Origin: Pycnopodia helianthoides
Lineage: Eukaryota; Echinodermata; Asteroidea; Forcipulatida; Asteriidae
Direction of reading: 5' to 3'
Length of the DNA stretch: 64,000 bases
Assembly (NCBI GenBank): GCA_032158295.1
Contig: CM063257.1
Span: forward strand, 744,001-808,000
The notes under the pieces are model-generated. The model worked only from the letters and a program-made list of their open reading frames with translations, did not search any database and had not been told where the DNA came from. The position numbers and the translations under genes are program-made. Positions 1 to 64,000 of this stretch are shown here, piece by piece; positions within the stretch are counted from its first letter, which is position 1; each line of letters starts with the position of its first letter.

Positions 1-1280
1 AGTGTTTACACGGGTTCCACAGGGCCTATTCGTATTCTACAGTTTGAACATTTATAAACTACACGATAAAGCTTACCTGTAGAGACATTAAATCACATCA
101 AATGATCGTAATACATCCACGGTGTTAACGTAAATCAAGCATGGCTGGAGGCCATTTTGAATATCGCGTCACGGCATCAAACCGTCGAGTACCCCGACCC
201 CTAATACGTGTTCATCTGTTGTTAAACAATGATCGGGTACCTGTTGTTGTTGTTTTGGCTGGTTCCAACTATACATATGCCTGTCCAAGACCACAGGGGT
301 ACGCAACTGGCTCCCGCCAGGGCCCAATTCCATGGCTCTGCTTTCCGCGGAATTCTGCGCTTACGGAGCCCTTGTAGCACATAATTCTGGGATACTTAAA
401 GGAACATTACAGAATTGGTAAGAAAAAAACTTGTAAAATATACCTTTGACCACAGATTTACATAAAACTTACACGGTCTAATGATGATGATAGTAGAAAA
501 CATCCCTTGAAATATTTCTGTCTGAAATGCCAGTTGATGACAAAATGAATAAACTAATTTTCCGATTGGAGTTTATCGCTCAGTGAGCGTTTTTATTCAT
601 TTGTTGAATCTATATGATTTCATGCAAATGTGTAATCGGTTTTTCACTATTTTCTCGTGACCCAGATGGCCGATCGATCTCAAACTTCTACAGGTTTGTC
701 AGTTTATGTATATGGTGGATTACGTAAAGTGCTTACACTGCCAGCAACTGTTTTGTTAGCAAAACCAATTCTGTAATGTTGCTTTAAGCGCAGAAATCCA
801 CGGTAAGCAGAGCCATGAAATTGGGCCCCGATCTCGCGGTAACGAACAAAGTTCAATAAATGGTGGTTAAATTAAACCAATTAACGTTTGTTTAATGTAA
901 AACTATTTAACACAACGGTCGAATAGGGGAGATAGAGGTAACATTATTGTCAAGCTGTGTTGCCGCAAGTATCTGTTCTCTGGTTTTTGCCCAATATTTT
1001 CCAGAACCGATACCGATCTTGTGTTCATCTTACTTCCCGGGGTTCGTCTATGAATAGAGACCTACGAGGGAAACCTTTTGGGAATATATTCTGGTCCAGT
1101 TTGATGAGTTTTGATGTACAATTTTTTGACCTCGATCGTTGGTTCTGTGAACGGCTGATTCCTAACAATTAAACTACGTCATTGGAATTTTCCGGAACAA
1201 TGCTACAAAAATGGATGCAACCATTGCAATGTTTGAGCTTACTTGGTGGCAGCTACCACCACCTTGGATACTGGACTTGT
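1..1280. other. Gene-free repeat-rich stretch
   Basis: I see no supportable coding exon here. The open frames are short and lack recognisable domains or splice context. The main content is the inverted-repeat element described separately at 321-830. The rest is AT-rich sequence without recognisable features. Confidence 0.6.
321..830. mobile_element. Inverted-repeat (MITE-like) element with GGGCCCAATT ends
   Basis: The left arm (about 326-366, GGGCCCAATTCCATGGCTCT and onward to GAATTCTGCGCT) matches the reverse complement of the right arm (about 786-828, ending GAAATTGGGCCC). Further inside, the stretch around 399-421 matches the reverse complement of 761-786. The middle has no coding capacity. 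This is the architecture of a non-autonomous DNA element. A related partial copy lies near 31010-31230, and the same terminal motif recurs in the shorter family at 20826, 26812 and 30828. Confidence 0.6.
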
Positions 1281-3357
1281 TTATTTATTTTATTTATTTA
1301 TTTATTTCTAGGAAAACAGTACATACAAAGAATAAACAATATAAATATGACTACACAGAGAACAAGCCTAAAGGCGATCCAGACGATAAAAATCAACAAA
1401 GGCACAAAAACGTCATAAAAATTGTGAAAATAGCACATCGTATCATATCAAATATAAATAAATATTAAATCTATAGAAAATTCATTGAAATTCCAAAAAA
1501 GTGCCTGGCAGCAAATTATGTATAAAAATTGGATCAACCAGAAAATCCCCACATCCTCCCTCCATTCAAACAGGTAGGATGCCAAACATTTTTCCTTCAT
1601 TTCGTCCTTTTACCTTTTTTCAATTTGTCCTACAAAGCCAAGAATAAAACAATTATTTGAATATCGCACAAAACTAGTTAAACCAGGAACCTCAAATGGA
1701 CCATAAAAAGAGGAAGTAGGCGATTGACAGCCAAACTAGTAAGGAAGAACATGTTTGTGGATTACTGACTTATACTCATGGGAGTCAATAACTTTTTCTC
1801 TAATGGGTACGGGTATTAAAGCTACTCCACACATAAGGGAAATTGATAAAAACGGAGTGTTTAAAAGCATTGTTTTTGCGAATGAAATTTGAAATCTATA
1901 ATCATCCAAATGCTGGGTGTTGATAACATATTGTTATCCATACTCCATGAAATCAAATTGTTAAGATCTTCTTGGAGAGCGAGGGAATCCCGAAGGCTGT
2001 TAATAATACGGTAAATGATTGTATCATCGGCTTTTTGAGCAACTGAGGAGGAAATAGTATCGGGCAAAACATTCACAAATATATTAAAAAGGAGAGGAGC
2101 TAAAATTGAACCTTGACGGGAAACCCCAGAGGAAACCTCACACCAATCTGAAACTGAACCTTGAAAAATAACACGTTGTTTTTGAAAAGAATGAAACCAG
2201 TTATGCAGAGATCCACAAATACCTAGTTATGTAATTTGCTGATGAGCCTATTGTGGGGCACCTTGTCAAAAGCACCAGCCCAGTCCAAAAATATAGCATC
2301 AACCCTAGGAGGCTAACACTTGTCCAGGGCAGCTGACCAGTCATGAAATTAATCTAGAGACTTGGGTAGTACATGAACGACAGGTAAAAAGCCATGTTGG
2401 GCATCAGACAAAAGTTTAAATGTGAATAAATGATCAGAAAGTGGATTAGCAACTATACGTTCTAAAACCTTACCAACAGGAGAGCAGATGGAAATAGGAC
2501 GATAATTACAAATATCAGAATTATTCCCAGGTTTGGGAATGGGGACCCTGTTGGCCGCTTTCCACGCTAGTGGAACCTCCCCTAATTGAAGAGAGAGGCT
2601 GAAGAGCCGAGCTAGGGGGGAACAGATATGACAGGGGCAGTGATTTTCAGCGTATAGGAATTGATGCCATCAGGGCCAGCAGATTTGGAGTGATTGAGAG
2701 AATGAAGTACTTTGTGAACTTCAGAGGGGGAGGTGAAGATTCCAGTGAGGGGCGAGTAGCCAACGTGATCCCCACAGCCTTCAGGAAGATGTCTATCAAA
2801 ATCAGTGGGTGTATCAGGAGTACTGAAATGAGATTGAAAAAGATTGTTAAATTGATTACAGATCACCTGAGGAATTGAAACATCTGCATTATCAATGCGT
2901 AAACTGTGAGCTACATGAGAGGACCGCTTGCTATTGACAAAAGACCAAAACTTTTTAGGGTTGAGGTTATCATTAGAAGCCAGTTTTGACAAATGAGAAA
3001 AATAAGATTTTTTTACCAAGTACTTGAGCGAATTACGACATTGCTTATATTTTGTCCACTTTGGTAGATTTCCAGGATTTTTAAGAGCAGACTTATACAA
3101 TCTTTTTTTTTTACGACTCAGCCGGACAATTTCATAAGAGATCCAAGGTGAGTGTTTTTGCCTTTAAGTGTGATGGTGGGAACATTATCTCTAAAAGCAG
3201 CTAATTTGACCCAAAAACAAAACCAAAGTTCGACTTGGATGGATTTGGGGTAATTCTTTCTGATAATTACCTTCAAGGTGTAGTCATTTGGTGTCAGAAC
3301 GAAGTCTTTTCCATTGAGGGTGACAACAATGTTTTGCACACTACAAAAGAAAAACAA
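1281..3357 (-). mobile_element. Truncated non-LTR retrotransposon (reverse transcriptase ORF2 remnant)
   Basis: Read on the minus strand, this region encodes a decayed reverse transcriptase of the CR1/jockey type. From 5' to 3' it shows the linker after the endonuclease (HPWISYE-like, near 3120-3150), a long open stretch at 2612-3100, an NYRPIS motif near 2488-2505, AFDKVPHNRL near 2245-2275, RQGS near 2106-2118, and the catalytic ADDT box near 2015-2035. The aromatic residue normally before ADD is replaced by lysine. Stops and frameshifts separate these blocks, so no functional enzyme is made. A (TTTA)n run at 1281-1308 is a plausible 3' microsatellite tail, which would set the 3' end. The 5' endonuclease half is missing. 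The clade is uncertain; the identification as a retrotransposon is not. Confidence 0.88.
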
Positions 3358-3497
3358 ATTGAAGATAAAGAAAACATGAAATTAACTATGAATGACAACT
3401 TCATTACTTCTTAGTTATCTGTTTAAAGAAACGTATATGCTGCAAATTACAGCGGCCAGTTTAAATCCTGATTTGAACTGGCCTCTTTTCACAGGCC

Positions 3498-3582
3498 ACG
3501 CTTCGGTGGTCTAATGGTCAAGATATCTGCTCTAGAAGGGGGGGGGGTGGTCCTGGGTTTGAATCCCACCTGAGTAAGATAC
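3498..3582 (+). repeat. tRNA-like sequence (SINE head or tRNA pseudogene)
   Basis: The sequence has a box-A-like stretch (GGTGGTCTAATGGTCAAG) and a box-B-like stretch (GGGTTTGAATCCC) at tRNA spacing, recalling tRNA-Glu or tRNA-Gly. The anticodon arm is broken by a run of about ten G residues. It cannot fold as a normal tRNA, so I call it a pseudogene or SINE fragment. Confidence 0.55.
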
Positions 3583-4109
3583 ATTTGGATTTTGTTCACA
3601 AGAATCTGAAAGAACCGAGTATGCAGTGCTTACAACACACCTTTATAAAGGTAAAAACAAAAGAATTTTCTTTATCCACAGTGCAATCGTTCCATTTATT
3701 AACTGTTCAAAAACTTTTGCAAAATTTGAAACTTGGTCATAAATACAAATGTTGTCACCCGCATAGCTTCAACATGCAAGGCAGTTAGCACTCTACTAAA
3801 ACGCTTTCTTGTCTGCGGCCACCTAGTGTCAAGAAAGTATCCAATACTTACCTCTACGTTGATGAGAATGACAAGAGGTGCAGCTCAAATCAAGATTTGC
3901 ACCTCGGTTGTTGGCCCGGCCAAAAGAGAGGTCCCAGTGTCACAGATTGTCTGGCAACCAGCTCCAACCACCATTCAACTTTCCTAGCGGGCATTTTCTC
4001 TGTCCATCGGAAACCCTGTAGTCGTAAGTATCAGAAAAGATTGTGATTTCCAGATTTAAGTAGCTCTATGAGGTCCATGGAGACAATAGCGGATCGAATC
4101 TCATAATTC

Positions 4110-4255
4110 TAGGAGTACTCGGAGGCCATGGCCTCCGTTGCCCTGCTCTTGGCCTTGGTGCCCCTTCAAAAGTTGCCAATATAGACACTAAGATTTTCAA
4201 ATGGAAGTGCCCTTTGCTTTTGCAAAAGGATTTTGCAATGTGCCAAGTTTGTGGG
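4110..4255 (+). repeat. Copy of repeat family A (diverged)
   Basis: The core GGCCTTGGTGCCCCTTC followed by TAGACACTAAGATTTTC is shared with at least eight other places in the window (17447, 34607, 40597, 43078, 53935-54360 and others). Only the internal core is preserved here; the CAGGCCTGGAATT ends are lost. Confidence 0.6.
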
Positions 4256-4330
4256 TGCCGAGTTTGCCAGGGGCCAAAGTGTCTGCATGGTATGCAAATT
4301 TATTTTCTGCAGCACACGTCGGCTATGGAG

Positions 4331-4381
4331 TCAACAGTTAAGGGATAGGGAAGAACAGCCTATCTCTTAACTGTTGACTGC
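4331..4381. repeat. Short perfect-arm hairpin
   Basis: AGTCAACAGTTAAG pairs with CTTAACTGTTGACT around a loop of about 20 bases. The arms also share ATAG/CTAT. It lies just outside the larger fold-back element at 4655-5012. No function can be assigned. Confidence 0.55.
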
Positions 4382-4654
4382 ATTGACGAAGTATGCTGCA
4401 GAAAAAAAAAATCGCGTCCGGTATATATCCACCATAGTAATTAGTGTATCGATAAACTGTAATGTCCGGAAATTGGGCACAAGTCGTCCCTTGGTGTTCA
4501 TTCCTTGCTCTATGATAATAATCAAAACTTACCCAAAATGCCTCAAGTCTGCTTGAACTTTGCACCCATTCTCCGGCCGGCTATTTGCTGTTGATCGGAG
4601 TGATTTGATGTGATTTCCTATAACCCGCAGACGGCAAACGGATTCAGAAAAACA

Positions 4655-5012
4655 AACAATGCGCCGTATTTTTGACCACGTGAGGGCGCTCTCCAAATTA
4701 TTTGTATCACTTCCGGGGGTGTAAGCGATTATCGTCTGCTTAGTTAGCTAGCTGTGTACAGTTTCAACATCGGCGTTCTGTCACTTCTGTGCGCGAGAGA
4801 GTTTAGTCAGTGCTTCTTAGGTGGGTTAATAACGGCTCCTTTAAAGGTCTTATTGTCCACAACTAGAAACTATCGCGCAAAGACGTGATAGAACGCCGAT
4901 GTTAAAACTGTACACCTAGCTGAGCAGACGATAATCGCTTAAGTTTTATACCCCCGCAAGTGATAAAAATGTTTTTGAGAGCTCCCTCACGCGGTCAAAA
5001 ATACGGAGCATT
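4655..5012. mobile_element. Fold-back element with about 130-bp inverted arms
   Basis: The left arm contains ACAGTTTCAACATCGGCGTT and the right arm its near-complement AACGCCGATGTTAAAACTGT. Outside these, GCGATTATCGTCTGC pairs with GCAGACGATAATCGC, and the terminal regions around GTATTTTTGACCACG match CGGTCAAAAATAC. A loop of about 80 bp separates the arms. There is no coding content, so it is a non-autonomous palindromic element. Confidence 0.65.
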
Positions 5013-5327
5013 GCAGCACAACACCGGTAAATGGTATGTCACACTTTGGAAATCAACGTCCGGATACCGTAAATTTGACAGCACCCGACTATACCCCTAA
5101 AGGAAAGCGAGCGGAGGGGGGGGGGGCGGAGATAAATTTGTGTTACTTTTACTAGGGTGAAAAATTCACCAACAGATTTGGAAACAGTGTTAAAAAGATA
5201 ACTAGACACCTTTTCTCACGATACTTGTCGGCTGTTTCTCCGCTTTGGCTTCTAAACTTTCTCCATGTTTGCAAAACGATAAAAGTAGAAGGAGTTATCG
5301 TTCGGTATCTCAAAAGACGGTATCTCC

Positions 5328-5985
5328 CCAAATGAGATCGAAGAAAATGCACAAGGGATGGTTCGCAATAAAAAAACCTCAAAAATTATGTCTTTGTCCC
5401 GCTTCCCCCAAACCCCAACGAAAATAAATGTGAGCGGGAAGAACGCGCGTGTGAAGAAAAAAGTTAACTGCTTATGTTTTTCTACTGCATGCTCTGATAC
5501 ATTTTTATTTCACGATAATTGTTTTTAATTCACTGAAAATGAAATTCTCGCGCTACCATGGCTTGTTTGTTTGTTTGTTTGTTGTTGTTTTGTTTTTGTT
5601 TTTCGGGGGGAAGGGCGCGAAACCCGGCTCCTTAATCCCCCTTTTATTGTTTGCTCAACATTCAATTGAGGCATTTTTACAGTCTGCATTCAATTCATAT
5701 TACAGTTGAAATAGACCTACTAAAGTAAATTAAGTGTGCACACTGCACATCATTCTAAGACGAGTCCATCACATCGTTCTCATTTTTACAATTTAGAAAA
5801 ATGTATTTTTACAAGTAAGACATTATGTTTAACCGCATTAAACAATCCAGGGGTTAATCCTAGCCTCCCCCAAGTGAAAACAAGTGTAAGGATGGATATC
5901 ATTATCTCCTATCCACCTGGATTTATAGATGCATGGATCTCACCCAATTCTTATTCTCTTTGAAAAATTAGTTTTACTTACTAGC
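5328..5985 (-). pseudogene. Lectin-gene relic: intron only
   Basis: The sequence aligns over its length with the single intron of the two lectin genes (8620-9441, and the split intron flanking 12945/19205). Shared landmarks are ATGCACAAGGGATGGTT, TCGCGCTACCATGGCTTG, CGGCTCCTTAATCC and GACGAGTCCATCACATCGTT. On the minus strand the homology runs up to the exon-1 splice donor (ACTTACTAG on plus, 5976-5985) and stops there. Neither the signal-peptide exon nor the lectin exon is present next to it. It is a third duplicate of the locus that has lost both exons to rearrangement. Confidence 0.75.
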
Positions 5986-5986
5986 A

Positions 5987-6400
5987 TCCCGTGACGTCAC
6001 CTTAAAGGTACACTTTTCAAAGGTTTATATTTACAACCAAAAATGCCCGATCAAGTTGAAACTTTGCATCTATTCAAGCCGGGATGTGTAACGTCCAAAA
6101 TTTGAGAACCTGTTCTAGTGACATCATCAAACGTCACGTAACGTCATCGTAAAGGTGCAGTTTTACAAGATGTATACTATACAGAAACAAATACCCGATC
6201 AGGCTGAAACCTCGCATATATTCAAGCCGGGAAGTGTTACATCTATAATTTAGGGCGAAATCATGATAGCACCATTAGGTGTCACGTGACGTGACGTGAG
6301 CTTAAAGGTGCAGTTTTACTAGATCTAAGTTCACAGAAAAATTGCGTGATCAAGCTGAAGCTTTGCATTTCACATTTAAACTCATCAGATAATTAAACTT
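5987..6400 (+). repeat. Tandem repeat of about 150 bp with TGACGTCA-type palindromes
   Basis: Two full units and a partial third are visible. Each contains CTTAAAGGT(A/G)CA(C/G)TTTT, then CCCGATCA(A/G)(G/C)(T/C)TGAAAC and TTCAAGCCGGGA(T/A)GTGT. The unit junctions carry GTGACGTCAC, GTCACGTAACGTCAT and CACGTGACGTGACGTGAG; a related GATGACGTCATC lies at about 6436. These resemble CRE-type half-sites, but a satellite origin is enough to explain them. Confidence 0.65.
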
Positions 6401-7084
6401 CAACATCAAGACGACACAAACTTGATGATGTCATGATGACGTCATCAGGTATCAAACACATTAAATGAAATTTTAATATTGGAACAAAATCATGTGTCCT
6501 AAACCACTTCATCGGAAATGTCTTTAAAAACTTCAACAATCGCTGTAGAGAGTGTGACACAATATGACAAGGTTAAAAAAAAAAAAAAAAAATTTATTTC
6601 TCACAAGTTCATACATCAGAAAAAGCAACATACAGGATCTTTGCATGATGTCGTCAGGTGTCAAATCACATTAATTCAAAATGTGATATTCAAAAGTTCA
6701 TATCTTCTGAAGTGCATGTCATAGAGTTATAATCCCTGTGTCATTTTGTAGCTTACGGCATATGTAACCTTTTTTCATAGAAACGTGACCCACTTTGATT
6801 TTTCACTTCCGATGCAAACAGGAGGCTCTAAAAACCATTTCTCTTGAGCCACATGCCACAAAGTATGTGTTCCTTGTGCTGTCTTGTAACATCACCAACA
6901 GTCACCACTATAAACTAATACCACTTCGTCAGTCGAAAACATTGACACTGACGTTTAACTATCGAGACTTCTTGTTTGTCCTCCAAATTTAGCTCTCTAT
7001 ACCCGCACTGAGGCCTTGACTCAAGTCTGGGCCAATTCTTTGTGTGAGTGTTTTTTTTACAATCATTTGTCATGGAGTTTCAAA

Positions 7085-7580
7085 CTGAGACGATGGCGTG
7101 GACTGCAAAATCAATACTTTTTTATTTTAGTTTAAAATTTTACCGGTTTTTTTTGTCCTGGCCTTCAATTTGAGACGATCGCGCGGACAGTACAATCAAT
7201 ACTTTTCAAGGAATTACTTAAGTGCCGCATGAAGGTTTATGTGTGTTTTATCAATTAAGGTCCCGTCCACTTCCTTTCTAAATATTGTGACATTACTGAC
7301 AGACCTGATAAGAGAAAGAAGTTGATTATGAAAGCAGATCACATCATGACCAAGTAGTCTGGTCTAGCAAACTTGAGTTGTGGCGAATGAGACGTCAGGG
7401 TGTGGGTTCGAATCCACCTCTTAGAACGTGTGTACTTCAGTAAGAGAAATTAACATCATAATCTACATGTATCGTCACCGATTGAACATGGCAAGATGCT
7501 CACCACTTTTGATTTTCAGTCCTTCATGGGTGTGTACAATGAACTTGAAAGTGTTTTTGGTAAACTTGTGACCTAATGTG
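7085..7580 (+). repeat. Duplicated block, copy 1 (partner at 11335-11765), with a tRNA-like B box
   Basis: Some 430 bp here are nearly identical to 11335-11765. Both include GTGGCGAATGAGACGTCAGG followed by the B-box-like GTGGGTTCGAATCCACCTC. The two copies flank lectin gene 1 at similar distance from each lectin 3' end. They were probably duplicated together with the gene. Confidence 0.7.
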
Positions 7581-7584
7581 CATT

Positions 7585-7825
7585 AAAAACATCCATAACT
7601 CCTGAACCACATATTATATTTTTTACAATCTATACATCACTGAGGAAGTATTTAACAACTTCACAAACGCTACACATAGTGTGACCCCGTTTGACCTTGA
7701 CTTCCGGTCAATTGAAGTTTAATGTTAAAAAACATTTCATAACTGATGAATCAAACATTAGATTTTTACAATCTATACATCATTGGGAAAGTATTTAACA
7801 ACTTCACAAACGCTACACAGAATGC
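7585..7825 (+). repeat. Tandem repeat, unit about 145 bp (array 1)
   Basis: Two units share CATAACT, TTACAATCTATACATCA, GTATTTAACAACTTCACAAA and GACCTTGACTTCCGGT. The same unit is present at 10915-11260 and, more weakly, near 6500-6790. It is non-coding and satellite-like. Confidence 0.65.
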
Positions 7826-8320
7826 ATAGTTTTAATTTTGAAAATTAACGAGTTTTTTCCTGACCTTAAAATTAAGACGATCGCGCAGTAACCGAAACCT
7901 GCTATGGCCCTATAGCCAAATGTCTATGTGTGCCGAATGCCATGTTTGTATCATCGAAGGCACGATACTCAACCTAATATTTCGGCTATCTGCCCCACTA
8001 GAAACCGCGCTCTTCTGCGGACAACACCAGAACTTTCGTCACAACACTCCACAAATTAAACGAACAAATCTTACGGATTATATGTAATTTAAATGCGTAC
8101 AAAATTATAACAATTTTAAATTGTTGAAAGATGTCCAAAATCTTTCTAAGTGAGCAGATTCAAACTGGGCCTATTTTAAATATCTTTCTGTGGTTTACAG
8201 CTAATTTTAAAGTAGCAATGTTTTTCAAATATATATATTTTTTTCAATAATTATCAATTCCTCCCCACTAGATTGGTTTACTCCCCGAAAGTGCCTTTCT
8301 TGCACAGGCTGTATGGTTAT

Positions 8321-9655
8321 TCACAAGCTGCCATGATGACAGACATAAGTTACGTTGAGATACTTTACAACACCTGGGCAGGGGTCCGAACCATACCAAT
8401 CATTATTCGTGACAAATGCACATTGTCTTTTCCCCTTGCACTCGATCTTCACTTTCTCAAGTGACATGATTTCATCTCTTCCGTCACAAGGGCCTGCGTT
8501 GAAGAAGCAACGATGTTTATCGTCAGCATAAAAACCGTATAGGGCCCATTTAACATCGATGGTCTCATCATCTCCACAGTTGATAGCGAAGTTGTCACCC
8601 TCACATTCAAGCTTTTGCACTGTGTTATGAAACAAAACGAACACAGGTTTTAAAGGTAAACAAAGACTAACCTCGATGTTGCTTATCCGTAAAACCCAAA
8701 CAGTCAAAAAGGGGGGGGGGGGCAGTATTGTTGATCCCACCCTCGTGCCCCTGTCTTTTGCAACCTCTCCCCCATTTTCTTCGATACTAAATGAGAACGG
8801 AGAAAATGCACAAAGGATGGTTCGCAAAAAAAAACCTCCAACATTATGTCTTTGTCCCGCTTCCCCCCAACCCCCAACCCCAACGAAAATAAATGCGAGA
8901 CGGAAGCACGCGCGTGAGAAGAAAAAGGTGAACTGCTTGTGTTTTTGTATTGCTCTTGTTCATTTCTTTTGTTCTTCACAAGTTTAAAAAAAAAATTCAC
9001 TTTCGATGAAATACTTGCGCTACCATGGCTTGGTTTCCGGTGGTGAAAAAAGGGCGCAGCCCGGCTCCTTAATCCACCTCTCATCGTTTGCACACTTCTT
9101 AAAGGCATTTTAAAAGTCTGCGTTCTATTAATAGATAGCTCAGTTGGTGGAGCGCCGGCACGTTAATCCGGAGGTCTTTGGTTCAAATCCCGCTCTAGTC
9201 AATTTTTTTCTTTGTTCAACCCAAAACCATAATAATAACAGTTGACATAGGCATACGAAAGTAAAGTAAGTCTGCACATACACTGCATGTTATTCTAAGA
9301 CGAGTCCATCACATCGTTCTCATTTTTACAATTTAAAAAAATTATTTACGGGATTAATCCTATGCCCCCCCCCCCCAGTCGAAACAAATGTTATCTCCCT
9401 CACCCAATTATTATTTTCTTTGAAAAAATAGTTTCACTTACTAGTGACAGTCGTTTGTGTATTCTTGTCCTTAGGCTTGCGGCAAGTTGCTCGGAAAGCT
9501 GACATTGTTTTCTGTCTGAACAGACGTCCATCGTCGCCAGCATTGACTGTCATCATCACGCCGCAGGATTCACCGTTTACAGTGACTTGCAAGAAACCGA
9601 CTGTCAAAGTAAGTAGAATGAGTGCGCGTAGGGTGTACATTGTTTCGCCAGACAT
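8321..9655 (-). CDS. SUEL-type (rhamnose/galactose-binding) lectin, gene 1, two exons
   Basis: Exon 1 is 9655 to 9442 and exon 2 is 8619 to 8321 on the minus strand. The donor is GTAAGTG, the acceptor is ACACAG, and the splice gives 513 nt encoding 170 aa. The start at 9655 precedes a hydrophobic signal peptide (around residues 6-27, ending near VNG), so the protein should be secreted. Exon 1 continues with about 40 residues bearing two cysteines. Exon 2 is a complete SUEL/Gal_Lectin domain with eight cysteines, an ALYGF motif in the position of the family's ANYGR motif, and DPC...KYLNVTYVC at the C-terminus. Family members bind L-rhamnose or galactose and act in egg or coelomic-fluid recognition; the ligand here is unknown. 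Upstream in-frame ATGs exist, but only this one starts at a clean signal peptide. Confidence 0.9.
9131..9242 (+). repeat. tRNA-derived SINE in the intron of lectin gene 1
   Basis: The head reads as a tRNA: box A TAGCTCAGTTGGTGGAGCG, anticodon region ACGTTAATC (GTT, tRNA-Asn-like), box B GGTTCAAATCC. It is followed by the family tail TTCTTTGTTCAACCCAAAAC and a short (TAA) run. The equivalent position in the gene 2 intron (near 19250) lacks it, so it inserted after the lectin duplication. Related copies lie at 23932, 33246 (minus), 51450 (minus) and 55125. Confidence 0.75.
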
Positions 9656-9854
9656 GCCCACACTGTTCTCATTTTTCTCATGTAAAGACCAGTGGTTTAT
9701 GATAACCTGGATTGCACGACCGTCGTATTTGAAGTCCATGCACGCTCGGAGCCCTTTCATGCATACGGAGTCCGTCCACACACCGTTCACGCATACGCAG
9801 TACACTGATTCCACGGATGGAGTCCTTCAGAGCGACAGCTCTGACGCAACTATG

Positions 9855-9965
9855 TGTCTTGATTGGCTATTCGTAAATATCCGGGACAGTTTATTCATTC
9901 TGATTGGTCGAGAGGACATCACATGGCTATATTGTTGAAACGTGTGATATAAACACAGTCAGCAA
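9855..9965. repeat. Repeat family C (CTGATTGGTCGAGAGGACATC motif)
   Basis: GGGACAGTTTATTCATTCTG, ATTGGTCGAGAGGACATCAC and CGTGTGATATAAACAC recur, in either orientation, near 33850-33950, 43390-43480, 52730-52810, 55250-55930 and 60540-60620. It lies about 200 bp upstream of the lectin 1 start codon. It may overlap the promoter, but no regulatory role is shown. Confidence 0.6.
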
Positions 9966-10374
9966 ACACAGAATTTGCTTGACTCAAAAAAAAAATTGGG
10001 GGCGACCTCCTTGCTAGACACAGAGAGTGAGTCAAGCAAAGAAGAAGGCGGCTACAGACAAGGGACATGCGACAGAAGAGGCCCAAAAGAACGAACACCT
10101 AATGCCTGGTATTTTTTTAAAAAAGATATACGAGCCACGGCGGCGCAGCATTGAATTATTTGTAGCGTTCTAGTTTCCTTGACTACTAATGGGCATCTGT
10201 TTGCCCATTTAATCCTCCGATGGACTACAGGTCAGTAGACCGCGGAATCACATTTCAAAAATTATTCATAAATTTGTTGGCAAAAAAGGGTGAAACCCTT
10301 TAAGTTCTAACCTCAGACAGGCCCGATTGACATCGCCTATGACCATTTAGGCAGTATGACCAATGACTCCGATA

Positions 10375-10606
10375 CCCCAGTTATAAAACACTTTCTATAT
10401 AGGGTAGTGTACAAACAAAATGCGTTTCGTAGTGTAAAACATAATAATTAACCGCCCAAATGAAAATGTATATTGATTTAAAACCAAACCCCAGTTATAA
10501 AACACTTTCTATATAGGGTAGTGTACAAACAAAATGCGTTTTCGTAGTGTAAAAACATAATAATTAACCGCCCAAAATGAAAATGTATATTGATTTAAAA
10601 CCCAAA
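10375..10606 (+). repeat. Direct tandem duplication of about 115 bp, copies differing only in homopolymer length
   Basis: Copy 1 starts at 10375 and copy 2 at 10489. Every difference I can find is one base in a homopolymer run: GCGTTTCG/GCGTTTTCG, GTAAAACAT/GTAAAAACAT, CCCAAATG/CCCAAAATG and AAACCAAA/AAACCCAAA. This pattern fits uncorrected long-read error better than mutation. Confidence 0.75.
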
Positions 10607-10672
10607 CGGTCAAAGGGTGGGGGGCTCTGTATCGTTGACCCCTCCCTCTCGCCCACTCTCTTCTGCATCAGG
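10590..10672 (-). pseudogene. Fragment of a further lectin intron copy
   Basis: TAAAACCCAAACGGTCAAAG, the following G run, GTATCGTTGACC and the pyrimidine-rich stretch match the intron sequence next to the lectin exons at 8690-8765 and 12590-12655. Homology ends abruptly near 10672. No lectin exon accompanies it, so it is a fragment left by duplication. Confidence 0.6.
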
Positions 10673-10914
10673 TTGTAGACCTTTAAGCCTGCTCAAACTT
10701 CAGTTGCGCATGGATGACAACATTTTGAACTTTACATCAAAACCGGACGTTAAAGCGCATGACCCACATTGATCATGCACGATAGTGTAATAACACATTA
10801 TGCACATGTACATGGTATTATGTAGTTTAATTTACATGTACTGTACAGCTTATGTATGGATACATTCAGCATCGCTGTTACTATATCGACCACCCAAAGA
10901 TAATCCATCTAATA

Positions 10915-11260
10915 TTTGAACAATTCATAACTCCTGAACCACACATTAGATTTTTACAATCAATAGATCATCTGAAACTTCTTTAAAAACCAAACAACGC
11001 TACACGAAGTATGAACCCGTTTGACCTTGGCTTCCGGTTCAATCCGGAAGTTGAAGTTTAAGGTTTGAAAAATTCATAACTTCTGAACCACACATTATAT
11101 TTTAAAAATCTATACATCATTGGGAAAGTATTTAACAACTTCACAAACGCTACATATAGTGTGACCCCGTTTGACCTTGGCTTCCGGTTAAGTTCGGAAG
11201 TTGAAGTTTTTTGTTTGAACAAATCACAACTCCATAACCAGACATTGATTGAGAAGGTAG
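10915..11260 (+). repeat. Tandem repeat, unit about 145 bp (array 2)
   Basis: Just over two units share CATAACT(C/T)CTGAACCACACAT, CAAACGCTACA and GTTTGACCTTGGCTTCCGGT with array 1 at 7585-7825. Confidence 0.65.
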
Positions 11261-11334
11261 AATGTCGTCACCAATTCATACAATCATCATTTTGTGCAAC
11301 ACTCACGAACACCTTGTTTTTGTAAAATACAAAA

Positions 11335-11765
11335 ACGGAATGTCTAGTTTTAGTTTAAAAGTTCACAATTTTTTCCTGGTGTTCAATCAACACTTTTCAA
11401 GGAACTACTTAAGTGCCGCTTGAAGGTCTGTGTGTGTTTTATCAAGTATGGTCCTATTCCACTCCTTTCTGAACATTATGACTTTACTGACAGCCATGGT
11501 TTAGAGAAAGAAGATCATATCATGACCAAGCAGTCTAGTCTAGCAAACTTGGTTGTGGCGAATGAGACGTCAGGGTGTGGGTTCGAATCCACCTCTTAGA
11601 ACGTGTGTACTTCAGTAAGAGAAATTAACATCATAATCTACATGTATCGTCACCGATTGAACATGGCAAGATGCTCACCACTTTTGATTTTCAGCGCTTC
11701 ATGGGTGTGTACAATGAACTTGAAAGTGTTTTTGGTAACTGTTACCTAATGCGCATTAAAACGCT
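11335..11765 (+). repeat. Duplicated block, copy 2 (partner at 7085-7580)
   Basis: It is nearly identical to the block at 7085-7580, including the tRNA-like B box GTGGGTTCGAATCCACCTC. Small indels separate the copies (for example GGTCCTATTCC versus GGTCCCGTCC). It lies about 450 bp downstream of the lectin 2 stop codon. Confidence 0.7.
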
Positions 11766-12222
11766 CGATGATGATAGCTATGGTACTGTTTGTAAACAAA
11801 TCGGGTGTACTCCACCAAAAATCTGTTTAAAAAACATAGTTCCCTATTAAGACCTAGCCAAATAGCATGGAAATGTCAAATTTCTCTGCCAGTAGGCGTG
11901 GCGTCTCTGGACAATAAGTGGGAGTACAACTAAAAATAAACCACAAAATAAACATTTGGGAAATATTATTTGAACAAAAGAAAGATATTTTTTATTTCAA
12001 ATAATCGTCAGCAAAACTACCATTGAAAAAATGACATGTAAATTAAATATAATAGCACCACACTCAAGATATTAGTCAGCTCTCAGCTAATTTAGTAGCA
12101 ATATTTATAAACTATTTTCTTTTTTTAATCATTATCATTTCTTTAACCCCCCCCTACTCCCTACCCCAATTAGATGGGTTTACTCCCCGAAAGTGCCTTT
12201 CTTGCAGAGGCTGTATGGTTAT

Positions 12223-12524
12223 TCACATGCTGCCATAATGACAGACATACGTTACGTTGAGATACTTCCCTGTACCTAGACAGGGGTCCGGTCCATACCA
12301 AGCATTATTCGGGACAAATGCGCATTGTCTTTTCCCCTGGCACTCGATCTTCACTTTCTCAAGTGACATGGTTTCATTTCTTCCGTCACAAGGGCCATCT
12401 TTGTTGATGAAGCAACGATGTTTATTGTCAGCATCAAAACCGTATAGGGCCCACTTTACATCGATGGTCTCACCGTCTCCACAGTTGATAGCGAAGTTGT
12501 GATTCTCACATTCAAGCTTTTGAA
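12223..12524 (-). CDS. SUEL-type lectin, gene 2, exon 2 (lectin domain)
   Basis: This is the second exon of the gene whose first exon is at 19482-19692. The acceptor on the minus strand is ATACAG, directly before the lectin domain. All eight cysteines, ALYGF and DPC...KYLNVTYVC are preserved. Compared with gene 1, about 18 of 98 residues differ in this exon and there is one extra codon. The reading frame is open to the stop at 12223. The intron separating it from exon 1 is about 6.96 kb because a transposon has landed in it. Confidence 0.88.
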
Positions 12525-15500
12525 CTGTGTATGAAAAAGAACGAACACAAGTTTTGAAGGTAAAAATAGGCTCGATGTTGCTTACCGTAAAACCCAAACG
12601 GTCACAAGGGGGGGGGGGCTCGGTATCGCTGCCCCTCTCTCTTGCTCCTCTTTCTCTCCTTCAAATAAAATTGAAGGATATGCACAAGGGATGGTTGGCA
12701 ATAATAAATTAAAAAAAAACACCCAAATTATGTCTTTGTCCCGCTTCCCCCCCCCTCCCACCCCAATGAAAATAAATGAGAGCGGGAAGCACGCGCGTGA
12801 GAAGAAAAAAGTGAAGTGCTTGTGTTTTTCTATTGCTCTTGTTCCTTATTTTTCACAATTTTTTTTAAAATGTCACTTTCATTGAAATACTCGCGCTACT
12901 ATGGCTTGGTTTCCGGTGGGGAAAAAAGGCGCAAAACCCGGCTCCTTAATTCATTTAAAGATCTACTTCAACGGTACTAAGATAATTTAAACTTTGGCGA
13001 AATCCAATCAATTTGTGTTTCATGATTACGTATATATTAATGAAAATACTTAGCGGTAGTTGCGTAATTAAAAAAAAAGGTCATTTAGGCCAGCGTTCAG
13101 CAGCTCCTCATACCGAGTTTTTGGAAACGGCATGTCACGTGATAAAAATATACCATAGACTCTGATGACGTACATGAATGGAGACGGCTTGTTTACCCCC
13201 CGCGCAGCGAAGTGTGTTTATTGTACGCGTCTATAGCTATTCACACAGTAAACGAGGACAAAATGTCAGACATTAGCGGATCGTGGGAGGAACACAGTGT
13301 GGACGAAGAAGAATTAGGAAATACAGATGATAGTATTGATAGTGAGGATAGATCTGACGGTGGAGGGAGCTCTTCCGAAGACGAAGAGGGCGTTGATGAA
13401 GCTGGGGAGTGCTTGACGTGACGAGGAAGTGCGAGGTGCCAAACCATACAGGTTTGAGCCACTGGCCGCCGATGATCGTGAACGTGCGAATCCTGATGCA
13501 GGAGGTCGACTAAACAATACTGAATGGTGAGTCCCACAGGTTTTTTGAAGAACAAACAATGCTATGTTTACTGTTTTTTATCGTCATAAAGTACTTATTT
13601 ATCTATGCGGCATATGAGGCCGCTATAATGGATAGAAATAGCAGCAGAAAGTTGATTTTTTTTTCTCACGAAATGGTTGCTGTTGTCCAATATGGTTCAC
13701 GTTTTCATGATACATTGAATGGTGTCACTCAAAAATTGTTCCCATTGGGTTAGTGCAGGTATCCTTATCGGAAAACCGGGTTCCATGGAGAAGGAAAATA
13801 GATGAATGTTGTTTTATTTGTTTCTGTAATTCCTCGTTTATCCATTAATTTTTTCACAATACAATCATCAAATCTCAGTGTGTCGGAGATAACATTTATT
13901 TTCAGTACCGAACTGATCCTGACAAGCCGTATTTTCTGTCAGTGTCACTGTTCTACCGCATTTATTTATTTTATTTTTTTAGCAAATGATTGAGGTAGGT
14001 CCTAGCCTAATTGGATTATTTTTTATGTCAAGCTCATTTGCTAATTATTTCTCATAGTTTTCTTTTAGGCTAGTATGATATGTCATGTTTATTCTTTAAA
14101 ACAGAACTACAATTACAAACCACTTTTCAAATAAAAAAAATAAAATAAAAAAAAATTCCCAGAGACACAAAGTAAGAACAACGGCCATTGATAAACAATG
14201 CGAAACATTGCATGATTTTTTACTTAGATGTATAAATGAGACACGCATCGTTTCAATCCCCACTCATTTTGTATTACCCCCGTTCACGTAAAATTAGTTA
14301 ATGGTCATGAACATAGTCCATCCTATGTCAGTACAGCAACACTTTCATCCGTTAATTTTCTGTTATTTAAATTTTTCTTTCAGGTGCTCATGCGGACACT
14401 GTGTGGTCCAACCAATGGCAGTGAACTGCATCTGCTGTAAGGAAGTGCAGAAGACAAGAGCCCAAATGGCAGCATTGAACATTAATGTAGAGGATGAAAA
14501 CCAAAGCCTTGCTGTGCATGATTGGTTTGAAGCAGTCTGTCTGCACCCGGCTGTACTTCAAACCGCGTATTTACAGTACCGGTGAATACTATGGCAGAGA
14601 TGCAGTTGAAGGGACTCTAGACCAGTAAGTGTCTTTTTTTAATTGAACTGTAAAATTAATGTAAGGAGCAAACCCTCCCCCCAAAAAAATTATTACGCCT
14701 CTTACCTGACCCTGAGTATAATTGACTGTTGGATTAGATTTATTCAACTCAGAAAAACGAATAACCATAAAACCTGTACAAGATTTTTTCTAAACACTTT
14801 GATCTCTGTCACAATTGTTGAGTATGTTACAGCTTATGACTTCTTTAAAGAACCCAAAAGTGTGTGTGTGTGAGTTTGTAGTGCAATCAAACCGAGGACT
14901 TACAACAAAAGGGACAATAGGTCCATGTTTGTTATCACAAAGGAAAACAATGGGGTCCACGTTTGTCAGGACAAAGAGTTGAACAAAGGAGGGTCCACGA
15001 TTGGAGCTCATGACACACTTGAGTGTGTGTGTGTGTGTGTGAGCTTACACATGCCAACTTACGGAGCAATGCTACCCCATAAGGTTTTCTTTGTTCTGGT
15101 GGTGACCCAATTAGGATTTCTTCAGAAAAAGGAGAACAACAATGAAAGTACCCCTGTAACAGCCATATGTAAGGGTATGTGTGTGTGGGGGGGGGGGGGG
15201 TTCTCCTACAAGTTTTTCGACTGGACAAACCAGAAGAGTATATTTCCACCCTTACTCGTACGTGATTTCTTCAAAATGGGAAAACTGTGTTTTTAAACAA
15301 ATATTGATATCAAATGTTTACCTAATTTGATTTTCTTCAACTACTTTGTTTGCAGAAGAAATCGCCATGTTGTTTACAGGCGAGTTGTCAGATGGTGTAC
15401 GGGCTACCTCGGAAGGTTCAACAGAGTGCCACTTCCTTCATGTATCATGGACGCCATCCGAAGGACATATCCCAACCCCAATGGACAATATAAAGGGTTT

Positions 15501-18500
15501 ACCCGCCACTTGACTATTAGTAACTTAAAAACCCTAAAATTTATTGCCAATCATATAATAAGAATTCCTCTTCTCACTCGAATTTAGTGTGGTATTTTTA
15601 ACCCCTATAGTTGATAAAATGTTTGTAAATGAGACTCAAAAAATAGATGTACAAATTATTTGTCAAACATAAAGCTCATGCTGTTGTGCCTCTCAATGGA
15701 AAATAGTGAAATGCATTCAACTTACATGTACATATTACAAACATGGAAGTTATACAGCAAAGAGGCTTCAAAAGGGGAACTTTTTTGAGAACCACAATCT
15801 TTGATAAAAATCTGTTAATATTTGGCTCACTGGGATGGGATGTGTGTCATTACAAGAACAATGTCTATAATTAGGTGAGGTTTGCGCTGACACCATAGGT
15901 AAAATCTCTTTTGAGTAGTGGTGGTTCTGAAAAGAAACAGTGGTTTCACAACTTGATTTTTTGATCAGTATGCCCTGATCCTCTTCAGGAAGTTGTCAAA
16001 CCACCACTACTCACAACGAGATTTTATACATAGCATCACTGCAAACCTGATCCCACCATGCAAAGTTTCAAATCATACTATGATCAAAACATGTTCTGCT
16101 AATCTAGTAGTGGTACATGGTTTTCAGGAAGGTTTTCAGAATTGAGGATACAAACATGGTGGGATTGGTGGCCTCCATTTACTCTAAATTTTCAGTGTGT
16201 TACAATCATTTTTAGATGATCCATGAGTAAATGACAATAAATACTTTTAATAATATACACATATCAGTCTTTAGTCTTTATGAGTATTATTTTATTTCAA
16301 GAAAAATAGAATAAAACAACAATTGTTTTTGCAAAGTCAACTACCCCTCTTCAAGTGAAGTAAATAAATAGAAAGCAGCTTAATTAATAAATTAAAGGGA
16401 CACGTTGCCATTAAAAGAAAATGTAACTATGAGTTCCTTACCCTTCTTGCATATACTACATGGTAAATGACCACCTTATGTACAAAAAGCAATATTTTTG
16501 GAGTTAAGAGTACAGTGTACATGTAATACTTAATGTCAAGAAAAGTTGTATCACCAAAGTTGACCTCTCTGTCTAGTTTCAATTTTCATTGAGTAATTAA
16601 ATAGAAAACAGCTAAATTAAAAGGGAATGTTGCAAAACTAATTCCATGCGATCCTTACTCTTCTTGCCTACAGACATTCTAAAAGACCTTATAAAAATTT
16701 TCAGCTCAATGTAGACTTTCAAGAAAATGTAAACAAACATTTCAAATTACAGTCAAAGCTTAGAAAGACAGGTTGTCTGGCAAATTGTCAAAAAGAAGTG
16801 TAATTGTTTTGTGTTTGCCCTGGATTGAAAACACATTACACATGAAATATGCAAACCCCAATACATGTACTCCAACTCCTCTTTTTCTCCCCCCCCCCCA
16901 AAAAAAACTACTTTAGTTCACCATGCAATATGCACAAACTGGGGCTGCTCATTAATCTTACGTAGCAAACAAGTTTGTGGTTGATCCCCCTTCTAACAAA
17001 TAATAACAATAACAAATAAGTACGGTATACATGTGTACATGTACTCAATAAAACCCTACATTTAAATTACCAGATGTGGTTGCGGTCAAGTAAAAGCTAC
17101 ATGGGCATTAAAACAACTCTTCTCATAAGATAATAAAGGGTGTACAAAAAATATGTACAATACATGTATAATCAATAAAGAAAAAAATCCACAATGGCTT
17201 GATGAATAAATCATATTTTACCATCAGAAATAATCCTCTGCATTAAACAATAAGGTGTTTAAACTATGTCAACAGTATCTCTTTAATACATGTAATAGGA
17301 GGACAAAATAAACCTTTCTTTCATTTTAATAATTCTGCTTGAAACAAAATTGCAAACAGACATGAATCATGCATCTCAAACCTAGGGGTTTATAAATTTG
17401 TTAAAAATCTTGAGGGAAATTGTTAACTTTTAAGATATTCACAAGTCAGGCCTGGAATTACACGGAGGCCATGGCCTTCGTTGCCCTTGTGTTGGCCTTG
17501 GTGCCCCTTCAAAAGTCTCCCATAGACTTTAAGATTTTCCAATGGAAGTACCCTTTACAAAATGAAAATGGCCTTGCCCTCTCCAAGATGAAATTCCAGG
17601 CCTGACAAGTGTATGATTATGCAAAGTAAAGTTAATTATTATTCCGATACTGCACATTTTGATGTGTAATGAAATAAAAATAACCCTCAGCTCGGGGTCC
17701 AGGCATTTTGAAGCTGACCCCCACCCCCCGCGGTTGAATATTTCTCCCCTAAACATAATTAAGGTTGTTTCTGCAACAAGCCAGTAAACCGTTTCATTAC
17801 CTCCTCTGATGTGATTGAACTTTCCATCACATTAGATGGGAGAAGTTGTTCACCAGTGGGCTCCTGGTCACCATACTTAGCATATATTCAGCAAAAGCTT
17901 CTTGCAAAACCTGAACAAAAGATCAAAACAAACATTGTATTTAACCTCTAAGTCAAAATGTCATAATTTGGGCATTGTATTCACACACATGTATGGCTTT
18001 GCCCTTTGTAGGCCCAAGTCATTTTTTACCATGGTCCTTCCCCTGGTACTCCTCCCCCAGGGATACAATGATGTTGAAAGCAAACTAAACTGGAAAAGCA
18101 ATGTAAGGTCAATAATGAAGTCTGTAGGTTGTACTTGAAGTTGAAGGGGAGTCTTGTACACATGTATGTGCACTGGGATGACAAGGTCAAGGAGGTGAAG
18201 TAGAATTGGTAACTAGTTACAAACTTTCCTAAACTTCGAACTCGAATCATGCTCACAATCACATCGAGTGAAAAGGAAAATTGTTGATGGTTTTGGTAGC
18301 CCTACTATTGAGTTTGAAATCTCTTGCGAGAAGTGCATGTTTTGAAATGAAAAGAAACGATGGTAAAATATCAACTACATACTCATAGAACTTAGTTTTA
18401 GAACTTAAAAGTTGCTTACCCAGCTCTTCTCTCTTTTCTTAAATGACATGCCAGACGAGTGTTGGCTGAATCGCTTAGTTTCATTTGGCTGTGCCTGTTT

Positions 18501-19692
18501 TACTCTCTGTTTGAAAAGATGATAGCACTGCAGATGGGGCTTTCATGGTTGGGATTGAACCTGGCTTAAGCCTGTTATAGCTTTTTAATCCAAAACTGCT
18601 CTTTAGTTGCGATGTTGCAACCCGACAGTCGTCCGTAAAATGGGCACTGCAAATCATGGTCCATTTTGTCACCGTGAAACCCTGTGTTGGTCACCGAACG
18701 CACCCATTCCCTTCTCTGGACAGGATCTCTTGGGAATCGAAACAAAAACTCACATCTGGGTTCCTATCTGCGTTCCAAGTACATCCACCAACAGAACATG
18801 AATTCGGCATGGTCAATTCTCACGTCTTAACTTGGTGAATGTATCCGAATAATGAGATCATCACACATAGTTACCGTGTAAACACACGACACATCGCTAC
18901 TTCCTGGTTTCCCCTTTCTTATAAGTACGTCATCATTCGCTGGTTCACCCACGTATCTTATAGTTGGTTCGTGGTGCGCGTAAATACACGTGCTTCAGTA
19001 TGGGACATGCATGGTGCCTATGGAGGGAGCCATGGAAGCGCGCGAGTTTTTAAAAACCCTAAGATCGGATTATTTTTTCCGGTTAAAATTACGAAAAAAA
19101 TATATGTTTAAAACAATCAAACCTACAAGGTCAGAATACTTAATAACATTATGTTTAAGATTCAGCAATTTGTTTTATTTCGCAGATATTGCTGAAGTAG
19201 ATCTTTAATCCACCTCTCATCGTTTGCACAATATTCAAAGACATTTTTACAGTCTGCGTTCAATTCACACTACAGTGGTCATAGGCCTACGAAAGTAAAT
19301 TAAGTGTACACACTGCACATTATTTCTAAGACGAGTCCATCACATCGTTCTAATTTTTACAATTTCTCAAAATTATCCGGATTGAACTATAGGATTAATC
19401 GTATGCCCCCCCCCCGAGTCATAACAAATGTTATCTCCCTCACCCAATTATTATTCGCTTTGAAAAATTAATTTCACTTACTAGTAACAGTCGTTTGTGT
19501 ATTCTTGTACTTAGGCTTGCGGCAAGTTGCTCGGAAAGCTGACATTGTTTTCTGTCTGAACAGACGTCCATCGTCGCCAGCATTGACCGTCATCATCACG
19601 CCGCAAGATTCACCGTTTACAACTTGCAAGAAACCGACTGTCAAAGTAAGTAGAATGAGTGCGCGTAGGGTGTACATTGTTTCGCCAGACAT
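12223..19692 (-). CDS. SUEL-type lectin, gene 2, whole-gene span (170 aa)
   Basis: Joining exon 1 (19692 to 19482) to exon 2 (12524 to 12223) gives 513 nt and 170 aa, the same length as gene 1, with the same intron phase. The product is a secreted single-domain SUEL lectin. The intron matches that of gene 1 on both sides and differs mainly by the TTAA-flanked element at 12959-19204 and by lacking the SINE. Whether the enlarged intron, which contains an opposing gene, still splices efficiently is unknown; both exons and splice sites are intact. Confidence 0.82.
12946..12970 (+). other. Left end of the TTAA-flanked transposon: TTAA plus 12-bp terminal inverted repeat
   Basis: TTAA at 12955-12958 abuts AGATCTACTTCA (12959-12970), the exact reverse complement of the right end at 19193-19204. 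A second TTAA at 12946-12949 marks where homology with the uninterrupted lectin 1 intron (CCGGCTCCTTAATCC) breaks. Nine bases (12950-12958) lie between the break and the inverted repeat. Confidence 0.75.
13263..15587 (+). pseudogene. Stand-alone P2X7-type cytoplasmic ballast-domain gene, three exons, frameshifted
   Basis: Exon 1 is 13263-13526, exon 2 is 14384-14624 and exon 3 is 15356-15587. Donors GTGAGT and GTAAGT and both acceptors fit, and the splice phases agree. Exon 1 begins with an acidic, serine-rich tail, and the junction to exon 2 creates NTEWCSCGHC. Exon 2 adds NCICCKEV and a LQTAYLQYR segment; exon 3 adds YRRVVRWCTGYLG, PLPSCIMDAIRR and NGQYKGF. In human P2X7 the same order appears as a WCQCG-type cysteine cluster, a CC pair, LPSCCRWRIR and GQYSGF near the C-terminus. 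There are no transmembrane segments, so this is the zinc-binding cytoplasmic domain alone. Two one-base frameshifts break it: near 13415-13419 in exon 1 and near 14583 in exon 2. Its role in the element is unknown. Confidence 0.8.
15898..16028. repeat. Inverted repeat inside the transposon
   Basis: Arms of about 30 bp pair around a central region containing TTGATCAGTATGCCCTGATC. The layout (AGTGGTGGTTCTGAAAAG, then a core, then CTTCAGGA) is a diverged version of the repeat at 20030-20105 and 61025-61125. Confidence 0.55.
17447..17604 (+). mobile_element. Family A element, full length, with 6-bp flanking direct repeat
   Basis: It starts CAGGCCTGGAATTACACGG and ends GAAATTCCAGGCCTG, so the ends are inverted repeats. 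ACAAGT flanks it on both sides (17441-17446 and 17605-17610), giving a candidate target-site duplication. It is non-coding and nested in the TTAA-flanked transposon, hence younger. Confidence 0.7.
17801..18810 (-). pseudogene. THAP zinc-finger protein gene of the transposon, two exons seen, frameshifted
   Basis: Exon 1 runs from the ATG at 18810 to about 18420 (donor GTAAGC); exon 2 is 17910 to 17801 (acceptor TTTTGTTCAG, donor GTAATG). The N-terminus MPNSCSVGGC gives the first two zinc ligands. FRFPRDPVQRREWVRSV follows, then CSAHF gives the third cysteine and the histidine, and LKPGSIPTM is the usual C-terminal THAP signature (C2CH). Two frame changes split this domain, near 18745 and 18675. 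A stop near 18481 and a further shift in exon 2 follow. THAP domains bind DNA and occur at the N-terminus of P-element and Kolobok transposases. Exon 2 encodes an acidic linker (EYMLS, then DQEPTGEQLLPS). No catalytic domain follows. Confidence 0.75.
19193..19208 (+). other. Right end of the TTAA-flanked transposon
   Basis: TGAAGTAGATCT (19193-19204) is the inverted partner of 12959-12970, and TTAA (19205-19208) follows. Lectin-intron homology with gene 1 resumes immediately: TTAATCCACCTCTCATCGTT here matches 9071 onward. Confidence 0.8.
19482..19692 (-). CDS. SUEL-type lectin, gene 2, exon 1 (signal peptide)
   Basis: The ATG at 19692 begins a signal peptide followed by about 40 residues with two cysteines, ending at a GTAAGTG donor (19481 downward). 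Apart from one missing codon and one residue change it is identical to gene 1 exon 1. This exon is far more conserved between the two genes than the lectin exon. Confidence 0.88.
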
Positions 19693-20029
19693 GCCCACAC
19701 TGTTCCCCTTTTCTCCTGTAAAGACCAGTGGTTTATGATAACCAAGATCAGACCGTCGTATTTCAAGTCCACGAACACGGAGCCCGTCCACACACCGTTC
19801 ACCTTTATCGCAGTTCACTAATTCCACGAATGGAGTCCGTCAGAGCGATGTAGCTCTACCTACCTGACGCAACAGTTCATTTCCAGGCTTTCCGATTAAT
19901 AATAATAGCTAATGTAAAATGTGTCTGGACTGGCCATTAAAATATGCATAATGCAGTGGGCAAACCAACAACCACAGAGAAACTATAAATATAAATATGA
20001 ATAGTAAACTTGCGGATACAACCATTTTT

Positions 20030-20105
20030 TGAAGGAGTGGTGGCTCTGAAAAGAGCCGGTTTGGTCTCGACGTTTCGAACAGTATACTCTGCTCGTCTTC
20101 AGGAG
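20030..20105 (-). repeat. Dispersed repeat with a hammerhead-ribozyme-like core
   Basis: On the minus strand it reads CTGAAGACGAGCAGAGTATA, then CTGTTCGAAACGTCGAGACC. The same block is at 61025-61125 on plus. CTGANGA and GAAAC are separated by a 6-bp stem (GAGCAG/CTGTTC), which recalls the hammerhead core carried by Penelope-like elements. One extra base sits before the stem, so activity is doubtful. Confidence 0.5.
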
Positions 20106-20825
20106 AAAGAAGACGAGCAATTACTTAAAAAATGGAAATAAAAAATAACTGCTATTGGAATATAAAATCCCTAACTGCTTTCTAAAAAAATAACTGCTTT
20201 TGAAAATAAAATAGCGATGGCACTATACGGGCTTACGTACATTGGCTCTTTGAAGAACAAGAAGAAGAAGAAAACAAAATAGATGTTGTATTCTATAACT
20301 TGTGTACTTCCTTCCCCTTCCCTTACAACCCAACCACGCCCTCTTCTCCTTTCCTCCCCCAAAGGGTAGCTAATTACGACGAGCATTTTGAAGCCTTTGT
20401 CTACCCAGTCAGAAGCTCACAATGATGTATTGCTGAGGTCCGAGGCATCATCATCTCTTGTCAGTATCATTATTTATAAATTATTGACAATGAGCGCTAA
20501 TTATTTTATGAAAGGAGACTGATAAATACGTTTGCAAAACATGCAGACAATTGGCGTCGACAACTCAATTGACTGTTCTTGTAATACCCTTTCGACGCGG
20601 CAGTCAACTGTGACAGGATTAACATAATTTGAAACAAACGTTTGCCTTTGAATAGTGGCAGAACAGGGATGATGGAGTATAAAACAAATTTAATTTCATA
20701 AATGAGCCGATGAAACGCTGGCTGCATGTAGCGAGCAGCGAGACTGGCTGTGATATTGCCCAGTTCAGGTTTCCTGCAAGTTCTGCGCATGCAATGTCTC
20801 TCCCAGGGTGCAATGTGTCTTCCAG

Positions 20826-21021
20826 AGCCCAATTTCATAGAGCTGCTTAAGCACAAAAAGTAGCTAAGCAAAACAAAATTATGCTCACCAGAATTAGGTT
20901 ACCGACCAAACTACCATGTCACATGCATAATTTGTGACTGGTATCCTACTGATTTCTGTTAAGCAGAAAATTGTTAAGCAATATTTTCTGCTTATAAGCA
21001 GCTCTATGAAATTGGGCCCTG
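20826..21021. mobile_element. Family B element (GGGCCCAATTTCATAGAGCTG ends)
   Basis: The left end GCCCAATTTCATAGAGCTGC and right end GCAGCTCTATGAAATTGGGC are inverted repeats. The interior has repeated (T)TAAGCAGAAAAT-like words and no coding capacity. Other copies: 26812-27097, 30828-31020, and partial ones near 29643, 49620-49745, 53460-53570 and 58840-58950. Confidence 0.7.
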
Positions 21022-21379
21022 GTCGTCAGTCAGTAGGGTGCGTTATAATTTGAACTGCGGTGACGCAGCTGTTCCGAACAAATCGTAACCGACTTGTTGG
21101 CTCGGTTATTAGGCTTGGTTTCAAGATGGCAGACTCTAAAGACTATCAAAAATGGCAATTGAATCATTTTTAAAAAAAACGAAACACTCTGAATCATAAC
21201 AATTAAATAATGTTTATAAAGTTACAAACTGAGACTGAGTTCAATTACTTCAAAATAACATGAAGGTTTCGTATAATTAGAACATGAATTTCCTAGAGAT
21301 GTATCTACGTCATGAACTGTTTCTGGTTACCGACCAGTTTTCGCGTAGCTCTCGGAAATTGTTTCGGTCAGTGAATTTA

Positions 21380-22030
21380 ACGTCAGAAACTTCGTCACCG
21401 TTTTCACGAAGAGCCAATTTAGGCCATTCAACAAAACGTTCATGTTTGGAGAAAACCCCGTTTGAAGCTGAACTATTTTTGAAATCACCGTTTCGGACAC
21501 TGTTTGTCATTGAAACGTTGACATTTTTCCAAGCATGAAAGTGGAGACCTTAAATCATGCAAATCTTTTGCTATTTTCATTACAGTTGGTTTAATTAATG
21601 AGTAATTAACTGTTTAACACAATTGTCTGTTCGTGAAAACTGCAAAACGAGGTGTGTATGCAGCGCGTCGTGCGCGCGTCGTGTACAAACCAATGCGTAA
21701 ACGACGATTGTCTGTTCGTGAAAACGAAAATTTATCTAGGTCATACAAATTGTCCCTTCGTGAAAACGTAAAACGGAGAGTAGTCGTTTTTGGCACCCTG
21801 CCAGCGCTATGTACTTCTAAAATTGGCTGTTCGTGGAAACGAAAAACTTATAGTTTGGTCAAATTGTCCTTGTGCTAATTTGTGTAATTAAAAAAAGTAT
21901 AACGTTTTATCACTTGAAACTTGGGGAAAATGTTGATGTCAATAGTAACATTTAAAATATGTAAAAACATCGGTTTGCCAAAATGTACACTTTTTGTCAG
22001 AATTGCCTCTTCGTGAAAACGGTGACACTT
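21380..22030. repeat. Inverted-repeat element built from TTCGTGAAAAC words
   Basis: CGTCACCGTTTTCACGAAGA near 21390 pairs with TCTTCGTGAAAACGGTGACA near 22005. The interior repeats TGTC(C/T)(T)TCGTGAAAAC several times (21625, 21705, 21752 and others). No credible coding region. Confidence 0.55.
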
Positions 22031-22059
22031 GTTTCCGGTCATGGTCGCCAAACACTCCC

Positions 22060-22745
22060 CTTGGTCAGTCCGGTCAATGGGTCAGGTCAGTCAGCCGGTC
22101 AGGTCAGTCAGTAAGGTCATATCAGTTAGTCAGTCAGTCAGTCAGTCAGTTTGGTATGATATTTGTTCAGAACAGTCAGTCATCAGTCAGTCAGGTATGA
22201 CAGTTGGTCAGGTCAGTCAGCTGGTCAGGTCACTCAGTAATAGGTCATATCAGTTTAGCCAGTCAGGTTATGGCAGTCTGTCAGGTCAGTCAGTCGGTCG
22301 GTCAGGTCAGTCAGTCAGCCTCAGTGAAATTGGTATGATAGTTGGTCAGAACAGTCATAGTCGGTCAGGTCAGTCAGTCGAACAGTCAGTCAGTCAGTCA
22401 GTCAGTATATTATGACAGTTGGTCAGGTCAGTCAGCTGGTCAGGTCAGTCAGTAATAGGTCATATCAGTTTAGTCAGTCAGGTTATGGCAGTCTGTCAGG
22501 TCAGTCAGTCGGTCGGTCAGAGGTCAGTAGTCAGTAAGTCAGTAAGTCAGCCAGAAGGTATGGTAGTTGGTCAAAACAGTCAGTTGGTCAGGTCGGTCAG
22601 TTAGTCAGATCATCAGCTATGTCAGTCAGTCAGTCAGTCAGTCAGGTCAGGTCAGTTGGTCAAGTCAGTCAGCCGGTCAGGTCGGTGAGTCAGTCAATAA
22701 TGGTCAGCCGGTTAGGTCGGTCAGTCAGTCAGTCAGTCATTGACG
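22060..22745 (+). repeat. GTCA satellite with a higher-order period of about 220 bp
   Basis: The sequence is mostly (GTCA)n with GGTCAGGTCA variants. A longer block (GTCAGCTGGTCAGGTCA, then AATAGGTCATATCAGTTTAG, then GGTTATGGCAGTCTGTCAGG) appears at about 22208 and again at about 22428. That indicates a higher-order repeat on top of the tetranucleotide. It ends about 150 bp before the G-gamma start codon. Open frames here are artefacts of the repeat. Confidence 0.85.
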
Positions 22746-22897
22746 GTCATTGACAAAGTTTTTCGAAATTATTATGTTCACGTCCGTATACTCGTCGACT
22801 GACTGAAACCACGTCAAAACTCGTTCGCCATTTTTTCAGCGACAATTCAGCCCCGTTTCAAGGAAAAAAAGGAAACATTTAAGAAAAATTGTTGAAA

Positions 22898-23898
22898 ATG
22901 TCGAGTGGGGAAATGACAATGAAGAAAACGGTGGAACAGCTGAGGCGAGAAGCTGCAGTGGAAAGAATGAACGTTTCACAAGCAGCCGAAGAGTAAGTTT
23001 AGCGAAAAGTGGCAAATAAGGGGAGGGTTTTATAGAAATTTAGATAATTAAGAAGAGAACAATGATCAGTACGATACAGTATGTATAGGAAGACAACTCG
23101 ACCATCACAATCTACACTTGACCATTGACGGATTACGGGTTAACCAAAATTAGTGTTTTCCCTAAAACAAGTAAAGTTAATACTTAGTAGTACAGTGTGG
23201 TTCAATTAAATGAAGTTAAACTGTGCAAGGAAGTCTTTTCTCAGTTTGAATCTGGTCTTGTAAAATTATTTCTGGTCCAGTAAAGATTTTGAGATACATT
23301 TTACAAGTCCTGTGGTCTTGTGGATTTTCCCCCAAATTCTAGTATTTAATAGCATGAAGTAGCACTAGCAGTAGCACTAGCAGTAGACCAGTAACTGGGG
23401 CGTGTACTCCTTTTTCAAAATTTGACTTTATCTGTCGTACTAGCTAGTACGACAGAAAATGTCAAAATTTTGAAAAAGGAGTACAGCGCCCCAGTTACTG
23501 GGTCTACACTAGCAGAGTCTTTCTCGAAGGCTGAATCACCACACAACACACAGACTTTGAAAAAGACTCTGCTAGTGTCGAAACATCAACATGATCAAGC
23601 CATGATTATATATTAACAATTTTTGCATAGTTTAAAAAAAAGTTGCCATGGTTGCTGTGGGTTCATTGTGATCAATCAGATTAACTCTCTCTAACTGTCT
23701 AAATTAAACTATTTTTCTTTTCTCTGCGAAAAAACAAAGCCTAGACTATTCTGAAGTGAATGTTGATTGACTGTTCTTTTAATTTATCGCAGCTTGCAGC
23801 AGTTCTGTGAGAACAATGCGAACAACGATGCTCTGCTTACCGGTGTATACTTGACTGGTAACCCTTTCAAGGAAAAGAAGGGTTGCACCATTATCTGA
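22898..23898 (+). CDS. Heterotrimeric G-protein gamma subunit, two exons, 66 aa
   Basis: Exon 1 is 22898-22992 (donor GTAAGT) and exon 2 is 23793-23898 (acceptor TTATCGCAG, stop TGA). The splice joins AED to LQQFCENN. The protein has the G-gamma order: KTVEQLRREAAVERMNVSQA (coiled-coil contact with G-beta), CENNANNDALLTG, then NPFKEKKGC and the CaaX box CTII. The final isoleucine suggests prenylation, probably geranylgeranyl, tethering the beta-gamma dimer to the membrane. At 66 aa it is at the short end of the family. The single intron position matches other animal G-gamma genes as far as I recall. The intron holds a long palindrome (23374-23515). Which vertebrate gamma it corresponds to cannot be settled here. 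Confidence 0.92.
23374..23515. repeat. Near-perfect palindrome in the G-gamma intron
   Basis: Arms of about 65 bp (CAGTAACTGGGGCGTGTACT, CCTTTTTCAAAATTTGAC) meet at GTCGTACTAG|CTAGTACGAC with almost no spacer (centre 23443/23444). A second small inverted repeat (AGCAGAGTCTTT with AAAGACTCTGCT) lies at 23511-23575. Transcribed, it would form a long hairpin within the intron. Confidence 0.75.
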
Positions 23899-23931
23899 CT
23901 TTAAAGGTATATGTTACTTATAATAATAACA

Positions 23932-24035
23932 GGCTAGATAGCTCAGTTGGTAGAGTGCCAGTATGTTAATCCGGAGGTTGTTGGTTCAAATCCCGCTCTA
24001 GTCAATTTTTCTTTGTTCAACCCCAAACCAGTAAT
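23932..24035 (+). repeat. tRNA-derived SINE
   Basis: Box A TAGCTCAGTTGGTAGAGTG, anticodon region TATGTTAATC and box B GGTTCAAATCC, followed by TTTTTCTTTGTTCAACCCCA and (TAA)n. It is the best-preserved copy of the family in the window and lies 34 bp after the G-gamma stop codon, so it may be part of the 3' UTR. Confidence 0.78.
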
Positions 24036-24434
24036 AATAATAATGTTAATGTTACTTATACTGCCCCTTTTCCATATTGAAAATGATCAAATGCACCTTA
24101 CAATAAGACAAACTAAAATACTAAGAAAATACATAAAGATAAGAAAAGAACAAAAACGGTAGCAAACGAGCGTAGGCAAAACTTAAAACAAAAACTACAC
24201 CCTCATATATTTTATAGTAAACAAATTTGACAGGACCAGCCAGTGACTAAAAATATTGAGGAACAACAACCCCACGAGCCTTAAATATCCCTTTTGCTAT
24301 CGGTGCACTCTCCTGCCCAGCTGGCTTTTCCCCAAACTACCCCAGGAAACTGAGGCCATATCGGAAATGATGGCCACATGGCTATGGCTACGACTGCTGC
24401 TAAGGGTGTTGGTGTTCCGCCCCAACTTGACAAT

Positions 24435-24515
24435 TGCACCAACTATAGTTGGGCCTGGTCCCAACTTCAGTGTTAAAGCTGGGGCTTCCCAACTATATAT
24501 AGTTGGGACAGTGGA
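24435..24515. repeat. Palindromic cluster of CCCAACTATA/TATAGTTGGG words
   Basis: CAACTATAGTTGGG and CCCAACTATATATAGTTGGG are short perfect palindromes, and the whole segment is loosely inverted around 24470. No function can be assigned. Confidence 0.5.
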
Positions 24516-24548
24516 AATTGTGGTTTTTGGTACCAGTGATTGGAGGGC

Positions 24549-24620
24549 TTAGGTTTGGATTAGGATTAGGATTGATTGGGTAAGGGTTAGAGTTAGTGTG
24601 AGGGTCAGGTTTAGGAAAAT
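24549..24620 (+). repeat. Degenerate TTAGG(G)-like run
   Basis: Repeated words TTAGG, GGATTAGGATTAGG, GGGTTAGAGTTAG and TTTAGG resemble a decayed interstitial telomeric repeat. The match to (TTAGGG)n is imperfect, so this is a low-confidence description. Confidence 0.35.
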
Positions 24621-25419
24621 ACATCAGAGTTGTCGGAACAAAGGTGTGTAACCATTGTGTTTGGGTACATGTATCTAATTAAGAATAACAGCTATATTAA
24701 AGCATTCTTGTTTTGTATTTTCAGGTGAAATGCTGTTATTATCGTAAATACCTGGATAACCATGGAAACGGAAGTGTACACTCTTTCAGCACCTGCCATC
24801 ATTATGTAAGACACAGACAGAAATCTTGCCAAACTGTACACCGCATCTGTCCACTCTGAACTCAATTTTATTGCAACTGATTTGCTCAATATTTCTTTCG
24901 CTTTTACCACCAACCGTAAGCTGCTTCAAGAGGAAAATCAACTGAAATAGACCCCTTGCATATGACGACACAAGCGCAAACACTGCCCTCACTGAGGTCA
25001 AAGGAAAACCCTCTCATTGGCCGAGAGTTATGCGTGCATGAGAGTGCAGATTTCCATTGTTTGATCTCAGTGATGGGGGCCAGTACAAGGGGTTTGTTGT
25101 CATTATTCGTGTTTTAGTTATGCAGATAGGCATGTGTTGCTGAACTTGTTTCAGTTTAGGGTGAACGAAGATGAACATGACCTTTACAAGACGTAGAGCG
25201 GCCTGTACATCTCTTGAGTTATGGAACTTATTTTTTACAATTTTATCAGCATTATTGGATTGGTATGCTTCAAGGTTTTTTCAGTTTTGAAAGAATTCAG
25301 TTGAAATTTTGTGTTAGTTTGTAGAATCCTCTATCGTGAAACAAAGCCTAACTGAGCCAACAACTCTATTACGGGTTGGTTAGCACGGCGCCCTCACCAT
25401 GGTTGAACCACCAAACACG

Positions 25420-25640
25420 TGAAAATGCTTAAAGCATGTGTACAACATTGGTAGTTGTCAAATACCAGTTTCCACACTTTGTGAAAATTTAAGCTCAATC
25501 GGTCATCAGAGTCACAAGAAAACAGCAAAAGACCCCTTTTTCACTGTTTTCACTGTTTTCAAACATCGGATTTTATTACCGTGATAAAAACTAATTGTTT
25601 TACTAATTTCTCAAATACTATAGCATTTCAAGCAAAACGA
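25420..25640 (-). repeat. Family D fragment
   Basis: GTGAAAATTTAAGCTCAATC, GGTCATCAGAGTCACAAGAA and neighbouring words match the family seen complete at 28018-28322. Other copies: 31660-32330, 35400-35600, 39320-39660, 43815-44215 and 62135-62350. Confidence 0.5.
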
Positions 25641-26811
25641 TTTTCAAGGAAAGTTTTCCACCATGACCATCTTTATACCATGTAAGTTATGTGCAAATCT
25701 GTGAACACTTATATTTGTAGTCTTACCAATGTTGTACACACCCTTTAACCAAGGATTGAAGCTCAAACATGTTTCTTTAAAACGCACCCCAGATAAGGAA
25801 AATGAGATACAATAACTTCTTTCTTCAACCAGAACTGGGTTCAATACAAATTTGTAATCGACATAAAACCAATCACTGTAAAACACGATGCCGCCTAAAC
25901 TAAATGCCCAAATTAGGAATGCTTTTTCGTCAAGTGAGAACGGTTCATGAATGTTATTTATTGACAATTATTTATGTTGTATGTGTTTTAAAAAGTTGCA
26001 ATATTTTATCCTTTTTTTTTTACCATTGTTTGTGCTAGTAAAGTTATGTTTAGAACTGTCTTACTAAAATAGAAATCCCATGGTGTTGTTTTTCTAAGTT
26101 TTCACGTCAGAATTTTGTTTTACTTGAGTCAATTGTCCTTGACCTTGGTGCCCCTTGAAAAGTTTCCCATAGGCCCAAGTTTGGCCAAGACAATGCCCAT
26201 TCTATCGGTGAATTTCAAGGCTCAATTCCTAAACGAGTGTCCCCACTTATTCTTGAGTGAAATTGATAAACACTGGATGGTCTACTTGCGCCATTTTTCA
26301 GATTTACTCTCAGCATTTCGGAGCAGACTGTACATTTGTAAAGATATTACAAAGTACATTCTACAAAGCTATATTTTTAAAAAGCGAAAATTGTGGACAT
26401 CCTTTCGGCCTTTTCCGAGCCTCACAGTGGTCAAATGGCCATGACCTGGAGTCATCTGACAAAGCCCAACGATTTCCTCCATTTGTCCTTGTAAAGAAGA
26501 CAAATGTAACATTGAAAATTCTAAAAGTGCAATACAATTGAAAAGCCATCGCTTTTTCATCATGTAGGAAAGCTTGCATTACTGTGCCATGATGAAGTTG
26601 ACTGTAATGTTACTCAATCGTTGTAAACGGGTGGATTTCTAACAGAAAATTCTAGTTTTAAATCACAGAAACTGCACCCAGGACTAAAGACCGTATTTTA
26701 CTAGGGTGCAATTTTGCCGTGGTAACCAATAACTATTGAATTGGTCATTGCTTAATCACTAACCAATGACCAAAACAATTATATTGGTTACAGCTGAGAA
26801 AGCGCAGCCCA

Positions 26812-27097
26812 GGGCCCAATTTCATAGCGCTGCTTAACGGTAAGCACAACATTTGTGCTTACTGTAGCAGAAAAATTTGCTTGAGTATAAGCGTATTTCA
26901 CAGGTTAGCAAGAAAATTGGGTGGCCAGCTTGTGGGTTCACCATGGATTTGCATTGTTGTATCATTCATTTTCATACATAAAGCACTGGGAGGTTAGCAT
27001 GCCTTTTCGTTCGCTTTTGGTTAGCAGCGCTATGAAATGGAAACTCGCACAGTAAGCACAAAATCGGCCGTTAAGCAGCTCTATGAAAAATTTGCCC
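26812..27097. mobile_element. Family B element, long form
   Basis: Ends GGGCCCAATTTCATAGCGCT and TTAAGCAGCTCTATGAAAAA are inverted. An inner pair (TAGCGCTGCTTAACGGTAAG and GTTAGCAGCGCTATGAAATG) shows one element nested in or fused to another. Confidence 0.62.
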
Positions 27098-27149
27098 CAT
27101 GTCTCATATAATATTCAGTGTAGTGTTTGTCAACAAATGATTTTGAACT

Positions 27150-27605
27150 GTAATTCTGTGTGACGAATAAATTGTGGATTAGATAGAACACAAAGTGGCC
27201 GTGATTGTCTCTAATTTATTCAGGGTGCGTCTCAAAGTCAGAATGGTGGGAACGTTTTAATTGGATCGGATAAACATTCCAGTGGGTGCACATGGGAGTG
27301 TTCTCGGTGGATTTTCAGTGGTGCTGTTGGGGGGGGGGGGATGGTGGTAATTCTAAACAAGTAGGTGTAATTCTGTGTGACAAATAAATTGTGGATTAGT
27401 TATAGAACACAAAGTGGCTGTGATTGTCTCTACTTTATTCAGGGTGCGTCTCAAAGTCGAATGGTGGGAATGTTTTAATTGGATCGGATAAACATTCCAG
27501 TGGGTGCACATGGGACTGTTCTCGGTGGATTTTTCTCGGAAGAGGATTTTCAGTGGTGCTGTTGGGGGGTGGGGGTGAGGTGAGTGGTGGTAATTCTAAA
27601 CAAGC
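27150..27605 (+). repeat. Two-copy tandem duplication, unit about 216-240 bp
   Basis: Unit 1 (27150-27365) and unit 2 (27366-27605) share GTAATTCTGTGTGAC, AAATTGTGGATTAG, TTCAGGGTGCGTCTCAAAGT and GGATCGGATAAACATTCCAG. They differ by point changes and a 20-bp insertion in unit 2, so unlike 10375-10606 they look like a genuine diverged duplication. Confidence 0.75.
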
Positions 27606-27647
27606 AGGAAGAGTGGGTAAAGTACAGGAACAGATCATGAATGTGGC

Positions 27648-27850
27648 GTGTCGTGGCCCAGCGGTCTAGCTCACAGGACCCAAGCTCTAATGTTGTCAGA
27701 ATCCAGGTCATGACACTTGTGCCCTTGAGCAAGGCCCTCAACCATAATTGCCTTGTGAAAAAGTTGGGAAGGTAGTGCATTCTGCTCTACCAGCCAGGCT
27801 TCTAGTGGATGATACCCATGCCTACATCCTTACGGACTGTGAAGGGGGTA
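27648..27850 (+). repeat. SINE with the 'CTTGAGCAAGGC' core
   Basis: A tRNA-like box A (GGCCCAGCGGTCTAG) is followed by CTTGTGCCCTTGAGCAAGGC, CTCAACCATAATTGCCTTG and a 3' region ending CTACATCCTTAC. A second copy at 48310-48555 shares TGTCCTTGAGCAAGACACTT. Confidence 0.62.
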
Positions 27851-28017
27851 ACCATGTTTCACCCCAGGAGTAGGTGGCAAGCGCCCCTGGTGACAGTTGA
27901 TTTGGGTCGACAGCCCAAATCAGTAAAGTATAGCCCTCACTTTGAAGGGGGAAAGGTAACTCGCATATTGAGCAAGGCGTCTGCTTTGTAGTCCCACACC
28001 CAACTGACTTATAGGCA

Positions 28018-28322
28018 GGATGATAATTGTCAAAGACTAATATCCTCACTTGGTGTATCCCAACATATGCATAAAATAACAAACCTCAATTGGCTCATTG
28101 GTCATCGAAGTTGCAAGAAAACATTGAAAGAAAAAACACTTTTGTTGCACAGAATTGTGTGCTTTCAGATGCCTGAAACCTTTTTCAGATTCAAATACTT
28201 CAGAGGGATTCGTTTCTCACAATGTTTTATACTATCAGCAGCTCTCAGATGCTCCTTACCAAGTAAGTTTTTATGGTAATGCTTTTCTTGAGTAATTATC
28301 AAAAGCATCCACTGCCTTTAAC
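28018..28322. repeat. Family D element
   Basis: It includes CAACATATGCATAAAATAAC, GGTCATCGAAGTTGCAAGAA, a CTTTCAGATGCCTGAAACC palindromic middle, TTTATACTATCAGCAGCTCT and AAGTAAGTTTTTATGGTAAT, and ends near CATCCACTGCCTTTAA. I recall similar repeats from sea-star sequence, which supports the proposed taxon. It is non-coding. Confidence 0.55.
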
Positions 28323-30424
28323 CAGCCCGGACAATCACGATTCAAAAACCACATACAATATTAAGCAATCATTCTTTTTTTATTTTACAAGTGTTTAATT
28401 TAGCTTATCATTTTGTTCTATTAATATTAATTATTGAATCACATTTTTTAAATATCCTCTTATACCGAGTAACTCAAAGAAAAATTGTGAAAACCACTCC
28501 AATATAAAGGTATATTAAAAATGCATACAGGATTGTGTGTGTTGAGGTGGTTAACTCTAAACCAAGTTATCTCAGTTCATAAATACATTAACTTGAGTTA
28601 TAAATAACCCGGTTTACAGTGTTAAGTTTGCTATGACCTGCGTACTGGGATGGTTTAAACCAAGTTTAAACCAAGTTTAAACCTCTACCCCCCTTTGCTG
28701 CTTTGTTGAGTTATAGCCAGTTATTCAGACCATGGAGGTAGAATTCTACCTCATGTTCAGACACAGCCTCAAATGTACCAGTCAAGCCTTACAACCTTGT
28801 CCTATGAGACAGGCAAATTTTACAGGCAACTCAAACGGACACGTTGCCTTCGGATTGGGCGCTTTTGGCTATAAAATGCATTCGTTATGAAATGAATATG
28901 GTTGGAAAGATAATTTAAAAGTAAAATGCATGTATAATGATTCACATAAACGTCCCTTGAAATTGTTGTTTTTTGTGTAATTGCATGACAGATCAGTCCG
29001 CTGTTTTTTTGTGGAGCCAAGCTCTTGACTCCATAAAATGACGACCGTTTGCTCCGCTAGTTGTATTTCTAGGGGCAAATATTATGTTTTTTTTAAATCA
29101 CTACTCACTAATTACAACACACTGTGGGTGTTTAACATGTAGTGCATGAACAACTCTTAAAAAAAGGACAAGGAGTAACTCCAAACAGCAAAATTTTAGG
29201 AGATTTGACGGTAATGTGCCCCTTTAATTACAGGTAACCAACCACACTGCACAAGTATGAGAGAACTGATGGAGTGGGTTTCTATCTTGGAGATTGCCTG
29301 GAACTGGTTCCTTGTTAAGTGCTTCCTGGACACAGCTTAGTCACTTCAAAACAGCTTAACACAAGAGATCAGTTGTATAATTCATTTACTTCCTCTTATA
29401 CAGAAATGTGTACGGCAGATTTCAGGAAAAAAAATCTGTATTACACAATATTTTGGCCGACGAGTTAAAAATTATGAGTGGTTGGACGAAACGGTAACCC
29501 TTGAACCAGCAGCTTGGTTCTCAATTATCAGTAAAGTCTACATCATGTGAAACCGAGTCACAGCATCTGATAAAATTCATTGTATCACCAGTAATTGTTC
29601 TCTGAAAATTGTATTTTCTTTACTTGAGGTTGAAAAGAAACCAGGGCCCAATTGAATGAATCTGCTTACTGTATTTGTGTAAATTGGTGCTTATACTAGA
29701 AGACAAGTCCAAAGGATAGCAGGAAGTTTGCTTGTGTGCGTGGCACACTTCACGCTAAGCGTCCTTCATGCACAGAGCAAGCTCAGAGATTAGGCACTAA
29801 GAAGAGAAAGATTCCTGTAACAGCAGAATTCCTTGATTAGAGACGCTCATTTTGGTAACGTAGTCGCCGATACAACAGAATTACTGGAGAAGAAATATCT
29901 GTATCAAACAAACGTCTCGATCAAAATGAACCAGATTTGTAGACCTACCCAGTTTCTCCGAGCCAGTCCATGTTGCGCCCTCTACCAGCAACAAATACAA
30001 AAACTAGCGTAACCAATCAGCAACAAGCAGAGTAATAGCATCCCTTCCACCAAAATGCAAGAATTGTTCAGTTACTGTCCAATTCTAAAAAGTTGTTTTT
30101 TCAATTATTTAATCCCAGACGATCGACAAAGGACAAAAATGTGTAATTCATCTCGCAATGAAACAAAGAAAGTACACAAAAAATCTCTGATAAATTGGGC
30201 GAAAACCAGGCTTGAGAGATGCAAATTTATACCAATCAAATCTGCATAAAATTCAATAACAATATTAAGGTAAGTTATGTTAAATACACGTTTGGGTTAA
30301 GAATAGTCATTCAAAATGCAATATTACAAAATACTGTGAACAGAAATGTACATTCTCAAAATAAAAACAGCAGACTCGAATCAAGTCAAAGCAGCCAGTT
30401 AAACATTTTGTGATTTAAGGTAGA

Positions 30425-30668
30425 ATCAAAGATTACAGAGTGCCGAAAGACGCAAGATGGGGAACTCAGGCTGAAATGCGAAATGTGCACTGGACGCCAT
30501 TTCAGCAAGCAACTCTGTTGATGCAACAATAGCTCAGTGCAGACAACGACCATTGCTATCAATGATATAACAAAACGTTTGCTTGCTGAAATGGCGCCCA
30601 TGAGTATTTCACGTTTCAACAAGAGATAGAGCCACAGTTCCCCATCTTGCGCCATTGGTACTCTTCAA
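30425..30668. mobile_element. Fold-back element, arms about 90 bp
   Basis: GCAAGATGGGGAACT and CGCCATTTCAGCAAGC on the left match GCTTGCTGAAATGGCG and AGTTCCCCATCTTGC on the right. The outer parts (AATCAAAGATTACAGAGTGC versus GGTACTCTTCAATCTTTGGG) also pair. The open frames across it are by-products of the palindrome. Confidence 0.68.
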
Positions 30669-30827
30669 TCTTTGGGTAGAATGTACTATTTGTGTGACTT
30701 TTTTTTTTTTTTTTTCGTTCTAAAAAATTGCTTCTGTCTTCATCTAATTTGAATATTGCTGCTCTGGGTTTACCAATTACTGAAACAACGCCTGTACACA
30801 TCCAGGCCTAATATCAGGAGAACTGGG

Positions 30828-31020
30828 TTCCAATTTCATAGAGCTGCTTAAGCAGAAAATTATTGCTTTAAAAATTTCTGCTAAGCAACAATAGGCAGGA
30901 TACCAGTCACAGATGCTACGTGTAAAATGGTATTTGAGCTGGTAACCTTTTTTTCTGGTAAGCAGAGTTTTGTTTTGCTTAGCTAGTTTTTGTGTTTAAG
31001 CAGCTCTATGGAAGTGGGCC
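30828..31020. mobile_element. Family B element
   Basis: Left end CCAATTTCATAGAGCTGCTT, right end AAGCAGCTCTATGGAAGTGG. The interior matches 20826-21021 in order (GGATACCAGTCACA, GCTGGTAACC, TTTTGCTTAGCTAG). It runs directly into a partial copy of the 321-830 family (31010-31230). Confidence 0.68.
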
Positions 31021-31659
31021 CTGCTTTCCGTGGGACTCTGGGCTTACTGCTCACAAAACTACTGCCGTAAGCGTAGAATTCCGTGGCAAATGTCACCTTG
31101 AAATTGGGCTTAGATGGTGGTCCATTGGCACTGCATACCACCGAGGCCTACAGCGCTCTGTAACGCATGTGGTTCTACAAGCCACAAGAGGGCGTAAGCT
31201 CAGAATTCAATAGCAAACAGCACCATGAAATACGACTCAGATCAGCTTGGTTGTTGTCTGTGCTTGTGCCTAATAACCTCAGTATAAAAAAAAACAAAAA
31301 AACTATGAATATTAAAACTACTTTTTTTTGTATAATACTATAATACAGTCACATTTACATAAAGATAACGAAAACATCAGAGTTAAAGAGAAGATATATT
31401 AGTTGCCATGGAGATATAATAAATTCATTGTTAACGTATCAGCTGTTATTGGAAGAAAACGATTCATCACTTTTAATCGGAGCATCTTTTTTTTCAACCT
31501 CATCTCAGTTTCATATGGCTACTAAAACACAGTAACTTTCCAAGCTATGAAAAACTCTTGCTTAAAAAAACAGGCTACCAGCCACAAACGTTGTGCAATG
31601 TGCATAATGTTTGACTGGTTCTCTGCTGATGCATAGTAAAAGCAGTATCGAATTGGGAT

Positions 31660-32330
31660 TTTTATCAGAGATCCCATGTTAATAAATTAATCCATGAAAG
31701 GTCTGGTCACAGATTGGTGGACACTCCCAAAAATAACAGCCATAAAGACTCGTTTGGTAAGAAGCACTGCAGCTACTGATAGTATAAAGGAAAACTATCC
31801 TCACAGAGGATTCCCTTCGAATAACATGGTTTTTAAAAATAATTTTTCACTCAAAAAAATCATTTGAATGCACGAATCGTTTCTCAGATTTCTGAGGGTT
31901 GACTGAAAATTCAAATTTCTGTGGTCACCATAATGCTGATTTATAGGCGAAATTATCAAGACAGATATAATAAAAGTCACCTGTGAAAGTTTCAGCTGAA
32001 TACAGTGTCTACTTGCTTAAAAAACAGCAAAAAGCTGTCACGGTAATTTCACAAGAACATCAAATCCATCCACGTTTGGCGAGGTGACAGCGGTACCAAC
32101 CGCATCTCTGGCTGTAGCATTCGCAAACGGACACCAACACCCGTCAGATTTTAATAAATGTTTTTGGGGTGAAAAAACTTATCCAAACCATTCACTTCAC
32201 AGAATCCTTTCTCAATATAGTTTACACTTTCAATAGCTGCAGTGCTTCTCACCAAAGTTTTTATGGTCATGAATTTTTGAACATTTACAATCTATGACAC
32301 TACCTTTTTGAAAGGGTAAAGTGAGTTCAC
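31660..32330. repeat. Family D-related sequence
   Basis: GGTAAGAAGCACTGCAGCTA, GATAGTATAAAGGAAAACTA, GCTGATTTATAGGCGAAATT and the GGCGAGGTGACAGCGGTACC region are shared with 39360-39480, 44000-44200 and 62135-62350 (the last in opposite orientation). No coding content. Confidence 0.5.
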
Positions 32331-32337
32331 ACTTAAA

Positions 32338-32702
32338 CCAATAAACCATTTGCTAGTTAGATTTGAATAAAGTCTTGTACAATGACTTGCTTAGTCACAA
32401 GTCGCTGCTTACATTTGAATTCCTCAGACTATAGAGACAGTTGCTATGTCAAATGTTCGGGGCAAGCTTTTGTATAGCAACCTCTAGATGAGCAAACCCT
32501 GGTACTATTGTCCATACACATCCATTCAGAATTGTGTTTGGGGTTTGCCGTCTCTTACGTAACTACGCAAAAGCTTGCCTCGAATCATGTGACGTAGCAA
32601 CTGTCTCTATAATCTGAGGAATTCAAATTTAAGTGGAAACTTGTGACCAAGTACGTGATTGTACCAGACAATATTCAAATCTAACACGCAAATGGCTTAT
32701 TG
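32338..32702. mobile_element. Fold-back element, arms about 150 bp
   Basis: From outside in: TAAACCATTTGCTAGTTAGA pairs with CTAACACGCAAATGGCTTA; GGAATTCAAATTTAAG pairs with CTTACATTTGAATTCC; ATAGAGACAGTTGCTA pairs with TAGCAACTGTCTCTAT. The central spacer is about 60 bp. No coding capacity. Confidence 0.72.
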
Positions 32703-33245
32703 ACAAAAGAGAAAGCCAAGGCTTTTCGTTTATGAACCTTTGTGTACTCGCATGGGCTTTCTTGTACAGCATTTTTTTTCGTTCTCTCTTTCCGTTCTTC
32801 GCTAGCCATAAATCCCTTTAAACTTTGTTGCCACACCATTAAAATAAAAGAAAGAAAAAACTTTACAAAAAAATGATGATAAACAAGTTTCAAGATAAAC
32901 AATGAAAATAATGTAAAAAAAAAAAAAAAACTTTCATCGGTAAAATTATTATTATTTACAGTATAATCCTTTTACACACCAAAGCCCAGCAATTTTGAAA
33001 TCCAACAAAATCCACTGCTTGTACGTTCACTAACTTGCTGAAAATTAACTGTTTTTCCCTTGAAGGACATTTTGTTTCACTGACATAAACCCAAGGCCTC
33101 AAGCCGACAGGGGAACATTTGTGTTTGAATTGCATAACAGATTGAAAATGGGGCTCATTTTGTTTAATTTCAAATAAGTTTTGTACTTCATTTCTGGTTT
33201 CAAGTAACAAACCACAAGCGAAACTGACTGGGTAAATCTTCATTC

Positions 33246-33340
33246 GAGTTGAACAAAGACAACTTTAACTCAGCGGGACTTGAACCTCCGGAAACGTGCC
33301 GACGCTCTACCAACTGAGCCATCTAGCCCTAACACTGGCG
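33246..33340 (-). repeat. tRNA-derived SINE, minus strand
   Basis: The reverse complement gives GATGGCTCAGTTGGTAGAGC (box A), ACGTTTCCGG, and GGTTCAAGTCCCGCTG (box B), with the GTTGAACAAAG tail complement at 33247. Same family as 9131 and 23932. Confidence 0.7.
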
Positions 33341-33562
33341 GTCTCCCCATTTTGTCAATATCTTTGTTGGGTAGTGAGTCAGAATCCGTTCAACCTGTAA
33401 CTGCAGTATAGCCAGGGATCACACCTGATTTCCTTATTTCTTTTGTCATGCTTGGGAGCTAGATTTTATTTATTTCTTTATTTCTTCAATGGAAATATTA
33501 ACTGTGCATACAACTTTATTTGTATAAAGACGACATGGTGGATAATCCCTGCCCAGTAAGCA

Positions 33563-33640
33563 ATGGGCACAAGTCACTGGGGTGGGGGGAAGGGCGGGGA
33601 AGGGGCAGGAGATGGGGGTGGGGGTGCAACCGATATTGAT
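33563..33640 (+). other. G-rich tract with quadruplex potential
   Basis: Multiple runs of three to six G residues (GGGGTGGGGGG, GGGCGGGG, GGGGTGGGGGTG) within about 60 bases meet the simple G-quadruplex pattern. It lies outside any recognised gene. Confidence 0.45.
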
Positions 33641-33737
33641 ATCAAAAGAAAGACCACTGATAGTGAGAAAATATCTTCTAAAGGAAACCATCACTTCACG
33701 ACAAACTGTTTCGGCTCACAGTTTTACCACCATACCC

Positions 33738-34130
33738 TCAACCCTCCTACTGTCTGACCAATCAATTTCATCCACTAAAGAGTAGGCGACGAGGTCCGCA
33801 CAATCATTTGATAGCGCCCTCTTTCGACTCAACTTCCTCGGGCCATGTTCAAACTCTCCTCACCCTGTTTATATCGCATGTTCAAACACGGCCATGTGAT
33901 CTCCTCTCGCCCAATCAAAATGGATGAAATGTCCCAGGTATTTACGAATGATAGACAACATATGAGAGCCTGCAATAACACACCGTGCTAAGAACGCATG
34001 CGCATTACACATACATGTACGCAGCACGTTCTGTGCACATGCAACCATACACAACCCGTGCAGTTGTACAATGTGGTATGGCTAGTCAACCAACTGGAAA
34101 AAAGTTACCAGAGTAGAAGGGTTTCGCCAA
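33738..34130. repeat. CCCTCCTACTGTCTGACC element interrupted by family C
   Basis: The left end CAACCCTCCTACTGTCTGAC and internal words (GAATGATAGA, TACGCAGCACGTTCTGTGCA) match the intact element at 41274-41494. A family C repeat (CATGTGATCTCCTCTCGCCC, about 33840-33950) sits inside it. Confidence 0.5.
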
Positions 34131-34606
34131 AGTGTTTTTATGGACAGCTATCTCGATATCATGTTCTAGCTACCTTGCTCTACCACTTTCATCAATAGAC
34201 CCTGACACTGAGACTGAAAGAGAAAAATGGTCTGATCCCTTTGTTTGGTACAAGAAAGGTGTTCATCATTGTTACACAGGATACGGGAAACATGACCAAG
34301 ATGGCCACAGCATGATAAAGCACACATACATTATTTGAAACATGAAGTGGCTGAGCAAGAATTTCTTTCATCCGAGTTTTAATTCATTACAAAAGCACAC
34401 GACACCTTGTATTTCAACGAGTAGCATGATTTACGTATTGTCCAACTAGGAAAGAAACTCGATAAAGCTTAGAAGCTATGACCACTTACATCTGATTTCA
34501 GATTTGAATAAACTCTCAACAAATCGCTTGGACAAACACCGCCCCCTCCCACCTTCTCCACTTTGATCCACCCTACTGGAACAAAGTCCCCTCTAACAAC
34601 AGCTGG

Positions 34607-34763
34607 CAGGCCTGGAATTACACGAGGCCATGGCCTCTGTTGCCCTAGTCTTGGCCTTGGTGCCCCTTCAAAACTTTCCCATAGACCTTAAGATTTTCCA
34701 GTGAAAGTGCCCTTCACAAAATGAAAATGGCCTTGCCCTCTCCAAGATGAAATTCCAGGCCTG
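34607..34763 (+). mobile_element. Family A element, full length
   Basis: Starts CAGGCCTGGAATTACACGAG and ends GAAATTCCAGGCCTG. Flanking hexamers AGCTGG and AGGTGG differ by one base. It lies about 200 bp downstream of the ARF6 stop codon, possibly within the 3' UTR. Confidence 0.7.
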
Positions 34764-34957
34764 AGGTGGGATATAATAACAATCAAAACTGGGGATTTTG
34801 CTGTGGCAAAGTGAAGGCCCCCCCTCCCCTCTTTCAAGTTCACACCCTGGATAATTCATATCAACATTTAAATGCAAGTAAAATGATGAAAAAAATGTTA
34901 AGGGTCCGTACATACAGTATACACTACATACAGAAGTAGAAAATGGGCCAGCTTTTG

Positions 34958-37611
<2,654 letters not shown>

Positions 37612-38499
37612 CTTGGAAGATTTAGTAGAGCTAGCCCCCTCGTTTAATTAAATATAAAGTTCTACAGCCGGATCACGGCAACGCCTTCAGGGTGAAACGG
37701 TAACACCTGTATTAAATAAAGAAGACAAAGTATTATTATATGGTTAAAGTTTCATTTTATAATATACACATTTTGTTTCACTACTTGTTTCCTTTTGCTG
37801 GTTGACATAATACAACGTTTAAAAAAATTTTATTCTGAGAACATTTACACTTTTGTTAGGAACAGTATTTCGTCTCCTCTGTTGGTGCCTTTTCATGACA
37901 AAAATTTCTATATAAAGACACAGTAACACCAAGATTTGTTTTCTACGAATACTGTAGAGCAAAAATAACCCACAATGAAACAGCTGTATGCAAATCTAGG
38001 CCTACATGCTTATAGATAAATACTAGAAATATGAAAATATAAAAAAATCTGAAAACAAATAATAACTAGAACTGGATTTGTCCCTGTAACTTTAGGTTAT
38101 TGTACAAGTGGAGCTACAAACATATATACAGTAATAATAATATAATATTAATATAGGCCTACTAATAATAATAATACCAAATATATTGTGTGCACTTCAA
38201 AACAAATAAATGTTCAAAGTGCATTATGTAAATACAATCGTGAAAAATCAGCATATTAAAGTAACACAATTAGATAAACAGTTAAGCCAACAATCCATGG
38301 AAATATATTGAAAGGAATGAGAATGAAGGAATAATAACAACAATGACAGCTTATAAAGTGCACAAATCCACAAAAGTGTTTATGGGGCTAATACAAACAA
38401 TAACAATATACATGTACAATAATCAAAATGGAAACTTGGGACCTCAAAGCTTAGACAAATCTGCAATACAATACATGTAGTAAAGATATACAAATGGAA

Positions 38500-38610
38500 T
38501 GTGAATATATTGAAAGGAATGGGAATAAAGGAAAGGGAATATACTGAAAGGGAATGGGATAAAGGAACGGGATTGAAAAGAAGGGAATAAATTGAAGGGA
38601 AACCAATGCC
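38500..38610 (+). repeat. GGAAT-type minisatellite
   Basis: Degenerate GGAATGGGAATAAAGGAAAG-like units (GGAAT, GGGAATA, ATTGAAAGG) repeat about ten times. Open frames on its minus strand are repeat-derived. Confidence 0.65.
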
Positions 38611-39319
38611 AAGACCAGGGCAACAGAAGCCATGACCTCCATATCATCTGTGTAACTCCATACCTGGTGATTAAAACATTTATAGTTAGTTTTGTATATA
38701 AGAAGCATCTGCAGTTTTTGTATCCTCAAAGGCTCCACCATACGTACATGTGAAAATAAAAATGTACTATGAAAGTTCACACAAATGTAAGGGAAGGATT
38801 TCATAAAGTAGTTTCGCCGAGCAAAAAACATTAGACTAAACACTACCATTGAGTAAAGCAAATGATGATTTTTGAGTAGCAACTAATACATTTTGTGTAG
38901 CATTTAGGTCCACTATACAACTGTTCACTGCTACAGGTTTTGGGCGGTTCTCCCAATCTGAAACCAGTTTCCTGTTTCGTTGCCAAACAATACATGCATG
39001 GGATTCAGAGTTTCATACGAATGATTCAATAATTCACACAAATCACAAAAGGACATGAATGAAGACTGGTTTGTGACATGCATCAATCTACATGGCATTG
39101 AACAGCACAAAAAATGGACACGGCTGGATTCTGATAAAAAGGAATCCATTCGGCATTTTAAGTGAATTTAACCACAAAAACATGAACCATGGTTTGTGTG
39201 GAGTGTACACTTTACCACACCCTCAACGTGTAATGAGAAACATAAAAATAACAAACCACTTGTTGAAATCCTATAAATTTGTCAAAAACATAAATTTACA
39301 TGAATTACCATTAAGAGAG

Positions 39320-39660
39320 AAAAGCGCTTACGAGGAAATCACTTTGGTAATTTCTCCAAAAATTAATGACCCTAAAAACTTACTTGGTAAGGAGTACTGC
39401 AGCTGTTGATAATGTATAACATTTTGAGAAACGATACCCTTCCAAAAAATGTGGTTTTAGAGAAAGGGATTCAACCGAATTTCAATCTGAGAAACGTTTG
39501 CATAAACGATTCTCGGACAGTATTTTCCAATTACGGATCATTCTTCCTGTGTGGGCAATAACTGCTCAAGATTTTCAGTGATATCTCAAAAACGCTACCA
39601 CCTTTTGATACGAAACCTTCACATGTTAGTTCTATGTATATGTACATTTATGTCGGATTA
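39320..39660. repeat. Family D-related copy
   Basis: ACTTACTTGGTAAGGAGTAC, TGCAGCTGTTGATAATGTAT and AGAAAGGGATTCAACCGAAT match, in reverse orientation, 43960-44180. Confidence 0.5.
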
Positions 39661-40204
39661 AAACAATCGAACAGTTCCAAAAACCCAAGTTTGTATAAAA
39701 CATATGGAACCATTTACAAATGGACAGTGAATGATTATGGAACAAGGTTGTCAAATATATGCAATAGAAGCAATGGTTGTGCAGATAACTTTACACTTGA
39801 TGATAAATGTTGTAAATTTGATAGTTTAAATGACCAAAGGCCACAACACAGAACTGTCAGAGTTTGGCAGTCTCACACATAATAACATGATGTGTCAACA
39901 ATTTTTCAAAAACCCAAGATTTCCACATTGCTTTGGGCGTGTACAGGAAACCAAATTGCATGCTATATCGGGACCCCTCAAGTAAACGATTTCCGTTTTG
40001 TAGCTTTGAAGCAAATGCTACACAAAATGTACCAGTTGCTACTCATATCCTTGTTTGTACAACAAACAGAAAAAGGTCTAAAATCGGTGCTTACACAATA
40101 CCCCCTGGAAAAGGGGAGATTTCAAAGAGCGGGCTCCGTCCCCCTTTGCCCATGGGGAAACAAAGTGTTGCATGGTGCCTCAATGATGCATGATGAACTA
40201 TGCA

Positions 40205-40372
40205 AGCATAGCGTCAGCCAGAGGGGTGTCTGGGTGTCTTTTGGACACCCTGTTTTCCATTTGGACACCCTGTTTTATGTGTCATTTACATGTAAATGTA
40301 ATGTAAGTGAACACTTTGGACACCCAGTTATTAAATTTCCAGCAAATTTGGACACCCTTTTACCTTGTGCGC
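40205..40372 (+). repeat. Repeat family E, copy 1
   Basis: CATAGCGTCAGCCAGAGGGG followed by TGTCTGGGTGTCTTTTGGAC, CATTTGGACACCCTGTTTTA and a final TTTGGACACCC. It is about 85-90% alike to 42281-42440 by eye. The long open frame through it also spans unrelated repeats and is not credible as a gene. Confidence 0.65.
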
Positions 40373-40596
40373 AAGCTACACAACGGGCGTGTAAACATTC
40401 CGATATTCTGAGAGTATACAAAAGCTGGTGTACACGTCATCCGATTTCTGGCACAGAAAACAGAGGTGTGTAACACGTCTTCGGGCTATAACTGGTCAAA
40501 ACAAAATCATTGAATGAAAGTGACGAGTACGATTGCAGTCTTGAAAACTTCATGAAATAGATGGCGAGAAACACGGCCACCGTGTATTTATGACAT

Positions 40597-40743
40597 CAGG
40601 CCTGGAATTACACGGAGGCCATCCCTGGTGTTGGCCTTGGTGCCCCTTCAAAACATTCCCATAGACTGTAAGATTTTCCAATGGAAGTGCCCTTAACAAA
40701 ATGAAAATGGCCTTACCCTCTCCAAGATGAAATTCCAGGCCTG
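40597..40743 (+). mobile_element. Family A element
   Basis: Starts CAGGCCTGGAATTACACGGA and ends GAAATTCCAGGCCTG, with a small internal deletion near 40620. Flanking hexamers TGACAT/TGTCAT agree at four of six positions. Confidence 0.65.
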
Positions 40744-41269
40744 TGTCATATTACTACTACATCTTGAAAACAAACGCATCAATGATCAGTCAATATTTCC
40801 TCTAAAAGAACTCCACTTACCCATAACACAACCCCAAAAGTTTGTCCGATCATTCGTCACAACAACAAAAAATACATATAACTACGCCTTCTCGGAAAAA
40901 AAGAGAAGAGCATGCACTTGAAAGAGTGAAGCAGTGAAGCAGTGAACGTTTATTCCGTTCAAAGACTACATAAGTATTATGTACAGTGTGGAATCCAAAC
41001 GTTTACGCCGGCCACCAATCATGACGTAAATCAATGATATCCTGTAATGTTAGTCATCACAACTTACTAGATTCCTGAAACGAGTTGTTGCTTTTAACCA
41101 CGAAGTGTGAACTCCCATCGCTCCATGATGGGGGAAAAAAGGAAACGCTATTATTATTAATACTGAACAAGCAAATCTAACCAGAAGTTGTTAACGAGGA
41201 TTGCCAAGATAAACAAAAGTACATGTAGCAGCATTCTGCATGAACAGTGGTCATCTGGCCAAATACTTG

Positions 41270-41498
41270 TTAACCCTCTTGCTGTCTGACCATTCAATAC
41301 CATTCAAGTGGTTTTGAATGATAGATAAACTATGCCAGCCTGAAATATGATACCATGAGGGAATGCATGTACACAGTACACAGTTAGTTCTGTGCACAGT
41401 TGTGCCACCGTACACAACCTTGGCAGTCGAATGGTTTCAAATGGTTGGTCAACTCACTGGAAAATGTTGCCAAGAGTCGCTGACAGTAGGAGGGTTAA
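41270..41498. mobile_element. TTAA-flanked MITE (CCCTC ends), 221 bp
   Basis: TTAA (41270-41273) precedes CCCTCTTGCTGTCTGACC, and the right end TGACAGTAGGAGGG precedes TTAA (41495-41498). Inverted CCCT ends with TTAA targets are characteristic of piggyBac-type elements. A damaged relative is at 33738-34130; single ends occur at 50018 and 52688. No coding capacity. Confidence 0.7.
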
Positions 41499-42280
41499 AC
41501 CAGCCTCGTTCACTCTTCCTTAACAGTGGTCCGCTGGTCAAATGCCTTTTATTTCAAGTGAGGGCCAGTCAAAATTCACTCCCACGTGGTCCGGCTGGCT
41601 AGTTCAGTGTTGAAAAGCATCCCTAATTATTATGAATTCAAACTTGTGAAAAAGCTTGTGGATTAGTAAAATGACGAGCTAAATGGTACCCCTGACCAGT
41701 CACTTAAAAAGTTAAGGGTGAACTCTGCCAACCGAGGACCAGTCTAATTTCCGCCCAGTGGTCTGGCTGGCTAGTTCATTGCTTCCCACTGCTACACGTA
41801 ATCCACTGCAGACACAGATTTTCCAAAATGGTTTCAAATTCAAGTCTTATACAAGTAATATGGTGGAAAAATCCACAAGACCGCAGGTCTTGTAGCTCAA
41901 AAGTTTTCCTGGACCAATTGTTTTTTTTTTTACAAGACCAGATTTAAAATGAGAAAACTTGTCCATACAGTTTAATATGTTGAACAATCAATAAGAGAAG
42001 ATTGATCTCATTTGTCTTTTGGGTAACTACATGTATACATACCATTCTAAATAGAATTGAAAGATGCTTATATCAGAGTCTAAGTCAACAATTGAACATC
42101 ATTCGTACATTGTTAAAATATAAATAGCGAGGTATTCTAATTAATGCTTGGGCCAAACTTCCAAATTTGGGTTCGGAATGACCCCAGTTCTGAATTTCTT
42201 TTTAGTAGCAACTGACATCAAACCTATGAAAGAAGACGTTAAACATCACGTACGTGTACAGTGTACATGCAGTACATTGC

Positions 42281-42440
42281 ATAGTGTTAGCCAGAGGGGT
42301 GTCTGGGTGTCTTTTGGACACCCTGTTTTAAATTTGGACACCCTGTTTTATCTGTTGTTTACATGTAACTGTATTGTAAGTGAGCAATTTGGACACCCAG
42401 TTTTTAAATTTCGAGCAAGTTTGGACACCCTCTTACCAAA
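42281..42440 (+). repeat. Repeat family E, copy 2
   Basis: CATAGTGTTAGCCAGAGGGG and TGTCTGGGTGTCTTTTGGAC, then two further GGACACCC blocks, in the same order as copy 1 at 40205-40372. Confidence 0.65.
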
Positions 42441-42867
42441 TCTTAGCGAATTCCTTGGTACATTGCACCTGTAGTCTGTGTAACCATGGTCTTGGTTTTG
42501 GTGTCTCGTAAAAATGTTGATTGTATGGAAAGTAACCTTGGCCTTTCAACAATCCCATTATTCCAAGGAGAGAATGCACATAAGATAATTGTGTTTCAAT
42601 ATTAATGAATGGAAGATATTAAGAGGCTAAACTCTGCTTAGTTTTCTCTTTCTAGCCCTGAGAAGGCTGTTTGGATTAGTCCATTTGACAAGTTTACACC
42701 ATTGTTATGATATTGATAGTCCAACTGTTAATGGAACAGTCCCAATGATGTACACGTAGTTGGGATTATCATAACTGTGTTTCAGATTGTTTAAACTATA
42801 CATTACTAAAAAATAGCCGTGGTAGTCTGATAGATAAAACAAGGAGGGTAGTGGTAGCACTTTAAAA

Positions 42868-42988
42868 AGACTAACTAATTACATTAAAAAACTGCATGAG
42901 CTTTCGTAGCAACAACTACTTCATCTGATGAAGTAGTTGTTGCTACGAAAGCTCATGCAGTTGTTTTATGTAATTAGTTAGTCTCTAC
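42868..42988. repeat. Near-perfect palindrome with a hammerhead-like core
   Basis: Arms of about 57 bp meet at CTTCAT-CTG-ATGAAG (centre about 42926). From outside in the right arm ends ATGTAATTAGTTAGTCT, matching the left start AGACTAACTAATTACAT. Within the right arm, CTGATGA, a GTAG/CTAC stem and GAAA occur in hammerhead order, again with one extra base before the stem. Confidence 0.7.
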
Positions 42989-43077
42989 CTTCCTTGTTTA
43001 CTTGTACACTGTAGTTATGACAGATCTAACTTGAGTATGCACAAGTCAGAAACATCAATATATGTTTCTGACTTGTC

Positions 43078-43230
43078 CAGACCTGGAATTACACGGAGGC
43101 CACGGAGGCCCTGGTCTTGGCCTCGGTGCCCCTTCAAAGGTTTCCCATAGACTTAAAGATCTTCCAATAGAAGTGCCCCTTTGCAAAAAGAAAATGGCCT
43201 TGCCCTCTCAAAGATGAAATTCCAGGCCTG
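43078..43230 (+). mobile_element. Family A element with 6-bp flanking repeat
   Basis: Starts CAGACCTGGAATTACACGGA and ends GAAATTCCAGGCCTG. CTTGTC flanks it directly on both sides (43072-43077 and 43231-43236). Confidence 0.72.
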
Positions 43231-43384
43231 CTTGTCCATACTCAAGTTAGATCGCAGATCAACGCTTTCGTTGTAAACAGTTATTGTTTACAACGGAAGT
43301 GTGTACAGTATGAACAAACATTAGTTGAAATTCTGTTCACATTGTACGAACTGAAGATGAGAGTCCAGTCTGGGCTATGTAAAC

Positions 43385-43480
43385 AAACATTCATAAATAC
43401 CCCGGACAGTTTATCTATTCTGATTGGTCAAGAGTATGTCACATGGGGGTGTTTAAACGTGCGATATATACACGGCTAGA
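43385..43480. repeat. Repeat family C copy
   Basis: CCCCGGACAGTTTATCTATT, CTGATTGGTCAAGAGTATGT and GTTTAAACGTGCGATATATA match the copy upstream of lectin 1. Confidence 0.55.
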
Positions 43481-43814
43481 TGTGATTAAACATACCCGTG
43501 GCGCGCAAGGTTACGCAGGCTCTAATTTATGCGAAACGTAATCAATACATACTGGGTTTTCAATCTAAAATCTGTTAGTACGCACGCGTACGCACAACCG
43601 TTGAGCGTGGCATGCATTAGTGACTCTTTCGCAAAAACGATCAAGGCCCGAGATCATGACAGGAATAAAAAATTTACAGAAAAGTTGTACAGATTTTCCA
43701 ACAATATTACGCTTTTTGCTTTTCAAACAAATAGGGCATTTATGAATTAATGAATCCATGATTGTTTCAAGAATCTATTAAATTAAAAGACAATGTGACT
43801 TACAACTGAAGTGG

Positions 43815-44215
43815 ATTTTAAAGGCAAAGTTCACCCGTGGTTTTTGAAACCGTTCGATTAATTTTCTCAGATGTAAATGTAGACATACATGTACACATGA
43901 AAACTAACCGGTGGAAATTTCATTTCAAAAGGTGGTAAAGTAACGTCTTTGAGATATCGCCGAAAATCTAGAGCGGTTATTGTCCACGCAGGAAGAATAA
44001 TCCATAATTGGAATACACAATCTGAGAAATGTTTCATAAAGAAAAGTATCTCAGATTGAAATGTTTTTGAATCCCTCTCTCTAAAACCACATTCCTTTGA
44101 AGGGAATTGTTTCTCTAAATAGTATACATTATCAACAGCTGCAGTGCTTCTACCAAGCGAGTTTTTATGGCTATTAATTTTTGGAGTACCAAAAGGATAC
44201 ATGTATACCCTCCCT
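43815..44215. repeat. Family D-related copy
   Basis: AAAGGCAAAGTTCACCCGTG, a TGGAATACACAATCTGAGAA region with inverted partner, and TACCAAGCGAGTTTTTATGG are shared with 39320-39660 and 31660-32330. Open frames through it are not supported as genes. Confidence 0.5.
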
Positions 44216-44264
44216 TTAAACAACTTACAAGTTCAAATTGACGATAGATCAATTCAAAGATTAA

Positions 44265-44660
44265 CCCTAAAGAACCCAAGTCCTACAATATCCTCATTGC
44301 CAAAGTGCAGGATTGCGAAGGATTTGGGCTATTAGGGATCTGCAACACAGGAGGATTTTGAAGGGTTTGGGCTGAAATGAGTTTTTGTTAGGGTAGGATT
44401 TCGCAGGACTTGGGCTATCGGGCTGTTTTTACATAGGAGGATTTTGAAGGTTTTAGGTATTATGCAGCTTAGCCAAAATAGGATTCTGAAGGTTTTGGGC
44501 TTTTTTGACCTTTTTTGACTCCCTAACTTCTGTCTCTAAAGGATTTTGAAGGATTTGGGCTAATATGTATACTTACAATAAGTTGAAGGATATCAAAGGA
44601 TTTGGGCACTTTAGGTTTATGACGACTTTAATCTGAAGGATATCGAAGGATTTGGGCAGT
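44265..44660 (+). repeat. Irregular tandem array of the AGGATTTTGAAGGATTTGGGCT motif
   Basis: About eight copies of (A/T)GGAT(T/A)T(C/T)GAAGG(A/T)TTTGGGC(T/A) recur at 40-70 bp intervals, separated by unlike spacers. It differs from a simple minisatellite because only the 22-bp core is conserved. Confidence 0.6.
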
Positions 44661-46614
44661 ATGTCTACCCAAGGGTCAAGTCTGTTAGGGTTAAGGAATG
44701 GTTAACTTGAACTTTCACAACACTCAAAACAATATTAATAAGCACTTTCAATTTCACGATAGGCCCTATGCCACTTTCTTCAAGGGGCAGATTGATCGTT
44801 GATCGTTGCCGCCTGCGACTTGGCGCTAAAACTTCAAGCAGGCGTCTGGAGCAGAAGGTGCATGGAAGTTCGAACACAGAGTTGCAAACGGCAACACAAC
44901 TTTGAAGTAAACAAATTTACCCTTTGAAGATGACGCATCCCTGTGCATTGTGAGGGTGCTTATTCTTGTGTGACAAGTAACATTTTACTGACACGTCTTG
45001 ACAAAATTACGCAGAATATTTCATCAAAAGATGTTTGATTTAACAGAATCAGAAGATATCATAAAGCATATAAAATGAAATATTAATTTTATAATCATTA
45101 TTATTACATTTATATTTATTTGTCATTAAATAAAAATAGAAAATACAATTTGATTAGGCACAAGATAAAAAAGGATTAAGTACAAATATTTTAATCAATG
45201 AAATAAAACTTGTTAAAGGCAAAGACTAACTCAGTCAAAAGGGAAGAAGTGATTTGTTCTTTCTTAGAGATTACAAAAATTAAATAGATTCATGATTTTA
45301 ACTCTTTCTGGTCTGACATGTTGCACGCCCAACAAACAGTTCAACCCACAATTATGACAATTCAGTCTGTACACTAAACACAGTACACATGACATGTGTA
45401 CAAAAATGGCAAAGCAGAACCGCCATGCTGTTTTCTGTATGTGTACTCACCATGTACAATGCCACTGGCTCTGTGCAGTTTACAATGTAACGCCCAACTT
45501 CCGGGATAACTCAAGTTCTCGCCAAATTTACCCTCAAAACGATTTGAAATCACTCGAAACATTTGTGAGAAGGGAAAGAATGACTATGAAGTTCGTCTAT
45601 GCATTTTGGTGACAATACACAGAGAAATACTACTAGTTTCGAAGGTTTTTGTGGAAAATTTCAAGGGTTTGCCGGTTTTCCCTATTCGCCAATAGATGGC
45701 GGTTGAATTGAATCACATCAGATGTCGATATAAATACGCAATAATAAAGTAGTTCATAATTTGCGGCGATTCCAAATTTAATAGAAATTTGATGGCTTCA
45801 TTTCATATATTACCACCTAATTATATTTTATTTCATTTATAATGAAAATGACAAGCTAAATTTGACTTCAATTCCGGTTTTATTTCCTACGGCTCACTTA
45901 TTTCAACACTGTTTAGAGTAAAGTGGCCAGGGCGTGGTGACGTTACCTCTATCCTCGTTCCATCATTTCTTTTTTTTTATTACATAGAGTCACGATAGCG
46001 GGTGACATTTGGCGGGTTGGGTTACAAGCTCGTCCGGGAATTAATGTAGAAAATTTAAAAATGCATCATTTCATGATGACAAATTGTTGTGTTGTCAGCC
46101 ACAAACTTTTATGGTTTTATAATTATGTTAACAGGTGTTTTGGGGGGTGCATGATCGTTGCGTTGGTGCACAAGGTTAGCGTATGATTTGATACTGCAAA
46201 TTAGCTGGTATCCAGATAATCACATGCCACACAGCGGGGTTCCGATTGCGCGCGCTCAGTTCCCGATATTGAAACATTTTTTTCCTTTTTGAAAACAAAA
46301 ACTAAACACGGGTGAGAAGAACATTTGTATTTAAATTTGGGGGCTTTTTTCTTATTTGAGCATTCTGCAAAAGGTTTTTTTTAAAATGTCATGCGGGTAA
46401 ACAGTCTGTCTTGTGACGAGGTCCGCCCCCTGCTAGCTGCAATGCTGCGTGCCAATTTGTATGTGTGTGCATAGACCGGTGCGTGAGTGGGAGGGGGGTA
46501 TTAGCACAGTCAATTTCCGTTCCTACGCCACGCCCACACAGTGTAAATTTTCTCTCTGGAATTCTCAAAGGAAACAGCCATTTTGATTTTCTACCATCCA
46601 AAACCACGCAACTA

Positions 46615-46660
46615 AACTGGGGCTATATATAGAAGTGAAAAGACTGTAAACCCGGCCATT
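46615..46660 (+). promoter_or_regulatory. Possible TATA-type promoter upstream of V-ATPase C
   Basis: GGGGCTATATATAGAAGTGA has a good TATA-box match (TATATATA context). It lies about 0.9 kb before the candidate 5' UTR exon and 1.4 kb before the start codon. No transcript evidence exists here, so this is a guess based on motif and position. Confidence 0.25.
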
Positions 46661-47444
46661 GAATTTCATGTTTAATTCGCCGGGTATTGATCCCTTGAAT
46701 GACGTCACACGCGGCTACTGTCTTAGCAAGTCGAGGCCCTCAGTTAATTCTGCCTTTTTGGAAACCAAATTGCAAGTTGTGGCGTCTCACCACCCACACG
46801 TTCGCCTAAAAATCACATTGCTCACTGGTGATGGTGACATTAGGTGACATTATGTGAATTGGGTCGATAGACGAACCTTCTTTTGTCAATTCGAACTTGA
46901 ATATAGAGAGAGAGAAATATTCTCCAGCGTCAGTATATTTTCTTTAAATGACAGACCTGTTGTTGTGGGTTTAACATCATTATCCAATTGGAAAATCGTT
47001 TAGAGAAGATTTTGTTCAAAGATTTTATCACAGTGTATAACTTTTCACTGGGAGTAATATTGAGGTGGGCGTGGCTGCCGGTAGAATAGCACATATCCAT
47101 CCGATTTATTTCACATGTAATTTCCCATTTCCATTTGTCGTGGGATATGACACAATTGAGAAAACACGATTAAGAAACATAAACATGCAGAAAAGTCGAA
47201 GGACTGTGATTCACTTTGATCTTTGTGAAAGACTGCATTTAAAAAAAATAACCCAATGCTTTACACTAACACCGCATTCAATAGAGTGAATATAACTAAT
47301 TCTAAATCGGAAATGTTTAGTTGTGTAGTCATTTCTGTCACGTGAAAAAAAAATGAAAGGACTGTTTTGAGTCAAACCTCGTATGGTACCCTTTTCCATT
47401 CAGTACTGTTTGTAAGATACAGAGTTAAGGAACCAGTCGATATT

Positions 47445-47510
47445 AAATGTTATTGCAATTGCTGATGGTCGGTATAGCGTAAGCTCTCCGTTTCTCTCTC
47501 CAAAATCAAG
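47445..47510 (+). other. ATP6V1C1: Candidate 5' UTR exon of V-ATPase C
   Basis: The start codon at 47988 sits directly behind an acceptor (CTTTTTTAG), so a leader exon must lie upstream. CCAAAATCAAG followed by GTGAGATTTT at 47511 is a good donor. The 5' limit is unknown. Confidence 0.35.
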
Positions 47511-47634
47511 GTGAGATTTTAACTGATTTTATTTTCTCGAGTCACATATTTAAGAATGTACTTTTATTTTAAATTTTATTATTGAAGGAGCTTGAGAAAC
47601 AGAGTTTTTATAATAATATTTCATCAATTTTCCC

Positions 47635-47720
47635 CAGTGAGTCGACCCTCTCTCTCTTGAGCTCGGTTATCTGCTGCATCTCCACAGCAGCCAGTCTCAG
47701 GCCTATCTCACTCTGTAACT
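47635..47720 (-). other. Short open stretch with helix-like composition
   Basis: On the minus strand an acceptor-like TTACACAG (near 47720) is followed by about 28 codons reading LQSEIGLRLAAVEMQQITEL and then KRERVDSL. The heptad-like hydrophobic pattern recalls a coiled coil. No convincing donor follows, and it lies in the V-ATPase C leader intron on the opposite strand. It could be an exon relic or chance. Confidence 0.2.
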
Positions 47721-47987
47721 GTGTAATAAAGCGTTTTTATATTTAAAATAATAAGATGTATGTATTGCCCCCCGGAGATTCTGTCCCCCATATGTGAAAT
47801 TAACATGGGCTGAAGGAGATTGATTCAAAGGTTTCAGTCAGTAGTATCAGAAAATTGTATGTACTCGCTTCATTCATCGTACGTGTACGCGTATGGATGG
47901 AGGGACGGAATACAGAATCTCCGCAACTATGCATTTTATTTTCTAAATATCCACTGTCTTAATTGTTGTTGTGTTTTTCTTTTTTAG

Positions 47988-50900
47988 ATGAGTAACTTGA
48001 CAGAGTTTTGGTTAATTTCTGCCCCTGGGGATAAAACCTGCCAGCAGACATGGGACAAGCTCAACGTGATGACCGCCAAGCCAGCTCCGATGTCTATGAA
48101 TCATAAGTTTACCATTCCAGACCTCAAGGTCGGAACGTTAGACGTTCTTGTTGGCTTGTCCGATGAGTTGGGAAAATTAGACGCTTACGTTGAGAGGTAC
48201 GATTGCTTTGTAACAACTGCAAACAATGTCAATAAGATAACAAGTGTTACACAGGGTGACGCCGCCGAGCAATCTAGTTGGTGGACCCAAGTTCTGTTCT
48301 TGCCAGAAAGTAAATTTTGGGCCCAGTCATGCACCACTTGATGTCCTTGAGCAAGACACTTAACCATAATTACTTCTTTAATAGATGTTAATTTTGCATC
48401 AGGGTTAAAGAATATTATTTGGTTTTTGCCCTTACACCGATGTGTACTAAGCATTGTACATTCAGTACTTTTCGGAGACCTGTGGGAGAAAAAAAAGCGT
48501 TTTGAAATGTCTGAGATAAAGCACTTTATAAGAACTTCGTATTATTATTACTTTATCACAAGTTCTTAAATATAATGAATAGAATCAATGACATCCGTTT
48601 GGAATTGCTGTGTGCAGGCAGGAGAGAAAAACTGAGGATTAAATTTGACCTTATTCTGATTTCAATTATTCCTCATTGTTTTGTTTTTTTGTATCCTATT
48701 TTCTTTGAAGTGTTGCTCATAAATTGGCGCATTACCTTGGAGATGTTCTGGAGGATCAGAAAGACCTTCTTGCGGAGAATCTTACAGCGAGTGGAGGTAT
48801 GTCTTGGATTCTTGTATCATCACGAATTGCCTTCAATACTGGCCCCAGTATGGAACTCGCTTTCAGCAAAAAATTGACCCTATTGTTAGATCCCAGATAT
48901 TAACTCTAGTATTTGCCCCAATATGTATAATCTGCTTCCACTATTGCCCCCCCCCTCCACAATTTACCCTGCTATTGGCCCCCTTATATTGCCCCAAGTA
49001 ATGTAAATAACACACAGGGACATTGACTCCCAAAATGGCGCAAACAAGATGATTGTGATGATGACGTCAGGTGACTAGGGTCAATGAACAATGTATTAAC
49101 TTCCTTCCTTGGTTCCCTGTATTGACCTCTACATTAATACTAAACTTGTAAACTCTTACCACAGTGGAACTGACGACATACATCACAAGGTTCCAGTGGG
49201 ACCTAGCAAAGTACCCGATCAAACAGCCCCTCAAGAACATCGCTGAAATCATCTCCAAACAAGTCTCCCAAATGGATTCCGACTTAAAGACAAAATCGTC
49301 CGCATATAATAGCCTCAAAAGCAACCTGCAAAGCTTGGAGAGAAAGGCAACGTAAGTTTGACCTCCTGACCTGTGACCTTTAACCCCTAAACTAGACCCA
49401 CTCCAGGCATCATATCATTTTCCTGTCAGCTGTACATTTGACTATCCTTCATACCTTCTGAATAGTAGGTATGGTTTCTCTGTGGTATTTTTATGTTAAA
49501 TACACAGAGCTTCCAAGAGGCTGTTCATGGTCGCTTACTTTTTACTAGCCAGCTTGGCTACCTCAGAAGCAAGGCTGACTAGCCCAAGGCACTCTTGATA
49601 TATAAATTATTAATAAATAAGCAGGGTACCACTACCAGTCACATATATTGTACATGTGACATGTCATTTTGGCGGATAACCTTATTCTGGTAAGCATAAT
49701 TTTGTTGTGCTTAGCTACTTTATGCAGCTCTACGAAATTGGGCACAGGCTAGAGACTAAACCAAGCCATGTATGAGTACTCGGTGTTTCAGATCAGTAGA
49801 ATTGCCTCAAATATATTTGAAACTTTCGAACAACTTTCAACTGATTTTGATTCTGTTTTCTGTCCTCTTTCTAGGGGAAGTTTACTGACTCGTAACCTTG
49901 GCGACCTTGTTAAGAAAGATGACTTTATCACAGAGTCAGAGTACCTCACAACCCTCCTTGTAGTGGTTCCAAAGTAAGTACAATGCTAGTGAAACATATC
50001 AACTTACTCTTGTTCAACCCTCCTACTGTCTGACCATTTAATGTCACAAATATCTGAAAATTAATTTTCATTTATAATTTTGAATTTTTCAGGCAATCAG
50101 TTAACGACTGGGAAGCCAAGTATGAGAAGCTGGCTGATATGGTCGTTCCGAAATCAACAAGGTAGGAGATTTTTTAACAGAGGCAATTGCATCCATGCCC
50201 CTGGTCATTGCCTTGGTGCCCCTTGAAATGTTCCAGTTTCAGGCCTGATACTTCACAGAGGCAACAGAGGCAATTGCTTGGGCTCAGTCAGTAATTTTGA
50301 AACTGTACAGTTAAGGTAAAGAACTTTAAACAGGCAGGCAGCGCCTAGGCTTAAGCTGGCGCCAAAGTCTTAGCTGTGGTTTCAAGAATGGTTTTGATCT
50401 CTATTATCCTATTTAGCCAATCACAGATTGATTGAAAACTATCCACAGATTTGTTGTTTTGAGTTGTGTTTTTTAAATTGGTTTATTCCCTTCTCTTTAG
50501 AAAAATTTACGAGGATGGGGAACATGGACTGTTCACCGTCACCCTCTTCCAGAAAGTGGTGGATGAATACAAGTTACATGCCAGAGAAAATAGGTATGTG
50601 ATCAGGAGAATTATCATCTACAGCCCTTTCACACTGCATAGCTAAGTCCAATGAAATCAAAACCTAGGAAATTCCTTGGGAATTGGAACCCTCACCCCAT
50701 GCTGTTTTCGTCTTACTTTTAAATCTACTTTTAGTTTGGGTTGCTTCCGTGTTTAATTGATTGGCTGCTTTTGTACACCAAAGTATTTTAGATTTTAATT
50801 TGTTTATTTAAAAGTAATTTTGTTGCCTAGGTTGTATAGTTTTATTGTAAGGCGCTTTGGGGTATTTTACATAAGGCGCTATATAAATGGATTTATTATT

Positions 50901-52565
50901 ATGTTTGATTCACACCTGGGAAAATCAACACACAGTATGCAAGTGAAGTACAGATCAAGTGGTGTCAGATTTGGTGCTGTGGCAACCAACACATGGAACG
51001 AGGAGCAAAGGAAGGCCAAACAAATCATACATTAACCAACTATGTGAGGACTCAAACCTGATCTGTGAGGACAAAGGCAACTGCATGCTGGACAGGAGCA
51101 TTTGGATAGCCATCACAAATGTCCGGTTGAAGCCATTGGAATGAATGAATGAATTTATTTTGTAGGTTTACGGTCAGAGACTTCACATACAATGAGCAAG
51201 CGCTGGCTGCTGGCAAAGATGAACTCAACAAATTAGCAGCAGACAAGAAAAGGCAATATGTAAGTTATTCAAGTCAATTTCTTGTAAAATAAGGGTAGAA
51301 GATTTCATCAATGATTTTTGAAGTTGAACGAACACAAATTTTGATTCAAATTCTTCTAAATCGAGTGAAGTAAGAAAATGCAATATGCAAGTATCTAGGG
51401 TAGACTTCTAAACTTTGCTAAATTATGAAAACTGAGAAAATGAAATTTGTTTGTGTTGAACAAAGAAAAATTGAATAGAGCGGAATTTGAACCTGCGACC
51501 TTCGGATTAATGCGCTGACAATTTCTCAAGTAGTAACCCTTTGGATTATTTTGTTCAAAGTACCGAGTATACATTGCTTTACACACATCGTTGTTCAAGT
51601 AAAAATCAAATAAACAATTTTTTCCCCCAATTTTTTACCAAAATTTAACATCAACTATCAGCTATCAACTATCAACTGTTGATATTTTCAGGGTCCACTA
51701 GTGAGGTGGTTGAAGATCAACTTCAGTGAAGCGTTTATGGCGTGGATCCACGTTAAAGCTCTGAGGGTGTTTGTGGAGTCGGTGCTGAGGTAAGAGCTGA
51801 CAGGCTTGACAACGGTTATTCTTTGATCAGCAAATAAATGCTTATAATTGGTCTCAAGATCTTAAACCATTTTGATGTTTTTTAATCTAGCTGTGTCTCT
51901 GATCTTTGTTTTGAATACAACTCAATTTTCTAGCTCTTGACTAGAAAAGTTATTAAGTTCGCTTTTCCAAGAGTCCTTGGCTTCACAACCGGAATAAATG
52001 AAATGAAATGAAATGAAATGTGGTTTTTGAATGATCTGAAGGGGCACCAAGGCCAAGACCAGGGAAACAGAGGCCACGGCCAGGCCAGACCAACAAGATT
52101 TTTCACCTTGCATTATTCTGATACTTGTGTACATGTAGATATGGTTTGCCAGTCAACTTCCAACCCATGTTGCTGCAGCCCTACAAGAAATCCCAGAGGA
52201 AACTCAGAGAGTCCTTGGCCATCCTTTATGACCACTTAGACAGCAATGCTGGCACGGCAACGGATGTAAGTATTTTTTATATTCACATCAAAATAGTTTT
52301 TAAAGAGGGTCAAATTTTGCATTATGGCAGAAGCACTCGGAAGCAGCCATGCTTTTCCATGCACACTGCTCTTCGCTTGCTTGGCTTGTTTACATTGTTT
52401 ATCCACTATGATATGATATGATTGTGTGAATTGAATGACTGCATTTATTTATTTCATTTTTTCCCCCAGTCTGGTTACGACATTCCGGGCCTCATGATTG
52501 GACAGCAGGAGTACTACGCTTACGTCTACTATCCAATCAACATCAACTTCTGGGAACGATCATAA
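47988..52565 (+). CDS. ATP6V1C1: V-type H+-ATPase V1 subunit C, ten coding exons, 385 aa
   Basis: Exons: 47988-48196, 48711-48796, 49165-49351, 49875-49973, 50093-50161, 50501-50593, 51166-51259, 51692-51789, 52139-52265, 52470-52565. All introns are GT-AG and the phases close to 1158 nt. The protein begins [18 protein letters not shown] and shows subunit C landmarks in order: [89 protein letters not shown], and a C-terminal [10 protein letters not shown]. Subunit C links V1 to the peripheral stalks of V0 and controls reversible assembly of the pump that acidifies endosomes and lysosomes. Length (human C1 is 382 aa) and identity are typical. The symbol follows the vertebrate C1 form; invertebrates usually have one gene. 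Confidence 0.97.
48310..48555 (+). repeat. SINE in V-ATPase C intron 1
   Basis: GATGTCCTTGAGCAAGACAC, TTAACCATAATTACTTC, TTCGGAGACCTGTGGG and GATAAAGCACTTTATAAGAA, then a (TAT)n tail, follow the layout of the SINE at 27648-27850. It starts about 110 bp after the exon 1 donor and is the source of the open frame running past exon 1. Confidence 0.65.
49620..49746 (+). mobile_element. Partial family B element in V-ATPase C intron 3
   Basis: Right half only: CACTACCAGTCACATA, GCGGATAACCTTATTCTGGT, TGCTTAGCTACTTTATGCAG, CTCTACGAAATTGGGC. Confidence 0.6.
50800..51157 (+). mobile_element. Retroelement tails in V-ATPase C intron 6
   Basis: Two pieces abut. At 50820-50912 a tail reads AAGGCGCTTTGGGGTATTTT, then AAGGCGCTATATAAATGG and (ATT)n, typical of SINE/LINE 3' ends. 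At 50915-51144 a frame contains [17 protein letters not shown] and [14 protein letters not shown], resembling the C-terminus of a non-LTR polymerase ORF, ending in a stop and an (AATG)n tail. The tail ends about 9 bp before the exon 7 acceptor. Confidence 0.55.
51450..51520 (-). repeat. tRNA-derived SINE fragment, minus strand
   Basis: The reverse complement contains GGTCGCAGGTTCAAATTCCG (box B) and the CAATTTTTCTTTGTTCAACA tail. The box A half is truncated. In V-ATPase C intron 7. Confidence 0.6.
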
Positions 52566-53934
52566 GACCCCCTTAGCGAAGCAATGGACATCTCAGTATT
52601 GTCTCATAGTTGACTAACCTAATGGGATGTCATCTCTATACATTTGTATTTATCTAAATATGAATATACATGACTATTTATAAAATAACCCTCCTACTAT
52701 TGGTGCCATGTGTATACAGGCATTTGATTGACCATTCATGAATACCCCAGACAGTTTAGGCAGTCCTATTGGTTGAAAAGTGGTCACATGACCATGTATA
52801 CCTTGCATTAAATGGTTGATAAAGACATAGCTGAGCTGCTTAATACCGGTTGGCTAAAGCGCAGTCGGCGTTCATAGCCATACGCGTGTTAGCACGCAAG
52901 CTTACGCCGATGCTAACACGCGTAACGCAATCAATACATACGGTACTCAATATAAAATCTATCAGTACACGCGTGTACGCACAACGGTTGAGCGTCATGT
53001 GCAATTTGACCCTTGGCAAAAAAGCCTGAGGACAGGAATTAAACCAAAAAAATTGGGGGGGGGCACTTCTCTAACAGCTTTGTTCGTTTGTGAAGCGCAA
53101 TTATCATTTTGGGAATTGCGTTATTGACAAGCTTGTGACTCTTGTTACATTTGGTTTAAGATGGAGCATCTGTAGGGTCAAATTATTCAAACACAAAATA
53201 TGTTTTAGGCCAAAGGCTTTTCTCCTTGTATTCCTTTTTGCTTTTTTTCCAAAACCATTTCTTTAATTTAACAGGAGATCTTTTACTTTTTGCTTGTGTA
53301 ACCATGGCAACATTTCTCATTACATCATCGTTACATCATGATTTACATTATTTGTAAGTGTAGTGCTGGCTCCAAAGGAGTTTGTTATGTAAAAGTTTCA
53401 AGCCGCATGTTCTGATCGTCTGCCAAAAAGACTACTCCGTTGGTATGCTAATAACTGCTTATAGAGCCACTATCGCTTAGCAAGAAACCAGTCAAAATAA
53501 TGATATGGTATTTTGCTGGATAATTTGTTTCTGCTAAGCAAGTTTTTCTGTGGTTAGCAAGTTTGAGCCAACATGAATTTCACAGTTCTAATTCGTACTT
53601 CCTTTTCATTGTATTTCAATCTTGTCAAGTCATAATTTTATCTTTTCGTTCTGAATTCCGGGTTTAAAACTTCTAAGTTTTCCTCCTTTTTCCTTTATTA
53701 TTTTGTTATTTAAACAAAAGGTTTTCTTATAAATTGATATAAATATATATGATAAATCCTGAATTGGTGCAAATAGAAGTTATACATGTAGTCTTGTGTC
53801 CTTGTGTTGCTAGTGAACAAAATTCCCAACCGGAACTATTTTTTTGTTCGGTGATTGGACAATCAAGCTGAATTAACTGACTCTGGCTACAGCTGGGGTA
53901 TTGGCTGCAGTGACAGTGTTGAAGAATAGGCCAT

Positions 53935-54360
53935 TTTAGTGGTCTGAAGGTAGCCCAGACCTACCTTGGTGCCCTGTCAAAAGTTTCCCATTAAAGATTT
54001 TCCCATGAATGTGCCCCTTCAAAGTTCAAATTCCAGGCCTGTTGTGTGTGGGCCTGGAATTGCACAGAGGACATAGAGGCATTGGCCTCCGTTACCCCTT
54101 GTCTTGACCTTGGTGTTCTTCAAAGTTGTCCGTAGACTTCAAGATTTTCACTGAAGGTGAAAAATCAAATGGCCTTGCCCCCTCAAAGATGAAACTCCAG
54201 GCCTGTTGCATGTGAATCACAAAGAGGCCATGGAGACCATGACTACCCCTTGTCTAGGCATTGGTGCCCCTTCAAAGTTTTCCATGGACTTACTAAGATT
54301 TTCCATCAAAAGTGAAAATTCAAATGGCTTTGCCCTCTCAAATATGAAATTCCAGGTCTT
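53935..54360 (+). repeat. Three adjacent family A copies
   Basis: Copies run about 53935-54040 (5' truncated), 54049-54204 and 54205-54360. Each ends in a version of GAAATTCCAGGCCTG or GAAACTCCAGGCCTG. Their abutment suggests local tandem duplication of one insertion. Confidence 0.6.
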
Positions 54361-55124
54361 CTTACCACTGTTGAAGCCATCAACTGATATTTCAAGATTT
54401 TCCATATTTTTATTAGGGAGGTGCCACTATATGTTCTTTTTATTTGAGCAATATTTCTATTATTGAATGTATTTTATTCCGTCAGCAAAAAAAATTAATT
54501 CAAAATAAATATGGTTGTAGAATCTCATGTCAAATTGTCAACGAAAGCTACTAGTATTGCTGTATAATTTTATGAAATACCACAAATAACAAGAGTTTTA
54601 TAATCGTATTTAAACAAGTGGTAAGTATAATTAAATAAATGTTCAAAAAAAGTCCACATGGTCTTGTTGTATCATGTTTTAGTACTGACTACTATGTAAA
54701 ACATTGAAATAAAATGTAAATTGTGTATACGAAAATTTTATCATTTGCACTTATCTTGTTTTCATTTTTAGAAGCTTTAAAATCTAAAGGCGTACTTCTT
54801 GAGTTGGATTCAAACCCATGATTCAGGCACAGATCCAGGAATTTTACCGGGGGGGGGGCGAAAAAAAAAAAAAACAAACAAACATGGAAGCAAAAAAATA
54901 TATAGAGATTGCTTGCACATACAAAAAAGATGGGTTGCTTCTACAGAGAAACAGGTCTGTAGATTGATCAAGTATTACATGATCAAGTAAATAACAGTTG
55001 CATCCCTTACTGCCACTTCCCAGATTATATTGAAACCTAGGCGTGATCCCTGGCTATACAGCACGTTGAACAACTTCTGACTGGCGCCTGTGACAAGTTT
55101 TTTGTCAAAATAGGGAGACCCAAA

Positions 55125-55225
55125 ACGTCCGTGCAAGACAGCTCAGTTAGTAGAGCCAGCGGCTGGCACATTGATCCGGAGATCACAGGTTCAAATCCTG
55201 TTCTTTGTTCACCTCAAAACTCAAA
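55125..55225 (+). repeat. tRNA-derived SINE
   Basis: CAGCTCAGTTAGTAGAGCC (box A), ACATTGATCCGG (anticodon arm) and GGTTCAAATCCTG (box B), followed by TTCTTTGTTCACCTCAAAAC. Confidence 0.7.
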
Positions 55226-55935
55226 GCGCATACAAAACTTTTACACAATAATATGCTGGCTTAGGGGCAGTTTATTTATATCACATGAGAACAGACCCCA
55301 TGTGACTAGTCTTTGACCAATCAGGGTGCATAAACTCTTCAAAGAAAACAGCGCATACAGAACTTTCTGACTTTCATAACATTCTGGCTTAGGGGCAGTT
55401 TATTTATATCACATGAGAACAGACCCCATGTGACTAGTCTTTGACCAATCAGGGTGCATAAACTCTTCAAAGAAAACAGCGCATACAGAACTTTTGATTT
55501 CTACATTCTGGCTTAGGCTTTTTATTCATGAGAACAGACCATTGACTAGTCTTGCATCAGGGTGCTAACCTTCAAGAACACGCTCAGATTTCTGACTATA
55601 CATTTGTAGGCGTTATTATATCACATGAGAACAGACCCCCATGTGACTAGTCTTTGACCAATCAGGGTGCATAAACTCTTCAAAGAAAACAGCGCATACA
55701 GAACTTTCTGACTTTCATAACATTCTGGCTTAGGGGCAGTTTATTTATATCACATGAGAACAGACCCCCATTGACTAGTCTTTGACCAATCAGGGTGCAT
55801 AAACTCTTCAAAGAAAACAGCGCATACAGAACTTTTCCACAATAATATTAGAGGGGCAGTTTCTTTATATCACAAGAGAATACACCCCCATGTGACCAAT
55901 CCTCGACCAATCAGAGTGCATAAACTCCTCATGGT
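55226..55935 (+). repeat. Tandem array, unit about 125 bp, around family C sequence
   Basis: Five to six units share GGGGCAGTTTATTTATATCA, CATGAGAACAGACCCC, TGTGACTAGTCTTTGACCAA and CTCTTCAAAGAAAACAGCGC. The unit at about 55505-55615 is a shortened version with many small internal deletions. The last unit (55850-55935) is the most diverged and resembles dispersed family C. Confidence 0.78.
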
Positions 55936-57155
55936 ATTTATTAACACAAAATAAGGAGTAAAAGTAGACAGTACTTGTGACTTTTTACAAAGCATCCCTT
56001 TCAGTTATTTTATTATAACATTGAAAACACTGACAGTTGAATTAAACGAGCTGGCAACAGAATATTCAATGAATCTGATGACCTCATCATCAGGGTCACC
56101 CGACGGATTGGAATACTATCTATGCATTATAAAAGTAAACAAGACAATCTCATGAGAAATTGGTTCACAAGTCTTCCGGTCGTAAATATTAAAGTAAGGC
56201 AGAAAGTTCAGCAACGATCCTATTAAATAAACCATAAACTTGACATTTTTTGTGTTTATGGAAATTTTGTTGTATACCTTTTATGCCACAGAAAACTTGT
56301 CAGACTCAGGAATAATGTTACAGTAACTTACTCCCACAACAGCGCACCTCACAAGACCCAAACAGCGCCCTCACTGAGGTCAATGAAGACCTGTCATAGG
56401 CTGAGAGTGGCGTGCAGCACTGGTCCACCTTGCATTTTTATAAACTCAACAATGGCAGCCAATGGCCAGAGTTCCTTACAATAATTTTCATGTAAATAAT
56501 TATTCATCCGTTTTAACCTCAAAACTTTACAATTAACATAACAGAATGGAAATGTTTGTTTCTGTTTTATAGTCAAAGTGATTTTTTTGACTGTCCAGCT
56601 CCTAGAAAGCCCTATCCTCATCATAAGTGTGATGAAATTCCACTGTAGGCCACGCCCACTGTAAGCCACGCCCACTGTAAGCCTTGCCCACTGTATGCCA
56701 CACCCACTTCACACAAACTGGCTACAGTGATTACCAGAAGCCCACAGCGTTGCATTCAGCTAGTTTTTCTTTTGATGATTTATGCAAGACAAGTTTAATA
56801 AATGGACTTAGAAAGCTGAGAAAGATTACAGGAATGCTATTGGCCCAATGACCATTGCACTAATGTAAAGCGCATTGATACGTTATTGTAAAATGCGCCA
56901 TATAATAACTAGTTATTATTATGTTATATGTTTTCAACTTTTTTCCACCGTTCACTTCCTAAAAGAACTGTGAATTTTTTTTGAAAATGTACACTCTGCT
57001 TAAAAAGATACCAGGTTTAAGTTTCCAAACAGATTTATGTCATATGGGTTCTTTTTCTCTTTTTTTTACAATGGTAATCTGCAATGGAAATAGTTAAGGT
57101 TAGTGAACTAGTCCAAGCTAACAGAACGTTGATGGTTTTCTGGGGATGTTTCTGA

Positions 57156-60100
57156 TTACTGCTCAAAGTCTGGATTTTTCTTCAAGATGACGAAACCTTC
57201 AATGATGGGCGTCAGAGGCAAATCTGAATAATAGGGTCAAGGGTCAATCATAGAAACGATACAAGATAACTACAAATGAAGAAAGCTAGAGGCTTGAGAA
57301 ACCCGACAAGATTTTAGAATAAAAAATGTGCAGAATGAAAGAGTGAGATGTTAGTAACACAAAAAAATTAAACATTTTCTGATTTCAATTTTCATGCAAA
57401 ATTGTTATCTAGTCAAATATACAGTTCAAGTGTTAACTGTGTAGATAATTCATTTATATGATCCTGGGCTCGATTTCACAAAGAGTTCAAACCGATCGTA
57501 ACTGCAAATCCATCGCAGTTGCTTAGCAAAGAGTGATGTCACAATACAAATCACTATGGTAATACTGATAACTCATCTTAAGATGAATCTTAGTGCTTTG
57601 TGAAATGACCCCTGGTCTTGTGAAAAAATTGTCTTACTTTGGTAAAATTTATTAGGTAAAGCCATGTAGTCGTGTGGACGTTCTCCCTAAGTTTGAGCCC
57701 TGGTATAATGAAAATAAAAGGATACATTCTTCCGTTGCAAGTTCAGCCCTCTCACCATAAGCGAGGAGCACCGGTGTAGTGTGAGTCTGGAACCCTGTGA
57801 TTGTCTTTGGTTTACCAGCCTGACCGACTACATCCACAGCCTACAAGAAAACAGATAACATGAAGAATTAACACTCTAGTTGAGCAGTTGTTTGCTGCAT
57901 ATGAATCAAGTGACTTTGGCTACAGCTATGGCTGCTGGCTGCAACGACAACATTGAAGAATAGGCCTTTTCAGCAAGCCAGCCATAGCCACTGCCAAACC
58001 CATCAATTCAGCCACAGCCTTCAAATGATGGCGACAATCCAATGAAGACTAAACTCATCAAACTTGGGGAGATAAAATAAAAGGGTCACTTGAGCGAAGC
58101 TTCATACCTGACCAACTCTGACCTGGACCGCGGAAGGTCGCAGCTCCTCATCAAAGGTCACTAACATCCTGGGCCGCATTGCGGACACCAAACCATAGAG
58201 AAGGTAGTGAGAGCTACGGAGTATTGCTGCAAGAACAAACCGAGAGGAAATGTGGTTGACGTCAAGAGGAAATATCCTGAACAGATTTTTTTTTTAAATT
58301 AAATCATATTTAAATACATGTTTCAAAAATTAACAAGTGAGTTTAAAATTTGCGTGTTAAAAAGTACGCAACACCATTAATGACAAGTACATAACAAACG
58401 ACAACAAACAATGACACAACAAATGACTTACTTTTCTTGACGTCGAGGAAGCCAACTAGTGTGGAGAGGAGACCAGCAGTAGCAACCTGGCTCAAGAGTT
58501 GACGGTCACTGTGGTACGGGCACAGTGTCAGGGTACCCTTGCCGAGATGGGTCAAGCCTTGGGCAATGCGGACCATGAAGAGATTAGATGCATCTTTGTA
58601 GTGATACTGTGCAAGTTGGCGAAGCATTGCTGCCAGGCGAGCGTTGTTTGTTCCTTAAAAAAAACAAATTGTGAACTTTGCCTGATTATTAATATTAACA
58701 TATTATATATTTGCTGGTTTTAAGTGAGGGAGTAACCCCAGGAATTACACAAATGCAGGAAAGTTCCACTAAAAACTGGCTCCCCCAGAAGCCAAAAAGT
58801 TTGGCTGGCAGGGAGTAGGGGTGTTGGAAATTTCAGAACCTAGCACAGGCTGTGCTAACCTGTGAAATACGCTTATGCTTAAGCAAATTTTTCTGCTACA
58901 GTAAGCACGAAAAATTTGCTTACCGATAAGCAGCGCTATCAAATTGGGCCGTGCCCTCTTTTAAGGGGTTTGAAGGGCATAGAAACTATGGGAGACATAA
59001 ACCCTTCGTGGTAAGTATTAAAGCCAGAACTGAACTTACCAGCACCGACGATGCCCATGGCGAAAATTGCATTATGGGCCACCTCAGCGTCTGTGTCATG
59101 AGAGAATTTACTGAGCGTGTCCAGAATCTGAAGCTGTGGATTGGACACTGATATCAGAGCGAGGGCCAGGGGCACCGCCCGACGGATAGATGGTTCCCCA
59201 TAACGAAGCTGAAAGCAAATAGGAATATATTTAATACTCAAAGGTATGCTATTTAAAAGGACAAATTGTTCTAAAGCGCTTCAAGTTCTTATTATGATTT
59301 CTGTTTTGTTTATAGTAAGAAACTCACAAGATGTCCAAATGAGCGCAGCGCCATCTCGGAACCAATCTCCTCGCCCATAGCAATAAGAGCAATTCCTAAG
59401 ACGGCCGCGCCCTGATGAGCAGCAAGATCAGCTACAGAATCTTCACTTCCTTTGTCTTTATCTTTATCTTTCTTATCAGACTTCTCATCTTTCTTTTCCG
59501 CCTCTGCCTTGGCCTCGATGTGCTCGCTGCAGATGTGGAGGAGATGCTGTATCTTTAAGACGTTCCCCGTTCCTGAAGGACAAAATTGAATTTAGTTTAA
59601 TAGATGCTGGCTCGCAATCAGTTTTACCCGACAACTTTTGCTTTAAACACGAGATGCTAACATCCTTTGACACACTACTTTCCCTCTTGTACAGAAGTAC
59701 CCCCCGCCCCCTCTAAAATTCTCAAAAGAAATACTGAGATTCCAAGAACACAATGAAGACACAAAAGGAGGGGAGAAGGGGGTAGGGGAGGGGCACAAGG
59801 TACCAATCACTGAATGGCTGTTGCGGTTCCTGGTCATCCCTCCACTCCAGCCTCTCCCATTTAACAGAAATGAGGTACCTATAACTTACCTGCATATGCG
59901 CAGATGTCCACTAAGATCTTAGCAAATTGTTTGAAGGGTTCTGGGAGAACGTCTAACGTTGCTAGAGTGGCCTCCACAGCCTCTTGTTTTCCTGTTATCA
60001 AATCAAAGATAAACTTTAGGCAAGATACGGGGCTGAACAACATCTAAGAAATTCCACATGTTCTAGAGAATAGAGCCAGCTGGAAAACTATCATTAATCG

Positions 60101-63100
60101 GGATCAGACAATGACCCATCATAGTAAGTTTTCATTTTCTTATTCGGTGGAAGTGCTTTATTGAACGGATAGAACTTACCTAAGTATGTGAGGCCCAGGC
60201 CCAGGGCCAAGTAGCGAGCGAAGGTATCTTTCAATTCCAAGGACGTCTTCTCCATCATAGTCTGGATGATGGTTGAGCTGACTTCACCGTTACATGAGCC
60301 GACTGCCATCATGCCTGCCGATAAGGCCGTAATGCCTACCACCTGAGTATAGTAGCGTTATTATTATTATTGTGTCTTGGTGTGTTATAGCCATTACAAA
60401 TAAGGGAATCAATTTGTGTTGAAGAGGTTTCAAAATAGTGGTTTAAACCCGCCCAGGCCTGATGATTTTACCACGCAAAACCTGATAGCGCCCTCTTTGA
60501 CAAAAAGTTGCCAGTCATGTTTAAACACTTCTGACTGTGTTTATATCACATGTTTAAACATGGCCATGTGATGTCCTCTCGACCAATCAGAATGGATAAA
60601 CTGTCCCAGGTATTTATGAATGCAATATAAATATTACACAATAGCCTCTACAAATAAATTTACAGGTTGTATTGTAAACTTGGGTGTGATTGTATAAGGG
60701 CTTGTTTAAAAAATCGCCACACACAAAAACAGAAAATATTTTCACCAAAAAAAATGAACAAATCAGATTTCTTGCGAGACGATTCCGTTACCTCCATGCT
60801 AGATTTGCTGTCACTCATCGCTGGGAGTATAAGACTCAGAACATCCTCACGATTTGAACCTGCGTACGCCAAACCCAACCTGAAACAAACGGTTTTCAAA
60901 ACGTCAACATTCAATACCAGTACGGGTGATTTACAATATAGAGCGCCCTCTACAGTTTGCCTAGGCGTACACTATAAAGGCCGCACTGTATTGTGAATTG
61001 CCTGTATTCATTCCGTTATAAATGACATTCGTTTCCTACTGAAGACGAGCAGAGTATACTGTTCGAAACATCGAGACCAAACCGACTCTTTTCAGAGCCA
61101 GCACTCCTCCCAAAAGAGATTTTACACATGGTTGTACTCACAAGTTTACTACTATTTATAGTTATAGTTACTTCTTACATTCGTTTCCGGTTAGTGCTGA
61201 CTTATCCACCAACAAATAATAATAATACAACATTTATAAAGGCCCCATAATCTCATAATAATAATAATATGAACATTTGTTCAAATGCACGATGATACAA
61301 AACACATTAAAAATAATGTAACATTCCAAAACAACATATCAATTATAAAGTACAAATCAATAAATCTAAAGCACTAAACTGACACTCATGGCATGACGGT
61401 ACAAAACACTAAAAATAATAGAACAACATTCCAAAACAACATATCAATTATACAATACAACATAATCAATCTAAGGCAATGAACAATTAAACTTAGTTAA
61501 TGAATAATCTTAACATTAACAATTAAACACAGATCAATAAAATGCAGACATACAATAAATATATAAATTCAGTGAATTAACAAAGAATATGACAATATAG
61601 AAAATTGAAATTGGTCATAATAAATGCAAGTACATAAAAAGAACAGTTTATGCAACCATTACTGCTTTGCAAATTCTCAAATTTGACAAATTGACACGGA
61701 CAGAGACGAGTCATATTAGTAATAATCAATATAAATAATGACCTGGTAGATTGGCTAGTGGCTTCTTCTAGTGAAGAAAATCGCTTTAAATTTTGCTAAT
61801 TTTTTATTCATATTTTATTATTTTGCTTTAAGTCATAAATGCAAACAGTATGATTTTCAAAGTTAAGTTTTATGTTAACTTAAAAAACTTGAGAATTGGG
61901 ATACAAATATACTTCTGAAAAACCAATGACCTATCATGCCTTTTACATAAAATACGTACCCGAATATAGCTCCGATACGCATAGTGCTGTTAGCATGAAG
62001 GACGTAGTCAGATAGGAGAGCGAGGGCAGGATCGCACTCATTACGCACTCCAGAATTGACAATCCCACAAGCCAAAAGGGCACCAGACTACGGATAAAAA
62101 AGAAATTTCAACACAGTGTTGATTAGAAACCAATCAAAGTACGCCAAACAATTGCTGTGGTGTCCGTTTGTGAAAGCTGCGGCCAGAGATGCTGTTGGTA
62201 CCCGCTGTCACCTCGCTAAACATGGATGGATTTAAAGTTCCTTATGAAAAATATTGTGACTGTTTTGTGCTGTTTTCTTAACAAGTAGACACTGTATTCA
62301 ACTTTCACAGATGACTTTAATTGTATGGTTCTTGATAATTTTGCCAATAAATCAACAATATGTTGACAAAAACCAATCTGTAACCCTACTTTTTAGCGGC
62401 CTTCAGGCCGTCGACTTTTATCAACCAAAAATCTTAGCATAATTTGTTTTACCTTGATATAGTCTTCCCCCGAATAGAGATATTTATCAATCTGGGTCAA
62501 TCCTCCGTCAACGTCCCACAGCAGTACCATCCCAAGAGAAGCAGCTGTGCTCATCATTCCATGCTCTTTGTTCTTATAAATCCACACGTTGCCGTCCTCT
62601 GTGATCAGCTTGTCCTTACCGAAGCCGGCGTTGACAAACCCGTTCACAAACGACGCGGCCAGATTCTGTCTGGCTGAGTCTACTTGGGAACCTGATGTGC
62701 CAAATGGTCCTGAAATTAAAAAATAACAACAGACGGTTCTTAGAATGTTATAAGAGAGCACTTATTCTGAAAGTAGACAACTTAGACAAACGATAAGGAA
62801 ATTCCAATTAACCCTTCAGTGATTGACCATGATCTCTTCTTTAATGAAACAAAATGCAACACCATCAGGACTATAACGTCGTTAGTGCAGTTTGTGTGAA
62901 TTTCATAAAATTAGTTTTGCATATTTTGGAGCTTCTGGTAAATAAAGTTTATTGACCGAGAGTGGTCTCCAAAACTTTCAGCCAATGGTAGAGATGTTAT
63001 AATACTTACGTGTGTTTTCCAAGTGACTTTTGTAAATGTCTTCTGGAACTTTGGGGTCCATAATATCAAGCTGGCAAAGACAAAACAAACATAAATGTTA

Positions 63101-63812
63101 CACTTCACAAAAGAGTAGAAATTCCCTTCATAAAACTGCTTCATACAGCTATAAGTAACGGGAAAGGGGAGAGGGTCTTAAAAAGTAGTTCTCTCTGTAC
63201 GGATTTTAAAATATTATAAATTTTGGGTGATGCCTTAAATATTTTGAAATATTTTATATTTATTTCATTTCTCGGGTAGATAAAAAGTACAATAATGCAA
63301 ATTAATAAGGTAAAAAACATTAAAAGATACAGCAATGAGCAATTAAAATACAGAGGAAGGAAAGAGAAACAGCTGGAGCCTGAAGGATTGCCTAAAAGAA
63401 ACACAGTTCCTGTCTAGAGGCTCTCCTCTCCAGCTGGCACTAAAGAAAACAAAAGTCAATTGAAATACAAAAATATATAAATGTACAAATATACAAACAG
63501 CAATAAAAATATTACAAATACACATACAAAATACACATACAAGGGCGTACAAGAAAGGTTAAAACATAGAAGAAAAACACCTTAAAAATACCTTAAATAC
63601 AAAAAACCAAAAAAAAACCCAAAACACAACGATTGATTATATACAAATGAAGTATGTTAAGACGTACCTCACGCGCTAGAGCTAAGAAGTTGATATTCAG
63701 TTGACTGTTTGACATAATCTCTGTCAGATCATCAAAGTCCTCTGTTTCTTCGTTGAGCTCCAAGAAAATCTGCTGAGCACCAAGCATGTACGCCAACTGC
63801 TTCTGCGTTAAA
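57156..63812 (-). CDS. PSMD2: 26S proteasome regulatory subunit RPN1/PSMD2, 3' thirteen exons (5' end outside window)
   Basis: Exons on minus: 63812-63668, 63070-63010, 62709-62453, 62087-61960, 60879-60792, 60342-60180, 59991-59890, 59572-59328, 59208-59040, 58653-58432, 58226-58108, 57840-57726, 57223-57156. All borders are GT-AG and the phases agree throughout. The reading begins inside the protein ([18 protein letters not shown], roughly residue 325 of human PSMD2) and runs to the C-terminus ([14 protein letters not shown]). Proteasome/cyclosome repeats are evident ([41 protein letters not shown]), as is a charged insert ([15 protein letters not shown]). The C-terminal domain contains [23 protein letters not shown]1 is a base scaffold of the 19S particle that docks ubiquitin receptors and deubiquitinases. 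No frameshift is seen. Confidence 0.97.
57466..57614. mobile_element. Small inverted-repeat element in the last PSMD2 intron
   Basis: GGGCTCGATTTCACAAAGAG and the end GTGCTTTGTGAAATGACCCC form inverted ends. The interior has GATCGTAACTGC and TTCATCTTAAGATGAATC-type palindromes. Non-coding MITE-like element. Confidence 0.6.
58840..58950 (+). mobile_element. Partial family B element in a PSMD2 intron
   Basis: GTGAAATACGCTTATGCTTA, TACAGTAAGCACGAAAAATT and TAAGCAGCGCTATCAAATTG match the long form at 26812-27097 in reverse order. Confidence 0.6.
60350..61955. other. Repeat content of the large PSMD2 intron pair flanking exon 60792-60879
   Basis: It contains a family C copy (60480-60625), the hammerhead-like repeat (61025-61125, plus), and an array-like AT-rich segment at 61200-61560. 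In that segment AACATTCCAAAACAACATAT-type words recur twice. No additional exon is needed, since the flanking PSMD2 exons join in phase. Confidence 0.6.
61025..61125 (+). repeat. Dispersed repeat with hammerhead-like core, plus-strand copy
   Basis: CTGAAGACGAGCAGAGTATA, CTGTTCGAAACATCGAGACC and CTCTTTTCAGAGCCAGCACT are in the same order as the minus-strand copy at 20030-20105. Confidence 0.55.
62135..62350 (-). repeat. Family D-related copy in a PSMD2 intron
   Basis: TGAAAGCTGCGGCCAGAGAT, GGTACCCGCTGTCACCTCGC and TTCTTAACAAGTAGACACTG are the reverse complement of words at 31980-32130. Confidence 0.55.
63071..63667. other. PSMD2 intron with retroelement-like AT-rich filler
   Basis: The minus-strand stretch around 63240-63430 (AATTGCTCATTGCTGTATCT, GTTTTTTACCTTATTAATTT) resembles LINE 3' untranslated sequence, but no tail or coding motif proves it. 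Splice sites at both ends are those of PSMD2. Confidence 0.35.
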
Positions 63813-64000
63813 CTATACACAAAAGAGTATCCAAATGAAGTTAAAACACTCACATTAATTTTTAAGTAGGAGTGATATTTGACTTTGAGTACAAGGCTTT
63901 AAGGTTATTTTGTGTGACGACTGTCTTAACTATCACCTTCCTTGGGTTAAAGAGCTGATCGACTACCGAGCCCCTTAGGGTCTAAGAGGCATGAGAGGTC
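63813..64000 (-). other. Start of the next upstream PSMD2 intron
   Basis: Sequence beyond the acceptor at 63813 (TGTGTATAG on minus). I find no PSMD2 coding block matching the residues expected upstream before the window ends. Confidence 0.5.

Follow-up and report, generated by a model that had tools for sequence, protein, structure and literature searches.

The locus raises the question of whether a P2X7-ballast gene and a THAP gene, found together in a 64,000-nucleotide stretch of Pycnopodia helianthoides DNA (the window), are carried by a transposon and, if so, of which kind. The original prediction had proposed 12-bp perfect inverted ends with TTAA on both sides, and these were confirmed at 12955–12970 and 19193–19208. 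The transposon copy spans 12959–19204 (6,246 bp); its left terminal inverted repeat, AGATCTACTTCA, lies on the + strand at 12959–12970 and begins with AG, and the right one, the reverse complement of AGATCTACTTCA on the − strand at 19193–19204, ends in CT. The TTAA target-site duplications were read at 12955–12958 and 19205–19208. When perfect, TTAA-flanked inverted ends of at least 12 bp, 100 bp to 15 kb apart, were searched for, the window yielded two pairs, whereas 200 order-2 Markov simulations yielded none. The host lectin gene has a tandem copy, and there a paralogous site lacks the element and has a single TTAA, at 9063; the flanks joined without the element are 9 bases longer than this site, which makes it an inexact empty site.

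Between the ends, the ballast gene runs rightward on the + strand and the THAP gene leftward on the − strand, giving the convergent, tail-to-tail pair of inward-facing genes that had been predicted, each supported by Pfam. For the ballast gene, three exons could be delimited, with their ends set by hand from GT...AG junctions: exon 1 at 13263–13526, exon 2 at 14384–14624 with the first part of the ballast domain, and exon 3 at 15356–15587 with the second part (Pfam P2RX7_C, E 2.4e-8). The gene is not intact in the window copy. Exon 1 is a relic with a frame break near 13419, shared in this form by a single further copy among the 41, and exon 2 has a frame break with a TGA at 14583–14585. Reading through, with X at the two frame breaks, gave a P2RX7_C match of E 7.8e-13. 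In Pfam searches of the window copy, P2RX7_C was the only domain in the three plus-strand frames, and no P2X channel domain was matched in any of the six. Exon 2 matches two sea star proteins annotated as ‘P2X purinoceptor 7-like’, from Patiria miniata (P0001) and Asterias rubens (P0002), to which exon 3 is 72 and 64% identical, respectively. The read-through product is 46% identical to these proteins and shares their cysteine pattern and domain order; unlike them, the window family has Ser for one cysteine and the TGA in exon 2. By its P2RX7_C match and the published equation of KolX with the ballast fold (PMC9587614), rather than by comparison with named KolX sequences, the ballast protein is assigned as KolX, the accessory protein of Kol0 Kolobok elements. 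Scans of viral and prokaryote contigs with KolX gave no confirmed relative.

The THAP (C2CH) relic occupies 18481–18810 on the − strand, starting at 18810 and coding to about 18481, and its frame is broken in the window copy. There, one frame piece matched Pfam THAP at E 3.2e-5, above the cut-off, and with X at stops the profile was covered from 1 to 86 at E 6.5e-4, below the cut-off; no other domain was found in the three minus-strand frames. In copy L030 the homologous frame is unbroken and matches profile positions 1–86 at E 4.8e-13. Both genes had been described as intron-containing, which holds for KolX, where homology and splice sites support the introns; just one exon is recognisable for the THAP gene. 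The THAP relic is probably the N-terminus of a transposase, and protein-database searches with the THAP region returned no relative and no THAP–DDE transposase.

To place the element in its own 479-Mb genome, TTAA plus AGATCTACTTCA was used as a search term, as had been suggested. Exact matches numbered 368 (186 forward and 182 reverse), against 0 and 0 for the reversed pattern as a control. Among 100 places listed, there were 43 convergent end pairs, 35 of them 6,200–6,330 bp long, and 14 single ends. Forty copies were fetched, all with distinct left flanks and with 93.3–99.7% identity to the window copy in aligned pieces; divergence within subfamilies was 0.5–1.0% (40 rows including the window copy). 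Copy L012 consists in part of another insertion; it is included wherever 41 rows are given but not in the figures for divergence, variable sites, or exon 1. The ends are exact in 41 of 41 copies, and TTAA stands at start and end in all 41, the fetched copies having been chosen by a TTAA-containing pattern and the window copy independently of it. Parts of both genes lie between identical ends in 40/40 fetched copies. All three ballast exons and THAP are retained in 36; damage in the other four affects exon 1 (L012), exon 2 (L024 and L031), or THAP (L033). The window element is a member of a young, high-copy transposon family. The idea that the ballast domain is cargo or an accessory protein of a mobile element is supported by these figures, and the outcome that would have spoken against it, namely that the two genes are never together elsewhere or that the ends occur only here, was not what the genome held.

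A nested MITE-like repeat with ends AGGCCTGGAATT occupies 17447–17605, with arms at 17437–17462 and 17589–17614. It has further copies elsewhere in the window and is present in all 41 copies of the element; its insertion is earlier than the spread of the family. The insertions in L011 and L012 were judged by eye to be other repeats. A long copy at C2:11620222–11630568 (L049), suspected of being autonomous, turned out, over the part of it that was read, to be partially duplicated in tandem; two further long end pairs were listed, on C1 and C4.

The assignment to Kolobok made by the original prediction agrees with the traits given for this superfamily in the literature, namely TTAA targets, 5′-RR/YY-3′ ends, and KolX in Kol0 (PMC9587614), and, in Xenopus Kolobok, AG termini with THAP plus DDE (PMC6004289). 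The window family has the 4-bp TTAA duplication, AG...CT termini, and KolX as a second protein, and its THAP domain, recognised through copy L030, is like those of Kolobok transposases, to which it would belong. KolobokP elements are marked by long direct repeats (about 450 or 660 bp) at their ends; none was seen here, the longest direct repeat listed in 12500–19800 being 36 nt. With Kol0 elements of the Kolobok-1_XT type, which encode a DDD/E transposase and KolX, the family shares TTAA, AG...CT ends, and a KolX with ballast homology. In contrast to them, it is non-autonomous and present in high copy number, its members being about 6.25 kb long, with no recognisable DDD/E in 41 copies and with KolX and THAP mostly as relics. 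Non-autonomous T2-MITEs of Xenopus likewise have TTAA and RR ends and are thought to be moved in trans by Kolobok transposases (PMC6004289); they are short, whereas the window family measures about 6.25 kb and retains gene relics.

The DDE catalytic domain that had been envisaged for intact copies was not recognisable: none of the 41 copies contains an open frame of more than 160 aa, and a six-frame Pfam search of the window copy, which may overlook a Kol0 DDE, gave no DDE match at E 1. Between the ends, no DDD/E transposase with the C/DxxH signature of an autonomous Kolobok was found, and the genome searches, in which the best 150 of 289, 485, 793, and 403 candidates were scored, revealed no DDE-encoding partner that has these ends. 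The C9 locus (L050) with the best P0003 match, considered as a partner, is a decayed KolX locus adjoining a non-LTR retrotransposon. As for the genes, the same lesions are shared by independent insertions: the exon 2 frame break with its TGA is present in 39 of 39 copies keeping the stretch, and the THAP frame is intact in only 2 of 41 aligned copies. With no recognisable DDE and with both genes relics in nearly all copies, the element is non-autonomous. The lack of a recognisable transposase, the family-wide KolX break, and the mostly broken THAP frame make it most likely that this is a non-autonomous Kolobok family that was mobilised in trans.

It is very unlikely, by comparison, that the family is still coding, with KolX produced by splicing from a donor that lies in exon 2 immediately ahead of the TGA and joins exon 3 in phase, with a THAP-intact subfamily giving a DNA-binding protein, and with both proteins helping or repressing a transposase whose gene is elsewhere. 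Open frames do persist, since among 41 copies exon 2 is open up to the TGA in 37, exon 3 in 30 plus 6, and exon 1 in 29; the PYR motif is in frame in an open exon 1 in 28 of 40 aligned copies (L012 omitted), and a candidate GT can be read at the needed place in exon 2. THAP is unbroken across the whole query in 9 of the best 150 matches scored (8 at 100% and 1 at 99% identity). In copies L042 and L043 a shifted frame stays open to the end of exon 2, and this, with the intact THAP frames in some copies, indicates that not all gene relics are dead everywhere. However, a better donor, GTAAGT, lies about 43 bases downstream of the needed GT, and only six of the seven zinc cysteines are kept, Ser replacing the other in 39/39 copies with the stretch. 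Exon 2 has 6/7/6 and exon 3 has 7/16/9 variable sites at the three codon positions (40 rows), with no third-position excess, and both THAP-intact copies that were read have a shortened KolX exon 1 and CF in place of CC.

An autonomous Kolobok whose DDE escaped recognition by being split into short exons is likewise very unlikely. The 2.9 kb between KolX and THAP and a possible donor read after the THAP exon would accommodate it, and searches by Pfam and by frame length could have overlooked a DDE that is split or has diverged. Against it, in addition to the absence of long frames and of a Pfam DDE match, stands a six-frame comparison (E <0.1) of the window copy and L030 with a divergent element on C17, in which only the KolX exons and THAP, together with the strands opposite to them, are conserved. 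A piggyBac or P-element relative in place of a Kolobok is very unlikely too. P elements likewise have THAP, but they generate 8-bp duplications. The AG...CT ends are of the RR/YY type, a stated difference of Kolobok from piggyBac, whose termini are of another type (PMC9587614), and the KolX cysteines, six of seven in the window family and all seven by reading in the C17 KolX, also argue against such a relative.

The C17 element (L051) contains a divergent second KolX/THAP pair in the same tail-to-tail layout, again without a recognisable DDE; it was identified only through reading L051, its THAP relic being unreported by Pfam in the minus frames. On one reading, which we regard as unlikely, KolX plus THAP without DDE is a recurrent two-gene layout in which divergent Kolobok lineages of one genome kept the tail-to-tail pair and lost the catalytic part, KolX being a selectable accessory rather than baggage and both proteins serving a trans-mobilised element via end recognition or helper competition. 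Against this reading, the one near pair outside the window family among the matches listed, C20:13455445(−) and C20:13457216(+), is head-to-head and does not repeat the layout, and no THAP was seen by eye close to the remaining non-family KolX loci among the matches listed.

We therefore favour, at a probability of about 90%, the view that this DNA transposon family is non-autonomous, descends from a Kolobok of the Kol0 lineage, and was amplified recently. Its ancestor would have had two convergent genes, KolX with a P2X7-ballast fold and zinc cysteines reading from the left end and a THAP-first transposase reading from the right. The catalytic DDE part, which we infer for this ancestor, would have been lost or have decayed beyond recognition, a MITE would have inserted into the middle of the element, and the KolX and THAP breaks common to most copies would have been gained. 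A transposase acting in trans, the helper presumably being a Kolobok, would then have moved the resulting relic, about 6.25 kb long with intact ends, by cut-and-paste into TTAA sites, and the relic would have reached roughly 180 places (half of the 368 exact ends).

The family also bears on the origin of P2X7. Kojima and Bao (2022) report a ballast fold for the KolX of Kol0 Kolobok and derive P2X7 from a fusion with a captured KolX (PMC9587614). The link between ballast domain and transposon, including acquisition of the domain by P2X from a mobile element as raised by the original prediction, was thus already published, and the window family is a well-preserved new example. It provides direct, multi-copy evidence for a P2X7 ballast domain inside a TTAA transposon in a sea star genome, which supports the published proposal that the P2X7 tail came from KolX. 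Rump et al. describe fewer than 10 ballast genes per species and an ancient linkage to two markers (PMC7016195), a pattern not expected if the history had been one of mobility alone. The window KolX is homologous to residues 472–591 of a vertebrate P2X7 chain (E 6e-4), with which it shares P2RX7_C, and unlike P2X7 it has no channel part. Its ballast domain is split by an intron, in contrast to that of P2X7, which is described as lying in exon 13 (PMC7016195), and this intron offers a concrete test for the origin of the one-exon P2X7 tail. It lies at or adjoining residue 166/167 of P0001, a position common to the window family and at least two other KolX loci of the genome, on C17 and C22.

For the element at positions 12959-19204, 12-bp perfect inverted ends with TTAA on both sides were found as in the original prediction, as were the two inward-facing genes that it had claimed: KolX, an accessory protein of Kol0 Kolobok elements homologous to the P2X7 ballast domain, on the + strand, and a C2CH THAP domain on the - strand. 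The KolX exons are bounded by GT...AG junctions and score with Pfam P2RX7_C, and the THAP domain is detectable although its frame is broken. A scan for TTAA-flanked, perfect inverted ends of at least 12 bp, with a spacing of 100 bp to 15 kb, recovered two pairs in the window; no such pair arose in 200 order-2 Markov simulations. The other pair (27071-30851), with 14-bp perfect inverted ends GCAGCTCTATGAAA and an interior of 3.77 kb, has ends unlike those of the KolX element, and no relevant Pfam domain was detected in the six frames of its interior.

The insertion site was examined in the host SUEL-lectin gene, which is a tandem duplicate. The element separates the second copy into two parts (12223-12660 and 19474-19839), and the copy at 8321-9938 is free of it. 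Identity between this element-free duplicate (at about 8,200-9,840) and the joined flanks of the element is 80-86%, and the duplicate reads GGCTCC-TTAA-TCCACC at the place occupied by the element in its neighbor. Because the filled site carries nine additional bases (TTAATTCAT, 12946-12954) to the left of the TTAA, the match to the paralogous empty site is close, not exact; these bases may be an old excision footprint at the same TTAA or a plain indel.

Searches of the sea star's own genome (479,350,823 bases) with TTAAAGATCTACTTCA returned 186 forward and 182 reverse matches, and the reversed control gave 0 on either strand. Among the 100 places listed of these 368, 86 formed 43 convergent pairs and 14 were single; 35 pairs measured 6,200-6,330 bp, 40 fell within 5.7-6.95 kb, and 3 spanned 10.3-15.6 kb. 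One of these three, on C2, is a partial tandem duplication of the element in the stretch read (C2:11621500-11629500), with 10.3 kb between its outer ends. The 40 pairs of 5.7-6.95 kb were fetched; all have distinct left flanks, and over the aligned segments their identity to the window copy is 93.3-99.7%. The expectation that copies would share both the ends and the two genes was borne out, with all three KolX exons and THAP kept (at least 80% of the window copy's bases for each) in 36 of 40. The remaining four comprise L012, with an insertion within KolX exon 1, L024 and L031, lacking most or all of exon 2, and L033, lacking much of THAP. With L012 set aside and the window copy added, the resulting 40 rows fell into subfamilies of 25, 13, and 2 copies, with mean within-group divergence of 0.66, 1.04, and 0.51%, respectively.

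No stop-to-stop frame longer than 160 aa was present in the 41 copies (40 fetched plus the window copy). A TGA in KolX exon 2 and replacement of one ballast cysteine by Ser, at a site that we take to be P2X7 C506, were seen in all 39 copies retaining the stretch; exon 2 could be read to its end in two of 41 (L042 and L043), where the frame is shifted upstream. KolX exon 1 is open, including the PYR motif, in 28 of 40 copies (L012 left out), and the break in the window copy's exon 1 has the same form in one other copy. Two of the 41 aligned copies retain an intact THAP frame, and THAP was unbroken over the whole query in 9 of the best 150 of 485 genome-wide candidates. Variable sites of KolX exons 2 and 3 showed no third-position excess. 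A nested MITE is present in 41 of 41 copies. Lesions and MITE common to independent insertions predate the family's expansion, which therefore proceeded for the most part without functional genes encoded by the family itself. The nested MITE (17447-17605 in the window copy) belongs to a MITE-like repeat family with ends AGGCCTGGAATT, of which further pieces, 73-92% identical, lie in the window at 4116-4215, 34607-34764, 40596-40743, 43078-43230, and 54051-54359.

Several other KolX lineages were found in the genome among the best 150 of 289 candidates scored with the KolX query P0003 and the best 150 of 793 scored with Patiria KolX. Both ballast exons are open at the locus C17:10832165, where the opposite strand carries, 2.4 kb downstream of KolX, a THAP relic interrupted by one stop. 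This relic is 46% identical to the family THAP and gave no Pfam report. A blastn comparison (E 1e-3) of the stretch fetched around this locus with the window element showed no similarity at the DNA level, and six-frame comparison at E below 0.1 recovered the KolX exons and THAP alone, plus their opposite-strand mirror matches. No recognizable DDE, the catalytic part of the transposase, was seen in the middle of the C17 element, as in the window family; its ends were not located in the fetched stretch. The tail-to-tail arrangement thus recurs, and two divergent elements have KolX and THAP but no recognizable DDE. Except for one C20 pair, no THAP was found near the remaining non-family KolX loci among the matches listed, which counts against a general KolX/THAP rule. 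In the C20 pair (C20:13455445-13457557), a KolX exon (-) and THAP (+) are separated by 1.6 kb in a head-to-head arrangement that differs from the window layout. An autonomous partner was not found among the best 150 of 289 and of 793 KolX candidates or the best 150 of 485 THAP candidates. At C9:8438200-8445200, a decayed KolX relative, ∼88% identical to P0003, adjoins a non-LTR retrotransposon.

The top named KolX protein matches were from the sea stars Patiria miniata and Asterias rubens. Among the matches listed, those of C17 and C22 are interrupted at residue 166/167 of the Patiria protein, a point that coincides with, or directly adjoins, the exon 2/exon 3 boundary in the window family. 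KolX would thus be intron-split within the ballast in the window family, C17, and C22, whereas the P2X7 ballast is given as exon 13 in the abstract of PMC7016195. PMC9587614 describes the ballast fold in KolX of the Kol0 lineage, proposes P2X7 as a fusion with KolX, and presents zebrafish Nanor as a domesticated KolX; among the papers listed, judging by titles and abstract openings, no other work on the KolX/P2X7 link was noticed. The window family is ordinary in kind, well documented, and already anticipated in print. PMC7016195 reports stand-alone ballast proteins across animals, and the transposon terms looked for were absent from its main text; it also mentions that in a tick protein the ballast domain is preceded by a "TAHP" domain. 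Taken to be THAP, this domain would agree with the KolX/THAP pairing.

Elsewhere in the window, a probable non-LTR retrotransposon remnant lies at 1861-3163 (-), within which the similarity of 1861-2226 to reverse transcriptase is weak and falls short of the Pfam cut-off, and an exon of the proteasome subunit PSMD2/Rpn1 lies at 62393-62761 (-).
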